Shown in pieces: positions 1-54,733 of a DNA stretch of 54,733 nucleotides; the first letter of the stretch is position 1; each line of letters starts with the position of its first letter. Location: the IMG/VR virus record IMGVR_UViG_3300005436_000014, positions 1-54,733 of that record. One strand, 5' to 3'. The notes beneath the pieces were generated by a model, which saw only the letters and a list, made by a program, of their open reading frames with translations, ran no database searches and was not told where the DNA came from. The position numbers were made by a program, and so were the translations under genes. This DNA is from a virus.

Positions 1-179
1 ATTAATCTTAAAAATTTTTTTTCTTGATCACTTGAGTAACCTTCAGGAATCTTTTTCGATATTAACCATATACGCTCAAGCATCCCAACAGACATGGGGT
101 TTCTATTATAATGAAATTTAGGTAAGTAGTATTTGACAATACCAGAGAAAAAGTTGCGTATTTTATAATAAGTTAACAT
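1..179 (-). CDS. Hypothetical protein, 3' end cut off by the window edge
   Basis: ATG at 177-179 opens a frame that runs off the left edge, giving 59 visible residues starting MLTYYKIRNFF. It is almost identical to the complete 92-residue gene at 54187-54465, so the missing C-terminus can be inferred from that copy. Function is unknown. If the genome is circular, this gene would lie just upstream of the terminase block in the same direction. Confidence 0.6.
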   Translation of the reverse strand, partial: MLTYYKIRNFFSGIVKYYLPKFHYNRNPMSVGMLERIWLISKKIPEGYSSDQEKKFLRL

Positions 180-185
180 CATTAA

Positions 186-416
186 TTAGCCCTCCTTATC
201 ATTTTCTAACATTTCCTTATCTATTCCTTCTAGAAATGCAATCTCAGCATCATGCCTGGTTGATCCATGTTTCATCAGGATTTCAATTGCTGAATCCATA
301 TATTTCAGATATGACATAAAATCTGGACCTATGAGTCCTAAAGTAGTATCTGGTCTATGTCGCAATAAAATTTCTAGGTATCTATTAATTGCGGTCATAT
401 CTTTTTTAATCATCAT
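186..416 (-). CDS. Small hypothetical protein (76 aa), variable gene of the terminal locus
   Basis: Starts MMIKKDMTAINRY. The ATG at 414-416 lies 11 bases after a GGAG and overlaps the end of the upstream gene slightly. An alternative ATG at 437 would add seven residues. I recognise no domain. The equivalent position in the right-hand copy of this locus holds an unrelated 68-residue gene, so this is a swappable accessory gene. Confidence 0.55.
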   Translation of the reverse strand: MMIKKDMTAINRYLEILLRHRPDTTLGLIGPDFMSYLKYMDSAIEILMKHGSTRHDAEIAFLEGIDKEMLENDKEG

Positions 417-666
417 CCGCTTTCTTTCTCCAAGCATTCTCTCTTAAATGTTCCGGTAGGTTAAGATTAAATCTTGGATATGGTACTTCATTACAACTAA
501 CATTAAATATTAGATTATTCATTCCTGAAACCTTTATATCTGGGTGCATCGAGCTAAGTTCAGATATGATCTGTCTTATAGTCATAGCATATTCTTGTCT
601 AAATATATCCATTTCCATATCAGGATCTACGGAAGATAACTCTTTTATTACATCACTTACTTTCAT
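406..666 (-). CDS. Small protein with two internal 'IKELSS.DPD' repeats
   Basis: This 86-residue protein opens MKVSDVIKELSSVDPDMEM and repeats the pattern at about residue 28 (TIRQIISELSSMHPDIKV). Related short motifs (helix, then PD/PN, then a short strand) occur in the products at 1291-1491 and 54473-54679. Such small proteins are common in phage genomes and have no assigned role. A close paralogue of its C-terminus (LNLPEHLRE, then a DDD end) appears at the right edge of the window. Confidence 0.65.
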   Translation of the reverse strand: MKVSDVIKELSSVDPDMEMDIFRQEYAMTIRQIISELSSMHPDIKVSGMNNLIFNVSCNEVPYPRFNLNLPEHLRENAWRKKADDD

Positions 667-847
667 TCTCGATCCTCTTGATTACTTGTTGCTCAGCAAC
701 ATAATCAACGTACATCTCTTGAGAGCGTCTATCAATTTGATCTTGAACTGATTTTGAGGGAACCCACAACACATACAAAGCAAAACACATAAAAAACCAA
801 AACGATATAATAGTTGCCCTACTCAACCATAGCCAATAATTGCACAT
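653..847 (-). CDS. Small single-pass membrane protein
   Basis: 64 aa. A hydrophobic helix spans about residues 9-29 (ATIISFWFFMCFALYVLWV), followed by a charged tail (DQIDRRSQ, IKRIENESK). It overlaps the start of the next gene by 14 bases, which suggests translational coupling. Function is unknown. Confidence 0.55.
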   Translation of the reverse strand: MCNYWLWLSRATIISFWFFMCFALYVLWVPSKSVQDQIDRRSQEMYVDYVAEQQVIKRIENESK

Positions 848-935
848 CTAACGATCTCCCCAAAGAACTTACATAAGATAATTAGATTAAGTCTTGAGTC
901 ATGATGCAAGGGGTAATTTTGGGGTAGGAGTTGTA

Positions 936-1124
936 TTATCTTAATTTCCCCAAATCCTTGAAACGGCTTAGTGGTACGAATGACCTTTGTATATATGCTT
1001 TCCGTCTGAAATCTTCAATTTCTCTTATTTCTTTCTTCGCAAGGCAAAAGTGAAGAAATCCAAAGATAAACTTATCTTTTACATATTTTCCGCAATACCC
1101 ACATTTTACATGACAAGAGCTCAT
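936..1124 (-). CDS. Small Cys-rich, probably zinc-binding protein
   Basis: 62 aa. The N-terminus has C-H-x-x-C-x-x-C spacing (residues 4-11) and a later H-F-C (about 26-28), so one zinc knuckle is plausible. The C-terminal half is basic. Its ATG overlaps the stop of the upstream 52-aa gene as ATGA. Function is unknown. Confidence 0.55.
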   Translation of the reverse strand: MSSCHVKCGYCGKYVKDKFIFGFLHFCLAKKEIREIEDFRRKAYIQRSFVPLSRFKDLGKLR

Positions 1125-1279
1125 TTTGTTATCTCCACATATGATTCATACCATTCAATAAAATGTGGCGTTATTGGCCCAACCTGGATGCCTGTTTCTT
1201 TTTCATATTGCATGATCACCTTACGAGTATAAGAAGGTTTTAATAATTCTTTTATAGCTGTAAGCTCTATTATTGCCAT
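1121..1279 (-). CDS. Small hypothetical protein (52 aa)
   Basis: ATG at 1277-1279 (MAIIELTAIKELLKPSY) runs to a TGA at 1121-1123 that overlaps the next gene's start as ATGA. It fills an otherwise empty gap in a tightly packed minus-strand series, which is the main support for it. Mixed-charge soluble protein with no recognised family. Confidence 0.55.
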   Translation of the reverse strand: MAIIELTAIKELLKPSYTRKVIMQYEKETGIQVGPITPHFIEWYESYVEITK

Positions 1280-1290
1280 GTTTCATTTTC

Positions 1291-1491
1291 CTATAAAATA
1301 ACAAAATCCCCTAAATCATCAATCGACATATCTTTTGATATCAGTATCCTCAAATCATCTCTTTGGCCTTTTTTATAAACATGTATCATTGGATCATGAA
1401 AACGATTATAAATGTGTTTCATTGTACTAGAGACAACTTCAGTATTAGGGTCAAGCCGTTGAAGGTGCTTTATTAGATGTTCAGCCTTCAT
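1291..1491 (-). CDS. Small protein with 'LIKHLQRLDPNTEV' motif
   Basis: 66 aa, starting MKAEHLIKHLQRLDPNTEVV. The opening is the same helix-DPN/DPD-strand pattern seen in the gene at 406-666, so the two are likely distant relatives. It lies three bases downstream of the zinc-finger gene. Function is unknown. Confidence 0.55.
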   Translation of the reverse strand: MKAEHLIKHLQRLDPNTEVVSSTMKHIYNRFHDPMIHVYKKGQRDDLRILISKDMSIDDLGDFVIL

Positions 1492-1494
1492 TCT

Positions 1495-1806
1495 TCATTT
1501 TCCTTTTCCTTTTCCTTTAATTTCAATCAACTTTAAAACATCCCTTACTTGTTTCAAAATACCAAGGATTGAATCTTCTTTAGCCCAATAACGATTATCC
1601 CAATCAATTCTACGCCTTAATTCCCCCAAATTTCTTTGTATCAACTTTAGCTTGTTTGCTGCTAATTCGTTCCTCTTTTCGAGGCTTAACTCTGATGCAT
1701 AGCTTTCAATTGGTATGCAATCAATATTTTTTACAAGATGCATTTTTAAGCCCAAATCATTTTTCAAGAGTTTAAAACAATAAGGACATTCAATTTTATT
1801 ATTCAT
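1495..1806 (-). CDS. C2HC zinc-finger protein
   Basis: 103 aa. Residues 7-30 fit a single zinc finger: C-P-Y-C, 12 residues, H, five residues, C (CPYCFKLLKNDLGLKMHL, then NIDC). A helical, charged region follows and the tail is GKGKGK. This could be a small nucleic-acid-binding regulator, but no target is visible. It belongs to the minus-strand series of small genes. Confidence 0.6.
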   Translation of the reverse strand: MNNKIECPYCFKLLKNDLGLKMHLVKNIDCIPIESYASELSLEKRNELAANKLKLIQRNLGELRRRIDWDNRYWAKEDSILGILKQVRDVLKLIEIKGKGKGK

Positions 1807-1827
1807 ATCTATTTTCCATAATCCAGA

Positions 1828-2187
1828 TTATGAAACCCATTCTTTGTACAACTCTTGTTTCGATGACTCCTCTATGCTCTCAAAAATTGGAAAATCACAT
1901 TGAAATTCATTATAAAGATCTTTTGTTACAGCCAATATATCGTCACATAAAGTTTCATAAAATTTATCAATTATATCCTTCTTATTTATTTTTGATTCCA
2001 ATGAAGAATTAATAATTTCAAAAATTTGATCTTGCACTTTTCCAATTCTAAGGCATTCTCCATAAATCCACGCTAACTGTCCTTCCAAGCGAGAAAGTTG
2101 GTCTTTCTTGATGAATACACTAAAATTATCTCTTACATCTTCTAGCCGCTCAATTAACTCATCAGCTGTCATCGGCTTATTTTCCAT
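1828..2187 (-). CDS. Hypothetical helical protein (119 aa)
   Basis: Starts MENKPMTADELIERLEDVRD. Predicted largely alpha-helical, acidic and soluble. A 19-codon mini-frame ending at the start codon precedes it and may only provide coupling. I recognise no family. Confidence 0.55.
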   Translation of the reverse strand: MENKPMTADELIERLEDVRDNFSVFIKKDQLSRLEGQLAWIYGECLRIGKVQDQIFEIINSSLESKINKKDIIDKFYETLCDDILAVTKDLYNEFQCDFPIFESIEESSKQELYKEWVS

Positions 2188-2244
2188 TATCTAATTCCCC
2201 TATTGTTTTGTTTATGTCTTCTTTCTTAAAATCCATAATACAGA

Positions 2245-2487
2245 TTATGCGATTTCTGGGGGACTTCTTGGGATGCCATGTAAAAAATACTCACGACCGT
2301 CAGCATCACTTTGATGATATACGTTTTTTCCTGTCCATATATAAATTGTCTGAACATCATCTTTCCATGGATTAGCTAGTTCTTTATCTGATAAATTGTG
2401 ATAGATTACATCAGACCATTTTTCGCGGTATTCCTCTAGCTCTGCTTCAATCCACTCTTTTAAAGTTTTGTAATCTTCAATAGTCAT
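2245..2487 (-). CDS. Hypothetical acidic protein (80 aa)
   Basis: Starts MTIEDYKTLKEWIEAELEEY. Rich in Glu, Asp and Trp, with no membrane segment or motif I can name. It sits between two other unknown minus-strand genes with ordinary spacing. Confidence 0.55.
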   Translation of the reverse strand: MTIEDYKTLKEWIEAELEEYREKWSDVIYHNLSDKELANPWKDDVQTIYIWTGKNVYHQSDADGREYFLHGIPRSPPEIA

Positions 2488-2528
2488 TTTTAAACCCCCA
2501 CGGTCATCGTCTTATTCTCAGTCATTTC

Positions 2529-2861
2529 CTATTCTTTCACCAAAGTTATATCATTTATTTCAAGTTTTCTTGCTTTGATCCATGAATCCAATTCTGTAAC
2601 CATGCATGTATAACTAAAATAATATCTTGGGAATCCATCCGCAGAATCTATATAGCATTTATCCTGAAACCCCGTCTTATGAGAAGCTAGAACACTACAT
2701 TTTCCTCGATCCTGTGCTGTTTTAGAAACATGTTGGATAGTAACAGTAGCGTAATTCAAGTCTATTGTTATGTAAGATGTGGGGTTATACTCCCAATCAT
2801 TGAAGATTGGATAATATTTTTGATCACAAAAAATATCAATTATATCTTTTTTATTAGTCAT
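2529..2861 (-). CDS. Hypothetical protein (110 aa)
   Basis: Starts MTNKKDIIDIFCDQKYY. Aromatic-rich, with alternating hydrophobic residues (YITIDLNYATVTIQHV) suggesting beta strands. The first residues (NKKDIIDIF) echo an internal stretch of the 119-aa product at 1828-2187 (NKKDIIDKF). Function is unknown. Confidence 0.55.
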   Translation of the reverse strand: MTNKKDIIDIFCDQKYYPIFNDWEYNPTSYITIDLNYATVTIQHVSKTAQDRGKCSVLASHKTGFQDKCYIDSADGFPRYYFSYTCMVTELDSWIKARKLEINDITLVKE

Positions 2862-2908
2862 ATTTATTAACTTCCCTGATAATACCTATCATGTTACAAT
2901 ATATTGGA

Positions 2909-2936
2909 GCAGGGAACGTGGCTGAGACCGCCCTGC
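2909..2936. other. GC-rich hairpin in an AT-rich intergenic gap
   Basis: GCAGGG (2909-2914) is complementary to CCCTGC (2931-2936), separated by a 16-base loop. It lies between two minus-strand genes. There is no good T-tract, so it is a weak terminator candidate. It could instead be an mRNA stability or processing element. Confidence 0.4.
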
Positions 2937-2967
2937 GGTTAAACATATATAGCATAAAAATCCTACA

Positions 2968-3228
2968 TTATTTTCTAGATTGATGGTATTTTTCCATCTT
3001 TTTATCGGTCCATATTCTTACTTTATTTCCTATTCCTAACTTATTTATGTGAGGTGATATATTATCATCCCACCACATGAAAAAACTAATAATTCCCCAA
3101 ATTACAAGGCCTACAATACCTAATAATATAAGGATTATACATAAAATATCAGCTATGCCCTCGAAAATACCAATATTGTTATAAATAAACATACCAACAA
3201 CTACGCTTGCAATAACTCCAATGCTCAT
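2968..3228 (-). CDS. Small membrane protein with two predicted helices
   Basis: 86 aa. Hydrophobic stretches lie at about residues 3-16 and 28-52 (ILCIILILLGIVGLVIWGII). A basic C-terminal tail follows (WTDKKMEKYHQSRK). It is four genes away from any recognised gene, so a role in lysis or superinfection exclusion is only a possibility. Confidence 0.6.
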   Translation of the reverse strand: MSIGVIASVVVGMFIYNNIGIFEGIADILCIILILLGIVGLVIWGIISFFMWWDDNISPHINKLGIGNKVRIWTDKKMEKYHQSRK

Positions 3229-3229
3229 T

Positions 3230-3316
3230 TTATTTATCCTCTTTCATTGTAATAATTGGCATTTCGAGGGTATCTACTAGAATGCCGTTTTTAAATAGTG
3301 GTATGTTTACAGTCAT
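3230..3316 (-). CDS. Very small protein (28 aa)
   Basis: ATG at 3314-3316 overlaps the stop of the upstream gene as ATGA, and its TAA abuts the start of the downstream membrane protein. The peptide is MTVNIPLFKNGILVDTLEM plus nine residues. Tight coupling on both sides is the only evidence that it is translated. Confidence 0.4.
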   Translation of the reverse strand: MTVNIPLFKNGILVDTLEMPIITMKEDK

Positions 3317-3501
3317 TGCGTTAATCCTTTTTTCATATTAATTGCACTTTTCAATAGCCTTGCAGCTTTTGTTCTCTTGTCTACAATCATTAGCCAAAAG
3401 TTAAGATCGTTTAAAGAATGCTCAGATGCTAAATCTTCCACTTTAAAACGAGCCACAATAAGCCAATTCTGAAGCTTTTCTTTGTATTCTTGCCTATCCA
3501 T
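3313..3501 (-). CDS. Hypothetical protein (62 aa)
   Basis: Starts MDRQEYKEKLQNWLIVARFK. Basic and helical, with no membrane segment. First gene of this minus-strand run after the plus-strand DinJ-YafQ module. Family not recognised. Confidence 0.5.
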   Translation of the reverse strand: MDRQEYKEKLQNWLIVARFKVEDLASEHSLNDLNFWLMIVDKRTKAARLLKSAINMKKGLTQ

Positions 3502-3568
3502 TTTCTATCTCCAAGTTATGTTTTCTAATCGATACAACCATAACTTAACATTATAGTAATTATGATGT

Positions 3569-3609
3569 CAACAATTAAATGTTGAAATATTATAATTTTG
3601 TGATAATAT
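3569..3609 (+). promoter_or_regulatory. Promoter and candidate operator of the DinJ-YafQ module
   Basis: TTGAAA (3582-3587) and TAATAT (3604-3609) are 16 bases apart and point at the antitoxin gene. An interrupted palindrome CAACA-6-TGTTG (3569-3584) overlaps the -35. That is where an autoregulating RHH antitoxin would be expected to bind. An AGGAG ribosome site follows, before the ATG at 3640. Confidence 0.5.
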
Positions 3610-3639
3610 GTGAACGTAATAACATTTAGGAGATAAAAA

Positions 3640-3894
3640 ATGAATAAAACCGCTCGCATGACCATACTTGTTGAACCTGAGCTAAAAGCACAAGCCAACG
3701 AGGTTTTCGGTAAAATTGGTATGTCTACAGCTACGGCATTTAGAATGCTTATGAAATACGCCGTAAAACACAACACATGCCCTTGTTGGATGTTTGAACC
3801 CAATGCAGAAACCATTCAGGCTATGGAAGATTGCAACAATGGTATTGGATTGACGCGCGTAACACTAGATGAATTGAGAAAGAAATATAAATAA
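3640..3894 (+). CDS. dinJ: RelB/DinJ-type antitoxin (ribbon-helix-helix)
   Basis: 84 aa. The N-terminal strand TARMTILVEPELKAQANEVF and the helix MSTATAFRMLMKYAV match the RelB/DinJ ribbon-helix-helix fold, and the acidic/basic C-terminus would wrap the toxin. Such antitoxins neutralise a YafQ-type RNase and repress their own promoter. It overlaps the toxin start by one base (taATG). It has its own promoter and lies on the strand opposite to the surrounding genes, so it looks like an independently acquired cassette. Confidence 0.85.
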   Translation: MNKTARMTILVEPELKAQANEVFGKIGMSTATAFRMLMKYAVKHNTCPCWMFEPNAETIQAMEDCNNGIGLTRVTLDELRKKYK

Positions 3895-4163
3895 TGTTGA
3901 ATCTTATTCAAACAAATTCATTTATTAGAGATCTTAAGATTCTTCAAAAACGTAGGGTAAAACTAGAAAAGCTATGGAATTTAGTTGATCTGATTGAGAA
4001 TGAGAAGCCTCTATTACCAAAACATAAAAACCATTTACTCATTAATAATTGGAAAGAACACTGGGAATGTCACATCTCATTCGATTGGGTGCTTATTTAT
4101 AAGATTGAGGGGGATAATCTTTATCTTGTTAGAACGGGTACGCATAGTGACTTATTTATTTGA
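3894..4163 (+). CDS. yafQ: YafQ-type mRNA interferase toxin
   Basis: 89 aa, the usual length for YafQ. Counterparts of the residues important in E. coli YafQ can be placed: H47, H60 (in ECH), D64-W65 (FDW), H84 (GTHSDLF) and F88. The toxin should cut translated mRNA in the ribosome A site when free of antitoxin. All the key residues are intact, so it is probably active. It may serve plasmid-like maintenance or block competing phages. Confidence 0.85.
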   Translation: MLNLIQTNSFIRDLKILQKRRVKLEKLWNLVDLIENEKPLLPKHKNHLLINNWKEHWECHISFDWVLIYKIEGDNLYLVRTGTHSDLFI

Positions 4164-4242
4164 TGAAAATTAAATAACCCTATCACCATCTCACCAATGT
4201 TTTAAAAATGAGGCGTGAACCACTCTAAAGATAGGGCATACT

Positions 4243-4389
4243 ATGTTATATCAAATTATTGGATCGTATAAAACCCCATTGAGTAATGATATATGGAGGA
4301 AAATAGGATTCCAGTTACAAAACCCAATATCCATGACCATATATGGTTATAAAGTGGTCTGGGAAACAAATCGTCATCTGAAAACCTAA
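4243..4389 (+). CDS. Possible small protein (48 aa) after the TA pair
   Basis: Frame MLYQIIGSYKTPLSNDIW runs to TAA at 4387-4389, with a modest AGGG upstream. It fills the gap between the toxin and a convergent minus-strand gene. No recognised domain; it may be a chance frame. Confidence 0.3.
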   Translation: MLYQIIGSYKTPLSNDIWRKIGFQLQNPISMTIYGYKVVWETNRHLKT

Positions 4390-4401
4390 ACATCTTTGAC
4401 A

Positions 4402-4836
4402 TCAAATACCTGCCTTAGCCATTCTAGTGTTGATATCGAGCATTTGAGCTGCAAAGTCTATCATCTCTATCGTCTTTTGCCTGTCTCTTATCATAGCATA
4501 TAGCTTTTCACCCTCTTCAACAGTTATCAGGCCCTCACCAACACTCTCATATATCTTTGATTGATTAACCGCTATGTCCTCTAGGGTATTTATAGGAGTT
4601 AGTGGAAAACTCATAGCTCTAGATCCTTTGGCATTGGGAAGAACTTTGTTAACAAGGAACATAGCTACGTCTTTGTCTCCCTCTGAAGCAAGTTTATCTA
4701 GCATATCGTAATGTGTCTTTACCCTCTCCTCACCAATACGATGTAATTCTAATAAAGCAGAATTAGATCTTCCCTTTGGTTTTCCTGGACCAATATTATT
4801 TCCCACGCCGAAAGTACCATCACCGTTTCTTGTCAT
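4402..4836 (-). CDS. DUF5681-like phage protein, possible small-terminase analogue
   Basis: 144 aa. The glycine/lysine opening (VGNNIGPGKPKGRSNS, residues 11-26) is the hallmark of DUF5681 proteins. The middle (LASEGDKDVAMFLVNKVLPNAKG) and the helical C-terminus also fit that group. These proteins often occur near phage packaging genes, and a DNA-recognition role in packaging has been suggested by context only. Here the large terminase is far away on a linear map but only about 5 kb away if the genome is circular. Its start overlaps the upstream gene by four bases. Confidence 0.6.
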   Translation of the reverse strand: MTRNGDGTFGVGNNIGPGKPKGRSNSALLELHRIGEERVKTHYDMLDKLASEGDKDVAMFLVNKVLPNAKGSRAMSFPLTPINTLEDIAVNQSKIYESVGEGLITVEEGEKLYAMIRDRQKTIEMIDFAAQMLDINTRMAKAGI

Positions 4837-5282
4837 ATATTACCTACAATATAATCATAAATATCGTTAATATCAAATAAATTTATATATAAAATACCCT
4901 TTTTAATTAAATATGTTCTTTTTCTCTCATTGGTTTCACTTAATTCAGTTGATTTTATATTTGTTAATGGTACCTCTATAATATAAAGTCTTATAAATTC
5001 CTCGTCCTTAACTACATCGTGTGGATTGAATTGGCCGCCAATCGTTTTCTTTGTGGTTCTTGTTATAGGAACTGAACCTATAATGTCACCCATCCCCAAC
5101 TCTTTATCCTTCCAGAATGTAAGGTGGTTGTATTCATAGGAATTGAGCATGGATATAAGATTATCCACCTTTGCTTCCTTGATCTCTATATCAGATTTTT
5201 TTAAGATTATTTTTTGTGGGAGATCTTTGGGTTTTATAGGACTTGTTGTCTTGTTTTTAACTGGACTATTTGTCTTTGTCAT
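4833..5282 (-). CDS. Hypothetical protein (149 aa)
   Basis: The Lys/Pro/Ser/Thr-rich N-terminus (TNSPVKNKTTSPIKPKD) looks disordered. A mixed alpha/beta part follows and ends YINLFDINDIYDYIV. It overlaps both neighbours (17 bases upstream, 4 downstream), so the three genes are probably translated together. Family not recognised. Confidence 0.6.
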   Translation of the reverse strand: MTKTNSPVKNKTTSPIKPKDLPQKIILKKSDIEIKEAKVDNLISMLNSYEYNHLTFWKDKELGMGDIIGSVPITRTTKKTIGGQFNPHDVVKDEEFIRLYIIEVPLTNIKSTELSETNERKRTYLIKKGILYINLFDINDIYDYIVGNI

Positions 5283-5919
5283 CTGATACCTCTAAATTAT
5301 ATCCAAGCTCTTTCATGCATTCTTCAAGTGGTCTCTTATTAAATACTCGCTCAATATGAATAATATCTTCAAGCAAAAAAAACGTTTGTGAGTCAGATAG
5401 CATTTGTTGTCCATCTGTTGTATTATACCAAAGCTGCCTTGTTTCTATGGTTTCATTGTCTTTTTTAAGGGTAAAAGTCTTTTCAAGTGTGAATTCATGG
5501 GTATTTTTATCATAAAATCGCAGCATTGAATATTTTGCTGCAAACTCTAGACTTGGGTATTCGGCATATGTTTCATGCTCAACTCTATCCCACTTATGCC
5601 ATAGGCGTAATGGAAGGTCTCTAATATATATGAATCTATTCAAAATATCGGGGGTATAATTTTCAATGGATATTTTGTTATAAAAGCAGACTGTTGGCTC
5701 ACAACTTATAGGGGAATATTTATAGGTCGTGTTCTTTTGTGGTATATCGCTTATAAATGGTTCAAAATATTTGGAACAGTTACCGTAAGAAAAAGATTCC
5801 TCATCTTCTAGCTTCCTATCCCTCTTTATCCAATAATTAAGCTCATCATGGGTAACTCTATATTTATCGTGAAGGATGTTATAAACCTCTGGATAACGAA
5901 TAAATTCTTTTTTTATCAT
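5266..5919 (-). CDS. Hypothetical protein (217 aa)
   Basis: Starts MIKKEFIRYPEVYNILHDKYR, with AGGA upstream. Soluble and rich in Tyr, Asp and Glu. The N-terminal segment could be a small helical DNA- or peptide-binding unit, but no family is recognisable. Upstream gene of a three-gene overlapping set with 4833-5282 and 4402-4836. Confidence 0.65.
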   Translation of the reverse strand: MIKKEFIRYPEVYNILHDKYRVTHDELNYWIKRDRKLEDEESFSYGNCSKYFEPFISDIPQKNTTYKYSPISCEPTVCFYNKISIENYTPDILNRFIYIRDLPLRLWHKWDRVEHETYAEYPSLEFAAKYSMLRFYDKNTHEFTLEKTFTLKKDNETIETRQLWYNTTDGQQMLSDSQTFFLLEDIIHIERVFNKRPLEECMKELGYNLEVSDDKDK

Positions 5920-5927
5920 ATTTTTTC

Positions 5928-6035
5928 CTAAAGAATGGCACAGGTATATGTTTCATATGTGATGATAGCAAGGCAGGTTAGGAGAAATATTATATAGAAA
6001 AGCAAAACCAATTCGTAAGGATTAATGTTTCTCAT
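5928..6035 (-). CDS. Single-pass membrane micro-protein (35 aa)
   Basis: ATG at 6033-6035 is preceded by AAGGGAAA, and the TAG is at 5928-5930. The sequence MRNINPYELVLLFYIIFL continues LTCLAIITY, one clear membrane helix. It fits exactly between two genes. Small membrane peptides of this kind are common in phages; the role is unknown. Confidence 0.5.
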   Translation of the reverse strand: MRNINPYELVLLFYIIFLLTCLAIITYETYTCAIL

Positions 6036-6046
6036 ACGATTTCCCT

Positions 6047-6328
6047 TTAATGATCGACTGATTCATCTAGATATTCTGATATATCCAAAAGTTTCTTTTT
6101 TAATGACTCTAGGGCTCCAATCAGGGTGTATGGGCGCACAATTTCTGTATTTAAAGAGTATTGTTTTAGAATCTGATCATCTTTCAGCCATGCTACTGCA
6201 ACAAATCCCTGGAAATTTTGAGACTCACATCGTTTTACAAATTCCTGTAGAGAGGCCATAGATTCAGCGTGGTATAGTTTTTTTCTATACACACGCTTCT
6301 TTTTGAATTTAATAACGTTGTCTTCCAT
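6047..6328 (-). CDS. Hypothetical protein (93 aa)
   Basis: The basic N-terminus (VIKFKKKRVYRKK) is followed by an alpha/beta region with FQGFVAVAWLKDDQI (about residues 39-53) and a helical end. The FVAVAWL strand resembles small phage proteins of unknown function. It abuts the membrane micro-protein downstream. Confidence 0.55.
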   Translation of the reverse strand: MEDNVIKFKKKRVYRKKLYHAESMASLQEFVKRCESQNFQGFVAVAWLKDDQILKQYSLNTEIVRPYTLIGALESLKKKLLDISEYLDESVDH

Positions 6329-6329
6329 A

Positions 6330-7103
6330 TTAATTAATTATGACGGCACCTGCCGGCAAATTTCCACCATTATTTCCACATTCTGGGGATTCTGCCTCGG
6401 TTGTCTTAAAACGAAGCTCTTTTCTCACAAAGAACCTTGATAGTTCCTCTGGGGGTTGTGCGGTTATATTACCGGCGCTTGATGGGTATTTTGTTATGAT
6501 ATGGTAAATATCCATAGCGCTGTAATGATTTCTCTTATGTCTTGTCTTTCTTTGCCATTTGGATGTTATTGTCCACTCCTTGACACAAACGGCAACATCT
6601 GTGGCACTAACGCGCTCTAGGGTCATCTTTAAGTCATAAAGTGATCTCACGTGCTCCCTAAAGGGAACTTCCTCGCCCGCCCTCTTATATTCTTTGTAAA
6701 GACTAAAGGTAACTGTTCCGCCAACTGTTAATTCCCCTGATTTTTCCTCAATATCACGCAAATAGACATAGGGAATGCCCCTTAAAAGGGTCATGCTTCT
6801 CTCAAGCGTTCTTGTTCCACAAAGAACTGTTGCTTCAATCATGTGGTCGGATGATTTCTTTTCGTTGTTGGCGATATAAACATTCTTGAAGAATGGAACG
6901 AGCGAAGTTGACCTGGTTTCATCTGTTGTTGATCCATCAATTACCGCCATATATTTATCCTCATGCGGTATGAGAGATCGAAACGTTACGATCGTGTCTG
7001 GGTGAGTGAAGAAAGGATCATTTATAATTCCTAATGCATCAGAACTAAGTACTGAAACAACAAATCCAAAATACAATATCATTGATTTAATTATACTTTT
7101 CAT
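6330..7103 (-). CDS. Secreted protein of unknown function (257 aa)
   Basis: A signal-peptide-like N-terminus (MKSIIKSMILYFGFVVSVLSSDA) suggests export to the periplasm. The rest looks beta-rich and contains no muramidase, amidase or peptidase motif I can identify. Its ATG overlaps the rusA stop (ATGA). A secreted protein in an early-type operon is unusual. Possible roles are cell-envelope modification or a lysis helper, but neither is shown. Confidence 0.6.
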   Translation of the reverse strand: MKSIIKSMILYFGFVVSVLSSDALGIINDPFFTHPDTIVTFRSLIPHEDKYMAVIDGSTTDETRSTSLVPFFKNVYIANNEKKSSDHMIEATVLCGTRTLERSMTLLRGIPYVYLRDIEEKSGELTVGGTVTFSLYKEYKRAGEEVPFREHVRSLYDLKMTLERVSATDVAVCVKEWTITSKWQRKTRHKRNHYSAMDIYHIITKYPSSAGNITAQPPEELSRFFVRKELRFKTTEAESPECGNNGGNLPAGAVIIN

Positions 7104-7558
7104 TTTTCAGCTCCTTGGGTTGATAGGGTTTGATTGTAACGTGCCACCTTCCGCCTTTTGGGTTGATAGGGTTTGATTGTAACGTGCCACCTTCCGCCTT
7201 GAACAGGCTCGCCAATGTCTTGACTTCGCTTTACGATTTGCTTGTCATTGTTAATTATACCAGATAATTCAATGGCATCATATAGCGCCTTTTCCCCATT
7301 GTGGTGGTCGCGCTTTCTCTTGTCTGTATGTGGATAAACGATAATGTGAACTTCAACCAGACTATCGCCGTAATGAACTTTAGGACATTCGTATGCTATT
7401 ATCTGTGCAACTTCATTCTTAAACTTACGGGCTTCGTTTGATGTGTGGCGTGGGTAATACCATTTTTTCTTCTTCTCTGACCATTTCCGGACTCCTGAGG
7501 TAGAGTATAGGTGGTTCACGGTAGGGGGATAGGGGATAGAGAACTCAATCGTATTCAT
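7100..7558 (-). CDS. rusA: RusA-family Holliday-junction resolvase, altered active site and C-terminus
   Basis: 152 aa from the ATG at 7556-7558, just after the upstream stop; an in-frame upstream ATG would need an implausibly long overlap. The opening FSIPYPPTVNHLY and the region KRDHHNGEKALYDAI plus NNDKQIVKRS are the RusA fold, which cuts four-way DNA junctions. By alignment with E. coli RusA, D84, K90 and D105 correspond to D70, K76 and D91. The second catalytic Asp (D72) is His86 here. The last 20 or so residues come from a 43-base tandem duplication read in a shifted frame. Catalytic competence is therefore uncertain. Confidence 0.75.
   Translation of the reverse strand: MNTIEFSIPYPPTVNHLYSTSGVRKWSEKKKKWYYPRHTSNEARKFKNEVAQIIAYECPKVHYGDSLVEVHIIVYPHTDKRKRDHHNGEKALYDAIELSGIINNDKQIVKRSQDIGEPVQGGRWHVTIKPYQPKRRKVARYNQTLSTQGAEK
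7115..7200. repeat. 43-base perfect tandem duplication inside the 3' end of rusA
   Basis: Bases 7115-7157 and 7158-7200 are identical (TTGGGTTGATAGGG through CCGCCTT). Because 43 is not a multiple of three, the second pass is read in another frame. This replaces the original C-terminus and moves the stop to overlap the next ATG. Confidence 0.9.
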
Positions 7559-7562
7559 TGTC

Positions 7563-7745
7563 TTATTCTGTGGGTTCTTTTTGACACAACAAAACCTTTT
7601 CATCTGGAATAAAGGACTTGATAAGATCTTCGCACATTTCTAACCATTTTATATCTTTTGGTTCAGCTATTTTTCTAGATTTTAACGTATCTAGGCACCT
7701 ATTAATTGATCTGAGAAGTTGTTCTGTTGATTCCTCATTATTCAT
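7563..7745 (-). CDS. Hypothetical helical protein (60 aa)
   Basis: Start chosen at ATG 7743-7745 (MNNEESTEQLL), which overlaps the stop of the HTH gene. An upstream in-frame ATG at 7790 would lie deep inside that gene. Helical and acidic. It sits between the HTH protein and RusA. Function is unknown. Confidence 0.5.
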   Translation of the reverse strand: MNNEESTEQLLRSINRCLDTLKSRKIAEPKDIKWLEMCEDLIKSFIPDEKVLLCQKEPTE

Positions 7746-8022
7746 CCGACATGTACTCATTGAATTCTTTAACGATCTTTTTCTCATCATTCAAAAGAAC
7801 CTCTCCTTCTTTAAGTTTTTTGTGTGCGGCATAGGTTCTGAAGGATTCTTTGAAGTACTTTTCAACATCGGATCTGCGGAATCTATAAACCGTGTCAAAG
7901 CGCGTAAATTCCAGTGGAATTGTTCCATTCTTCAAGCCGGATAAGAGCGTTCTTTGTCCAATGCGAAGGATTCTTGATGCTGCCGCTATCCCGATATATG
8001 GACTTTTTGCTCTTTTCTTCAT
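7738..8022 (-). CDS. MerR/excisionase-like helix-turn-helix protein
   Basis: 94 aa from ATG 8020-8022, with GGGAG eight to nine bases upstream; the only earlier start would be a TTG that overlaps this ribosome site. IGIAAASRILRIGQRTLLSGLKNGTI followed by FRRSDVEKYF is the usual winged HTH_17 layout of excisionases and small phage regulators. It may direct excision together with the integrase at 13798 or control the early genes. No binding site is identified. Confidence 0.65.
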   Translation of the reverse strand: MKKRAKSPYIGIAAASRILRIGQRTLLSGLKNGTIPLEFTRFDTVYRFRRSDVEKYFKESFRTYAAHKKLKEGEVLLNDEKKIVKEFNEYMSDE

Positions 8023-8118
8023 TCTTTTTGCTCCCAAATTAAGTTTGTTCTTATATTTTTAATAACACCATAATTTTTATATTTCAATTCAATAATAGGT
8101 GAGACCCAAGATTTCTCC

Positions 8119-8436
8119 TCAAACACCCATTGCCAGGCCTGTATTAAAATCCCCATCCAACTTCAACCTCGAGAGAACAGCTTGACGGCGTTTGTTACTA
8201 ACACAATCAATATCTATAAGATTGTTTTTTATATTATTAGCCAACAAAACGACAATTGGATCGTCTGTGCATTTTAAACCCTCCGCACCATCCTTCTTCA
8301 GAATGGAAGATGTCTCCAGAGTTGATTTTGGGGTTTTTTGTAATATTCCCATTTTATCAAATTTCTCTCGATACTCTTTCAGCCGTTCATAGGCTTCATC
8401 ACGTATACCATAGACTGAGTAATCAGGTGAAAACAT
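8119..8436 (-). CDS. Hypothetical protein (105 aa)
   Basis: Starts MFSPDYSVYGIRDEAYERLK, with a strong GGGGGAG ribosome site. No membrane segment and no recognised motif. It lies directly downstream of the replication-initiator-like gene, so a replication or control role is possible but unsupported. Confidence 0.55.
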   Translation of the reverse strand: MFSPDYSVYGIRDEAYERLKEYREKFDKMGILQKTPKSTLETSSILKKDGAEGLKCTDDPIVVLLANNIKNNLIDIDCVSNKRRQAVLSRLKLDGDFNTGLAMGV

Positions 8437-8454
8437 GTTGTATCTCCCCCGCTG

Positions 8455-9237
8455 TTAAGCTGCTAGTGCGTATTCGTATGTTTTGTATCTGGATATGGCT
8501 CTTTCCGCTTCCATAAACTGTGGAGATCCCTCCTTTTCGATCAAAAACGTTTTTAAGAGTTCTGCCAATTCGGGATTGGTAGGTTTTGAATGTGCAAGTT
8601 CGTCACATGGAACAAATTTTTCATTCATGGTATGCTCTTTGGCTACCTCCATATTCACAAAGTTATCCACAGCTTTTCGTTTTCCAACTGTATTTAGGTT
8701 ATTAATAGGTAAAGAATGGTTGTAGACCACGTGTGCACCATGATCGTGTCGTTTTTGCACCATGCTCTTACCATTTTTGCACCATGCTCCAACTTTATCC
8801 ACAGGGCTTTTTTTATGTATTTTTAACTGTTCCATAGATTCTTGAATTGATAATTCTCTCACAAGTTTCTTAACTTTATTTCTCTTCTCAAGTTTCATTT
8901 GACGTTCGTGTCTAATTTGTTCGCTTTCTTTAACTAGATATTCCAGTAACTTGACATTGGCCTTGTATGTATCTGCCTGGGGTCTTCTAGAATTGTGGTT
9001 ATAATGGGATGTCTTTATAAGCAACTGAGAATTGTTAATAATCTTTAATGCATATTTTGCTGTTCGAAGGGAAACAGAAGCACTGTTAGCCATTGTGCTC
9101 TGTGAGGCTTTAATATTTTCTCCAGTATTCCAGTCACTAAAAGATAAGGCAGATTTAAAAACACGCTTAATCTTTAATGGAAGCAGGGAGTTTTCTATCT
9201 TATCAACCAATTTAACAAGGGGATGATTGTAATTCAT
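8455..9237 (-). CDS. Winged-helix replication-initiator-like protein
   Basis: 260 aa with a GGGGGA ribosome site. Residues about 30-100 resemble an HTH_36-type winged helix: SQSTMANSASVSLRTAKYAL is the helix-turn-helix core and a KIINNSQLLIKTSHYNH wing follows. This is the layout of phage replication-initiation proteins that bind the origin and recruit the host helicase. The C-terminal half is charged and low in order, with AWCKNGKSMVQKRHDHGAHV near residue 152. It is the second gene after the control region, consistent with an early replication role. No helicase or polymerase is present. Confidence 0.6.
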   Translation of the reverse strand: MNYNHPLVKLVDKIENSLLPLKIKRVFKSALSFSDWNTGENIKASQSTMANSASVSLRTAKYALKIINNSQLLIKTSHYNHNSRRPQADTYKANVKLLEYLVKESEQIRHERQMKLEKRNKVKKLVRELSIQESMEQLKIHKKSPVDKVGAWCKNGKSMVQKRHDHGAHVVYNHSLPINNLNTVGKRKAVDNFVNMEVAKEHTMNEKFVPCDELAHSKPTNPELAELLKTFLIEKEGSPQFMEAERAISRYKTYEYALAA

Positions 9238-9238
9238 G

Positions 9239-9556
9239 CTATTTTCCCCCGCTCTTTTTTGCTAATTCCTTAATATATTCAATATTGATCTTTAATTTTT
9301 CCCCCGTATTTGAGTCGGCATCAATAATAAAATTTCTTTTGTTTGCTTCATCACATAAATTTTTTATATAATTGAACATCTTGGAATCGATTTGGGTGTT
9401 TTCTAATATCCCATTTTCATTTTCTATATAAGCATTCCCATCTTCATCAGACAGAAAATATAAGGCAATAAGGACTGATTTGGCTTCTTCAGATAAAGAA
9501 TTAAAAATTTGGGATATAGATTTGTTGTTTTTGGTTTTTATTGCTTTGATATGCAT
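9239..9556 (-). CDS. Hypothetical protein, first minus-strand gene of the early operon
   Basis: 105 aa, starting MHIKAIKTKNNKSISQIF, with AAGG eight bases before the ATG. The region ISQIFNSLSEEAKSVLIALYFL looks helical and could be a winged-helix dimerisation segment. It is the first gene transcribed leftward from the divergent control region, so it is a good candidate for an early regulator. Confidence 0.5.
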   Translation of the reverse strand: MHIKAIKTKNNKSISQIFNSLSEEAKSVLIALYFLSDEDGNAYIENENGILENTQIDSKMFNYIKNLCDEANKRNFIIDADSNTGEKLKINIEYIKELAKKSGGK

Positions 9557-9589
9557 GTATTTTTACCTTCGTAAAAAAAATTAATCATT

Positions 9590-9657
9590 ACGTCGAAAAA
9601 AACTCTTGTAAATGTCTGGGAAATTATATATAACCTGAATATACAAGTTTTCGACGT
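9590..9657. repeat. Inverted repeat flanking the first early promoter
   Basis: ACGTCGAAAA...CTTGTA (9590-9610) is matched in inverse by TACAAGTTTTCGACGT (9642-9657). The left arm has five extra bases. The arms bracket a -10-like TATATAA segment. This is a reasonable operator for a dimeric repressor controlling both directions. Confidence 0.5.
9606..9634 (+). promoter_or_regulatory. Candidate rightward promoter
   Basis: TTGTAA (9606-9611), a 17-base gap and TATAAC (9629-9634) make a fair sigma70-type promoter. A start near 9641 would give a transcript of about 70 bases ending at the terminator at 9678-9710. A TATAAT reading leftward overlaps it (9623-9628) and could serve the 9239-9556 gene. 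Confidence 0.4.
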
Positions 9658-9710
9658 GCCTGCGTAGAAACTATTTTAAAGGGCTCTTTCAACGGAGCCC
9701 TTTTTAATTT
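9641..9710 (+). ncRNA. Candidate short untranslated RNA 1
   Basis: An intrinsic terminator with no upstream protein gene on its strand, plus a promoter-like pair at 9606-9634, predict an RNA of about 70 nt. I found no complementary target in the window. It could also be a remnant of a lost gene. Confidence 0.3.
9678..9710 (+). terminator. Intrinsic terminator
   Basis: GGGCTC (9681-9686) pairs with GAGCCC (9695-9700), extended by AAA/TTT, with an eight-base loop and a run of five T. On the opposite strand the U-tract is weaker. Confidence 0.8.
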
Positions 9711-9833
9711 ATGGATCGTTCATTTATCTCTCCAAAAGTTACTTAAAAATCTATCGGGTATAATGCTTCATGATTTATAATCACGCAATAGTTTTTTCTT
9801 GCCGGGGTAATAATTTTATGTGATAAATGAATT

Positions 9834-9857
9834 GAACCATTGATAAATCTCCGGTTC
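9834..9857. promoter_or_regulatory. Possible operator in the antisense-RNA promoter
   Basis: GAACC (9834-9838) and GGTTC (9853-9857) form an inverted repeat lying between and partly over the -35 and -10 of the candidate RNA promoter. The arms are short, so chance cannot be excluded. Confidence 0.25.
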
Positions 9858-9867
9858 TAATTGTTAT

Positions 9868-9926
9868 GAATTCAAAGTTCATCACTATTGATACAGCCCA
9901 GGGTCCTCCAAGGCCCTGGGTTTTTT
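9868..9926 (+). ncRNA. Candidate antisense RNA complementary to the leader of the next gene (c4/CI-like)
   Basis: A promoter-like TTGAAC (9832-9837), an 18-base gap and TCTAAT (9856-9861) would start RNA near 9868. An intrinsic terminator ends it near 9926, giving about 59 nt. Its 5' half, 9871-9895, is complementary to 10003-10029 in two blocks of 9 and 12 bases, with a 4-versus-6-base unpaired bulge. That target is the predicted 5' end of the mRNA for the 10044 gene and stops three bases before the GGAG. RNA and target are on the same strand, as in the P1 c4 and P4 CI immunity RNAs. A longer form from the TATAAT at 9759-9764 is possible. Nothing here proves expression. Confidence 0.5.
9896..9926 (+). 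terminator. Strong intrinsic terminator of the candidate antisense RNA
   Basis: CCCAGGG (9897-9903) pairs perfectly with CCCTGGG (9914-9920) around a ten-base loop, followed by six T. No protein gene precedes it on this strand. Confidence 0.85.
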
Positions 9927-9967
9927 AATGATAAAATTAAATTATAATAAATATAAAACTTTTAGTG

Positions 9968-9997
9968 TTGACATTGGTATATCTCCCATGATTATAT
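9968..9997 (+). promoter_or_regulatory. Promoter of the rightward early operon
   Basis: Consensus TTGACA (9968-9973) and TTATAT (9992-9997) are separated by 18 bases (17 if ATTATA is used). The start would be near 10004, exactly where the region complementary to the candidate antisense RNA begins. Confidence 0.6.
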
Positions 9998-10043
9998 GGT
10001 GTTGTATCAATAGTATCGTTAACTTTGAACTTGGAGACAATTA

Positions 10044-10307
10044 ATGGCTAAATATGACTATGAATATGGAAAAATGTATGGTGTCGTTGAAAAATATATC
10101 AACGAAGATGTAATAATCGAACCAGAAATTATCGAACGATCCTCATCGTTCATAGAAGAACTCCTCAGAGGAGATGGTTTTGAGGGAATGGCCATTGTGC
10201 TAAAGAACCAGACCATTAACTTCTTCCCATCCAAAAAACTCGCCGAAGAATTCTACGATCACGTATGCCTAGAGAAGGCCATGCGAAATCCCATTGTTGT
10301 AAATTAA
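10044..10307 (+). CDS. Hypothetical acidic protein, first gene of the rightward operon
   Basis: 87 aa with GGAG seven bases before the ATG. Starts MAKYDYEYGKMYGVVEKY. It has an alpha/beta appearance with EGMAIVLKNQTINFFPSKKLAEEFYDHV, and no family is recognised. Its 5' leader is the target of the candidate antisense RNA, so it may be the gene whose expression is gated in a lysogenic-lytic or immunity decision. That role is inference only. Confidence 0.65.
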   Translation: MAKYDYEYGKMYGVVEKYINEDVIIEPEIIERSSSFIEELLRGDGFEGMAIVLKNQTINFFPSKKLAEEFYDHVCLEKAMRNPIVVN

Positions 10308-10340
10308 TTTAGGTGTAACAATTTATCAAGGAGATTATAC

Positions 10341-10820
10341 ATGACCAAGATCTTAAAAAACGAAAAAGAAATGTGGAATTCTATTAAGAATGGCACATTT
10401 GTAGATGAATACCTAAAAGATGCTAGAACTGCCCTTCAAAAGGCAATAGACAAACACACAGAGACCCTGAGCATACAGCGTAAGGTTGATGAGGAGGATG
10501 GTGACCTTCAGATGTTTGATGGCAAGGGATGGGTTCAGTTCTGTATACACAAGGCAAAGAAGCTAATCAATGATGATAAATTATTTGTTGGCGTTAGGCA
10601 AAGGATCTCAGGAATATGGGTTAATCACAGTCCACACGTGACGGAAACCTTTAATAGTAGTCTAAGGGAGAGATCAGTTGGGGCATCAAATAAAAATGAT
10701 GAACCTGGAATAAGTTTTGAAAAATCCACGAACCACCATATCTACGGTCGTGAATCGGAGAGAGGGTGGTATCAAAAGATGTTTAAGCAAGATCAAGAAG
10801 ATACAGCTAATCGTATATAA
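10341..10820 (+). CDS. Hypothetical protein (159 aa)
   Basis: AAGGAG ribosome site. Starts MTKILKNEKEMWNSIKNGTF. Charged and helical in its first two-thirds, then Ser/Asn-rich. It lies 33 bases after the preceding gene and 26 bases before the ATPase gene, so it is probably cotranscribed with a recombination function. It could be an accessory or single-strand-binding factor, but no motif shows this. Confidence 0.6.
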   Translation: MTKILKNEKEMWNSIKNGTFVDEYLKDARTALQKAIDKHTETLSIQRKVDEEDGDLQMFDGKGWVQFCIHKAKKLINDDKLFVGVRQRISGIWVNHSPHVTETFNSSLRERSVGASNKNDEPGISFEKSTNHHIYGRESERGWYQKMFKQDQEDTANRI

Positions 10821-10846
10821 GCCAATTAATTTTAAAGGAATATAAA

Positions 10847-12157
10847 ATGAAAATGTTAAAGAAAGCTGAAAATCAAACGGCATTTGGCAAGGTTGGATTA
10901 TATGGTGATGCGGGTAGTGGAAAAACCTTTACAGCTGCGTGTATGGCAATTGGGCTGCATAAATTTGCAAAATGCACAAAGCCAGTTGCATTCTTCGATA
11001 CAGAACCGGCATTAAGCTATGTTCTGCCGTTGTTTGAGGCAGCGGGAATAGAGGTGTTGTCATGTGAATCTCGGGCTTTATCGGATCTTATGGCATTTAT
11101 GGAAGAAGCGGAAAAAGAGTGTTCAATCGTAATCATTGATTCAATAACGCACGTTTGGAGAGATGTGCAAAAATCCTATATGGATAAGCTCAATGAAACG
11201 AGACGCAAAAAGAATCAATCCCCCCTTCAAAAGCTAGAGTTTCATCACTGGGGAGCCATTAAGGATGTGTGGGGAAGGTTTACTGATAAGTTTCTCTCAT
11301 CCAAGGTCCATGTGATTCTATGTGGGAGGGCGTCGTCTATCTATGAATATCAAACAAATGATAATGGAAAGAAGGAACTTATTACCAATGGTACCAAAAT
11401 GGCTACCGAGAAAGAATTAGGATATGAGCCATCCCTTCTTATAGAAATGATAAAACACAGAGAAAATGGGAAGATAACCAACAGGGCGCTAATAGAGAAG
11501 GATAGGTTTAATTTCATTAATGGAGATGAGATAGACTTTAGTCCCCACAAAGGCGTCAATATGGAGAACATATTGGACGTATTTGATCGGGTAAAACCCC
11601 ACTTCGAATCCTTAAACCTAAAAGGAACTCATTATGGATCTCTCAATGAAAGGGATTCAAAAGACATGTATCCAGATCTAGATGATGATGAATGGCCAAG
11701 CGAGCTACGCCAAAGAACGCGCTGGTCTGAAGAAATACAAGGTATAATGGTAAAATACTACCCAGGTCAAACGGCGGAAGATAAGAAGAATAAGTCTGAA
11801 TTGCTTGAAACATTCTTTGATACAAGAAGCTGGACAAAGGTATCTGAACAAACAAAAAGTGCGGTATTAAAAGAAAAGTTCTTTCAGATGAAAACATATC
11901 TTGAATCAATTCATGAGACAGTGGAACCCAATACACCACCTGAATTAATGATAGACGCTATTCAGGTTAAAGATCTTGTGGGGCTAATAGATAATGATTT
12001 GAACCTATTACAATCCTTATATGATAAGTACAAAGTTAAAAAACTAGAAGATATCTCCAAGGGTCAATATTTTGCAATCAAAGATGAATTGCGCATATTA
12101 AAATCATCTAAAGCTATTGCATCTGACTCTGAATTTTTGAATGAAAAAGTGGCTTGA
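10847..12157 (+). CDS. Phage AAA_24/Sak4-like recombination ATPase
   Basis: 436 aa. Walker A GDAGSGKT (residues 20-27), FFDTEPA at 49-55 and Walker B IVIIDS (94-99) match the RecA-like core of phage AAA_24 nucleotide-binding proteins, including Sak4-type single-strand annealing partners. The C-terminal ~200 residues are charged and helical, with no named domain; they are longer than in minimal Sak4 proteins. A likely role is ATP-dependent homologous recombination or DNA repair during replication, working with RusA. Start chosen at ATG 10847 because AGGA lies seven bases upstream. Confidence 0.75.
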   Translation: MKMLKKAENQTAFGKVGLYGDAGSGKTFTAACMAIGLHKFAKCTKPVAFFDTEPALSYVLPLFEAAGIEVLSCESRALSDLMAFMEEAEKECSIVIIDSITHVWRDVQKSYMDKLNETRRKKNQSPLQKLEFHHWGAIKDVWGRFTDKFLSSKVHVILCGRASSIYEYQTNDNGKKELITNGTKMATEKELGYEPSLLIEMIKHRENGKITNRALIEKDRFNFINGDEIDFSPHKGVNMENILDVFDRVKPHFESLNLKGTHYGSLNERDSKDMYPDLDDDEWPSELRQRTRWSEEIQGIMVKYYPGQTAEDKKNKSELLETFFDTRSWTKVSEQTKSAVLKEKFFQMKTYLESIHETVEPNTPPELMIDAIQVKDLVGLIDNDLNLLQSLYDKYKVKKLEDISKGQYFAIKDELRILKSSKAIASDSEFLNEKVA

Positions 12158-12182
12158 TAATATATTAAAAGGAATATATACA

Positions 12183-12365
12183 ATGACGAACGTTCTCTTA
12201 TTTTCTATTCTGATTGTCTTAAGCATGGGTATATGGTTAATACAAAGAAAACTCTCTCAGATTAAGAAAATAAGAGAACTAAACAATGAGGATATGAATT
12301 ATATCAAAGAGATAATAAGTTTTATTGCTAGAAAAAATGGCTTTGAAACATACAATGAAGATTAA
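12183..12365 (+). CDS. Small membrane protein (60 aa)
   Basis: Start chosen at ATG 12183 (MTNVLLFSILIVLSMGIWLI) because AAAGGA lies just upstream. An in-frame ATG at 12141 overlaps the ATPase gene. One N-terminal membrane helix, then a charged helical tail. Function is unknown. Confidence 0.6.
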   Translation: MTNVLLFSILIVLSMGIWLIQRKLSQIKKIRELNNEDMNYIKEIISFIARKNGFETYNED

Positions 12366-12426
12366 TATAAATATACTTGTATTAATTTATCATATTAGTG
12401 TCATTTAATAGGATATGGGAAAACAA

Positions 12427-12621
12427 ATGAATACAATATTAATTTTAATATATATTCTTTCTGGGATTATTGGATGTCTATTAATCGGTAAAATAGGTAG
12501 AATTATTGGATATAAGTCAGGATATTATGACGGATGGTCGGAGGGATCAAAAAATATACCAAATAAATTTGATGTTGCAGAGGATCGTCGTAATAATCCT
12601 ATATATAATAGGATTGATTAA
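12427..12621 (+). CDS. Small membrane protein (64 aa)
   Basis: MNTILILIYILSGIIGCLLI is a clear membrane helix, with glycine-rich spacing that continues through GKIGRIIGYKSGYYDGW. A polar tail follows. ATG 12427 has GGGA upstream; an ATG at 12415 is too close to its AGGA. The adjacent gene also encodes a membrane peptide. Confidence 0.55.
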   Translation: MNTILILIYILSGIIGCLLIGKIGRIIGYKSGYYDGWSEGSKNIPNKFDVAEDRRNNPIYNRID

Positions 12622-12657
12622 TACGCCATTGAAGATCTTTTCAAAGGATAAAGGATT

Positions 12658-12849
12658 GTGAATAACAAAATTCAAATAAATGAGAAAATATATATTAATA
12701 TAATAAAGAGTCCATTTGACTCTCATAAAGAAAAACCATATTTACTAGATTTATGTGTTGGTGCACTTCAAATAAGGATCAATGAGTTAAGCGCAGTAGA
12801 TTTAGAAATATTGGGACATTCATTTCTTGAAGCCATTAAGGAAAAATGA
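12658..12849 (+). CDS. Hypothetical protein (63 aa), GTG start
   Basis: GTG at 12658 follows AAAGGAT at good spacing. The product (NNKIQINEKIYINIIKSP, then LRINELS-like helices) is soluble and shows no known motif. Its stop overlaps the next ATG (ATGA). Confidence 0.5.
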   Translation: MNNKIQINEKIYINIIKSPFDSHKEKPYLLDLCVGALQIRINELSAVDLEILGHSFLEAIKEK

Positions 12850-13040
12850 ACCATGAGAAAAGATGTTTTTATATGACACATGAACCTATTACAAAATTTA
12901 ATACTCCACTTAAATCAAGCACACTCTGGAAATGGTTGTTTTTTGCTCCAGTTGGTACTATATGTGTAGGAAAAAGATATGTATTTCATAAAAAGTCTAA
13001 ATTAAACATTAAAATACATTATATAGTACGATTAGATTAA
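12846..13040 (+). CDS. Hypothetical small protein (64 aa)
   Basis: Coupled to the preceding gene by ATGA. Contains one short hydrophobic stretch, LWKWLFFAPVGTICVG (about residues 27-42), in a basic protein. An internal ATG at codon 10 is an alternative start. Function is unknown. Confidence 0.45.
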   Translation: MNHEKRCFYMTHEPITKFNTPLKSSTLWKWLFFAPVGTICVGKRYVFHKKSKLNIKIHYIVRLD

Positions 13041-13057
13041 TATATAGGAGCGATTGC

Positions 13058-13228
13058 ATGGTAGTTTATACCCTAATGGGAATAGATTTTAAAAACATTG
13101 TTCCAGAAAGAAGGTTATATGCTGCCACATTAAATAAAGAGCTTCTTGATTCAATAGAGGCAGATTATGATCATGATTATAGAGATATTACTTTTATTTG
13201 GGAAGAAATGGAATTAATACAAAAGTGA
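13058..13228 (+). CDS. Small acidic hypothetical protein (56 aa)
   Basis: ATG 13058 has a strong TAGGAG at 13045-13050. The peptide opens MVVYTLMGIDFKNIVPER and ends EEMELIQK. It fills the gap between its neighbours. The strong ribosome site is the main evidence. Confidence 0.55.
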   Translation: MVVYTLMGIDFKNIVPERRLYAATLNKELLDSIEADYDHDYRDITFIWEEMELIQK

Positions 13229-13265
13229 CTAAAGATACCAAAATGAAAAAACAATGGAATAAAAG

Positions 13266-13727
13266 ATGTTCCACTCCATATTAGAAGAAATCACTTTTGG
13301 TGATAGAATCATTGAAAATATTGTTTACTTAGACAATTGGTATTGTTTTTATGCAATTGAAAATGAATTTTATTTTGCACCCGTTCAATTATTTATACAT
13401 TTCTATAATTTGGATGCTCATCCAGATTTGACTTTATGTGAAGAATACCAGACTGCTTTAGTATCCCAAGATAAAAATAAATTGGTGGAATTAGTTGGAA
13501 AAGACAGACCTTACACAGAGTTAACGCCTTTTATATATTGTTATTGTGATGGTACTTATAATTTGCATGAGGCTCATTCAGTCGATAAATTTTTAGGATG
13601 TTACAAAATAGATAACATTGATCTTATGGATAAAAATAAATGGAAGGCTCTAATAGATGATGATCATTTTTTAGAAGATTTGGCAGAATTTGAGAAAAAA
13701 AGGAAGGATAGTATTATAAAGCCTTGA
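13266..13727 (+). CDS. Hypothetical acidic protein (153 aa)
   Basis: Starts MFHSILEEITFGDRIIENIV. Tyr/Asp/Glu-rich with several Cys (CYCDGTYNLHEAH). No membrane segment and no recognised family. Rightward operon, just before the integrase. Confidence 0.6.
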   Translation: MFHSILEEITFGDRIIENIVYLDNWYCFYAIENEFYFAPVQLFIHFYNLDAHPDLTLCEEYQTALVSQDKNKLVELVGKDRPYTELTPFIYCYCDGTYNLHEAHSVDKFLGCYKIDNIDLMDKNKWKALIDDDHFLEDLAEFEKKRKDSIIKP

Positions 13728-13797
13728 ATAAGGGTAATGCCAAAAAATAGTCATTTATAGGCTTTAAACAAAAAAATAACAACAAAAACAATGAGAT

Positions 13798-14391
13798 ATG
13801 AAAATAAAAAAAAGAATCTATAAAAAAAGAGAGCGAAAGCATCTTTTAGAGCATGAAATTTCAATAATTTACGACATGTGTGAGCGAACAAAGTTCCCAT
13901 TGCGCAATAAATTGTTAATACTCATGTCATACAACCATGCCCTTAGACCGTCCGAGACGTGTGATTTAAAGTGGTCAGATATAGATTTAATTAATAATAT
14001 CATACACATAAAGAGAAAAAAGAATGGTGTGAGCGGTTATCATCCAATAGAATGTCAAACAACGCTTGAGCTTTTAAAACAACACAAAGAAAGGAGATAT
14101 CTTCCCGATAAATATGTATTTATGTCTCAATATAAGCGCCCACCAACAAAATTAGACCCAGATAATTATAATGATTTGTGTGAAAAGTTAGGAATTATGG
14201 CAGGATTTGATTTTAAATTCACCCCCCATATGCTGAGACACTCAAAACCAACCAAACTGATAGAGGATGGTGTGAATATTATGGTAGTAAAGGGTCTCAT
14301 GGGCCATTCAAAAGTTTCTTCAACAGAAATATATATACATATGGGAATAAATCAATATAGAGGATTAACTAAGGGATCAATGTTTGCATGA
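13798..14391 (+). CDS. int: Tyrosine recombinase (integrase), catalytic domain only
   Basis: 197 aa. Carries the full catalytic set: R50 (ALRPSE), Lys in IKRKKNG (72-76), H144-x-x-R147-H148 (HMLRHS), H170 (MGHSKVSS) and nucleophile Y179 (TEIYIH). It lacks the N-terminal core-binding domain of lambda-type integrases, so it resembles the short FimB-like class. It could integrate the phage, resolve dimers or invert a segment. No attachment site or crossover repeat is identifiable nearby. The HTH protein at 7738-8022 is a possible excisionase. Confidence 0.85.
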   Translation: MKIKKRIYKKRERKHLLEHEISIIYDMCERTKFPLRNKLLILMSYNHALRPSETCDLKWSDIDLINNIIHIKRKKNGVSGYHPIECQTTLELLKQHKERRYLPDKYVFMSQYKRPPTKLDPDNYNDLCEKLGIMAGFDFKFTPHMLRHSKPTKLIEDGVNIMVVKGLMGHSKVSSTEIYIHMGINQYRGLTKGSMFA

Positions 14392-14456
14392 TAGAAAAAA
14401 TAAATGAAGATGTCCAAAAAATAGAAGATTCATTTGATAAAGAAGTATAACGATTA

Positions 14457-14669
14457 GTGTACGAGATAAGATGTGTAATTAACAATGAAGGTTCAGCAAT
14501 TATTATTGCTGCACTTATTAATACTTTGATAGATATGTTTCTGCATACGAGAAATGATGGAAATTCTAAAAATTTATTAAATTATACAATAGAATTGTTA
14601 AGTTCAGTTATGGATAGTGTAGATGATAATGGTAACCCTTTAAAGGAGAAAAAGAATGAAAAAGCATAA
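14457..14669 (+). CDS. Hypothetical protein (70 aa), GTG start
   Basis: GTG start with a weak ribosome site. IIIAALINTLIDMFL is a short amphipathic or hydrophobic segment. It ends inside the start of the RHH gene (14-base overlap), suggesting coupling. Function is unknown. Confidence 0.4.
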   Translation: MYEIRCVINNEGSAIIIAALINTLIDMFLHTRNDGNSKNLLNYTIELLSSVMDSVDDNGNPLKEKKNEKA

Positions 14670-14916
14670 AACGAGAGAAAACAACGTAAATACTAAAAAG
14701 CTGCAAGTGTTTGTAACTGAGGATACATATAAAAAGTTAAAAGAAATATCTGAGCAGAAAAATATGTCAATGGGCAAGATAATAGATAGTCTATTAGGAG
14801 GCGATCAACAGTCAGATCCATATTTTAAGGCTATTTCAGAATCACTTAACTATATTTCTTCTAGATCTGACCAAATCATGAAACACCTTGAAAAGAAAAA
14901 AGGTTGGTTCTCATGA
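14656..14916 (+). CDS. Ribbon-helix-helix DNA-binding protein
   Basis: 86 aa with AAAGGAG upstream. The strand KKLQVFVTEDTYKKLKEIS and helix MSMGKIIDSLLGG are a typical ribbon-helix-helix of CopG/Arc type. A helical C-terminus follows. It could be a transcriptional regulator or a partition-like factor; no operator was identified. Confidence 0.6.
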   Translation: MKKHKTRENNVNTKKLQVFVTEDTYKKLKEISEQKNMSMGKIIDSLLGGDQQSDPYFKAISESLNYISSRSDQIMKHLEKKKGWFS

Positions 14917-15089
14917 GTCATTTCATTGAAGATTTAAAAAAACACATTGAAGAACAAATTAAAAATATTAGCCCAATAGAGACACACTCAGTGAGTAATT
15001 ATGAGGCAATATTGCAAAATGGTAAAAAAATTGGACATACGAGTGCATATATCTCTATATTAGAATGGATAGATTCCTATGAACCTTAA
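14913..15089 (+). CDS. Hypothetical protein (58 aa)
   Basis: ATG 14913 overlaps the stop of the RHH gene (ATGA). MSHFIEDLKKHIEEQIKNIS is amphipathic helical. Probably translated with the RHH protein. Function is unknown. Confidence 0.5.
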   Translation: MSHFIEDLKKHIEEQIKNISPIETHSVSNYEAILQNGKKIGHTSAYISILEWIDSYEP

Positions 15090-15105
15090 CAAAAGGTAAT
15101 AATAC

Positions 15106-15588
15106 ATGGATGAATTCAGAATTATTAGAAACTCTGGTAAGTGTTTGATTTGCGAACAAGATCTCGTTTCCAAACATAGACATGATGGTCTACTGTGTAA
15201 ATGCGGAAATATATTTATTGATGGTGGAAATTGCTTATTGAGCAGGTCCGCCAAACAAGTAGATAAATTCTTAGATACAAGTATAATAGATCCTCCCGAT
15301 TGGTTTGATCGTATTAGAGAAGATCTAGAAAAAAAGAAAAAAGAAATAAAAGAAGATCCATCATCAAAATATAAGAAACTCATAGATTTAGTTGATGATC
15401 TAGCAGATCAAATAGATATGCAAAACAATTTTATCATAGAACATCCCACATTTGAAGAATCCAAGCAATTTTCAGTGAATTCACACTCATTATGGTATTC
15501 TGCTATCCTTCAGAATTATCATTTCATCCAAAATATGCAAAAATTGTTAAAGATAAGGGAGAAGTTTAGGAATGATGGGATTATTTAG
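15106..15588 (+). CDS. Zinc-ribbon protein, possibly DUF7695-like
   Basis: 160 aa. N-terminal CLIC (residues 14-17), then HRHDGLLCKCGNIFIDGG (24-41), gives two CxxC-like knuckles. The CKCGNIFIDGG phrase is typical of small phage zinc ribbons. The rest is a charged coiled-coil-like region (LEKKKKEIKED). Overlaps the next zinc-ribbon gene by 17 bases. Role unknown. Confidence 0.6.
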   Translation: MDEFRIIRNSGKCLICEQDLVSKHRHDGLLCKCGNIFIDGGNCLLSRSAKQVDKFLDTSIIDPPDWFDRIREDLEKKKKEIKEDPSSKYKKLIDLVDDLADQIDMQNNFIIEHPTFEESKQFSVNSHSLWYSAILQNYHFIQNMQKLLKIREKFRNDGII

Positions 15589-15799
15589 AAGAAAACCGCC
15601 CTGTATACATGAGTGGCACATATTAATTGAGTCAATTTGTGAGTCTAAACCAGGAATCACCAATGCATCAAATATATCAGAGGATGTAACACAAGGAATA
15701 CTCTTTGGTAAATCAGAATTCATATTAACATGCCCTAAATGTGGTGAGATTCGCAAAGATATCATTTACGGAAAGCCAAAGAGATCAATCAATCCATGA
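15572..15799 (+). CDS. Small zinc-ribbon protein
   Basis: 75 aa. C-x-H-x-W-H near residue 11 and CPKCGE near residue 54 could bind one zinc. It follows another zinc-ribbon gene and is the last gene before a terminator. Confidence 0.5.
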   Translation: MMGLFRRKPPCIHEWHILIESICESKPGITNASNISEDVTQGILFGKSEFILTCPKCGEIRKDIIYGKPKRSINP

Positions 15800-15850
15800 A
15801 GATTTAACAAACTTCTTTAAATTTAAACAAATTTGAATTATATTTCTCCT

Positions 15851-15895
15851 GGGAACGGACTTTCATCGTCTCTGCTTCGAAGCCGTTCCCTTTTT
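15851..15895 (+). terminator. Intrinsic terminator of the rightward block
   Basis: GGGAACGG (15851-15858) pairs with CCGTTCCC (15883-15890), followed by five T. The 24-base loop can extend the stem partly (CTT/AAG). It separates the zinc-ribbon gene from the XRE gene. Confidence 0.8.
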
Positions 15896-15912
15896 AAATA
15901 AGGGAAATGCTC

Positions 15913-16281
15913 ATGAAAAGTAAGTCTTTAGGTCAAATTATTAGGGACGCTCGAAAAGTGAAGAAGATGTCTCAACAGGAAGTTGCATCTATCATTAATG
16001 TCTCCCACGTTTATTTATCTAACATAGAAAGAAATAATCAATGTTCCTATAGTGTTCTGGAACGCATATGCATGGCATTAGATATGGATTATGAAAAATA
16101 TTCTAAAATGAAAACTCATTGGTATAATCCACCTCATGAACATTCACAATTTCAAATGTGTAATATCATCGACAAATGGTATCTGGACTGGGAAAGCCAG
16201 TTAGGAAAGGGAAGTTCAAGGTTTGCGTTCGCTAAAGAGCAATTAAAAGATCTCTTATGTAGTCCTTATGTCTTTGAATGA
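15913..16281 (+). CDS. XRE/Cro-CI-type transcriptional regulator
   Basis: 122 aa from ATG 15913 (AAGGG at good spacing; ATG 15907 is too close). LGQIIRDARKVKKMSQQEVASIINVSHVYLSNIERNNQ is a standard HTH_3 domain. The C-terminus has no visible protease or dimerisation signature. It is the best candidate phage repressor or antirepressor in the window and follows a terminator, so it may have its own promoter. The inverted repeat at 9590-9657 is a candidate site. Confidence 0.75.
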   Translation: MKSKSLGQIIRDARKVKKMSQQEVASIINVSHVYLSNIERNNQCSYSVLERICMALDMDYEKYSKMKTHWYNPPHEHSQFQMCNIIDKWYLDWESQLGKGSSRFAFAKEQLKDLLCSPYVFE

Positions 16282-16289
16282 TTCCAAAT

Positions 16290-16595
16290 TTATATATAGG
16301 CTCTACGCTTAGCGTATTTGTTAAAATTAACAACATTGCTTGGTATGGAAGGCTTGGGAGATGTTTTGGTTTTATCTTGCTCTGTATATAATACTAAACA
16401 CATAGCTTGCCATACGTTATCACGAAATGACGAAGAGTCTATACACTCTTGTGAATATCCTTGAAAGATGTAGTGCTTATATCTTTCATAATACTTGAAG
16501 AAACTTTCGATGCAAAGATGCTGTTCATGAATCCTTGCTTCGTCCATCAAGCATTTAGATTTACGCAATAATGATATAAACTCTTCTGCTGTCAT
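16290..16595 (-). CDS. Hypothetical protein (101 aa)
   Basis: Starts MTAEEFISLLRKSKCLMDEA. Helical, ending with a basic tail (NKYAKRRAYI). It converges with the XRE gene with only nine bases between. Function is unknown. Confidence 0.55.
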   Translation of the reverse strand: MTAEEFISLLRKSKCLMDEARIHEQHLCIESFFKYYERYKHYIFQGYSQECIDSSSFRDNVWQAMCLVLYTEQDKTKTSPKPSIPSNVVNFNKYAKRRAYI

Positions 16596-16705
16596 GTTTT
16601 CTTTTTATTAAAAACCGTGAAATAATTATTATTTTTGCCCTTCACAACTGTCTTATACCAGAAAAAAGAGTCATAATCAATAGAAAAATTTTATATAATT
16701 ATCAC

Positions 16706-16876
16706 CTACTTGGATTTTTCATTAAATGAATGTTTTTCAAACAAACGATCCCACTTTGCATCCATGCGAACCATCTGTTCCTTAAAAAACTTCACATCCT
16801 CTCTAACAATCATAAAGAAGATATATGTGCTGCCAATTATAGATCCAACGATTATTAAAACTTGTGACCACTGCAT
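16706..16876 (-). CDS. Small membrane/coiled-coil protein, paralogue of 16879-17082
   Basis: 56 aa (MQWSQVLIIVGSIIGSTYIF and on), with a membrane helix at about 5-24 and a charged helix ending KWDRLFEKH. It aligns end to end with the neighbouring 67-aa protein (MDWAQFLTLVGSMLAGIFVF, KWERLFEK), so the two arose by tandem duplication. Such proteins could be holins, i-spanin-like or membrane regulators. Confidence 0.6.
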   Translation of the reverse strand: MQWSQVLIIVGSIIGSTYIFFMIVREDVKFFKEQMVRMDAKWDRLFEKHSFNEKSK

Positions 16877-16878
16877 AT

Positions 16879-17082
16879 TTATTTTCCTTGTTCTTTAATC
16901 AATAGTTTTTCGAACAGACGTTCCCATTTTTCGTCCATACGCCCCATATCCTCACGATGGTGGGTATTCATTGTATTAATTTGTTCTCGTATGATTGATA
17001 TTTCTTGTTTAGTGATTTGATAGAATACAAAAATACCAGCTAACATAGACCCAACTAAAGTTAAGAATTGTGCCCAGTCCAT
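16879..17082 (-). CDS. Small membrane/coiled-coil protein
   Basis: 67 aa. N-terminal membrane helix (about residues 5-22), then a long charged helix with Met and Glu heptads (INTMNTHHREDMGRMDEKWERL). The N-in, helix-out layout is seen in small phage lysis and exclusion proteins, but function is not established. Immediately upstream of its shorter paralogue. Confidence 0.6.
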   Translation of the reverse strand: MDWAQFLTLVGSMLAGIFVFYQITKQEISIIREQINTMNTHHREDMGRMDEKWERLFEKLLIKEQGK

Positions 17083-17102
17083 TATAATACCCCTCTTTCC
17101 TA

Positions 17103-17342
17103 TTAATTAAATATTCTTTTATACCATGGTGTATTAAGGCGATTAATGACTTCCTTTATCAGATTTTCCAAATGAGCTTGTGGCGACTCATAAGACATAG
17201 TTATTTGTTGTTCAGGTTCGCTTAATACCCTATTTTCAACATATTGAGAGGCTGTCATATGAAGAGTTTTAGCCTTTTCCTTTAAAGTCTTCTTTGCTTC
17301 AGGCCTTAATCGAATGGATAGTAATATCTTTGGATCTGTCAT
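17103..17342 (-). CDS. CopG/RHH-like protein
   Basis: 79 aa from ATG 17340-17342, with AAGGAG upstream. ILLSIRLRPEAKKTLKEKAKTLHMTASQYVENRV is a strand followed by two helices, as in ribbon-helix-helix DNA-binding proteins. No toxin partner lies beside it. Probably a small regulator. Confidence 0.6.
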   Translation of the reverse strand: MTDPKILLSIRLRPEAKKTLKEKAKTLHMTASQYVENRVLSEPEQQITMSYESPQAHLENLIKEVINRLNTPWYKRIFN

Positions 17343-17343
17343 G

Positions 17344-17517
17344 TTATCTCCTTGTCTTCTTTTTATGATCATCACTAAAAAAATACTCGTTCATTAATTT
17401 TATATTCTCATAGAATGCCTTCAAACTATTGTGAAGATGATGTGCCTCCATGGTTTTTATGATATAATCGGTATTCTTTTTGATTGTGTCCATAACTTCA
17501 GCTTGTTCCTCAGTCAT
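17344..17517 (-). CDS. Hypothetical helical protein (57 aa)
   Basis: Start taken at MTEEQAEVMDTIKK (17517); ATG 17544 is possible but overlaps the upstream gene more. Basic C-terminus (DDHKKKTRR). One base from the RHH gene, so probably in an operon with it. Confidence 0.45.
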   Translation of the reverse strand: MTEEQAEVMDTIKKNTDYIIKTMEAHHLHNSLKAFYENIKLMNEYFFSDDHKKKTRR

Positions 17518-17635
17518 TTTTTTTTCTAAAACATACATTTGCATTTTCTTCTACATAACATAAAAAAGCCACACTGATCATGACCATCATCATAAACATA
17601 GTCATCCAAAAATCAATATTATACAAAAAATCCAT
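17510..17635 (-). CDS. Membrane micro-protein (41 aa)
   Basis: ATG 17633-17635 has a strong AAGGGGA upstream. MDFLYNIDFWMTMFMMMVMI continues SVAFLCYVEE, one Met-rich membrane helix. Role unknown; it lies in a cluster of small membrane proteins next to lysis-like genes. Confidence 0.5.
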   Translation of the reverse strand: MDFLYNIDFWMTMFMMMVMISVAFLCYVEENANVCFRKKND

Positions 17636-17810
17636 GATAAATCCCCTTTTATTATAACGATTGTTATTAATTATCAAATGATTTTGTAGAAACATAAACA
17701 TAATAAACCGTAATAGCAAGAGAAATCATTTCAGTTATCATATTTTAAAATGACATGACGCATCACTAATTTAATGATAAGATAAAACAAATTTTGTAGG
17801 GAGATGCGCT

Positions 17811-17918
17811 ATGTATCTATGGAATTTGTTGTTGAAGATGTTTTGTAGAAGATCGAGAAAACACGGAGTGATTCGTAATATTATTCCAAAATACAAATCA
17901 CTCAATGCATATAAATAA
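17811..17918 (+). CDS. Basic micro-protein (35 aa) on the opposite strand
   Basis: ATG 17811 is preceded by GTAGGGAG at about nine bases. The peptide (MYLWNLLLKMFCRRSRKHGV, then IRNIIPKYKSLNAYK) has a hydrophobic start and a strongly basic body. It is the only plus-strand frame in this minus-strand cluster, so it needs its own promoter. It could be membrane-active. Confidence 0.4.
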   Translation: MYLWNLLLKMFCRRSRKHGVIRNIIPKYKSLNAYK

Positions 17919-17925
17919 TGTCATA

Positions 17926-18159
17926 TTACCGCTTTTTAGACGTATCGGCCCACTTCCATAGGTGGGGAGGCGAAGCCTTTTCTTGTAACTTTTTTTCCGT
18001 TTCTCTGGGACGCTCCTTTTGATGGTCTTTTGGAGAATCTGGTTCACCATCCTTGTTGTCTACAGAAATGTTTAAATCATTATGATTGCTCATTGATGTG
18101 CAACCAATAGAAAAAGTAGCAATAAATATAAAAGAAACGATAGTCAAAAATAGATTCAT
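17926..18159 (-). CDS. Small lipoprotein, possible outer-membrane spanin
   Basis: 77 aa with AAAGGAT upstream. The signal peptide MNLFLTIVSFIFIATFSIGC ends in a lipobox-like FSIGC, so Cys20 is probably lipidated. The mature part is charged and Pro-rich. Size and context, near a holin-like protein, would suit an o-spanin, but no clear i-spanin partner is adjacent. Confidence 0.55.
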   Translation of the reverse strand: MNLFLTIVSFIFIATFSIGCTSMSNHNDLNISVDNKDGEPDSPKDHQKERPRETEKKLQEKASPPHLWKWADTSKKR

Positions 18160-18236
18160 AATTTATGATCCTTTCATTATTTTCCTATACCCCACTTATA
18201 ATGGTATGATATTTTTGAATATTATTCAATAAAATT

Positions 18237-18728
18237 TTAGGTAATTGAAAATACAAGGAAAGCGCCAAGAATTATTCCAAAGTACACTTCTCCCCAATCC
18301 GATCCATTCCAAACATATCCATTTGGATCTTTGTGATAGGGGTGAAGATGCCATGACGTATAATATACGATGCCCATAGAAGCCCCACAGAGGGCAAAAG
18401 GCATTATATCCATGAAATACCCTGCTGGGAAAGTTAATAGCACCCCACGCAGCGTTAAACAGGGGATATCCCTTAATGGCTTTGACATTATGTTCCAAGG
18501 GGACCACCTGAATATAAAACCTATATATAACAGGATATTAAAAAAGAAAGATTTCCAAAAACCATGAGAATAATAGAGAGGTAATGAAATCATGAAGGTA
18601 ACAAATAAACGGGCAGCAGTATCAGCCCAGAAAGGCAATAATGCTTTTATATAATCCTGAAGCCAACCACCCCTTATTCTATTAGATACACCACATATGA
18701 AACACCATAAAAGATTTACAAATAACAT
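18237..18728 (-). CDS. Multi-pass membrane protein (163 aa)
   Basis: About four to five hydrophobic helices, with an N-terminal GVSNRIRGGWLQD phrase resembling the RxRGGW motif of phage membrane proteins of unknown function. Its start overlaps the stop of the holin-like gene (taATG). Sits at the end of the late block, where lysis genes are expected. It could be a pinholin or lysis accessory, but this is not shown. Confidence 0.6.
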   Translation of the reverse strand: MLFVNLLWCFICGVSNRIRGGWLQDYIKALLPFWADTAARLFVTFMISLPLYYSHGFWKSFFFNILLYIGFIFRWSPWNIMSKPLRDIPCLTLRGVLLTFPAGYFMDIMPFALCGASMGIVYYTSWHLHPYHKDPNGYVWNGSDWGEVYFGIILGAFLVFSIT

Positions 18729-18916
18729 TATTTCCTCTTTCTTGATGATTTTTTTGAAAACGCCTTCGTACTATCTTCAATTCCTATTATCATCATAAGT
18801 GCCATAATAATTTTATCGATATGATCATCAAGAAAAGGCATTGATCCTGCTCCAATGATAAATAAAGGACCTTTCCAGCTTTTTTTAATCCAGTCAATAT
18901 AATGATCAAATTTCAT
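18728..18916 (-). CDS. Holin-like small membrane protein
   Basis: 62 aa with two short hydrophobic segments (about 16-27 and 34-47, KIIMALMMIIGIED) and a strongly basic tail (KAFSKKSSRKRK). This arrangement is common in class II holins. Position directly after the internal virion protein supports a lysis role, but no endolysin is found nearby. Confidence 0.4.
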   Translation of the reverse strand: MKFDHYIDWIKKSWKGPLFIIGAGSMPFLDDHIDKIIMALMMIIGIEDSTKAFSKKSSRKRK

Positions 18917-18918
18917 TA

Positions 18919-21192
18919 TTAATCCACAAATCTAAATGGTAATTCATTCTTTCCAGGATTAATTACAGGTATTTTCTTCTTTGATTTATCCCTTGAATTA
19001 TCTAAATCATGCTGAAATATTTGAGCTTCTTTGTGTAAAATGTTCTTAGACCCACTAATTTTTGGGGGGTGATTTAATATCTTTTCAAACTTTTCCATAC
19101 TTTTGGCTTGCATACCTTTATCAATCCAGTTGATAAATTTAGGATTAGCCATTAATTGACCTGTTGCAACCCTTCCAAATAAAAGGCCGCCGGCTAATTT
19201 TGCTGCGGGCAACGGATTTCCTGCAAGTAACTGACTTGTTGCATTCATGCCCTTATAAGCTAATGCACCTAATATGCCATGATATGCAGTTGCAGATTTA
19301 TTTGCCTCAGCCAATGTTGACTTCATTTCACCGATGGAATCAGCAATTGCATTTACTTTCTTTTGATTGCTCTTATCAAGAGGAGACAATAAAAGAGTAC
19401 GAGCTTCATTTTCTAAGCCATTAAATTGTGTTGCCCATTTTATTGGGCTAAAAGTACCATCTTTATTACGTCCGATTTCATTAATTATTCCTGTCACCAG
19501 CTCTTCACGCTGTTTTGGTTGTAAGCCTTCTAATACAACCTTTGTTTTAATCCCTGAATTAGCTTGATTAAGAACTAAATCTTTAAAAACATCCACAGCA
19601 CCTTTCTTATTTTTCTTAAACATTTCATTAAGATTAGGAACAATTCCTTCTGCATATTCTGAATAAAGAGGCTTATGTTGTTTCCAATTATTATATGCTT
19701 CTTCCCCTAATCCCATAATTCTAGGGTCCATTTCAGTTTCAATCACATTGGCAACATTTTTTCCAAGAAATTTTAATTCTCCTTGTGATTCATTACCTAT
19801 AAGGCCATGTGTTGTTACTTTTTCATTAATTTTTTTCAAGACATGTTTTGCTTGAGAATAAGGAATTTCACCTCCATATTTTTTATAAAGTATATGTTCT
19901 AATTCATCCTGAGAAGCTTTTGGAAATTCTCTTTTTGTTTCCTTCAAGAGACTTTTCATATTTTTTCTGGCACCATATTCAATTGAACTGAGATAAAGAT
20001 CATCTTTGTATATTTTACCAAGAGCAGATTTTTCAAAATCAGAAGCGTGTGATAATGTATTAATATTTTTAAAGATTGGCTCAAGAGATTTTGTAATAGG
20101 CTCTATTGATAAATTTTGATTTGGCAGTTTGCCAATATCATTCTCTACCGTCGAAAACATATGATCAAATATATCTCTATTTCTCTTATGAGTAGCCTTT
20201 GCCCCTTGTATGGCTAATTTTCCGCTATCCACTCTAGATGGAACAAATCCATTAGATTGCCCTAAGCCTTCCATAATTTGATTATATTGGGTTGTTTTTA
20301 AATCAGCTAAAGGCTTTCCTATGTATGGTACTTTTTCTCCTGAAGTGGATGCTACTTTGAGGGGAGCAGAACTAGATACATCCGCCAATGAAGGAGTAAT
20401 TCCAGCTTGCTTAAATGATTCTATTTTAGATGGATTTACACCTAATTTATTTCCTATATTAGATGCTAAACTAGAAAATGCACTAGATCGACCTTTTGGA
20501 GTCAATAAAGACAAAATTGCAGGGGTAATGCCTACACCTACACCAGTTGCAAATCCTTTTCCAACTGCTCCCAATGTATCATCTGGATTTTGATTTATTG
20601 CATGCTGAATAGTTCCAGAAGTTGCGGAAGTTGCCGCCAGATTAGTAGGTGTTAATTTATTTGCACTTTGCATAAAAGATGATAATCCCTTAACAGCAGA
20701 AGGCGCATTTTTGAAAGCAGATAAATATGATCCCACACCACCTCCTATAGGTAATGTTCCAGCTGCTCTCATAATTTCATCTTGAACACGCTCTCTATTA
20801 GTTTCTGGTTGATATACATTTTCAAATCCCTTTTCAACCTGACTTCCTAATGTAGGTGTTTTTAAACCTATTGCGTTTAATCCTGCACGAACAGGAGATG
20901 CTATAAAATCTAATACATCAGTAGCAGACCCTAAAGCGTTCTTTGTTCCGCGCCCTAGTTGGCGTGTGCTATTCTCTAAAAATGATCTTTCATTTTCTAA
21001 ACTTTTACCGCCTTCATTGTTTTCGTATTTTTCATCATTCAATCTACTGACAGATTTGCTGTTTAATGATCTGCGTCTTGCGAGTTCGGCGCGCGCCATT
21101 TCAGGTGTTATACCAGAAGATGCATTTTCGGTAGAAGATCTGCGCCTTGCGAGTTCAGCACGAGCCATTTCTGGGGTAATATTCATAACCAT
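18919..21192 (-). CDS. Large internal virion/ejection-type protein
   Basis: 757 aa. The N-terminus carries two copies of a 23-residue unit beginning ITPEMARAELARRRS (about residues 5-19 and 28-42). Alanine/glycine-rich, weakly hydrophobic stretches follow (GAVGKGFATGVGVGITPAIL, and near 640-680). The rest is helical. Large alanine-rich proteins encoded last in podovirus late operons are often ejected with the DNA. No lytic transglycosylase motif is visible. taATG coupling to the upstream gene. Confidence 0.55.
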   Translation of the reverse strand: MVMNITPEMARAELARRRSSTENASSGITPEMARAELARRRSLNSKSVSRLNDEKYENNEGGKSLENERSFLENSTRQLGRGTKNALGSATDVLDFIASPVRAGLNAIGLKTPTLGSQVEKGFENVYQPETNRERVQDEIMRAAGTLPIGGGVGSYLSAFKNAPSAVKGLSSFMQSANKLTPTNLAATSATSGTIQHAINQNPDDTLGAVGKGFATGVGVGITPAILSLLTPKGRSSAFSSLASNIGNKLGVNPSKIESFKQAGITPSLADVSSSAPLKVASTSGEKVPYIGKPLADLKTTQYNQIMEGLGQSNGFVPSRVDSGKLAIQGAKATHKRNRDIFDHMFSTVENDIGKLPNQNLSIEPITKSLEPIFKNINTLSHASDFEKSALGKIYKDDLYLSSIEYGARKNMKSLLKETKREFPKASQDELEHILYKKYGGEIPYSQAKHVLKKINEKVTTHGLIGNESQGELKFLGKNVANVIETEMDPRIMGLGEEAYNNWKQHKPLYSEYAEGIVPNLNEMFKKNKKGAVDVFKDLVLNQANSGIKTKVVLEGLQPKQREELVTGIINEIGRNKDGTFSPIKWATQFNGLENEARTLLLSPLDKSNQKKVNAIADSIGEMKSTLAEANKSATAYHGILGALAYKGMNATSQLLAGNPLPAAKLAGGLLFGRVATGQLMANPKFINWIDKGMQAKSMEKFEKILNHPPKISGSKNILHKEAQIFQHDLDNSRDKSKKKIPVINPGKNELPFRFVD

Positions 21193-23342
21193 TACTCTCC
21201 ACCAATTCTCTCTAATTCATCTTCTGAAAATGAACTTAAATCAATGGATGGCCTTCCAGAATTTTCTTCTTCATCAATTGCTTGAAGAAAATCTTCTGGC
21301 TTATTAGGAAATTTTTCTCCCTTTTCTTCATATTCTAGTTTAGCATCCGCATATTGATTAAAAGCATTTTCAACATCAATAGCATTATAGCTTGATTTTA
21401 AAGCCTTACTCATGAATTTGGCTTTTTGTTCTGCCAGATCAGTTAGATCTTTCATATGATTAATAATCTCAATATTACCTCCCTTAACTTTTGTTAATTG
21501 AGGCTTAGATTGTTCAATAATCTTGAGCTTTCCTAATGCTACCTGTGAACCCTTTAATTGATTTCCAAGATCAAGTACCAATGAATTGGTTAATGAATCA
21601 AATGCATCAATATCTTGAGCTGAACCAACTCCAGCCAATGACCCTAATGTAGAGCTTGTTTGAGCAATTCTACCTTTCGTAGGGCCAGTATCTAATTTCT
21701 CAGCCAATCCTTTTAATTGATTAAGATTGCTTTTCAAAGCAGGTAATGTAGATATTGTCTTTCGAGACTCTTCAATGGCTGCTTGGTTAGATTTTGAAAA
21801 TAAATCTGGACCTGAAGATTTTTTAGAACTCCCCTTTAATCCTTTTTCATATAAGTCTTTTTCAATAGCCAATCTTTCTTTGGCTAATCCCAATTGACCT
21901 TGGTGAATTCCTAATTGATCTCTCTGAATTCCTAACTTTTCTTTATCCATTTCTTTTTCATGACCAAACTTTTCTAATTCAAAAGAATGCTTACGATTAG
22001 CCTCATTCTGCCATCTCAATGTGGAATCAATCATATTATGAATTTTATTTGCTTCTATCCCACGCTTATCCTGATTGGCTAACTGACCTTGATATTCCTC
22101 AATACCTTGCCCCAATGCCTGTCCTATTTTGCTAAACCCTGGCCTAGCATAAGGATCTGATGCCAATGCTGTTCCAGCTTTTGCAACGGAAGCCCAGAAT
22201 GGGTTTATTTGAGGTTGAGCTAGTCTTGCTGCCTGCTCCCTCATTAAATTTATCTCAGTGGTATCTAGAGCGTCATTAACGCCCAATTGAATAGGATTGT
22301 TAGGAACGCCACCACCATCAGCATAATGACGAATGTGTGTTGCATGTTTTTCTACATGGCCACCTTGAGCATATCCTTGCCTTTGTCCAAATGCTCCCGC
22401 CAATTGCCCAACGATACCAGCACCTTGACTCCAAGGACTAGCGGATGGTGGTGTTGGAAGATAACTTCTTTGTGACTGCGTTTCGCCAACAGGTAACCCA
22501 CGGAGAATAGCATTTTGTCTAGCCAATTGCTGGGCTGGATAATCAGTAGCTTTTTGAAAATCCTCGTGGGCAGTATTTAATACATTTTGGTGTTGCCCTT
22601 GTTGCATACCTCCTATTTGACTAAGAAATCCGATACCTCTTTGTCTTGCCTGTTGCTGACTTTCTCCAAGATTTTGTAATTCTCTTCCGCCATAGATCTT
22701 ATGTTCAATATCTCTTCCAGCTGCTCCGCCCAATAACTGTCCACCTTGTAATTGCCTTTCTTGTTGTATTTGGGCTGTATTTAAAGCTTTATCATACCCA
22801 CCTTGTAATGCCCTTGACTGAGCATCTGTAACGGCTTCTTGTGTATCTCGTATTGCTCTATTGGCCAAAGTCTGATGTTGGGATGATCCATACTGCCCAG
22901 CTTGTATAAATCTATCTTGAACATTTGGTAATATGTTTTCCGTTAAATTTCTAGATCCATATTTACCAATTTGATTGATGACACCCTCTTGGTATGGATT
23001 CATATATTCTCGGGCAGCTTCAGTTGGATTAGCCGTTGCTCGTTGGATATAAGGGAGAATTTGTGGAACTACATTTTGACCCAATGCATTTGTAACGGTT
23101 CCCGCTGCCTGGCCAAATATACGACCATATGTTGGGTCGGTTGCTTCAGCTTTTGCCTGTTGAAATCCTTCTTCTTGTAAGGGAGAAAAAGGCGCAATCC
23201 TCTCTTCCGCATTATAATTTTTTGGAAATTGATAAGGCCTATATGGTTCTCTGAATATCTGTTCACTTCTATCTGCGAGTCTACGAATGATCCCCTCTGA
23301 ACCACCATACCAATTAGGAGTACCTGTAAATGAATCGGTCAT
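21192..23342 (-). CDS. Large helical virion protein, internal core or tail-associated
   Basis: 716 aa with AGGGAG upstream. The opening contains AEERIAPFSPLQEEGFQQA, a phrase common in podovirus virion proteins of unknown role. A Gln-rich helical region follows (about 140-290), then a GGHVEKH...YADGGGVP motif near 333-352. A seven-residue repeat (LGIQRDQLGIHQGQLGLAKE) lies near 475. Probably an internal core or ejection protein working with its neighbours. Confidence 0.55.
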   Translation of the reverse strand: MTDSFTGTPNWYGGSEGIIRRLADRSEQIFREPYRPYQFPKNYNAEERIAPFSPLQEEGFQQAKAEATDPTYGRIFGQAAGTVTNALGQNVVPQILPYIQRATANPTEAAREYMNPYQEGVINQIGKYGSRNLTENILPNVQDRFIQAGQYGSSQHQTLANRAIRDTQEAVTDAQSRALQGGYDKALNTAQIQQERQLQGGQLLGGAAGRDIEHKIYGGRELQNLGESQQQARQRGIGFLSQIGGMQQGQHQNVLNTAHEDFQKATDYPAQQLARQNAILRGLPVGETQSQRSYLPTPPSASPWSQGAGIVGQLAGAFGQRQGYAQGGHVEKHATHIRHYADGGGVPNNPIQLGVNDALDTTEINLMREQAARLAQPQINPFWASVAKAGTALASDPYARPGFSKIGQALGQGIEEYQGQLANQDKRGIEANKIHNMIDSTLRWQNEANRKHSFELEKFGHEKEMDKEKLGIQRDQLGIHQGQLGLAKERLAIEKDLYEKGLKGSSKKSSGPDLFSKSNQAAIEESRKTISTLPALKSNLNQLKGLAEKLDTGPTKGRIAQTSSTLGSLAGVGSAQDIDAFDSLTNSLVLDLGNQLKGSQVALGKLKIIEQSKPQLTKVKGGNIEIINHMKDLTDLAEQKAKFMSKALKSSYNAIDVENAFNQYADAKLEYEEKGEKFPNKPEDFLQAIDEEENSGRPSIDLSSFSEDELERIGGE

Positions 23343-23353
23343 TTGTTATCTCC

Positions 23354-24877
23354 CTAAGCCATACGAATAGTTTTTAAATAGCCACCAATTGCCTTAGATT
23401 TAGGAGGTAGTTTTTCACCACTTGTTCTTTTACTTTTTCTTAACTCCTTAACCAAATTTTCCAACATGGCCGCTCCTTTTTTATTAGAACCACCACCTAG
23501 AGCTGATACTTTTTCTGGGGAAACTTCATATTCACCATCTGAAACAAGAGCATCAATATATCCACCCCTTTTCTTGTGCATAGGATGTGACGGTACTTTT
23601 GCAAAGAAAGATTCTAATTCCTTATAACCAGCATCAGAAGATCCATCTCCAATATCGGAAACCGAAGAGGCATCGATGATATAGCTATTTTCTGGTATTT
23701 TTCTAGGTATATTATCTTGTTGACCTTTTCCAAATCCTCTAATGGCACCACCATCCTTCATGTATTCCACTTTTCCTAATTCATATGGTTTGTAGAATTT
23801 AGGAGATCGACCTGATGCTTTATCTTCCGCAGTATATTCGAGATCTAATTCTCTATTTAGTGGTTTTACATCTTTCCATTTATCATTAAATCCATAACGT
23901 TGTCGGATTTCTTCCAAATCTCTTTTCTGCTTATCATCATATTGTTGGAGTGATTTCTTTTCATCACGTGCCCCCTTCATTGCCATGAACCCAGAAGCGG
24001 CTAATGGTAAAACAGTACCTAATCCACCGAGTTGGCTTAATATTCCTCCACCTTGACCACCACCTACATTTCCGCCTGGTCCAGATGCACCACTTTTTCC
24101 ATAAGCACCACCAGATAACACGCGACCTGCCGTATTAGCTCCAGCTGTATTCCCTTGAGCGCCACCACCTAAGAAACTAAAAGGACCCATTCCACCCGAT
24201 CCAGACCCGCCAAGAAATCCACCAAAACCACCACCAGATCCGCTTGGACCAATACCGACAATACTAAGAGGATTAAATCCTCCCATGGCAGATAAGGATA
24301 AGGCCGCACCTATTCCAGCATTTTTTAAAGCCGCACCTGTCGATTGTCCTGTGATCTTACTTGCTATGAATCCACTAACGGGTCCCATGACTGTTCCAGC
24401 TGCCCTTAATATTTCTTTAAAAAATCCAAATTCAGGAAATCCAGTAATAGGATTGATTGTTACTTTTCCACCCTTCATTTGCGAAAAGATATCGGCAAGC
24501 TCAGGTGTAATAATAATAAGTTCAGTATCACCATGACGACCGGCTTGTCTTAATTCTTCTATTTCTGGAGCAATTGGTCGACCATGTTGTTCCACATGAC
24601 CGCCTTCAGCCATATGTTTTGCCTCGACCATTGATTCTGCCTCGCCAAGTGCATTCATGCCTTCCGGAGTCTGTAATATAGAAGATAGAAGAGTATAGTC
24701 TCTTAATCCTGTCTCAGGATCGATAATTTCTTTCCCTTGCATTTCATTTAGAGAGGGAATTTCATCAGGTGAAACGTGAGCAAGAATATTAACTGGTTCC
24801 TGAGATTCATGATTATTCATTCCTTGAGACATACCTTGTGGCATCTCGTTTAATGAAGGCGGTAAATTATTCATCAT
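23354..24877 (-). CDS. Gly-rich virion protein with phage 'SDGEYEVSP' domain
   Basis: 507 aa with AAGGAG upstream. A glycine-rich low-complexity centre (about 205-290) is flanked by AEGGHVEQHGRP (about 90) and by the C-terminal ALVSDGEYEVSPEKVSALGG followed by GAAMLENLVKELR. This C-terminal segment matches a widespread phage structural module ending in a DNA- or protein-binding helix. Membrane-active Gly/Ala segments (GPVSGFIASKITG) suit a DNA-ejection protein. Confidence 0.55.
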   Translation of the reverse strand: MMNNLPPSLNEMPQGMSQGMNNHESQEPVNILAHVSPDEIPSLNEMQGKEIIDPETGLRDYTLLSSILQTPEGMNALGEAESMVEAKHMAEGGHVEQHGRPIAPEIEELRQAGRHGDTELIIITPELADIFSQMKGGKVTINPITGFPEFGFFKEILRAAGTVMGPVSGFIASKITGQSTGAALKNAGIGAALSLSAMGGFNPLSIVGIGPSGSGGGFGGFLGGSGSGGMGPFSFLGGGAQGNTAGANTAGRVLSGGAYGKSGASGPGGNVGGGQGGGILSQLGGLGTVLPLAASGFMAMKGARDEKKSLQQYDDKQKRDLEEIRQRYGFNDKWKDVKPLNRELDLEYTAEDKASGRSPKFYKPYELGKVEYMKDGGAIRGFGKGQQDNIPRKIPENSYIIDASSVSDIGDGSSDAGYKELESFFAKVPSHPMHKKRGGYIDALVSDGEYEVSPEKVSALGGGSNKKGAAMLENLVKELRKSKRTSGEKLPPKSKAIGGYLKTIRMA

Positions 24878-24901
24878 ATAGCTTTCTCCTTAATAATAGT
24901 A

Positions 24902-25123
24902 TTACACATTATTTACGAAATAATTAGCCCATTCTCTCCAGTTATCGAAATAATTTGGGGAGGGAATCCCGGCTAATTGATTGATATCTATTAAGTGTCT
25001 TGCCCAGGATTTCCAATCGTCTTCTGTTCTTGCGATTGGAATATTCAAGTTAGGCAAATCGATAACAAGTGTGCTTGTCCATGGTATAAACTCTATATTC
25101 GTTGGAATAACAACAGATGTCAT
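24902..25123 (-). CDS. Small Trp-rich virion-region protein
   Basis: 73 aa, with WTSTLVIDLPNLNIP and two Trp-rich helices (DDWKSWARHL, DNWREWANYF). Overlaps the gp10-like gene by four bases (ATGA), so probably made in step with it. Likely a minor structural or tail protein. Confidence 0.55.
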   Translation of the reverse strand: MTSVVIPTNIEFIPWTSTLVIDLPNLNIPIARTEDDWKSWARHLIDINQLAGIPSPNYFDNWREWANYFVNNV

Positions 25124-27204
25124 GGTCTAACATCTCCTGGAGCATAATCATAAAAGACCTTACCCATGAGATAATCCCCACCCACTGTATTACTTTCAAA
25201 TCGGAAAGATACAAACCTTCCCATATTGATTGTATCTATCTTGGATAACTCAATGGTGGTTTGACCTGGCACAAATGTATAAGGTTGGGATGAAACAATA
25301 TCACTCTGTGCAAAAGCTCTTTTGTTCAATACAAATGTCATATTTCCAGATTGGACAAAATCTGGTTCAATGCGACGTATTCTTATTTGACGATCGTCAT
25401 TGGGGAACTTTTCTACCCATGAGATAAGGTGTGATTCGTAATAAGATTGTATTGCTAATTCTTTACCATAAAGGACCATATCGGTTCCTTTTTCTTCTTC
25501 CCAAACTCCATAGCAAATATTTGGAACCACGATCGTATATTGAACAGCAGAACCTCCTCCAACAGCATCAGCACCAGCAGCCGCATTAGCTGTATAACTG
25601 AATGTTTGAGCAATAGGATCTACGTTAAATATGTTGGTTGTAATATTGAGGTTGGCTGCTATGATACCACCTGTATCCACGGCACCGGCAATTATTATTG
25701 AATTTCCATTTTGAAGAGTTTGTGTTGGAGGATACTTAACAACCACGATAGCAGAACCGTTGGTTGTTGCTAATGGATTTGCGCCTAAAGCAATAGTAAG
25801 AGGCGTTGTTGGCGTAATAAGATTTAATATAGTATTTGAATCCGCCAGCAAAGGGTATTGATAATTAGATGCCTTTACGCCTGCACTTCTTGTTGTGGAG
25901 GTATCTGACCATTCTCCCGTTTGATAATTAAGAAAAATAGCGTGGTTGTTTTCTGTTGAATCTCCAAAAGTAAAGTACCACCATATTTCATGATATTGTG
26001 GTTTATGTATGCCAAATATTTTATTACGATAATCCCAATTCAAATTATCAAAGAAAAATAATCGATTCTGATCGTTCTTAAGTTCCCTAACAACTCCGTC
26101 ATATACCCAGAATGCATCATTAGATATCCAATAATAGGCATTTTCTGTTGTTACAACGCTATTTTGCGCTAATATTGGGACACCTTCTTGAATGGTATCG
26201 AATGTAAATACGGGGTCCCCCCCACTAAATGTAGCTCTTATGAGAGACCTAAGAGACCAAAAAAGAACACTTGGGGCATTTGTTCCCCCTCGCGTAGTGG
26301 CGCCTTTTACTATTTTCGTTTTTGCTATTGCTGCAAATTTAGCATCAGCCCAATCTCCACCTGGATTTAGAGTCCAACCAACTACGCCATTATTTCCATA
26401 TTTAAAGAAATAGGGATAAGAAACAACAATACCTCCAGATGTGCTTTGATGCGAAGTGGAGATCTCTGTAAATGCACTTGCTAATGTCTTGTCACCCCAA
26501 TAAATAAGTCTATTTGTAGTATTATTCATATTCATTGCATTGGGAGGAGCAACACCAACTACATATGTGACAGGAAGATTCAAATTATAGGTAACGGCTG
26601 CTCCTCCACCTGCGCTTGAAGCATTCGCCGTTCCATTGGATACATAACTAAAATGTGTTCCATCAACAATTGTAATTGGGGCGGTAATATTTAATTGAAC
26701 AGCAGTTATGTTATTTGTATCTGCTGCACCTGCAATCGTAACTTGTTGTTCATTTTGTAATCCATTTGTTGTGGGGACTGTTACTGTTACAACATTTGAT
26801 AAATTAACCGTTGATAAGGGATTATTTGTGAGGGTAACGGGACCAGATGCGTTCAAAATAGTAATTTCATCAAAAGACCAAACATTTTCCTCATCAGCAA
26901 TAAAATTACCAGGTGTTCTGCTAATTTCAGGTGAAGCTTGACCGTTATTGATATTAAATACATTTAATCTACTTGGTCTACCTAGATATACATCTGTCGA
27001 ATTATCTATTTCCTCGACTGCATACATATTTCTTATAATTTCTGTTGATCCAGGATCTAATAGTTTTTGTCCACCTATCTTCTTTGGCTTTCCCCGATAA
27101 AACCGGACATGTTGACCATCAATATATTGATTACTATCCATTTGGGTTCCATCTCTTTGAATCCCAGGGACAGTTTTGATAAAATCTATTAGATGGTCAG
27201 CCAT
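25120..27204 (-). CDS. P22 gp10-like tail hub / DNA-stabilisation protein
   Basis: 694 aa. The opening PGIQRDGTQMDSNQYIDGQHVRFYRGKPKKIGG is characteristic of packaged-DNA stabilisation (tail hub) proteins of short-tailed phages. Two copies of the shuffled 'NP...GGG' beta domain are inserted: about residues 125-205 (NITAVQLNITAP, GGGAAVTY) and near 495-570 (GGGSAVQY). The protein should close the portal channel after packaging and anchor fibres. Confidence 0.65.
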   Translation of the reverse strand: MADHLIDFIKTVPGIQRDGTQMDSNQYIDGQHVRFYRGKPKKIGGQKLLDPGSTEIIRNMYAVEEIDNSTDVYLGRPSRLNVFNINNGQASPEISRTPGNFIADEENVWSFDEITILNASGPVTLTNNPLSTVNLSNVVTVTVPTTNGLQNEQQVTIAGAADTNNITAVQLNITAPITIVDGTHFSYVSNGTANASSAGGGAAVTYNLNLPVTYVVGVAPPNAMNMNNTTNRLIYWGDKTLASAFTEISTSHQSTSGGIVVSYPYFFKYGNNGVVGWTLNPGGDWADAKFAAIAKTKIVKGATTRGGTNAPSVLFWSLRSLIRATFSGGDPVFTFDTIQEGVPILAQNSVVTTENAYYWISNDAFWVYDGVVRELKNDQNRLFFFDNLNWDYRNKIFGIHKPQYHEIWWYFTFGDSTENNHAIFLNYQTGEWSDTSTTRSAGVKASNYQYPLLADSNTILNLITPTTPLTIALGANPLATTNGSAIVVVKYPPTQTLQNGNSIIIAGAVDTGGIIAANLNITTNIFNVDPIAQTFSYTANAAAGADAVGGGSAVQYTIVVPNICYGVWEEEKGTDMVLYGKELAIQSYYESHLISWVEKFPNDDRQIRIRRIEPDFVQSGNMTFVLNKRAFAQSDIVSSQPYTFVPGQTTIELSKIDTINMGRFVSFRFESNTVGGDYLMGKVFYDYAPGDVRP

Positions 27205-29613
27205 TTATGCTATTACCCCACATCCTATAACATTTATAGTAGCAGGATTCGATGCTGTTCCAGCCACACTATATGAGACGATTTGCACAGTTGTTGTTGT
27301 TTTAGTATTTGCTATTATAATTACTGGAGTTCCACTATTTGCTGACCCAGTCGCAACAACGGTAAAATTTATGGTACTCATTGTAATAGCCAGATTAAGT
27401 TGGAAATTTCCTGCACCAAGTGTTGTTACTGAAGTAACATTATATCCCTCAAGAGGAGCATTCGTACCAACAAGAGTACCATCAAAAGTACATCTAAATG
27501 AATTAGAACTTTTATGATATTGTTGAACATTTGGATTGGTATAGACAGCTGTAGAAGTACCAGTTTGTTGGTCTGCTTTTGTTGCGGCTGGTAACGCTGT
27601 GTTTATAGATTTCCATGATGGTAAAGCGGCTGCCCCGTTAGATGTAAAAACTTGATTTGCAGTTCCTGCCCCAGCATTTTGAAGTACACCTGTTGCTGTG
27701 GTTCCCGCACAAACAACACCATATGCTGTGGTTAGTGTTGCAAGTCCAGTTCCTCCAAAAGGAACCGTAATGATAGTTCCGTTCCAAACACCTGTAGCAA
27801 TTGTTCCAAGGGTCGTTATATTAGCCTGTACATCATTAGGAAGAGTTGATGATATAGAAGGAACTCCACCGGCGCTTGTTATCAATGTTCCATTGTTTGC
27901 CGTTGCAATTTGATTCACCACATTATCAGCAGATGAAAAAAGAAGTCGGTTAATGTTGGTTGTGGAAGGATAAGTTGCAGTTGAAAATGATAATGTACCA
28001 GCAGCATTGGATTGTAAAATTCCGCCTGAACTTACCGAATCAATTAATGGAAGTGTCCATGTAACATTGGCTGCCATAGCGCCTGCTTTAAGCGCTGCAT
28101 AAAATGTATTACCAGCATTGTAGTATCTTGTAGTTCCCTGAGATGGTAATCCAAGTCCATAAGAAGAAAATATTAAAGATTGGGTTCCTAAAGAGGAATA
28201 TCCCATAGATCCATTAGCAACTTTATAAAAACCAGATGTTAGGTCAGTTGCAAAGGAAATAGAAGGATTACCTGCATTTCCATCACTGAAAATAACGGAC
28301 GTGGCAACCGTGGGAGTATTGAAAAGGCTTGCACCATCAGAATAAAGTATTACTTTTTCGCCTTGTGGAACGATCGTTCCTGTTAATGCTCCAGTAAGTT
28401 TTGCTGTAAGCGTAAAATTACCAGTTGTATTATTGAAAACATACCACTGACCCGCTGGAACGGGAAAAATTACATTAATATTTCCAGTCAATACACCATT
28501 AAATTGAAGAATTTGGTTAGCAGCTTGTTGTGTCGTTAATGTAACATCCGTATTACCAGCCACATTGACTGTAAGTGCACCAATTTGAAAATTGGCACTC
28601 TGACCGAATCCAAGCGTATTCCAAACAAGATCCCCTGGATTTCCCGCATCTACTGTTACAGAATTGCCAGGATTAAGTGTAAATGTTGGATTCCCATCAA
28701 TTGTTGATGCATCAGTAGTATTAATAGTTAAAACACCACCACCACGGTTATTAAAACTAAGAAAATATCCATTTCCAACAGATGCAAGGGTTGGCAATGT
28801 AATTGTTCCTGATCCTCCAGTCCATATGATTAAATTAGCTCTATCTCCTGGTAATGCTGTGTAATTTGAATTCAACGATTTGTTTGGCATGTTTGTATTG
28901 ATAACGCCATTCAAAGCGATTGTTCCCGAAGGATTTCCTACGAGATTACTGGCTTGTGCTTGGGATGTTCCCGCTCCAAAGGTTGTTATTCTCCACACAC
29001 CTGCGGCAGTCGTATTATCAGAAAGATAAATATCAAGAATTTGGGTTGGTTGAATTGTGAATAAGAAGTTACTCGCATTATCATGAAACGTAATATTATA
29101 TGCACCAACATTGTTAATTCTGATATCTTGACCTGTTGATATCAGAGTGGAATCCGGAAGTGTAACCACATAATTGGAAGTTGTAAGGTTAACAATATTA
29201 CCCCCCCCAGATGTATTGTTATTGGCATTTCCAACAGTCACGTATGTGAAAGTTGTGGTGCTTGTAACTGTTATGGTTGCTGTAATATTTAATTGAACTG
29301 CTGTCAGGTTGTTAAAATCAGTGGCCCCTGATATCGTTATAAGCTGTCCTGTTACCAATCCAGATGTTGAAACAACAGTAACAGTAACAACACCACTTCC
29401 ATTTGCTGATGTTAAAGGATTATTTCCTAATGCTGTTGTAATAGCTGTTGATGTAAAATCATTGATTAATGCGAGAACATTTGAGTTATCTACGAACGAA
29501 GTAGCCCAATTTAACCCTATACTACTTGTTAAATCATAAGAAATATAAGATGGAAATGCTGTATTAACATTGTTTCCCCCAAATACGTTTGAATAACTTT
29601 GGCTAAATGGCAT
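27205..29613 (-). CDS. Tail fibre protein (802 aa)
   Basis: The N-terminus contains one copy of the 'NP...GGG' domain (about 62-140). Low-complexity beta repeats rich in Thr, Asn and Gly follow. A fibre module near 620-690 ([35 protein letters not shown]) is shared by all the fibres here. The C-terminal ~150 residues look like a separate knob or receptor domain. Likely a trimeric host-recognition fibre attached beside gp10. Confidence 0.65.
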   Translation of the reverse strand: MPFSQSYSNVFGGNNVNTAFPSYISYDLTSSIGLNWATSFVDNSNVLALINDFTSTAITTALGNNPLTSANGSGVVTVTVVSTSGLVTGQLITISGATDFNNLTAVQLNITATITVTSTTTFTYVTVGNANNNTSGGGNIVNLTTSNYVVTLPDSTLISTGQDIRINNVGAYNITFHDNASNFLFTIQPTQILDIYLSDNTTAAGVWRITTFGAGTSQAQASNLVGNPSGTIALNGVINTNMPNKSLNSNYTALPGDRANLIIWTGGSGTITLPTLASVGNGYFLSFNNRGGGVLTINTTDASTIDGNPTFTLNPGNSVTVDAGNPGDLVWNTLGFGQSANFQIGALTVNVAGNTDVTLTTQQAANQILQFNGVLTGNINVIFPVPAGQWYVFNNTTGNFTLTAKLTGALTGTIVPQGEKVILYSDGASLFNTPTVATSVIFSDGNAGNPSISFATDLTSGFYKVANGSMGYSSLGTQSLIFSSYGLGLPSQGTTRYYNAGNTFYAALKAGAMAANVTWTLPLIDSVSSGGILQSNAAGTLSFSTATYPSTTNINRLLFSSADNVVNQIATANNGTLITSAGGVPSISSTLPNDVQANITTLGTIATGVWNGTIITVPFGGTGLATLTTAYGVVCAGTTATGVLQNAGAGTANQVFTSNGAAALPSWKSINTALPAATKADQQTGTSTAVYTNPNVQQYHKSSNSFRCTFDGTLVGTNAPLEGYNVTSVTTLGAGNFQLNLAITMSTINFTVVATGSANSGTPVIIIANTKTTTTVQIVSYSVAGTASNPATINVIGCGVIA

Positions 29614-29615
29614 GA

Positions 29616-30254
29616 TTAGTCGGCCTTTCTAGTAGTGTAACGATCAATTTTTCTCAATTCATCTTTTCCGTTCCAAGAAGCAATCATTTTGACATACTCA
29701 TCTTCAATTACTTGTCGCCTTTCATCATTCTTAAGCTCTAACATGGCTTCCAATAGAACGGCTTTAAACAGAACTTCTGGCATATATTGAGTTAGATAAT
29801 TTGTTTGATAATTCACATCAATAACTTGAGGAACTTCAAGATATGCTAATTCAAAAGGATAGTCTTGATCCGGCGTTGGAGATATGAGCCAGTTGTAATA
29901 GCCATAATCAGAGAAATATAAAGGAGCGCCGGTTAATGTATCATCTGGCCAGTATGACCGACAGTATTCATAGGATTTTAATAGAATCTGATTACGTGTA
30001 TTGTTCCCTGTTCCTGTTCCATAATTAAACGTGATGGTATTTTGCCACCTTGCTGGCTTAGGTATAACAGGAACGCCGGCTTGAAAATTCTGAGATACAT
30101 ATACTTCAAAGAGTTGTGTGTTAGAATCTCTAGCTATTCTATCATGAGCAAACTTTATCCATACATCTATACCAGATCGAATAACACTATCATCTCGTTC
30201 TAGATAATTGATGATTTGTTCCGTTAGAGTATTATATGTTAAGATAAACGACAC
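29616..30254 (-). CDS. Head-tail adaptor-like protein (212 aa)
   Basis: Starts MSFILTYNTLTEQIINYLER and contains WIKFAHDRIARD, FELAYLEVP and a helical EVLFKAVLLEAMLELK end. The layout fits the podovirus adaptor family (P22 gp4-like). The 351-aa adaptor at 36675 is a second member. It lies between fibre genes, an unusual place for an adaptor. Confidence 0.55.
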   Translation of the reverse strand: MSFILTYNTLTEQIINYLERDDSVIRSGIDVWIKFAHDRIARDSNTQLFEVYVSQNFQAGVPVIPKPARWQNTITFNYGTGTGNNTRNQILLKSYEYCRSYWPDDTLTGAPLYFSDYGYYNWLISPTPDQDYPFELAYLEVPQVIDVNYQTNYLTQYMPEVLFKAVLLEAMLELKNDERRQVIEDEYVKMIASWNGKDELRKIDRYTTRKAD

Positions 30255-30269
30255 GATAAATTATCCTCC

Positions 30270-31058
30270 TCATGATTTAGCTAATCCATACATAGTAATG
30301 GTTCCACTTGAGATATTTCCTGAAGAAAAATAGAATTTTACGGAGGTATAAGTAGCTGCTGCAACATAAAATGAAACACTGGAAGTAGCACAATATTGTG
30401 TTGTAGCTGTTATATAGCCCAGTTGACCAACGCCAGTTCCAAAATTTGATGTATTGTTAGTTCCAATAATGTATAAATATCCATTCATCCCTGAAAAAGA
30501 ACTATTAGCTCCATATGTTCCTTGATTTTGATTTAATACAATTTGTGCATCTGATGTGCTATTCAACAAGAAAACACTGCCTGCCACATTGATTTCGCTT
30601 TGCCATTTATACCCAGAGGTAGTCCATGTTGGTGTTCCCCCCGTACCTAATTGAGAATAAAATATGACGTTATTTGTTACTGGGATAACATTCGTAAAAG
30701 TAAACATATAAACATCATAGGTAGAGCTAAATTTACTATCAAACTCAACAGTTGCCTGATTGGATGCTGTAATAGCTTGAATTTTAACTAATTTATCTCC
30801 TGGTGCTGCTTGCCAAGTCGGTAAAGCACCAGCACCATTCGATGTTAAGACATTTGTAGAACTTCCTACTCCAGAAACGTTTTGAAATATTCCTGCCGAT
30901 GTAGTCCCAGCACACAGAACAGAATAGGCCGTAAAAGATGATGCGCCTGTGCCGCCATGACCAGCATCAACAGCGGTTCCATTCCATGTGCCTGTTGTAA
31001 TGGTTCCTAATGTTGTGATCTTTGATGATCCAATTCCAATTATAGTATTTGTTGTCAT
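30270..31058 (-). CDS. Tail fibre/receptor-binding protein, tandem paralogue 3
   Basis: 262 aa. N-terminal module (ITTLGTITTGTWNGT, GTTSAGIFQNVSG, VLTSNGAGALPTWQA) joined to a C-terminal domain starting IQAITASNQATVEFDSKF and ending YTSVKFYFSSGNISSGTITM. The two ends are conserved among the three tandem copies and the centre differs. It shares a perfect 71-base stretch with the next gene (30809-30879 against 31598-31668). Confidence 0.75.
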   Translation of the reverse strand: MTTNTIIGIGSSKITTLGTITTGTWNGTAVDAGHGGTGASSFTAYSVLCAGTTSAGIFQNVSGVGSSTNVLTSNGAGALPTWQAAPGDKLVKIQAITASNQATVEFDSKFSSTYDVYMFTFTNVIPVTNNVIFYSQLGTGGTPTWTTSGYKWQSEINVAGSVFLLNSTSDAQIVLNQNQGTYGANSSFSGMNGYLYIIGTNNTSNFGTGVGQLGYITATTQYCATSSVSFYVAAATYTSVKFYFSSGNISSGTITMYGLAKS

Positions 31059-31847
31059 TTATGGTGTCACTCCATACATACAAATAGTTCCAGAACTGAC
31101 ATTCCCTGTGTTAAAATAAAATTGTATTGAAGTATAATTTGCTGCGGAATTAAAAAAGTTTGCGATATTTGTATATGCAAATGTACTTCCTGTATCTAGA
31201 TATGCAAATCTTCCATTACCGTTAATAAATTGTGAGGAATTATTTGGGCCATGTATATATAGATAACCGCTTATACCGCCATTTGTATTTGGTATATAAT
31301 GTGTACTTGCATTTTGTGAAAGAACAGCTTGAGAATCATTTTGTGCAAATTCACCTTGCCTAGAACCAATAATGCCCAAGGATGACCAATAATAACCTGT
31401 CGCTGTCCATGTCGGTGTTGCACCCGTTCCAACACGAGAATATAAAAATGTAGCATTTGTGACGGGTATCACATTTGTAAATGTAAATAAATATACATTA
31501 TAAGATGAACTAAAATGACTATCAAAATCTACTGATGCTTGGTTTGATGCCGTTATTGAAACTATTTTTGTTAATCCTGATGTTCCTCCAGCAAGAGCTT
31601 GCCAAGTCGGTAAAGCACCAGCACCATTCGATGTTAAGACATTTGTAGAACTTCCTACTCCAGAAACATTCTGAAATGTTCCTGTAGATGTCGTGCCAGC
31701 ACAAATTACTGAATAAGCCGTAAATGTCGTATTGTTTGTGCCACCATGGGATACATCAAGGGTCGTTGCATTCCACGTTCCAGTTGAAATGGTACCTAAT
31801 GTTGTTATGGTTGATGAACCAACGTCTGATGAGCTATTAGTGGTCAT
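31059..31847 (-). CDS. Tail fibre/receptor-binding protein, tandem paralogue 2
   Basis: 262 aa with the same two-part layout. The N-terminal module ([20 protein letters not shown]) leads to the C-terminal ITASNQASVDFDSHFSSSYN...YTSIQFYFNTGNVSSGTICM domain. It overlaps the upstream copy by four bases (ATGA). The central part (about 150-220) is the most divergent and is the likely receptor surface. Confidence 0.75.
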   Translation of the reverse strand: MTTNSSSDVGSSTITTLGTISTGTWNATTLDVSHGGTNNTTFTAYSVICAGTTSTGTFQNVSGVGSSTNVLTSNGAGALPTWQALAGGTSGLTKIVSITASNQASVDFDSHFSSSYNVYLFTFTNVIPVTNATFLYSRVGTGATPTWTATGYYWSSLGIIGSRQGEFAQNDSQAVLSQNASTHYIPNTNGGISGYLYIHGPNNSSQFINGNGRFAYLDTGSTFAYTNIANFFNSAANYTSIQFYFNTGNVSSGTICMYGVTP

Positions 31848-32629
31848 GGATTTATTCCATACATACGTATTGTTCCGCTATTAACATTTCCCCCACTAAA
31901 ATAAAATTTTATAGATGTATATGTAGCCGCCGCATGATAAAAAGTTATTTCATTTAATGCTATGTATGAATTCGTGTTTGTTAAATACATACCGTGTCCA
32001 TTACCATAAATTACATTAGAGGTACCGTTTGCACCATATACATATAGATACCCATTATATCCCGCAGAAGCATTTGTAATAAGTTGTGGAGAAGTGTTTC
32101 CAGACAATGCAAAAGAACTATCATTTTGATTATTATAATTAACATTACTTCCATTGGCGCAAAATGTATCAAACCAATTATATGCTGTAGTGACCCAAGT
32201 GGGTCCTGCTCCCGTTCCTACTTGACTTATTAGAAAATCAGTCGCAGAAACAGGCTGAACATTCGTAAAAGTGAATAAATATGTATTGTATGAGGACGTA
32301 AATTGGCTATCGAATTCAACTGTTGCCTGATTAGATGCAGTTATTGCCTGAATTAATGATAAACCGCCACTTCCTCCCCCTTGCCAAGTGGGCAAAGCAG
32401 AAGCACCATTAGATGTCAAAACTTGTCCAGCTGTTCCTACTCCAGAAACATTCTGAAATGTCCCTGTCGCTGTTGTTCCAGCACATATAACTGAATAAGC
32501 CGTAAATGTCGTATTGTTTGTGCCACCATGGGATACCGCAAAAGATGTACCATTCCAAATTCCAGAACTTATTGTTCCCAGGGTTGTAATCGAAGTTGAG
32601 CCAATGTCAAGTGAGGTGTTTGTCGTCAT
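31844..32629 (-). CDS. Tail fibre/receptor-binding protein, tandem paralogue 1
   Basis: 261 aa. The module GTISSGIWNGTSFAVSHGG precedes ITASNQATVEFDSQFTSSYN and the end YTSIKFYFSGGNVNSGTIRM. About 48 bases near 32489-32536 are identical to the second copy (31706-31753), indicating recent duplication or gene conversion. Confidence 0.75.
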   Translation of the reverse strand: MTTNTSLDIGSTSITTLGTISSGIWNGTSFAVSHGGTNNTTFTAYSVICAGTTATGTFQNVSGVGTAGQVLTSNGASALPTWQGGGSGGLSLIQAITASNQATVEFDSQFTSSYNTYLFTFTNVQPVSATDFLISQVGTGAGPTWVTTAYNWFDTFCANGSNVNYNNQNDSSFALSGNTSPQLITNASAGYNGYLYVYGANGTSNVIYGNGHGMYLTNTNSYIALNEITFYHAAATYTSIKFYFSGGNVNSGTIRMYGINP

Positions 32630-32630
32630 T

Positions 32631-34553
32631 TTACACCACCGTTATAGAGCCAGAACAATCACTTACCACAAATGTAGTATTTGCTGTAGTACATCTGACA
32701 GTTATGCAATTGTATTGATTGGTTGAAGCTAAACTACCTGTAATACCAGTGGTTGTAGGTGTTGAGTTTAAGTTGATAGTTTGGTTTGCATTCTGAGCAA
32801 TCTTCCAGCCACCAGAAGATCCACCAACGATAATAAATGTATCTCCCTGTGCAGCAGTTGTTGGCAATGTTAATGTCACAAGACTTGCGCCGTTGTTAAT
32901 ATAATACGCACTTCCAGCAACCATTGTAACTGAACTTGAGTTCTGGTTAACGATTAAACCAGATCCAGGATTTGTCCATGTTGGAAGAGCACTTGCTCCA
33001 GCAGATGTTAAAACTTGTCCAGTAGATCCCACTCCAGAAACGTTTTGGAATACACCTGTAGCAGTCGTTCCCGCACAAATAACGCTATAAGCTGTAAAGG
33101 TTGTATTACCAGTACCTCCAACGGCAACTATTGCTGTACCTATCGAAGGAACTCCTGTTCCGCTTGTTTGTAAGACGCCATTATTGGCGGTCGATAAACC
33201 TACTACAGTATTTGCAGCTGAAGAGTATAGGACCTGATTAATAGTTGTAGTTGCTGGGAATGTTGCAGTCGACCAAGCTGGTGCTGCTGTAGATCCAGAC
33301 ATAAGAACTTGGTTGGCTGTAGCAGTTCCAGAAAGTATGGCACCAGCTGAAGCGGTTGAATAGAATATACCACCATTAGAAGCGGTTAGGGCTGCATTGG
33401 TACCACCCTTGTTGAGTGCTATGTTTGTTGCGCTCCAGGTTCCCGTTGTTACGGTTCCTAATTGAACAATAGTTGTTTGTCCAGGATAGCCAGAGAAATT
33501 GATATTCGTTGTACCAATTGTCCAGGGCCCTGAATTTGATACAATCCACACTGATTGAAAATTGGTATTTCCTTGAGCTACCCATACATTTGCGCCATAA
33601 GTTATAGAACCAACAACAGATCCATCAAAATCTATTGCTCTTGTGATAATCCAATTGGTTGATCCTGAACCAACATTTGTTACAGTATATATACCATTTT
33701 GGTTAGATGTCCCTTGATTTTTAACGAGTATTCTATCTCCTACACTAGTGGCAAATCCATCTATGGACAGTGCAGCTTGAGTTGTATTATTTGTTAATGT
33801 AGCTCCAACACCAGATGAACCATTATTATATGTAGCGACAAGATTAGCCGTAGTAGCATAAACACATACAGCTCTTTGGGTGATAACGGATTCATCAATT
33901 GTCAATGTTCCAGTAGTTGTAATGGGACCGCCAGATAATCCTAATCCTGATATAATATTTGTAACGCCCGTCCCTGTAGGCGCGCCCCAAGTTCCATCCC
34001 CACGCCAGAAAGTTGATGAACTTGCAGATGTTCCTGAATTTAGATTAGTAACAGGAAGATTACCGGTTACACCGTTTGTAAGATTGACTTGATCCCAAGC
34101 TGGAATATTGGATGCGCCCGTATTAGCAAGGTATCTCGTTGCTGTTACATTCTTTGCTAAAGTTGATAATACGTTTGCAGCACTGCCGTACAAAATATCT
34201 CCAGCAGCACATGTTGAAGGGTGAGTAAGTGTTGACCATGATGGTGCGCCTGAAGCTCCGGATAACAGCAATTGATTGGATGTTGCTGTTCCGGCAAGGA
34301 TTGCTCCTGCGGCAGCTGTGGAATAGAATATACCACCATTAGAAGCCACAAGATTCGCATTCGTTCCACCAAAAGCAAGAGCAACGATCGTTCCATCCCA
34401 TACACCTGTTCCTATGGTTCCTAATGTGGTAATAGAAGGTTGACCTAGATAGCCAACATCAATAGATATAATAGGATTGGTTCCACCAGAGGAATCAATC
34501 TGCAATCCTGCTCCTGTTACTGTTCTAACCGCTGATATAATGCCGAATGTCAC
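32631..34553 (-). CDS. Long tail fibre protein (640 aa)
   Basis: Opens [20 protein letters not shown] and contains three or so copies of the fibre module ([57 protein letters not shown]). A middle domain reads [20 protein letters not shown]...GATLTNN. That middle domain is also in the neighbouring 588-aa fibre, so they share a common scaffold. Confidence 0.7.
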
Positions 34554-34564
34554 TTATGTCTCTC

Positions 34565-36331
34565 CTATACCGTTTGACCAGGATAATTGAGCCACAGAGC
34601 CGTTGTGGCAGATAATGCAATGAATACTGATTTTGAGATTTGTCCAACAGTAACCGGTTCGACAGCTGTATAGCCGCCAGCGACTGCGGGATCTAAAAAA
34701 TATCCCGATCCAGGGGTAAGACCAGCACCACCGAGAGTTACAACACCTGAGAATTGATAAATGAAGTTATCCGCATCTGTAACGATTGATACAATTCCAA
34801 CTACGCCAGATGCATGAGCACCACTATCAGCTTCTGCTTTTGTATACGTGTTTGTTCCTGTACATCTGATAATATTACCAACGATAAAACCGTGTGCAAC
34901 CTGATTAACAGAGACGGTAAATTCTGTAGTTGAGTTTTGCCATGTCGGAAGGGCACCTGCGCCATTTGATATAAGGATTTGACCGGCAGCACCTGTACCA
35001 GCATTTTGAAGAACACCCGTCGCGGTAGTACCTGCACAGACCACCCCGTATGCTGTTGTTAGTGTTGTAAGACCAGTACCTCCAAATGGAACTGTTATCG
35101 GAGTCCCATTCCACACACCCGCACCAATGGTTCCAAGAGTTGTAATAGATGCCTGACCTACATACGTAGGAGATATTGATATAACCGGCGTTGTTGTTCC
35201 ATTGACAACATTTATCTCATTTAGAGTTCCTGTAACACTCGTGACTGAACCACCAAATCCAAAACTTATCCATTGTATGGGATCTGTACCAACTATATTG
35301 ACGATATCGACTTCTAACCATGCGGTATTGATATTGATTGTTCCATTAAGGACATTTGTAAAGTCACCAACCTGAATTGTTGTTGGGGAGTTAAAATCTA
35401 TGGATCTTGTTAAAACCCATGCAACACCACCATTTCCAACGACTGTTACGTCATAAATACCGTTTTGAAATGTTGTTACTTGATCTTTGATAAGAATACG
35501 ATCATTAACATTAACATTATAACCATCAACGACTAATGCTGCTAATGCGCCATTGTTGGTTAAAGTTGCGCCAACACCAGATGCCCCATTATTATAAATC
35601 ACATTTAAATTAGCTGTTGTAGCTGCTTGACATGAAGCTTTAATAAAGAATGTTTCAATAGAAGATGATGTAATAATAATATCAGTACGATTATCACCTG
35701 GATTGTCATTAATCGTGATTCCAGTATTTTGACCAGCTATAAAATTAAGCTGTGATTTAGAGGATTGAAATACACCATTAACTTGTGAATTTACCCGTTG
35801 AACAGTCGTATCGTTAACAACAGATAATTGTGGATTGCCAGCAACACCATCAGCATTCAATATGGCTATACTGTTATTATCTGTTAATTGAACTGTTTGA
35901 TAAGTTCCAAGATTACTCCTAACAACAATTCCTGTTGTATTAAGAGCTTGGAGACCCGCTAATTCCGATAACAATGCAGGTGCAATAGAAACTGAACCAG
36001 CACCTAAAGTTAATGAAAGTCCCCCACCTGCGCTTAAAACAGATGCGCTGGGTAATAGGGCATTTGGCGCTAAGAGGACATATTGAGCATTAGCAGCGTT
36101 TCCTAAATTATTAAGTGTAGCGGCGGAAGCTGTTAAAGCAACTCCGTCTAACTGAAACTGACCAATGCCTCTATCAAAATTGATAAGGTTGGTTGCCAGA
36201 GTCATTAATGTGGAATTACCAAGTCCATCTTGAATGATTTGAGGAGTAGTCGATATTCCTTGACCATTTGATCCTGCAAGCAAAAGATTTGCATATGTTT
36301 CCGCCGGAGTAAGATTTGAGATATTGGACAT
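34565..36331 (-). CDS. Tail fibre protein with N-terminal virion-attachment region (588 aa)
   Basis: Start at ATG 36329-36331 (MSNISNLTPAETYANLLLAG), which overlaps the upstream stop (taATG); an upstream in-frame start is not needed. Contains the ASCQAATTANLNVIYNNGAS domain shared with the 640-aa fibre and one GGTGLTTLTTAYGVVCAG module. A C-terminal beta domain with a glycine hinge (GSGYFLDPAVAGGYTAVEP) ends the protein. Confidence 0.7.
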   Translation of the reverse strand: MSNISNLTPAETYANLLLAGSNGQGISTTPQIIQDGLGNSTLMTLATNLINFDRGIGQFQLDGVALTASAATLNNLGNAANAQYVLLAPNALLPSASVLSAGGGLSLTLGAGSVSIAPALLSELAGLQALNTTGIVVRSNLGTYQTVQLTDNNSIAILNADGVAGNPQLSVVNDTTVQRVNSQVNGVFQSSKSQLNFIAGQNTGITINDNPGDNRTDIIITSSSIETFFIKASCQAATTANLNVIYNNGASGVGATLTNNGALAALVVDGYNVNVNDRILIKDQVTTFQNGIYDVTVVGNGGVAWVLTRSIDFNSPTTIQVGDFTNVLNGTININTAWLEVDIVNIVGTDPIQWISFGFGGSVTSVTGTLNEINVVNGTTTPVISISPTYVGQASITTLGTIGAGVWNGTPITVPFGGTGLTTLTTAYGVVCAGTTATGVLQNAGTGAAGQILISNGAGALPTWQNSTTEFTVSVNQVAHGFIVGNIIRCTGTNTYTKAEADSGAHASGVVGIVSIVTDADNFIYQFSGVVTLGGAGLTPGSGYFLDPAVAGGYTAVEPVTVGQISKSVFIALSATTALWLNYPGQTV

Positions 36332-36675
36332 TAGACTTGATTCTCCCAATCTCCCCAAGCGGCCCATGTGGTTTCATTAATGGTGTCCCACTCAAGAGAA
36401 TCGCGAGACCAGTCTTCATTTGGTTGCGTATTCCATGGTCTTGGGTGATCAACTGGAACAGGGTCAAGTTTAATGACGGGATTTAATCCTTGAGGATTAG
36501 GAATATCGGCAAAATACCGATTCACATAAAGACCCGTCCAAACAAGACCAGAGCCTCTATAATCCATTTGTTTTACAAGATCAGAGTAATTACAAATAAG
36601 TCCCGATCGATCACATCGACCAACTGCATCTGGATTGTCTGGCTTGATATTGACAAATCTACCCTTTGGAAACAT
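36331..36675 (-). CDS. Conserved phage virion-region protein (114 aa)
   Basis: MFPKGRFVNIKPDNPDAVGRCDRSGLICNYSDLVKQMDYRG...VWTGLYVNRYFADIPNPQGLNP resembles a small protein found next to adaptors and fibres in short-tailed phages. The CDRSG pattern with a second Cys could be a small metal or disulfide knot. It overlaps both neighbours by one base. Role unassigned. Confidence 0.6.
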   Translation of the reverse strand: MFPKGRFVNIKPDNPDAVGRCDRSGLICNYSDLVKQMDYRGSGLVWTGLYVNRYFADIPNPQGLNPVIKLDPVPVDHPRPWNTQPNEDWSRDSLEWDTINETTWAAWGDWENQV

Positions 36676-37730
36676 TATGCACCCCCTGAATAATAGAGGT
36701 TTGGCATAATGCGCAAAGGAACATTCTCAACATCTTCTACCTCAGCGGCGATATAAACTTTATCCGCCAATGCTTGAAGAACAGGATATTTATCTTGTGC
36801 AAATTTAAAAGCAACGCGTGCTGCCAACTCAGCCACTACCGATTCCATAAACATTTGAGGAATGGCTATATTCTGATTCATGGATGTTACGTCCATGATT
36901 TGTTGAGTCTGATTGTATACTAATGTTTCATAAGAATTATCAGGTGTAGGCCATAGGGTTAGTATTGGCGATATTTGACGATCAAGATAATAACTTGAAG
37001 GTGTAGCCTGATCCTGTTTGTTTGGATATGATGTCCATTCAGACCGAGAGATTGGGGTTAGTATTCTACTATAATTAGGAACACTAAAATAGATTTGCTG
37101 GACATTTAACGTACCACCACCTGTTTCGCGTATACGAATCGCTTTTGCGTTAATAGGGGAAGGTATAACAGACCATATAATTTGACCAATCGGATAATAT
37201 TGCTGTCCGATCGTAATGCTATTTAGCCATGTATTACCATCAAATGAGTATTCAACAACGAGATTGTAATTACCCGAAACGTTGTTTTGAACACCTACAT
37301 AATAGATCGACGGTGTATTACCTATGGGATAGGTATAAGATATATATCCGTTAGCCACGGTTTGGGTACAAGCAGTTCCACTACTCCCAGAAAAAGCATT
37401 AGAAGCATTACCGCCAGCACTACTAAAAGGAGTTCCACCCAATATTCTGTCATTATTACTCGCTGTACACTCTGTTACTCTTAATGTGTATGAAGGAAGT
37501 TGGTATGATGGTTGACCTACATTGATATTCATCATTGTTTTTTGGACTGTGAAGAGATTGAATCCCTTGTCAGCCATTTGTGACAAAAGAAAGTTTAGGG
37601 ATCGAATCGCGGCGGTAATTTGACGCCCGTCGATAGCAGCGCCTGAAATACCACATCGCTCAAATGCTTCATCCACAAAGTTTGAAACAAGCGTTGTCGT
37701 ACCAAAGTTATAGGTTTGACTATAAGACAC
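36675..37730 (-). CDS. Head-tail adaptor (P22 gp4-like) with inserted beta domain
   Basis: 351 aa. The ends fit the gp4-like adaptor (EAFERCGISGAAIDGRQITAAIRSLNFLLSQMADKGFNLF near 20-60; FKFAQDKYPVLQALADKVY near 310-330). Residues about 91-228 look like a discoidin-like beta sandwich (YSFDGNTWLNSITIGQQYY, AKAIRIRETGGGTL), which accounts for the length beyond the ~200 aa family norm. The insert may bind glycans or fibres. Confidence 0.65.
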   Translation of the reverse strand: MSYSQTYNFGTTTLVSNFVDEAFERCGISGAAIDGRQITAAIRSLNFLLSQMADKGFNLFTVQKTMMNINVGQPSYQLPSYTLRVTECTASNNDRILGGTPFSSAGGNASNAFSGSSGTACTQTVANGYISYTYPIGNTPSIYYVGVQNNVSGNYNLVVEYSFDGNTWLNSITIGQQYYPIGQIIWSVIPSPINAKAIRIRETGGGTLNVQQIYFSVPNYSRILTPISRSEWTSYPNKQDQATPSSYYLDRQISPILTLWPTPDNSYETLVYNQTQQIMDVTSMNQNIAIPQMFMESVVAELAARVAFKFAQDKYPVLQALADKVYIAAEVEDVENVPLRIMPNLYYSGGA

Positions 37731-37739
37731 TTCATAATC

Positions 37740-37937
37740 CTATTTCTTTTTTCCGCCACCAAATTTAATACCAATCTTTGCCAAGTTTGCTTCTTTCCTA
37801 AGAGTGGGACTTTTAGAATGAGATGCCTTTTCAAGTTTTAATTTTGGAATTTTATTGCCCATTGGAACACCAAGTTTCTTGTGTAACTTACCTTTGTTTT
37901 TGCCGAAGGCTTCTTCCATCCACATATCTTTTGCCAT
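37740..37937 (-). CDS. Small basic virion-region protein (65 aa)
   Basis: Lysine/glycine-rich (GKNKGKLHKKLG, KIPKLKLEKASHSKS, FGGGKKK). Similar short basic proteins lie between capsid and adaptor genes in related podoviruses. Might bind DNA inside the head. It lies next to the adaptor gene in the same direction. Confidence 0.55.
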   Translation of the reverse strand: MAKDMWMEEAFGKNKGKLHKKLGVPMGNKIPKLKLEKASHSKSPTLRKEANLAKIGIKFGGGKKK

Positions 37938-38864
37938 TTAATCAATTCCTTGTTGCAATAGAGTTAAATTCAAACTTCCACCAGTGGATGCAGTAACTAC
38001 ACACTGCAAAGCTGATGCCGGAGTTGTGAGAGCTGTAAATTGGCTTGTAGAGGCGCCTGTAATGCCAGCTGCAATAGCGGTTGAAATTGGAAGGGCAGGG
38101 AAGTAATAACCAGCATTCGCACCACCACCAGCCACGCCACTTCCATTGGCGCCCGTTGCCGTATAGGTAAATGTGGTTGCCGAGGCTACAGTAATCATGG
38201 CTGTTATATTAATAAGATTGGCAGCAACGCCAGAAGCGATGCCAGATCCAACAATGGTAACTATGTTTCCTGTTTGAAGGCCCGCTGTTGATGGAACGGT
38301 GACTGTAGTCACGGCGCTTCCATTGGCAACATTAATAGGATTGTTTGCCAATTGAACAAGCTTTGGGTATGTATATTGAACGGTACCACCAGGGTATGTG
38401 TAAGAATCAATGGTGTTTGCCGTTTGATTAATGGAATAAGTAATTGTTCCTTGCACATCGGCTTCAATTGTTGTGCTTGGGAACTTCGAGAATGTATTTA
38501 ATTTATTCCATATAAATGTACCTGTTGCGCCAGATCCTATGCTGAAGTTTGTCAAATCAGCACTTGAGGCAATATTTGTTATGGAATTATATTGTTTTGC
38601 AGATGTGACAGTGGCATTAGCTGTTGGTCCTGCCAAAACTTCACTTTGGAAATTTCCCCAAAGATCCGTTCCCTTTATCGTAATATTAACTCCACTAAGA
38701 TTATCTGTTGATGTTACGGTAATGTTTCTAGCTAAATTTTGAAAGATAAAGGGATAGAAATTGGCAAGACTAATAGATGTAGATGCACCCCCTACTGTAG
38801 CAGTAGTACCAAGCAATAGCGTGGCATTAGAAGGCGCAAAATAATTTACTATTGGTCTCGCCAT
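37938..38864 (-). CDS. Virion protein with shuffled 'NP...GGG' domain (308 aa)
   Basis: An N-terminal beta domain (ARNITVTSTDNLSGVNITIKG...GPTANATVTSAK) is shared with the 472-aa protein upstream. Residues about 178-250 are a copy of the 'NP...GGG' domain (NPINVANGSAVTTVTVPSTA, GGGANAGY). Likely a capsid decoration or head-fibre protein, from its place just after the capsid genes. Confidence 0.6.
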   Translation of the reverse strand: MARPIVNYFAPSNATLLLGTTATVGGASTSISLANFYPFIFQNLARNITVTSTDNLSGVNITIKGTDLWGNFQSEVLAGPTANATVTSAKQYNSITNIASSADLTNFSIGSGATGTFIWNKLNTFSKFPSTTIEADVQGTITYSINQTANTIDSYTYPGGTVQYTYPKLVQLANNPINVANGSAVTTVTVPSTAGLQTGNIVTIVGSGIASGVAANLINITAMITVASATTFTYTATGANGSGVAGGGANAGYYFPALPISTAIAAGITGASTSQFTALTTPASALQCVVTASTGGSLNLTLLQQGID

Positions 38865-38876
38865 TTCTTAACTCCT

Positions 38877-40295
38877 TTACGGGAACGTTGCAGGTGTATA
38901 TTGAGGTACACCGAATCGAGAAATCACTGTTTGATAGAGATTTCCTTTTGCAGGAGACATAACAACCGCTGAACCACCATCCACTTGAGCGCCACCGGTA
39001 GATGTCACGGTAGATACAAATGTGAATGAATTCTGATCAATGACTGTAACTGGCCAAGTTCCATTAAACACCGTAGCATGAGCTGATGTAGCGCCTGTGA
39101 AGGTTACATTTTCACCTGTTGTGAAATCATGATTTGGAGCAGTAACGGTTACTGTTGTTGAGTTATTTATTGCAAACGGATTGTTTGCTAAAATAGTTGT
39201 TCCAGAAACAGCACCATTGAACTTTCGTGTGTCACCACTTGCACTATACATATTAATTGTAAGGCGCTTCGTACCATCAGCATTGCTTGAAGGAGCATAA
39301 GTCCCTCGAACGTCGCCAGTAGTTGCTGTAGCAGGTGATGTTTCATCAGCAACGACTAATGTTCCAGATGTTCCAAGGTTTGCAGCAGCATATAGGACAG
39401 CCGCACCACCACCAACAGTTGCACCAGCAGTAGCATTGCCAACTGTGTTATAAGCAAAGTGTGTTGCATCAATAATGGTAATAGGGGCTGTCGTATTTAA
39501 TTCGGCAGCTGTAATACCATCCGTTGTTGTAGCGCCGGATATAGAGACCAACTGACCATTATGGAGAGAAGCCGTTGATGTAACCGTTACCGTAACAGCA
39601 CTAGAACCAGCAGCTCCAGTCGTTAATGGATTGTTTGCCAAAGGTCCAACGCTGACTTGATTTGATGCTACTCCAATATCGGCGCCATTATTCCACATAG
39701 GAATACCAAGATAATTTGCGTTCTTCAAATAAAATGGCAGACCAAATGTATTACCAACTCCAACGCTAATGTTCGCCGCTGCCGCAGATGTTCGCACACC
39801 TTGAACAACATAAAACGCTTTTTTACCAAATACAGTTGTCGTGTTTGGACCTGTTATTTGCTCTGCGATAGGAATGCCGTAAAAATCCCATCCATAAACT
39901 GTAATATTAACTAAGCTAATATCGCCAGTGCTGGTTATTGATATATTTCGTGCACTATCTAATTGCAATAAAGGACCAGCATTAAGACCTGTTGTTTGAC
40001 CAGCATACGAAGTTAATACTGTTAAACCATTAACACTCGTTGTCGTGAGAGTTACATATGCAGCCCCAGCAGTTACCGCACCACTTGCAAGAAGAGTTGT
40101 ACTAACCGGAGTCGGAACAATATCTAGCAGAGACGTAGGCGTTAAATAGATTCCAGGTGCTTGTGTATCAGCCGGCGTCGCAACTTGAGCTGGTGGTGTC
40201 ATGGGATTGACACTGTTTGAGAACTGGGACCCAAAATAGGGTCCCGATCTCACACCATCTTCAAAATGCGACCCTTGTGGGGGTAGTGTAGACAT
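38877..40295 (-). CDS. Virion protein with two 'NP...GGG'-like domains (472 aa)
   Basis: The N-terminal half has the ARNISITSTGDISLVNITVYG...GPNTTTVFGKK domain paralogous to the 308-aa protein. A full 'NP...GGG' domain lies at about 225-303 (ITAAELNTTAPITIIDATHF) and a second, diverged one near 375-450 (GENVTFTGATSAH). Encoded right after the major capsid gene, so a capsid-surface or decoration role is likely. Confidence 0.6.
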   Translation of the reverse strand: MSTLPPQGSHFEDGVRSGPYFGSQFSNSVNPMTPPAQVATPADTQAPGIYLTPTSLLDIVPTPVSTTLLASGAVTAGAAYVTLTTTSVNGLTVLTSYAGQTTGLNAGPLLQLDSARNISITSTGDISLVNITVYGWDFYGIPIAEQITGPNTTTVFGKKAFYVVQGVRTSAAAANISVGVGNTFGLPFYLKNANYLGIPMWNNGADIGVASNQVSVGPLANNPLTTGAAGSSAVTVTVTSTASLHNGQLVSISGATTTDGITAAELNTTAPITIIDATHFAYNTVGNATAGATVGGGAAVLYAAANLGTSGTLVVADETSPATATTGDVRGTYAPSSNADGTKRLTINMYSASGDTRKFNGAVSGTTILANNPFAINNSTTVTVTAPNHDFTTGENVTFTGATSAHATVFNGTWPVTVIDQNSFTFVSTVTSTGGAQVDGGSAVVMSPAKGNLYQTVISRFGVPQYTPATFP

Positions 40296-40298
40296 ATA

Positions 40299-41210
40299 TT
40301 ATGCTCCTTGTGATCCGAAAGCCGCACGCCAGTTAGAACAACCAAAGGAATAACGCTCAACGAAGTTAACGTTTAGGTTACGCGTAGTTGTATCGGTAAA
40401 CATGTCAATGGTAAGAGGATCGCGTTCATAATATTTGAACCCGTTCTGTTCATTGCAAGTTGTAAGCAATGTCCATTGATTTGGATTGGTCAAGAATAGG
40501 TTGACCGCATGTCCTTGAGGCACACCACTCATGTTGTAAAGAGCATTGATATCGTTATCCGCTGTAGATGTACGGAATTTAGATTCTAATAGTCTTTCAC
40601 AAGTGAATTGTAACTGAGGGGGAACAACCAACTTCATAGCGCGATAAGAAATACGCAAAGCTGCCGCACTTAAGAACTGTTGAATGCCAACATATGCATC
40701 TTGCAATGATGTTTCATTCAATTGAGTTGGAAGTGCAAAAGCATTTGGTGATGTATTACCAACAACTGGGTGAGCTGTTGAAAACAAAGGCTGCCCGTCG
40801 CTTACTGGGAAGCTTGAGGAAAAACCATTGTTAATAATGGCAGCACCATTAATGTTCTTTGCTTGACGCATGGAATCTTTACCAGACTCTGAAGCGCGAG
40901 GCCATTGGTCTTTATAAAGGTTATCTCGAATTGCGTTTGCTGTGATCAAGAAGCCAATACCAAAGTTCCTATGGTAATAGGATGTTTGATAGATCTGAGC
41001 CATATCACCATATGCAACAGCGCCACCATCTGGCTTATATTGTGCAACTGGTAATAGTCTCATTTCTTCTTCAAGTTCAAATGCTTTATCAGAAATGTGT
41101 TGAGTAAAAATCTCTTTCCATTGATCTGGATAAACATTGTAATCACCGAAAACGGCAGCGAGACCAGGCCGTAAAAGGTTTTGGATTGATTGTAAAGTGA
41201 TAATCGACAT
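40299..41210 (-). CDS. Major capsid protein
   Basis: 303 aa. The N-terminal arm (SIITLQSIQNLLRPGLAAVF), then a long central region with LPVAQYKPDGGAVAYGD, LFSTAHPVVGN and LVVPPQLQFTCERLLESKF, match Mu gpT-like major head proteins of the HK97 fold. It is flanked by decoration-like genes, with scaffold and chaperonin genes upstream. Candidate client of the phage GroEL/GroES-like pair. Confidence 0.8.
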   Translation of the reverse strand: MSIITLQSIQNLLRPGLAAVFGDYNVYPDQWKEIFTQHISDKAFELEEEMRLLPVAQYKPDGGAVAYGDMAQIYQTSYYHRNFGIGFLITANAIRDNLYKDQWPRASESGKDSMRQAKNINGAAIINNGFSSSFPVSDGQPLFSTAHPVVGNTSPNAFALPTQLNETSLQDAYVGIQQFLSAAALRISYRAMKLVVPPQLQFTCERLLESKFRTSTADNDINALYNMSGVPQGHAVNLFLTNPNQWTLLTTCNEQNGFKYYERDPLTIDMFTDTTTRNLNVNFVERYSFGCSNWRAAFGSQGA

Positions 41211-41215
41211 ATTGG

Positions 41216-41812
41216 TTATACTCCTGTTGCGCCAGCATTTAAGCTTGTGTTGTTGAGCTTTACCAAAACATTGTTATAGGTAACGCCAGTGATGTTTCCT
41301 GGAACTGGAGTGAAACCTAAAATATGTAATGGGAAAGTAGCTGTGGCTGCTGGTGGTCGTGTAGCTGTATCTAATGCCATACCGGACAAACCAGTTGATG
41401 TATTTCCAGCGGTTCCGAAAGATACTTCAGCATTCAAGTTAATTTGTGCTGTCGTAATTGCGCCAGTTGCTTGAATATCAAACACTGTATTTGGATCTGT
41501 AACTACGATTGCTGTGGCAGATGTACCGGCCGCGATTGATGTTGAAGCTGCCCAATATGGACTAAATGTTTGTAATCCATTTGCTGCCTGATAGTTTATT
41601 CCCATAAACACACCAGCGGCAGGCGCGGCGGCACCAGAACCAGGTGTATAAATTGTAATGAGACCAGATGTGAATCGAACGAGGTCGCCTCTAAAAAGTG
41701 ATGTTCCATAAGATGCGGTTAGAGGAATTTCTGTTACGAGACCCGTCCACGGCGCACCTAAAATTGTATTATAAGGAACAAGACCCAAGGGCGCATTGAC
41801 GCCATAAGTCAT
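41216..41812 (-). CDS. Capsid decoration or head-stabilising protein
   Basis: 198 aa. Starts MTYGVNAPLGLVPYNTILGA, beta-rich, with Gly/Ala/Thr runs. Encoded immediately upstream of the major capsid gene, where decoration proteins are usual. First gene after the interrupted TA insertion. Confidence 0.6.
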   Translation of the reverse strand: MTYGVNAPLGLVPYNTILGAPWTGLVTEIPLTASYGTSLFRGDLVRFTSGLITIYTPGSGAAAPAAGVFMGINYQAANGLQTFSPYWAASTSIAAGTSATAIVVTDPNTVFDIQATGAITTAQINLNAEVSFGTAGNTSTGLSGMALDTATRPPAATATFPLHILGFTPVPGNITGVTYNNVLVKLNNTSLNAGATGV

Positions 41813-41913
41813 GATTTAACTCCTAAAAAAAATTAATATATTCAATTGTAAGTAAAGGATTAACGCTGGAAGCGAGAAGAGTATCAGGACCTTTTGAACC
41901 TAATATCTTATAA

Positions 41914-41954
41914 CGACCGCCCGAAGGGTCGAGGTAGCAAATGATAAATGCTAC
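41914..41954. other. Two adjacent hairpins in the leader of the capsid genes
   Basis: CGACC...GGTCG (41914-41931; minus-strand loop contains CTTCGG) and GTAGCA...TGCTAC (41934-41954) could fold in the leader of the capsid transcript. Neither has a T-tract. They may affect mRNA stability or mark the edge of the inserted TA cassette. Confidence 0.4.
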
Positions 41955-42030
41955 GGATAATATAAATGGTAACAGAGATTGAACAAGTAATAAAGATATA
42001 ATTTTAGAATAATTGTAAATATTTATTCTA

Positions 42031-42066
42031 TTGACATTGTATAAATGTTGTACAATATTATGTACA
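42031..42066 (+). promoter_or_regulatory. Promoter and YefM operator
   Basis: TTGACA at 42031-42036 is followed, 17 bases on, by AATATT. Two TGTACA cores (42049-42054 and 42061-42066) are 12 bases apart centre to centre. This resembles the paired long and short palindromes bound by YefM-YoeB in E. coli. Confidence 0.6.
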
Positions 42067-42091
42067 GTACCATAACTTTGGATAAATCATA

Positions 42092-42349
42092 ATGAATGTT
42101 GTTAGTTTCTCAGATTTAAGAAAAGACATGAAGCATATCATGGATATGGCGCATGATAGGCATGAGCCAACCATTATTATGCGCAAGAATGGTAGCATGA
42201 TTATAATGTCTTTAGATGATTATAATTCACTTCAAGAAACAGCATATATCTTGAGTAATCCCAATAATGCAAAACATGTTCTTTCTTCTCTTGAAGAATT
42301 AAGACAAGGAAAAGGGAAAGAACGTAACCTTGTTGAATTCTCATCTTAA
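42092..42349 (+). CDS. yefM: YefM/Phd-family antitoxin
   Basis: 85 aa. Opens MNVVSFSDLRKDMKHIMDMAH and continues EPTIIMRKNGSMIIMSLDDYNSLQET, the YefM/Phd N-terminal DNA-binding fold. It should repress its own promoter through the TGTACA sites and neutralise YoeB with its C-terminus. Overlaps the toxin start by one base. Plus-strand cassette inside the leftward late operon. Confidence 0.85.
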   Translation: MNVVSFSDLRKDMKHIMDMAHDRHEPTIIMRKNGSMIIMSLDDYNSLQETAYILSNPNNAKHVLSSLEELRQGKGKERNLVEFSS

Positions 42350-42603
42350 TGCGTATCATATTCACCAGTGACGCATGGGAGGATTATGAGTACTGGATTC
42401 AGCATGATAGAAAAAAAATTGATAGAATAAACAAGCTTATTAAAGATATTTCAAGAAGCCCTTTTGACGGTATTGGTAAGCCAGAACCTTTAAAACTTAA
42501 TTTGCAAGGATTATGGTCTAGAAGGATTGATGAAGAACATAGAATAATTTATGAATACGGTGATGATAGTGTTTCAATCATATCATGTAGACATCACTAT
42601 TAA
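42349..42603 (+). CDS. yoeB: YoeB-type mRNA interferase toxin
   Basis: 84 aa, the exact E. coli YoeB length. GKPEPLKLNLQGLWSRRIDEEHRIIYEY and the end CRHHY are diagnostic. E46, R65, H83 and Y84 of the ribosome-dependent RNase active site are all present, so it should be active. Its stop is three bases from the convergent groEL stop, with no terminator between. Confidence 0.9.
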   Translation: MRIIFTSDAWEDYEYWIQHDRKKIDRINKLIKDISRSPFDGIGKPEPLKLNLQGLWSRRIDEEHRIIYEYGDDSVSIISCRHHY

Positions 42604-42606
42604 TTA

Positions 42607-44247
42607 CTATGTCCTTATCTTAAGAGGATTGGATGGATTCTGAATCGTATTAAGGGTAATCTCATTTTCTTCAATCAAAACGGCCTCAGTGGTTAAGAAT
42701 AAGCCAGCAATAGAGGAAGCATCCTGAAGGGCTGTTATGACAACCTTAGTTGGATCAATAATACCTTGCTCGATCATATCAACTATGTATCCACGTTCCG
42801 CATCGTATCCTATACCAAATCCACTTCCATTAAGATTATCTTCTATAATGGTCTTAATATTATCCGCTGATAATCCAGCATTGGAAAGGATCTGGTAAAA
42901 GGGCTTTACGACAGTTTGCCATAAGATCTGACATCCCTCATCTCTTTGGTTATCACCAATAATCTCAAAACAATGATATGCGGCTTTTAAAAGAGCAATA
43001 CCACCCCCTGGCAATATACCCTCTTGTAGGGCCGCTCTGGTTGCATGAACAGCATCTTCGACTCTATCTTTTCGCTCTTTCATTTCGAACTCAGTAGTTC
43101 CACCTACCTTTATAATGGCTATACCATTGGTAAGCTTTGCATATCGTTCTTCAAATCTCTTCTTTGAGTAATCATCTTCAGCTTTAGAAATTTCTTCTTT
43201 GAGATATTGACATCGTGTATCAAAATCTTCTTTAGATCCTTGCCCATCCACAATCGTTGTTTTTTCGGCTGTAACAATAACTCGTTTGGCTTTGCCCAAT
43301 AACTCTCTATTAACATTAATTAGTCTCATTCCCTTATCTTCAGAAACGATTTGCGTTCCTGTTACAACAGATAGGTCGCTTAATAGGTCATTTCTGTTTT
43401 CGCCAAAGGAGGGACACTTAATAGCGCATATCTTTAAGCCATGCTTCATTTTGTTGATGATAAGAGTAGCAAGAGCTTCAGATTCTACATCTTCAGCAAT
43501 AATAAGGAGAGCTGCTCCGTCTCGCATAATGGATTCAACCAAAGGAACGATTGGGGCAACACCAGCAATCTTATTATCAAATATTAGGATGTAAGGATTA
43601 TCTAATTCACATATCATTTTATTGGGGTTAGTTACAAAATAAGGTGATATTAAACCTTTATCTAACTCAAGTCCCTCAACAATGCGAGATTCAGTCTTCC
43701 CATTAACTGATTCTTCTAATGTTATGACACCTTCTTTTCCAACCTTGATAAATGTATCTGCAATAAGCTTTCCAATCTCAACATCACCGTTAGCTGAAAT
43801 GGTTGCAATTTGCTCGATTTCTGACTCATTTGAGATGATTTTGGAATGATCGCGTAGGTACTTCACAGTTTTTGTGCATGCCATGTCAATCCCACGCTTT
43901 AATTCAATAGGATTTGCGCCATCTTCAATGGCTTTCATTCCCTCATTGATAATATGCTGGGCAAGGACTGTAGCCGTAGTGGTTCCATCCCCAGCAATAT
44001 CACAGGTTTTCATAGCAACTTGACGAATTAGTTCAGCACCAACACTTTCAAACTCATCATATAATTCTACTTCCTTAGCAACGGATACTCCGTCTTTGGT
44101 AATACGGATAGGGTAGTGTGTATTCTTTATAATAACGTTCCTGCCTTTTGGTCCTAATGTGACTTTGACGGCATCGGCTATTTTATTAACCCCTACCAAT
44201 ATCTTTTCACGACCTTCTTTACCAAAGGCAAGGTGTTTCGGAAGCAT
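42607..44247 (-). CDS. groEL: Phage-encoded GroEL chaperonin
   Basis: 546 aa, full length. Conserved in place: TLGPKGRN (30-37), D52, DGTTTA with D87, D398 in RVEDAVHATRAA, and GGG at 414-416. Apical substrate-binding positions are mostly hydrophobic (L199, Y203, F204, V234, V237, L259, I263, I264). The C-terminus ends NPLKIRT and lacks the Gly-Met tail of many bacterial GroELs. It should form an ATP-driven folding cage. Its position among the head genes suggests capsid folding. A GroES-like gene lies upstream at 46000-46422. Confidence 0.95.
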   Translation of the reverse strand: MLPKHLAFGKEGREKILVGVNKIADAVKVTLGPKGRNVIIKNTHYPIRITKDGVSVAKEVELYDEFESVGAELIRQVAMKTCDIAGDGTTTATVLAQHIINEGMKAIEDGANPIELKRGIDMACTKTVKYLRDHSKIISNESEIEQIATISANGDVEIGKLIADTFIKVGKEGVITLEESVNGKTESRIVEGLELDKGLISPYFVTNPNKMICELDNPYILIFDNKIAGVAPIVPLVESIMRDGAALLIIAEDVESEALATLIINKMKHGLKICAIKCPSFGENRNDLLSDLSVVTGTQIVSEDKGMRLINVNRELLGKAKRVIVTAEKTTIVDGQGSKEDFDTRCQYLKEEISKAEDDYSKKRFEERYAKLTNGIAIIKVGGTTEFEMKERKDRVEDAVHATRAALQEGILPGGGIALLKAAYHCFEIIGDNQRDEGCQILWQTVVKPFYQILSNAGLSADNIKTIIEDNLNGSGFGIGYDAERGYIVDMIEQGIIDPTKVVITALQDASSIAGLFLTTEAVLIEENEITLNTIQNPSNPLKIRT

Positions 44248-44249
44248 AT

Positions 44250-44825
44250 CTAACCCCTTCTTGAGTTTGGTTCATATGACATTGTATTTGTCACAACTTT
44301 TGTGGGAGCAGATGAATTACCCAAAAACTCCGTCAATGCGGATGACGACTTTTGGTCATTTTCTGCTTCTTGACGGTAATATTCAGTTTGTCCTTCAAAC
44401 AAATCTTTAGGTTTCTTGACAAGTATGAGGCCACCTCTTCTAATGCTTCCAGGGAATCGCTCTGTGATTACATCATTAAAAGCATCGATACATTTATATT
44501 CTGGGTGATCGGCTTGAGGTACGGGTACCCAGTCGTTCATGAGGGCGTCATGGAAATTGTCTATATCATCTTGATTGCTGAGTCTTATTCTAACCCAAGC
44601 ATATTGATATCCAGGTGGTATTCTGTCCTTTGGCCAGTAGAGCTTTCCTTTTTGCTGTAAGGTGTATTGAACAGATGGTCTAACAGTATTAGATCGTGAG
44701 GCTATGACATCATTTACCATACCCCTCTCTTCAGGTGGTGTTTCGTCCCATGAATGAAGAACTTGACCCTTTTCAAAAGGGGAGGGATCTTCAGGAAAAT
44801 GATCAGGTGATTTATTGCGTGCCAT
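44250..44825 (-). CDS. Hypothetical head-region protein (191 aa)
   Basis: Starts MARNKSPDHFPEDPSPFEKGQ. Contains a compact region KLYWPKDRIPPGYQYAWVRIRLSNQDD and a basic strand RFPGSIRRGGLILVKKP, similar to small proteins encoded beside capsid genes in podoviruses. Located between scaffold and GroEL; probably a minor head protein. Confidence 0.6.
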   Translation of the reverse strand: MARNKSPDHFPEDPSPFEKGQVLHSWDETPPEERGMVNDVIASRSNTVRPSVQYTLQQKGKLYWPKDRIPPGYQYAWVRIRLSNQDDIDNFHDALMNDWVPVPQADHPEYKCIDAFNDVITERFPGSIRRGGLILVKKPKDLFEGQTEYYRQEAENDQKSSSALTEFLGNSSAPTKVVTNTMSYEPNSRRG

Positions 44826-44838
44826 AGTGTTATCCCTT

Positions 44839-45996
44839 TTAGTTTCCGGCCATCTTGTGTTTCATGTAATATTCTTCACATTTTTTTAGATCTGTAATAA
44901 CTTTGCCATTTGGTTCACGAATCTTGCCATATAGCTTATGAGCAAATTGTTTTTCTTGTGGCGTTAACGGTATGTTCTTGTTTTTAGCAGGCGCATTCGG
45001 TGTAATATTATTACGTGTAACAGGTGTAACAGGCGTATTTGGGCCGTTCATGACTAACCTTTCCTGCTTTGGGGGTTGTTTTTTGGGGATAGGTAAATCA
45101 AATTCTTCTACGACATGGTCGCTAATTTGATTCCAGAATTGTTCACTTCCTATTTCGTCTGATTTTCCTTGCAGTTTATAAGCCTTTGCAAGCCGCACTT
45201 CATAATCTGCGGCCTCTTCATGTAAATCTCTGTCAAAATTTGAAGAATGTGGGTCTGCCCATGAATTGTTCTTAAGCCAATTCATAGCGCTCTCTTTATA
45301 TGCGGATGCATCCTCATCAAAGACATTGTTATCTTGCGCATGAGATTGCTGTTGTTTGTGGATTGGTTGGTATTGTTGTTGATATTGAACATTGGGAAGA
45401 TGATTATATCTCTCCCTTTCTTGCATAACCCTCATTTTCTCAGCATTATATTGGCTGAGTAGGTCGGTAGCTTCTGTTTCAGTCTTGTAATCACCCTCTT
45501 CTTTAGCAATCGTAAGGGTTCTTTTGATATTATCGATATTTGCTTTTAGGGATTGGTCATAAGATTCAAGTTTTTCTTTTTCCTTTCTTAACACCTCCCC
45601 CCTTAAATACTCAACTTCTTGCTCTAATTGTTTCTTTTGAATTATAGTATCTTCAGCTAATGCTTTATATCCCTTCTTTTCTCTTACGAGTTCGGATATT
45701 CTTTTTGTTCGAGGTACCTTATGAGATCTCTTTTTTTCTTCCTCTTCTTTGTCCTCATCATCGTGAATTTCTTCTTTATCGTCACTTTCAGGATATACTG
45801 TCTCTTGTTCGACTTCTTCCAAAGGAACTAAATCGTCTTTTGGCTTTTTATCACCATCAAATCCATCTTGAATAAGGTCTTTTACCTCTTGAACCTCATC
45901 AACGACATCTGATACTTCCCATGAAATGCTTTTGGCTTTTTCATCATCCACTAAATTTATAATGGGACCTTTGTTTGGGGTGTCTTGTGATGTCAT
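44839..45996 (-). CDS. Scaffolding-like protein
   Basis: 385 aa. Very acidic N-terminus (DDEDKEEEEKKR), a long charged coiled coil (about 115-190), a Gln-rich linker (YQQQYQPIHKQQQSHAQ) and a helical, basic C-terminus ending KKCEEYYMKHKMAGN. This acidic-coil-basic layout between portal and capsid genes is typical of phage scaffolds that guide procapsid assembly and then leave. Confidence 0.65.
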   Translation of the reverse strand: MTSQDTPNKGPIINLVDDEKAKSISWEVSDVVDEVQEVKDLIQDGFDGDKKPKDDLVPLEEVEQETVYPESDDKEEIHDDEDKEEEEKKRSHKVPRTKRISELVREKKGYKALAEDTIIQKKQLEQEVEYLRGEVLRKEKEKLESYDQSLKANIDNIKRTLTIAKEEGDYKTETEATDLLSQYNAEKMRVMQERERYNHLPNVQYQQQYQPIHKQQQSHAQDNNVFDEDASAYKESAMNWLKNNSWADPHSSNFDRDLHEEAADYEVRLAKAYKLQGKSDEIGSEQFWNQISDHVVEEFDLPIPKKQPPKQERLVMNGPNTPVTPVTRNNITPNAPAKNKNIPLTPQEKQFAHKLYGKIREPNGKVITDLKKCEEYYMKHKMAGN

Positions 45997-45999
45997 GTA

Positions 46000-46422
46000 T
46001 TAATTTCCAACTGAAGAATTGTAATTACAAATGGTAGGGTCTGGGACAATACCCATGATGTAGGCATCTTGAAGCCATTGGCACTCGACGCTATTTATTT
46101 TGGCAAAGCTTCCTTCGTACTTATAAAAAGTGACATAATCACCCTCTTGAGGCTTAATGGTCCAATCTTTGAACTTATCTCCTTTAAAGGCAGCACTTCC
46201 TATCATAAGAATACGACCAACGGATAGTTGATAATTATCACGCTCTTTAGATATATCTGGGCGCTCAAGAAGGGATACTTGACCATCTGTTGTTACGAAA
46301 TTATCACCGAAATTATAGGTCTGTACGAGTATTTGCCAACCAATAGGCACAGGATGATTTTTGCCCAAAATGTCTACAATAACCTGATTGGTTGGCAAAT
46401 TTTGTTGAGTTGATTCAGTCAT
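46000..46422 (-). CDS. GroES-like co-chaperonin
   Basis: 140 aa against ~97 for GroES. PIGWQILVQTY (about 26-36) matches the GroES first strand. A long loop-like segment (about 37-66) stands where the mobile loop would be. VGRILMIGSAAFKG...WTIKPQEGDYVTFYKYEGSFAKI (67-108) aligns with the GEVLAVG...VKVGDIVIF core, and DAYIMGIV with the ILAIV end. With the phage GroEL in the same direction, it probably caps that cage, as T4 gp31 does for host GroEL. Alignment is by eye, so this is less certain than GroEL. Confidence 0.65.
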   Translation of the reverse strand: MTESTQQNLPTNQVIVDILGKNHPVPIGWQILVQTYNFGDNFVTTDGQVSLLERPDISKERDNYQLSVGRILMIGSAAFKGDKFKDWTIKPQEGDYVTFYKYEGSFAKINSVECQWLQDAYIMGIVPDPTICNYNSSVGN

Positions 46423-46435
46423 ATTATATCCTCAG

Positions 46436-46696
46436 TTATGCTACGATTTCGCCTTCAGTAACTTGAGGTGGGGTATCTACAATTGGGATAACATCTTCAA
46501 CTCCGTTTGCATGTTCATTCTCAATATTTTGGCATTCTTGTTTAAAAGAATTAAGACAACCATCCAAAGCATGAAGAACGCCTCTATGTTTTGCTAATGC
46601 CTCATCTGATGGAAATGCACCAACAGGGGCTTGCTTTTCTCTAGCGATCGTATCTTCTAATAGTTTTTGGAAAGTTGTTTTGAGGGTTGTGTACAT
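46436..46696 (-). CDS. Hypothetical helical protein (86 aa)
   Basis: Starts MYTTLKTTFQKLLEDTIARE. Two helices with HRGVLHALDGCLNSF, then an acidic tail. Similar short helical proteins precede scaffold genes in podoviruses. Probably first of the scaffold-GroEL subset of the operon after the MazEF insertion. Confidence 0.55.
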   Translation of the reverse strand: MYTTLKTTFQKLLEDTIAREKQAPVGAFPSDEALAKHRGVLHALDGCLNSFKQECQNIENEHANGVEDVIPIVDTPPQVTEGEIVA

Positions 46697-46776
46697 CAGA
46701 AATCCTTTTCTCTAATTTTACTAAAATTGTAATTATTATGTTAGAAAGGTTACTTTTCCTTTGTCAATGATAAATG

Positions 46777-46805
46777 TTGACGAAGCTAAATATTGGTGTT
46801 ATAAC
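46777..46805 (+). promoter_or_regulatory. Promoter of the MazE-MazF-Phd module
   Basis: TTGACG (46777-46782), 17 bases, TATAAC (46800-46805). A strong AAAGGGG ribosome site precedes ATG 46828. The promoter position rules out an earlier in-frame start at 46774. Confidence 0.7.
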
Positions 46806-46827
46806 ATTATTAAAAAGGGGAATAACA

Positions 46828-47088
46828 ATGAGTATACATTTTAGAAAAATAGGAAATTCACATGGTATTCTATTTCCTAAATATATTGTTGATAAGCTTG
46901 GTGTCACAAATGATTTTGTTATTGATTTGATTGATGATTATGTTGTTATCAAAAAGAAAAGACAGCCAAGGGATGGGTGGGAAGAACAATTTTTGGCTGC
47001 TAAAAATGATGGTCTAGAAGATGATGACTTTTCTGACTGGCAAAACATTACTAATGAATTTGATAAAGAAGAAGAGTGGGAATGGTAG
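46828..47088 (+). CDS. mazE: MazE/AbrB-fold antitoxin
   Basis: 86 aa. MSIHFRKIGNSHGILFPKYIVDKLGV is the AbrB/MazE swapped-hairpin DNA-binding domain. The acidic, Trp-rich C-terminus (about 45-86, ending KEEEWEW) would inhibit the MazF toxin. It overlaps mazF by seven bases. Expected to repress the promoter at 46777-46805. Confidence 0.8.
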   Translation: MSIHFRKIGNSHGILFPKYIVDKLGVTNDFVIDLIDDYVVIKKKRQPRDGWEEQFLAAKNDGLEDDDFSDWQNITNEFDKEEEWEW

Positions 47089-47414
47089 AAATGATATTGT
47101 ATTCCAGCTATGATATTTATCTTATAAAATTAGATCCTACGATTGGGTCTGAGATTAACAAAACAAGACCATGTTTAATAATTTCACCTAATATTTCAAA
47201 TAAAAATTTAAATGTTCTTCTAGTCGCGCCATTTACAAGGACAAAAAAAATATATCCTACTCGTATACAATCTAATTTTAACAATTCTATAAGCTACATC
47301 GTGTTAGATCAAATGAGAACAATTGATAAATCTAGGCTTATTAAAAAATTAGGCACATTAGACTTTAAAGAACAAAGGATCGTTAAAGATAAATTATTGG
47401 AGATGTTTTCTTAA
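47082..47414 (+). CDS. mazF: MazF/PemK-type endoribonuclease toxin
   Basis: 110 aa. YDIYLIKLDPTIGSEINKTRPCLIISP and LLVAPFTRTKKIYPTRI are the classic MazF strands, and LDQMRTIDKSRLIKKLG the conserved later motif. It should cut single-stranded mRNA at short sites. The conserved Arg in the KTRP motif and Thr in PFTRT are present. A second ATG at 47091 is an alternative start. Confidence 0.85.
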   Translation: MVEMILYSSYDIYLIKLDPTIGSEINKTRPCLIISPNISNKNLNVLLVAPFTRTKKIYPTRIQSNFNNSISYIVLDQMRTIDKSRLIKKLGTLDFKEQRIVKDKLLEMFS

Positions 47415-47428
47415 GAAAGGAATGCAGA

Positions 47429-47659
47429 ATGTTACAAGTATCAAGCACAGATTTTCAAATGCATTTTTCCCAAATGATGAAATTAGCCTTAGAAGAAGAG
47501 GGTGGAATCATTATAACCAATCATGGGGTTGCCTCGTTAAAAGTTGTGGCCCTTGAGTCACCAAAAAAAGATACAAAGAATATCTATGGATGTATGAAAG
47601 ATACAGGCAAAACCCTGGGAGATATAGTAAATCCAGTTTATAAATTTGTTGATTTATAA
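47429..47659 (+). CDS. Phd/YefM-like protein attached to the MazEF module
   Basis: 76 aa with GAAAGGA upstream. VSSTDFQMHFSQMMKLALEEEGGIIITNHGVASLKVVALES is the Phd/YefM N-terminal fold, and the C-terminus is short. No Doc or YoeB partner follows. It may be a second antitoxin, a co-repressor of the module, or an orphan anti-addiction gene. Confidence 0.6.
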   Translation: MLQVSSTDFQMHFSQMMKLALEEEGGIIITNHGVASLKVVALESPKKDTKNIYGCMKDTGKTLGDIVNPVYKFVDL

Positions 47660-47665
47660 ATGAAT

Positions 47666-47696
47666 AAAAAAGGAGACTCTTTTTTAAGGAGTCTCC
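47666..47696 (-). terminator. Intrinsic terminator of the outer-membrane protein gene
   Basis: GGAGACTC (47672-47679) and GAGTCTCC (47689-47696) form a perfect 8-bp stem. Reading leftward, six T follow (47666-47671). It lies between the end of the OMP gene and the end of the Phd-like gene. Confidence 0.85.
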
Positions 47697-47764
47697 CACA
47701 CAAATCAATGTCAACAGACACAGACCTTTTAATTCTCTTAAATTAATAGAATCATGTCAATGAT

Positions 47765-48466
47765 TTATAACTTAAAATGAAGTCCTAGGCTTACGTGATG
47801 TAATGTAGGCTTTGTCTTCAATGACGTATAAGATACATTAGCACCCTTTGTCTTAAAATGACGTACTGGATGTATAGATGCCTTATATTCTGTTCGTAAT
47901 GTAATCTTAGGTGTAAATTCTGTCTCAATACCAAACCCTGGAACGAAACCAACACTCCAAAATTTCTTATTATGATTGACAACTGGATCACCTGCGAAAT
48001 TCTTACCATCAAATCTCGTTTCAAACTTTCTAACTTCAGCTCCTAATTTTACATAGCCATTAACATTTGGAGAGACTTCATATCCTATATGGAAAGCCAA
48101 TCCAGAATTATGTGAAGAACGAATGGACAATGGCTGCTTGGGTTCAATTTGAGCTACGTTAAGCAACATCTGTGTTTCTAAAGCGCTCAGTCCAGCATGT
48201 GCTTCTAAAGCCAACCAAACATCATTAACACGTTCACCATAACCAGCAAATAAGTCACCATGTACATTTGTATCACAAAGCTTGTTTGAAATATTTTGAG
48301 ATATAATCGCGCCTGTGTTGTCTCTATGTGCATTGAGCATAGATGATCCTGCCATATGATTGCCACCTAGGCTTAATCCTGCATATACGACTGAATTGGC
48401 ACTTGATATTGCACTTGCCATAAATGCACCAAATATTGCTGTCTTAATAAATAAATTCCTGAACAT
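47765..48466 (-). CDS. Outer-membrane beta-barrel protein (phage moron)
   Basis: 233 aa from ATG 48464-48466 with AAGGAG; the in-frame ATG at 48526 lies before a terminator. The signal peptide ends near SANSVVYA. The mature part has alternating strands (YAGLSLGG, LAFHIGYEVSPNVNGYVKLGAEV, ITLRTEYKASI) and the C-terminal LHHVSLGLHFKL with a terminal aromatic/hydrophobic pattern. Resembles small eight-stranded Opa/OmpW-like barrels. Likely expressed from the prophage to alter the host surface. Confidence 0.75.
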   Translation of the reverse strand: MFRNLFIKTAIFGAFMASAISSANSVVYAGLSLGGNHMAGSSMLNAHRDNTGAIISQNISNKLCDTNVHGDLFAGYGERVNDVWLALEAHAGLSALETQMLLNVAQIEPKQPLSIRSSHNSGLAFHIGYEVSPNVNGYVKLGAEVRKFETRFDGKNFAGDPVVNHNKKFWSVGFVPGFGIETEFTPKITLRTEYKASIHPVRHFKTKGANVSYTSLKTKPTLHHVSLGLHFKL

Positions 48467-48498
48467 AACTTTCTCCTTAAAAAAATTGATATAAAAAA

Positions 48499-48522
48499 GG
48501 GATAAGATTTTTTTCTTATCCC
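48499..48522 (-). terminator. Intrinsic terminator between the 48533 gene and the OMP gene
   Basis: GGGATAAG (48499-48506) pairs with CTTATCCC (48515-48522). Six T follow when read leftward. Only about 30 bases separate it from the OMP ribosome site. Confidence 0.8.
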
Positions 48523-48532
48523 TCATACTAAC

Positions 48533-48865
48533 TTATTGAAAATATTGATCGTGACGGAGTTTTCCAACGCCACCGGCGGCCATTTTCATTTTCTTAGCAC
48601 CCTTACCCATGACAGCAGATTCCATCTCTGTATTATGACCCCTTACGGTGTTCATATGAGTAATAGGTTCATGACCTGATAATGCTTTGTGAAGTTCAGG
48701 GAATGACTTGTCGTATTCACTACAACTTGCCTTTTTCTCCCCAACCAATTGGCTATGTGGATATTTAGTGGCTACACCACCATGTGACATTTTTTTATGG
48801 CTATCTCTGCAACGTGCTTTACTACGTCCGCTTTTTTCGTGCTCTTCCCGATTATGCTTGTTCAT
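48533..48865 (-). CDS. Hypothetical basic head-region protein (110 aa)
   Basis: Lys/His/Ser-rich (EHEKSGRSKARCRDSHKK), ending MKMAAGGVGKLRHDQYFQ. The AAGG-V phrase recurs in the internal virion proteins (see findings). Similar small proteins lie after the portal gene in podoviruses. Followed by a strong terminator. Confidence 0.6.
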   Translation of the reverse strand: MNKHNREEHEKSGRSKARCRDSHKKMSHGGVATKYPHSQLVGEKKASCSEYDKSFPELHKALSGHEPITHMNTVRGHNTEMESAVMGKGAKKMKMAAGGVGKLRHDQYFQ

Positions 48866-49146
48866 AATACTGACCTTTCCTAAGTTTTAATGTTATCATT
48901 CCCTAATAACAAAGGAATGAGAATAGGTATATAATCCTATCCAACTAATCGTATCATACAAAAATGATAAATCAGAAAAAAACATTTACTAATGCTATTT
49001 TCTATCATACTATATGATATAGATAGGAATAATTGGAATAGCTCGATACAATTATAGCCTCAAACATGTTTTACATGTTTTGTGCTGTTTTTATATCTTG
49101 AGCTTCCAGATTTTTTTCATTTTTGATCTGGGCTTATTCCTATCTG

Positions 49147-51504
49147 TCAAACTCTTCCCATACCCAATTTAGCTTCTAATTCGAGTTTCTTTAGTTCGAG
49201 TTCTTCACGCCTAAGTTTTCTATCTTCCTCTTTGGATTGATATTCTAACTGGGCTTCAAAAGCTTTTTCGCGGGTATTCATGGCTGTATCTTTACCGCGT
49301 TGTTCAACAGCCTTATCTTCTACTTTGACCTTTTCCATTAGCACAACAGAAGGATCGATTGGAGGAGGAGGGGCATTTTCTGCTTGCTGTTGTTGGTATT
49401 GCATGAGGGCTTGAGCTGCCATTTGAGCAATTTGATTTTGCTCTTCAGGGGGTATTTGATCTCTTTGATCTGGCAACATAGTCCCCCCCATAATATTTTG
49501 CATCTGTACTTGAAATGCTAATGCCATGTGCTGTGCTATATGGGCATTCGTAGCTTCAATTGTAATAGGAGAGGCATTTGGCATTGATAAGAGCATTTGA
49601 TGTAATAGAATGTGTGCACCGTGATCTTGATCTATTCCAGCCACAGCGCCCTTTCCAACAATAAGGTTCTGATTCTCCGTAATAGGATCTAGTGGCATTA
49701 CTTTTGATTTATCAGGAAGAACTCGATCAATTTCTGATTGAGGAATCTTTAGTTCTTTTAGAAACATCGTTTCAGTTTGGAATCTGTCATAAAGGTCTGG
49801 AGATTGCATCGCCGCATCTCTAATAGTCTGCGCTCGAATCAACCTTTGCATCTTTGTCGTAACGTGGGGATCTGCGACTGGCTCTATTTGCACAAGGTCT
49901 GTAAAGTCTGCCTTTGAGATCTGATATTTTCCACCTGGTCGATAAAAGGTAAAGCTTTCCTCTGGCATGCGCTCAGAGAATCTCTTATACATAAGTTTGA
50001 ATTCACGGGTCATAGAGTTGCGAAGGCCACGTGTAATTGTGCTTTGTATTAAAAGGATATTATCTAAAAGGGCAAATGTCGTGCCAACAGGGGCGTTAGG
50101 ATTAAAGTCGGATAGTTGCGATGTTGCCGTACCCATAATGACAGATCCAGAGTTCTCTAGATCCTTTCTCATCTCATTAATCATAGGAGATGGTTCTTTA
50201 TAGGGCATCGGCATAATAGCGTCACGAATAGGAAGTCCGCCTGTATCAATTTCTTTAAATTCAGTTGGCCCCAAACGGACGTTGTTATCTGGTAATTGCA
50301 TTCCCTTAACGCGCACACCGGCTGGGAAGTTAGATAATGTATGTGCATCTAGGCTTTGACGAAGTAACTGTGTCGCTGTTTGTGTTAGACCACCAATTAA
50401 ATGGGCAGCACCAAGCTTATAGAAGCCAAATCCTGGGATGAATCCATAATCAATGAAGTATTTTCGCTCTTCAGATGGGTTATTTTCCTCCCAATTTCTG
50501 TAGAGAGAAAGAACCTTTTTAGTATCTTTATGGATAACAACAATATATGGCCTGAATCGACTTTCTTTTAATGGTTCTTCGCCTTCGATCTCATTATCTT
50601 GCTCTTCGTCTGTCTCGTAGAGTTCCTCTTCATCAAGGAATACGTGGCATTCATAGAAGTCTTGAAGGATTTTTGTGTCATAATTGGGATCTGTTATCCC
50701 CTCAGTTCTTTGAACCTGTTGTTTAATGGGAGACATATCATCTTCTAGATCCGAATCATGTATATTTACATCTAGAAATTCGCCTGTTTGTTGACGTCTT
50801 GCTATTTCTCTCCTGTCTAGCTCATACATTTCTGTTTTTCGCCAGCAGCTATTAATATCGGATGTACCGTAGTTAACAACGAAGTTATATGGGGAGATGA
50901 ACTTAGAATTAATCTTTTGAAGAACTGGGTCATGATAAACTTTACGGACAATACTTCCACTAAAGTTCACCCACATCATCATGCGCTCAAAATCAGGGTA
51001 GTATTCTATTTCATTCAAGAGGTAGTAGTTAAAGAAATTCTCTAGCAATTCTGCCTTTTGTTGAATTTCCTCGCTTGGCTCACCCATAATAACATTTTTG
51101 GCTGGCCCTTCTTGAGGTAAAAGTTCAGCAATGGTCATGGCGAAGGATTTAACTAGCTCTTGCATCATTAGAGGAGAATAGGCACCACTGGCTCCGTCAA
51201 ATGGAAAGGATTTGTATTCCAGCTTAAGCCCTATTTGTTCAAACATCTTCTTGATGTTATCTTCCCAGTCTTTGCGTGATTCAAGGTCTTGCTCAATCTC
51301 TTCACAAAGCTTAGATCCTAATTGAGATAGAAAGTGGGGTTCTGTTTGAGAGAGCTTTTGAGCAAGATTTTCGTCATGTTGACGTGTATATGTAGAGTAA
51401 TCTTCAGATTCTTCTAGAGGCTCTGCCCCCATCATAGATTCACGTAAAGATGGTACCTGATATAAAGGTTCTATAAATTGGTTGTCTTGGGGTTGTGTTT
51501 CCAT
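49147..51504 (-). CDS. Portal protein
   Basis: About 785 aa from the ATG at 51502-51504; a TTG two codons upstream is also possible and no good ribosome site distinguishes them. Acidic N-terminus, then FPFDGASGAYSPLMMQELVKSF, WVNFSGSIVRKVYHDPV, YKLGAAHLIGGLTQTATQLLRQSLDA and PVGTTFALLDNILLIQSTITR, typical of podovirus portals. A Gln/Ala/Met-rich C-terminal tunnel-like helix and a basic coil end it. It forms the dodecameric packaging vertex. Confidence 0.85.
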   Translation of the reverse strand: METQPQDNQFIEPLYQVPSLRESMMGAEPLEESEDYSTYTRQHDENLAQKLSQTEPHFLSQLGSKLCEEIEQDLESRKDWEDNIKKMFEQIGLKLEYKSFPFDGASGAYSPLMMQELVKSFAMTIAELLPQEGPAKNVIMGEPSEEIQQKAELLENFFNYYLLNEIEYYPDFERMMMWVNFSGSIVRKVYHDPVLQKINSKFISPYNFVVNYGTSDINSCWRKTEMYELDRREIARRQQTGEFLDVNIHDSDLEDDMSPIKQQVQRTEGITDPNYDTKILQDFYECHVFLDEEELYETDEEQDNEIEGEEPLKESRFRPYIVVIHKDTKKVLSLYRNWEENNPSEERKYFIDYGFIPGFGFYKLGAAHLIGGLTQTATQLLRQSLDAHTLSNFPAGVRVKGMQLPDNNVRLGPTEFKEIDTGGLPIRDAIMPMPYKEPSPMINEMRKDLENSGSVIMGTATSQLSDFNPNAPVGTTFALLDNILLIQSTITRGLRNSMTREFKLMYKRFSERMPEESFTFYRPGGKYQISKADFTDLVQIEPVADPHVTTKMQRLIRAQTIRDAAMQSPDLYDRFQTETMFLKELKIPQSEIDRVLPDKSKVMPLDPITENQNLIVGKGAVAGIDQDHGAHILLHQMLLSMPNASPITIEATNAHIAQHMALAFQVQMQNIMGGTMLPDQRDQIPPEEQNQIAQMAAQALMQYQQQQAENAPPPPIDPSVVLMEKVKVEDKAVEQRGKDTAMNTREKAFEAQLEYQSKEEDRKLRREELELKKLELEAKLGMGRV

Positions 51505-51581
51505 ATTCAATCATCAATAATGAGACAGGTAATTGATATAATTTTAGACTAATTTTAGAAATATACAACAAGGAATAAAGA

Positions 51582-52199
51582 ATGAAGATTGATTTTAGTG
51601 ATATTTTAAATAAAAAAGAACAATTGGAAGATGAAAAGATATTATTTGGTGGAGAAATATATCAATACAGACACTCTTTACCACACATCACCATTGATCT
51701 ATCGAATAATGAAGATTACAGGATGTATGTAAGCCGCGTTAAAAAGGTGGCAGATCAATTCGGGGCAGATATATGTCATTTGTTTGCTGAGCTGTGTCTT
51801 TTGTACAACATCGTTGATGATTCTGATATCAAGAATCCTGTCAAGCTTTCTATCCAACAAATTGGAAGTCACATTTTAGGCAAAATAGCCCTAGCGATGT
51901 TACAGGCTAAAAAGATAGAAGAAAAAATTCTAGCGAGTGATGATTGCGAGATATTGGGGGAAGAATATTGTTTTATAGCGATCATGCTTCAAGACCTATT
52001 TAATACCTATTCCTTCATGATTAGCTTTCTTTCAAGAAAAAGATACCTCAATGAACAGTTTATCATATCTATCAAAGAGCGTCTTACCTTCTTAATCTCT
52101 GGTGCATTTGAGGAATTAAAAGAAATGTTCATGGTCGTTCAAGGATATGATTCTATAGAAAAAACAATTGATTTTAATAGAAACAACACACTACATTGA
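51582..52199 (+). CDS. Hypothetical protein inserted between terminase and portal (205 aa)
   Basis: ACAAGGA ribosome site. Starts MKIDFSDILNKKEQLEDEKI. Helical and acidic, with FAELCLLYNIVDD and CFIAIMLQDLFNTYSFMISF. It is on the plus strand between the two core packaging genes, so it must have its own promoter. This is a typical position for a lysogenic-conversion or exclusion gene. No family recognised. Confidence 0.65.
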   Translation: MKIDFSDILNKKEQLEDEKILFGGEIYQYRHSLPHITIDLSNNEDYRMYVSRVKKVADQFGADICHLFAELCLLYNIVDDSDIKNPVKLSIQQIGSHILGKIALAMLQAKKIEEKILASDDCEILGEEYCFIAIMLQDLFNTYSFMISFLSRKRYLNEQFIISIKERLTFLISGAFEELKEMFMVVQGYDSIEKTIDFNRNNTLH

Positions 52200-52284
52200 T
52201 ATTTGAATAAGTGAAGGCCTGATTCATTGAGTGTTAGTTTCCATTAATGCTCCTATGTTAATACACATAATACTAGCTGATCCC

Positions 52285-53928
52285 TTAATAGAATGTCTCT
52301 TTATTTGGGTTGCTATAATTGTCCATTATATAGTTATCATCTGGGTGGTCAATCCACGCCGATAATCGAAGTTTGATTAATGCCTGACTCATGCTATCGA
52401 CAATATCCTTAGAGTTTTCATCATTTGGAAATACGGCGCATGCTTCTAAAAATGAGTCTGCAAATGGTCTCAATGTTGTATAACTTGGCGGTCTTGCTGG
52501 AAGCCAAACTTTACCAGATTCAATAATATGTGAGATCTTGCGCAATCTTGCTACCTTATCGCCACCTCCCTGATGTAAGGGATCGAACCTCGTTAATATA
52601 ATACCAGCCCTATTAAGGTCTTGAATGAGAGGACCACCATTCGCTTTATTCTCAACAAGTATCATATCAGGGCGCAATATATAATCTTCAGGTACTGGGT
52701 TGTCGATTTGAATATCGTAGTAATTCTTTGCAAGCCTTATCATCATGCGTCGTACGTCTGGGTTCTCTAACCTGCCATGCCACATGCTTAAAAGCATAAT
52801 CTGTGCTACATCGTGTTGATCTTTGAATATACCCCATGTAGTACATGCGCTACATGCTGCTGTTATTCCCTTACTATATGCTGTATCCCATGACTGCAAT
52901 ATGTACTCACATCGAGGCGGTGTTGGCATCTTCCATATCTGAAACCAGCTTTTCTTAATAATACCACCCTCAGCAGGTGCTGGTCGTTGTTGAAGCTGAC
53001 CAGCTCTAATGTAGTCGGTACGCATCTTAATCTTAAGCTTACTAAGCTCGTCTGGTCCTATTCGCGCAGGCCACAGTAGGTCACCCTCATTCTTTCTTGG
53101 ATCTGCCCATGGCTTCCCCTGTGTGCTGGGAAGGGGTATTGTAACGCACCTTCTATTTGTCTCGAATTCCATAGGTAAACACAAATGGACTAAATCTGGT
53201 ATTTCTTGACTAAGGATATGTCCAGAATAATCTTGAGCATGAAGCCGTTGTTGAACGATAATGACACTACCTGTCTTTAGGTTGTTTAACCGTGAAGATA
53301 ATGTTGAATCGCACCAATCGTTCGTTGATTCCCTTATTGTCTCGCTCTCCGTATCTCCAGCATTGTTAGGGTCATCTAGAACAATAATATCTCCGCCCTC
53401 ACCCGTTGCGGTCCCACCGATAGATGATGAAATCCTATATCCTGTCTTATCATTATCAAATCTAAGCTTGGTGTTTACATCTCCGCATATCTTATATCGA
53501 TTGCCCCACCTTTCCTGATACCACTTTGATGCAATGATACGTCTACACTTAACGCTATCCTTCATAGAAAGTTTCTCAGCATAGGATAGGAAGAGGAATT
53601 GTAGATGAGGATCAGCTATCCAACACCATGAAGGAAACATGACCGATACTGTAGTGGATTTCATACAGCGGGGCGGTTCGTTGATTAGGAGAGTTTTAAT
53701 CTGTCCGTTTTTCACGGCTTCAAGATGTTCGCAAATTGCACCTATATGCCAACCATCTACGAACTCTCTTCCACCTTCTACTATGTGCCATGCACCTTTT
53801 GTGAATGAGTGAAGGGTTTTTCCGTATAGTTCGGCCTCTTCAATCAATCTTTCATCTATGATTGGTTCATGAGTATTAAGTCTAAACTTCCAATCATTAA
53901 CGATTTTTAAGCTAGATGCGTGTAACAA
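52285..53928 (-). CDS. terL: Large terminase subunit
   Basis: 547 aa. Walker A-like PPRCMKST (85-92), Walker B DIIVLDDP (180-187), VQQRLHAQD motif (225-233) and nuclease motif QSWDTA (345-350), with another acidic segment LVENKANG further on. It powers DNA packaging and cuts concatemers. The start is TTG at 53926-53928, directly after an in-frame TGA that closes a five-codon mini-frame (MGFI stop). No ATG occurs before the Walker A region. Confidence 0.9.
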   Translation of the reverse strand: MLHASSLKIVNDWKFRLNTHEPIIDERLIEEAELYGKTLHSFTKGAWHIVEGGREFVDGWHIGAICEHLEAVKNGQIKTLLINEPPRCMKSTTVSVMFPSWCWIADPHLQFLFLSYAEKLSMKDSVKCRRIIASKWYQERWGNRYKICGDVNTKLRFDNDKTGYRISSSIGGTATGEGGDIIVLDDPNNAGDTESETIRESTNDWCDSTLSSRLNNLKTGSVIIVQQRLHAQDYSGHILSQEIPDLVHLCLPMEFETNRRCVTIPLPSTQGKPWADPRKNEGDLLWPARIGPDELSKLKIKMRTDYIRAGQLQQRPAPAEGGIIKKSWFQIWKMPTPPRCEYILQSWDTAYSKGITAACSACTTWGIFKDQHDVAQIMLLSMWHGRLENPDVRRMMIRLAKNYYDIQIDNPVPEDYILRPDMILVENKANGGPLIQDLNRAGIILTRFDPLHQGGGDKVARLRKISHIIESGKVWLPARPPSYTTLRPFADSFLEACAVFPNDENSKDIVDSMSQALIKLRLSAWIDHPDDNYIMDNYSNPNKETFY

Positions 53929-53995
53929 TCATATAAATCCCATAGGTGAATCATGAGATTAATTGTTATCGAAAGTTTTTAATGAGGCAAGATAT

Positions 53996-54190
53996 TTAAA
54001 ATTTTATCTTTTTAGATTTATTTAAAGGATTTGGTAGCCATTCATTTTTAAGGTGATATAAAATCTTCTGCCGTCTTTTTTTTGCGTAATAATATCTTCC
54101 CCCACCAAATGATTTATATATAGACTGTTCAAGTGTGTTTATATAATTCATAGAATCAGATAGGAAGGTGGGGAAAAAATCACCATTCAT
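53996..54190 (-). CDS. Small basic hypothetical protein (64 aa)
   Basis: Starts MNGDFFPTFLSDSMNYINTL, with a very basic middle and end (YAKKRRQKILYHLK, LNKSKKIKF). Overlaps the upstream gene by four bases. Its place just upstream of terL could suit a DNA-binding packaging partner, but there is no motif evidence. Confidence 0.55.
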   Translation of the reverse strand: MNGDFFPTFLSDSMNYINTLEQSIYKSFGGGRYYYAKKRRQKILYHLKNEWLPNPLNKSKKIKF

Positions 54191-54465
54191 TTTTCACCAA
54201 AAAATATATGCTTTGTTGCCTCATAATCTTCATATGAAATAAATTCATGGGTAGAATACCGATAGTCTTTCTTTAATACGTTAATTAATCTTAAAAATTT
54301 TTTTTCTTGATCACTTGAGTAACCTTCAGGAATCTTTTTCGATATTAACCATATACGCTCAAGCATCCCAACAGATATGGGGTTTCTATTATAATGAAAT
54401 TCAGGAAAGTAGTATCGGACAATACCAGAGAAAAAGTTGCGTATTTTATAATATGTTAATAACAT
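54187..54465 (-). CDS. Hypothetical protein (92 aa), complete copy of the 1-179 gene
   Basis: MLLTYYKIRNFFSGIVRYYF and on; about 90 percent identical at protein level to the partial product at the left edge. Helical, with no recognised domain. Gives the missing end of the left-hand copy. Confidence 0.65.
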   Translation of the reverse strand: MLLTYYKIRNFFSGIVRYYFPEFHYNRNPISVGMLERIWLISKKIPEGYSSDQEKKFLRLINVLKKDYRYSTHEFISYEDYEATKHIFFGEK

Positions 54466-54472
54466 AGATCAA

Positions 54473-54679
54473 TTAACCCTCCGTATACAAACGTTTGACC
54501 TGCGTAACTAAATAGACATTTCCTTTTTCATCTTTCCCGTCAGTAAAGTCTACTGTACAAAATCCGCTGTCAGGATCAGTTATTACTTTTGCATCATCAG
54601 GAAAAGTATTTAGAAAATCTTTTAATACTTTTACAGTTGGAGAGTTTGTCCATCCATCACTTGTTAATTTAATCGTCAT
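54473..54679 (-). CDS. Small hypothetical protein (68 aa), variable gene of the right copy
   Basis: ATG 54677-54679 (MTIKLTSDGWTNSP), or GTG one codon upstream. Contains VKVLKDFLNTFPDDAKVITD, like the IKELSS.DPD-type motif of the gene at 406-666. It stands where the left copy has the unrelated 76-aa gene. Confidence 0.55.
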   Translation of the reverse strand: MTIKLTSDGWTNSPTVKVLKDFLNTFPDDAKVITDPDSGFCTVDFTDGKDEKGNVYLVTQVKRLYTEG

Positions 54680-54733
54680 CACCCACCTTCTCTCCCCAGG
54701 CTTTCTCTCTTAAATGTTCCGGTAGGTTAAGAT
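54669..54733 (-). CDS. C-terminal fragment of a 406-666 paralogue, cut by the window edge
   Basis: Reads LNLPEHLREKAWGEKVGDDD then TAA at 54669-54671. The equivalent end of the 406-666 product is LNLPEHLRENAWRKKADDD, so this is a close homologue whose 5' part lies outside the window. Confidence 0.6.
   Translation of the reverse strand, partial: LNLPEHLREKAWGEKVGDDD

Follow-up and report, generated by a model that had tools for sequence, protein, structure and literature searches.

A candidate same-strand antisense RNA ahead of an early operon with a Sak4-like ATPase in a GroEL-carrying environmental phage

The CI RNA of satellite phage P4 comes from the leader region of the early operon; it is processed from that leader, pairs with it and causes early transcription to terminate. 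In phage T4, early read-through transcripts of the lysozyme gene e and of soc hide the Shine-Dalgarno sequence (SD) in hairpins. Phages P1 and P7 make an antisense RNA, c4 (Rfam RF01695; Citron and Schuster, 1990; see PMC5320573 and PMC8198154), of 77 nt, which RNase P cuts from a larger transcript, with one loop covering the ribosome-binding site and another binding upstream for specificity (PMC5320573). The icd and ant genes belong to the same operon as c4 (PMC8198154).

The locus described here lies in IMG/VR virus record IMGVR_UViG_3300005436_000014, positions 1-54,733 (hereafter, the window). The reading that the sequence best supports is a short, terminator-ended RNA, RNA2, that is complementary in two parts to the leader of the gene following it on the same strand (Table 1). 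As with c4, the putative RNA is encoded just 5′ of its target and on the same strand, three stem-loops are predicted, and the computed pairing falls into two separate segments, here one upstream (blocks C and D) and one on the SD and AUG (blocks A and B). Unlike c4, which is processed by RNase P from the target transcript, RNA2 has a predicted promoter and terminator of its own; because these suggest a separate transcription unit, release by RNase P from a transcript that also carries the target probably does not apply. Nor is the target an icd/ant antirepressor operon: its first two genes have no Pfam or PHROG match and the third is Sak4-like. Rfam searches gave no match at the gathering threshold in the window, and c4 (RF01695) gave none at a relaxed E-value near the locus or in the two related phages considered below. 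RNA2 would work like c4, but these comparisons place it outside the c4 family, given the lack of a covariance-model match, the separate promoter and terminator and the different target. An initial annotation of this DNA had proposed a c4/CI-like layout; its two-segment pairing, with RNA and target encoded consecutively on one strand, stands, while the same three differences set the locus apart from c4 itself.

The other two systems offer partial parallels. Like P4 CI, RNA2 would be a small RNA from an early-operon leader region that pairs with the leader of the same operon; unlike P4 CI, its pairing covers the SD and AUG, suggesting translation control. The arrangement also recalls T4-type masking: in long transcripts the SD would be hidden by the upstream arm, and an internal promoter starts at the other arm. 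Here, though, the two arms are separated by a strong terminator, which makes a discrete RNA the expected product.

Table 1. Features of the locus in window coordinates; promoters, RNAs and pairings are predictions.
Feature	Position	Strand	Description
P1, putative promoter of RNA1	9606-9634	+	TTGTAA-N17-TATAAC
RNA1, predicted second small RNA, with terminator T1	9641-9708	+	T1 stem 9678-9703
P2, putative promoter of RNA2	9798-9827	+	CTTGCCG, spacer of 17 nt, TG-t-GATAAA (extended -10)
RNA2, predicted small RNA, ~93 nt	9834-9926	+	predicted start 7 nt past the P2 -10; end at the terminator; fold computed
SL1, 5′ hairpin (GAACC/GGTTC)	9834-9857	+	MFE fold; loop bears AUUGAU and anti-SD UCUCC
Block A, CCATTGAT	9837-9844	+	pairs with 10040-10047 (start codon), i.e. 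ATTAATGG, in the cofold structure
Block B, TCTCCG	9848-9853	+	pairs with 10032-10037 (Shine-Dalgarno) in the cofold structure
Block C, exact 9 bp	9871-9879	+	pairs with 10021-10029
Block D, exact 12 bp	9884-9895	+	pairs with 10003-10014
T2, intrinsic terminator of RNA2	9895-9926	+	strong hairpin, six T
P3, promoter-like, target operon	9968-9995	+	TTGACA-N16-GATTAT
Target leader	10002-10047	+	SD 10033-10036, start codon 10044-10046
Target gene, 87 aa	10044-10307	+	alpha/beta model, no named family; homologues in L002 (32%) and L004 (38%)
Second operon gene, 159 aa	10341-10820	+	conserved, unnamed function; kept in relatives
Third operon gene, Sak4-like AAA ATPase	10847-12157	+	ssDNA annealing/recombination; phrog_124, Pfam AAA_24

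Viral contigs were queried with the 87-aa, 159-aa, Sak4, 257-aa and terminase proteins, and the Sak4 search was extended to genome contigs and to a phylum sample of 398 genomes. Only two relatives share the layout: IMGVR_UViG_3300031708_000013 (L002), whose Sak4 protein is 81% identical over the alignment, and IMGVR_UViG_3300003321_000545 (L004), with 67%. Promoter, terminator and target operon are conserved in all three phages, as is the unit formed by P1 and T1. None of 25 terminase relatives matched the Sak4 gene or the 159-aa gene. One relative by terminase and capsid, IMGVR_UViG_3300020045_016223 (L086-L088), has a different early region.

These relatives bear directly on where RNA2 begins. 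The window has a single copy of the element CTTG-N14-TTATG-NN-ATA, at 9798-9825, and each relative likewise has one, at the orthologous position in the intergenic alignment of the three phages; in every case a terminator follows 60-140 nt 3′ of it, and the homologous target operon comes next. The element reads as an extended -10 promoter that would start transcription at ~9834, the first base of the hairpin GAACC...GGTTC. Since this promoter, immediately upstream, is conserved in two relatives, RNA2 probably extends over ~9834-9926 (93 nt) rather than 9868-9926, as first drawn. The promoter originally chosen, TTGAAC...TCTAAT, overlaps and is built from the hairpin at 9834-9857 and has no counterpart in L004; we have replaced it with P2. 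Other elements of the earlier description were found as described, namely the terminator with its six T (equivalents at 4001-4034 in L002 and 5383-5405 in L004), the TTGACA promoter-like site at 9968 and the GGAG ahead of the ATG at 10044. P3 is matched at the equivalent position by TTGACT in L002 and TTGACG in L004, and the mRNA start predicted from it is the first base of the target region. All promoter predictions are based on consensus and on three genomes.

With the 5′ end at ~9834, pairing to the SD and start codon would be added to the two exact blocks of 9 and 12 bp, which are present precisely as initially reported. The predicted complex (cofold) contains blocks A-D, all in order, across 10003-10047, and, apart from one insert of ~14 nt, RNA2 in effect reads as the leader's reverse complement. 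The earlier statement that the target ends three bases before the GGAG is accurate for the 9-bp block only.

Computation shows that the complementarity exists, that it is significant, and that promoter and terminator are conserved as a unit. By RNAduplex, the RNA body binds the leader at -36.1 kcal/mol, compared with -14.7 ± 3.2 for dinucleotide shuffles (0 of 2000 as good), and none of 7262 windows of 60 nt in the phage genome pairs better. A stricter local stacking model, with loops limited to ≤4 nt, gave -27.9 against -10.0 ± 3.05 for shuffles (0/400). When the cost of opening both partners was included, through the partition function (cofold), binding was -19.4 kcal/mol and that of shuffled leaders -4.4 ± 2.2 (0/150). 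The start at 10044 is also the best partner of RNA2 among 101 phage gene starts (-27.9; next, -22.5). In a separate test of each gene start against the 300 nt that precede it, 10044 ranked first of 99 with a close runner-up (-30.27 and -29.97). Under a permissive Smith-Waterman alignment, one of 5000 shuffles did as well, and elsewhere in the window a small number of other local inverted pairs reached similar scores. The match is therefore well beyond chance at the locus, while its genome-wide uniqueness is not beyond doubt.

The 87-aa target protein is soluble, acidic and alpha/beta (GRAVY -0.22), without a transmembrane-like stretch; its AF2 model has a pLDDT of 72, and a structure search with it found no informative PDB match. 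By annotation, the target opens an early operon that includes a Sak4-like ATPase; it is neither an antirepressor nor a repressor gene. Nothing in the analysis supports the role in immunity or in a lysis-lysogeny decision that was suggested initially.

We propose that RNA2, made from P2 and ending at T2, is an antisense repressor of the operon at 10044, and judge this proposal evenly poised between right and wrong. That the RNA is transcribed, pairs in trans and represses, and on what biological occasion, we infer from sequence. In this proposal, RNA2 (~9834-9926) would be made from its own promoter, stop at T2 and pair with the whole leader, antiparallel and collinear. Block D, in a 3′ unpaired stretch, and block C, in the loop of the second hairpin, would bind the mRNA at its 5′ end, after which SL1 would open and let blocks B and A cover the SD and AUG. 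Ribosome binding would be prevented and translation of the first gene blocked, and expression of the 159-aa gene and the Sak4-like ATPase may fall through polarity. The most economical mechanism is a separate small RNA that keeps translation of the first gene from starting.

The chief evidence against a conserved antisense function is that the complementarity is not conserved in the two relatives. In L002, RNA2 binds its own leader at -8.9 kcal/mol, with 13 of 150 shuffles as good by cofold and 161 of 400 under the stacking model; in L004 the value is -8.3 kcal/mol (133/150 and 159/400, respectively). The own leader ranks 42nd of 105 gene starts in L002 and 55th of 85 in L004. Among the duplex, stacking-model and cofold measures, only the L002 cofold (13/150) leaned positive. 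By eye, we read an exact 8-nt match to the SD in L004, TATCTCCA, and one of 8 nt with a single G-U in L002, GTTTCCTT, both of which may be chance. The expectation that related phages would keep the complementarity through compensating changes was not borne out: no covariation of the pairing appeared in the two distant relatives, where pairing was mostly no better than in shuffles. Because L002 and L004 are distant in this region, their sequences fit loss, replacement or a different target alike.

These comparisons count in favour of an alternative in which the complementarity is a lineage-specific inverted duplication, or chance, without function, and the conserved unit of P2, RNA2 and T2 serves otherwise, for example as an antitermination leader or against host targets. 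We consider this unlikely but the foremost competitor of the antisense proposal. The complementarity is missing in both relatives despite the kept unit, and the few equally high-scoring inverted pairs in the permissive alignment also fit; against it stand the very low energy relative to shuffles, the correct order of four blocks over the SD and AUG, and a position exactly at the predicted mRNA start.

A second alternative places the same pairing in cis. In transcripts from P1 or P2 that pass T2, the RNA2 segment would pair with the leader and sequester the SD, leaving only P3 transcripts to be translated, by the logic of the T4 gene e and soc transcripts. The read-through transcript 9834-10110 indeed folds with block D (P 0.99) and block C (0.70) formed and the SD masked, and the P3 start sits at the 3′ arm. 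However, a strong T2 should stop most P2 transcripts, and the conservation of both terminators favours discrete RNAs; we consider cis masking rather improbable. Still, any read-through transcript would have its SD masked in cis by the same bases, so the sequence fits cis and trans modes alike.

We think it similarly improbable that the repeats act as DNA and that the RNA pairing is incidental. Three similar 12-mers lie at 9836-9847, 9884-9895 and, inverted, 10003-10014, placing copies (ATTGATA repeats) at both predicted transcription starts (P2 and P3); these could be operators bound by a phage repressor, and the phage does encode a Cro/CI-type HTH protein (HTH_3; 15907-16281) that might serve. 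Operators would nevertheless leave block C and the collinear SD/AUG blocks unexplained, and by eye we saw no equivalent repeats at P2 and P3 in L002 or L004. Finally, a type I toxin-antitoxin-like pair such as istR/tisB, in which an antisense RNA adjoins a small toxin, would account for a neighbouring small RNA that is complementary over ~20 nt to a small ORF's leader, but is very improbable for a soluble acidic alpha/beta protein that lacks a transmembrane-like stretch, heads a conserved operon and is itself conserved in three phages.

Directly 5′ of the RNA2 unit lies the RNA1 unit (9606-9708). Counterparts of P1 are TTGAAA-N17-TATAAC in L002 and TTGACT-N17-TATAAA in L004, with the common form TTGNNN-N17-TATAA(C/A), and T1 has equivalents in both. 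RNA1 showed no convincing target among the phage gene starts and no pairing with RNA2. Taking the two units together, we tentatively suggest, with less confidence than for repression by RNA2 itself, that a group of GroEL-carrying environmental phages keeps two small RNAs encoded in tandem, both with a promoter and terminator of their own, ahead of the early recombination operon, and that the second RNA here, a near-complete inverted copy of the leader, is a discrete same-strand antisense repressor that does not descend from c4 or P4 CI. If so, c4-like operon control would have arisen independently, through a separately transcribed, nearly inverted copy of a neighbour's leader, and the case would show how local inverted duplication can give rise to such RNAs, which then diverge quickly among relatives. 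Clear predictions that can be tested cheaply follow from the conserved tandem units of promoter, RNA and terminator.

Two further repeats were observed around these units. An exact 10-bp inverted repeat, ACGTCGAAAA/TTTTCGACGT, lies either side of P1 (9590-9599 and 9648-9657) and possibly represents operators of the divergent promoters. Another, TTCATTTATC/GATAAATGAA, occupies 9719-9728 and 9822-9831, with one copy overlapping the P2 -10; TTCATTTATC is also present after T1 in L002 (3772).

The phage encodes its own GroEL chaperonin (42607-44247), which is kept in the phages of L002 (76%) and L004 (73%) and in one further relative (55%). By terminase, its nearest matches are Roseobacter phages CRP-901/902 (42%). 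The major capsid protein (40299-41210) shares 48% identity with a capsid protein encoded on pBealeia1, a 57.5-kb plasmid of the Holosporales intracellular symbiont Candidatus Bealeia, and it also matches Ca. Megaera plasmids (35%). The capsid matches point to a possible phage-plasmid lineage of Holosporales/Rickettsiales, and a phage-plasmid lifestyle is possible for the source phage. Elsewhere in the window, a PemK/MazF-like toxin gene (46774-47414) has a likely antitoxin gene immediately 5′ of it, and the Cro/CI-type protein mentioned above, of 124 aa, is a candidate repressor. A short tyrosine recombinase of 197 aa is encoded at 13798-14391, and L004 has a similarly short one (217 aa, 9355-10008).

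Follow-up and report, generated by a model that had tools for sequence, protein, structure and literature searches.

Mismatched ends of a tailed-phage contig as probable strain versions of one accessory locus on a circular map

Results

The window, by which we mean the whole 54,733-nt stretch of viral DNA analysed here, is very probably one complete, circular-mapping genome of a tailed phage, with ends that represent the same place in two co-existing strains differing by a swapped gene. When the ends are overlapped by about 450-470 bp, the size of the circular genome comes to about 54,266-54,283 bp. Judged from the sequence, the two end versions are a one-gene swap between conserved flanks.

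Two probable versions of one locus at the ends

BLASTN between the two ends of the window showed the end segments to be homologous at both of their edges. Positions 1-199 aligned with 54284-54486 at 93% identity (E about 9e-83), and 410-467 with 54676-54733 at 88% (E about 6e-15). In a whole-window scan, these were, among the direct repeats listed (20 of 21 families), the only ones to join the ends. The genes at both ends and in the adjoining interval were as follows.

1-182 (-): shared flank of version A, the first 60 codons (3-182) of a 92-aa gene, cut by the contig start; 93% nucleotide identity to 54284-54486 and 91.7% amino acid identity to the complete copy
186-437 (-): middle gene of version A, 83 aa (76 aa from an inner ATG)
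406-666 (-): 86-aa gene in full; its last 19-20 codons recur at the other end; N-terminal motif phrog_5861 (E 4e-5), function unknown
653-847 (-): small protein of 64 aa, hydrophobic in its N-terminal half and, judged by eye, probably a membrane protein; an anchor, with related genes upstream of TerL in relatives G001 and G002
936-4401 (no strand assigned): remaining part of the accessory interval bordered by the 144-aa gene and TerL; it contains a RelB/YafQ-like toxin-antitoxin pair at 3640-4163 (+)
4402-4836 (-): conserved 144-aa gene, outer border of the variable interval
52285-53928 (-): terminase large subunit (TerL), 547 aa, inner border of the variable interval; phrog_38 (E 4.5e-78), 76% identical to G001 and 74% to G002
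53996-54190 (-): 64-aa ORF between TerL and the 92-aa gene
54187-54465 (-): shared flank of version B, the complete 92-aa gene
54473-54682 (-): middle gene of version B, 69 aa (68 aa from ATG)
54675-54733 (-): C-terminal 20 codons of the 86-aa gene in version B, cut by the contig end and overlapping the start of the 69-aa gene

Read along the minus strand, the left end carries the 64-aa gene, the 86-aa gene, the 83-aa gene and the start of the 92-aa gene, and the right end carries the tail of the 86-aa gene, the 69-aa gene, the complete 92-aa gene, the 64-aa gene and TerL. The C-terminus of the 86-aa protein reads LNLPEHLREKAWGEKVGDDD at one end versus LNLPEHLRENAWRKKADDD at the other, each followed by a stop. 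The 83-aa and 69-aa middle ORFs showed no significant similarity to each other (best BLASTP E 1.5-1.8, 28% over 21 aa), in agreement with the original prediction that the genes in between (given as 76 versus 68 aa) are unrelated. That prediction had placed the shared flanks at 1-179 and 437-471, matching 54284-54465 and 54699-54733. The similarity itself was reproduced, whereas the boundaries are those of the BLASTN alignments above; since the exact run at the contig end is 31 bp, the second segment should read 437-467, matching 54703-54733.

From the contig start inwards the two versions are identical for 92 bp, and from the contig end inwards for 31 bp; all mismatches are confined to the side facing the cassette. 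On the start side they lie at 93, 119, 123, 133 and 134 (five within 93-134), with a few more beyond 170, and on the end side seven fall within 416-436. The shared part of the 92-aa gene holds eight nucleotide changes in six codons, five of which alter the amino acid. The exact overhangs add up to 123 (92 + 31 bp), a k-mer length used by some assemblers, possibly by chance; no assembly mechanism could be derived from the sum, and we treated it as coincidence.

Searches for relatives of the end genes were negative. The 92-aa, 83-aa and 69-aa proteins had no relatives among annotated phages, and the 92-aa and 69-aa proteins had no matches among viral contigs. The single viral-contig match of the 83-aa protein (L095) lies on the strand opposite a tail gene and is interrupted by a stop, and was set aside as chance. 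With both shared flanks used as DNA patterns, no further viral contig matched, and neither these nor the protein searches of viral contigs, a collection from which near-identical records may have been withheld, found a second contig with version A or B. We also looked in the middle genes for the motif LI..L...PD..V of the neighbouring small genes. It was rejected for the 83-aa protein, as 699/1511 reported shuffles scored as high, and is weak in the 69-aa protein (122/1587 reported shuffles).

Overlapping the ends keeps the genes intact

The way in which the ends are joined determines whether the genes at the junction are whole. When the ends are overlapped, the 92-aa and 86-aa genes are both complete, so this model needs no broken genes. 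Abutting them instead brings the 92-aa frame to a stop two residues beyond the junction and leaves the tail of the 86-aa gene without a start. The ends must therefore be overlapped, not abutted. It had been proposed that, joined end to end, the leftward small genes would run directly into the terminase; the joining has to be corrected to an overlap, since abutted ends truncate the 92-aa gene and leave a fragment of the 86-aa gene.

Relatives place the break inside a circular map

The map was examined by comparison with two uncultivated phages, G001 (IMGVR_UViG_3300031708_000013, 52,743 bp, TerL 76% identical) and G002 (IMGVR_UViG_3300003321_000545, 52,989 bp, TerL 74% identical). Both are colinear with the window, rotated and continuous across its break. 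In G001, 1.8-41.5 kb corresponds to about 14-54 kb of the window and 43.3-51.6 kb to 4.4-16.6 kb, and the break of the window is internal, with G001 41.5-43.3 kb joining window 54.0 kb to 4.4 kb. The break of G001 itself (window about 14-17 kb) is in turn internal to the window. In the parts of G002 compared, window 4.4-5.1 kb is followed by 53.9 kb, and G002 is broken at about 42 kb of the window. Three related contigs (52.7-54.7 kb) are thus broken at three different places, which makes the map circular, as would be expected of a circularly permuted or circularising genome. Together with the genes left intact by the overlap, contigs of relatives that cross the break and break elsewhere support the earlier suggestion that the sequence was assembled from two variants of a genome that is circular or circularly permuted.

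G001 and G002 resemble the window in genome size (about 53 kb), in gene order where compared, and in capsid (91%) and TerL (74-76%), and both have, upstream of TerL, an accessory interval that includes a RelB antitoxin gene and a gene for a related small protein. They differ in the position of their breaks, in their other small genes, in the length of the interval (1.9 and 7.3 kb) and in lacking a homologue of the 92-aa gene. Because none of the relatives has such a homologue, the single-copy arrangement at the exact spot is inferred from the flanking genes. The nearest cultured relatives are CRP-901 and CRP-902, reported as circular assemblies of 53.0 and 52.0 kb with terminal repeats (PMC10149686). 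They share with the window 42% TerL identity, a genome of 52-53 kb, a Mu-gpT-like major capsid annotation and the reported circular assembly, but are distant, have the small terminase annotated directly upstream of TerL and carry other accessory genes.

The ends fall in a variable accessory slot

The interval from the 144-aa gene to TerL, about 4.8 kb in the window, measures 1.9 kb in G001, 7.3 kb in G002, 0.76 kb in G003, 0.57 kb in G007 and 2.4 kb in G012. Across these five relatives the borders are conserved, the length ranges from 0.57 to 7.3 kb and the gene content is almost unshared. A sixth relative, G006, carries its homologue of the 144-aa gene on the opposite strand. On this sequence comparison, the stretch is a hypervariable accessory-gene slot adjoining the terminase, and the window ends fall in it. 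Given a slot that is accessory and variable, a one-gene difference between two close strains is unsurprising. From its position, the 144-aa gene may tentatively be guessed to be a small terminase; no family matched it.

Few genes recur within the slot. Of the small minus-strand genes tested, the 64-aa gene at 653-847 alone gave a tblastn match, which was to G002 (E 5e-5); in G001 it aligns with a gene immediately before TerL. The window, G001 and G002 all have RelB-like antitoxin genes in this interval. The window has a RelB plus YafQ/RelE-like toxin-antitoxin pair (3640-4163, +), and no toxin gene was recognised alongside the RelB-like antitoxin genes of the relatives (L004:4798-5013, -; L087:5051-5272, -), which are possibly kept as counter-defence.

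Weighing of alternative explanations

A real tandem duplication, with both versions side by side in one genome and the contig cut at the junction between 54733 and 1, would account for the presence of one version at each end of a single contig whose map, as the relatives show, is circular. Such a junction, however, cuts the 92-aa gene of copy A and leaves a startless tail of the 86-aa gene, and the cut must coincide exactly with the boundary between the copies. Simple duplication does not produce unrelated middles either, and two copies were seen in none of the relatives, so that we consider a duplication highly unlikely. The exchanged middle gene between conserved flanks, and the tyrosine recombinase encoded at 13798-14391, would be in keeping with programmed switching or cassette exchange at dedicated recombination sites in one phage lineage. 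The recombinase gene is nevertheless about 13 kb off rather than adjacent, the flanks are ordinary coding sequence whose divergence is gradual, and no inverted repeats flanking the cassette were found in the inverted-repeat list of the window, where one weak pair touches the ends and has its other arm 11.8 kb away. We give this reading next to no weight. The real duplicated, cassette-swapping locus envisaged in the original prediction is accordingly unsupported, its abutted junction breaking genes, and nothing favours a tandem duplication or a switching cassette.

Packaging start sites often adjoin the terminase gene, as do the window ends, which would suit virion DNA whose physical ends are fixed and bear terminal repeats that have diverged. 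Within a single molecule, however, terminal repeats are normally identical copies; those of the window differ and enclose unrelated middle genes, and contigs of relatives cross the site. Fixed ends are extremely improbable. There is also very little chance that the small-gene position by the terminase has been repeatedly exchanged between unrelated genes via conserved flanks, possibly as a switchable or duplicated locus in one lineage.

Under the preferred reading of two strains co-existing in the sample, the order into TerL would be the 86-aa gene, one swappable gene (83 aa in strain A, 69 aa in strain B), the 92-aa gene, the 64-aa gene and TerL. The strains would be nearly identical outside the swap, and the assembler would for that reason have collapsed them into one sequence over the remainder of the circle, using version A at one end and version B at the other. 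Because the ends differ, it would have stopped at these strain-variant ends and left the circle unclosed. Recombination within the conserved flanking genes probably replaced one accessory gene by another and so gave rise to the two versions, and mismatches found only near the swapped gene are as expected if the gene was imported with its immediate flanks.

Other genes in the window and its relatives

Several further features were observed. The window encodes a GroEL/Cpn60 chaperonin of 546 aa (42607-44247, -; Pfam E 1.6e-67). Its tyrosine recombinase is short (197 aa, + strand; Pfam Phage_integrase E 2.5e-36) and suggests a temperate life style or a resolvase function. In the tail-gene region, three successive related genes of 261-262 aa are spaced by about 785 bp (30270-32629, -). 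The TerL of G007 (L089:734-3427, -) has 897 aa, and is interrupted about 90 residues from its start by an intein plus LAGLIDADG endonuclease domain, adjoining the ATP-binding motif. That of G012 (L090:3555-5139) is split into two ORFs of 405 and 126 aa in different frames, which may reflect a frameshift, a sequencing error or an inserted element. A capsid relative (35%) was found in L096 (RXKF01000009.1), a contig of a Rickettsiales metagenome-assembled genome, and may be a host hint or a mis-binned phage.

Discussion

The ends of the window most likely reflect ordinary phage mosaicism and microdiversity combined with an assembly break, rather than a duplicated locus of a new kind. Short-read assemblies of viral genomes are reported to be fragmented by microdiversity and genomic islands (PMC6487183). 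Like the window, the genomic islands of environmental phages described there place alternative gene content at a fixed place in close strains and break short-read assemblies, whereas the case in the window is seen as two contig ends.

The contig is thus probably a complete genome even though its ends do not match. Where the ends of a circular genome fall in a variable slot, checks that rely on exact identity of end repeats can overlook such a genome. In this phage group, the stretch upstream of TerL is a hotspot of accessory genes.
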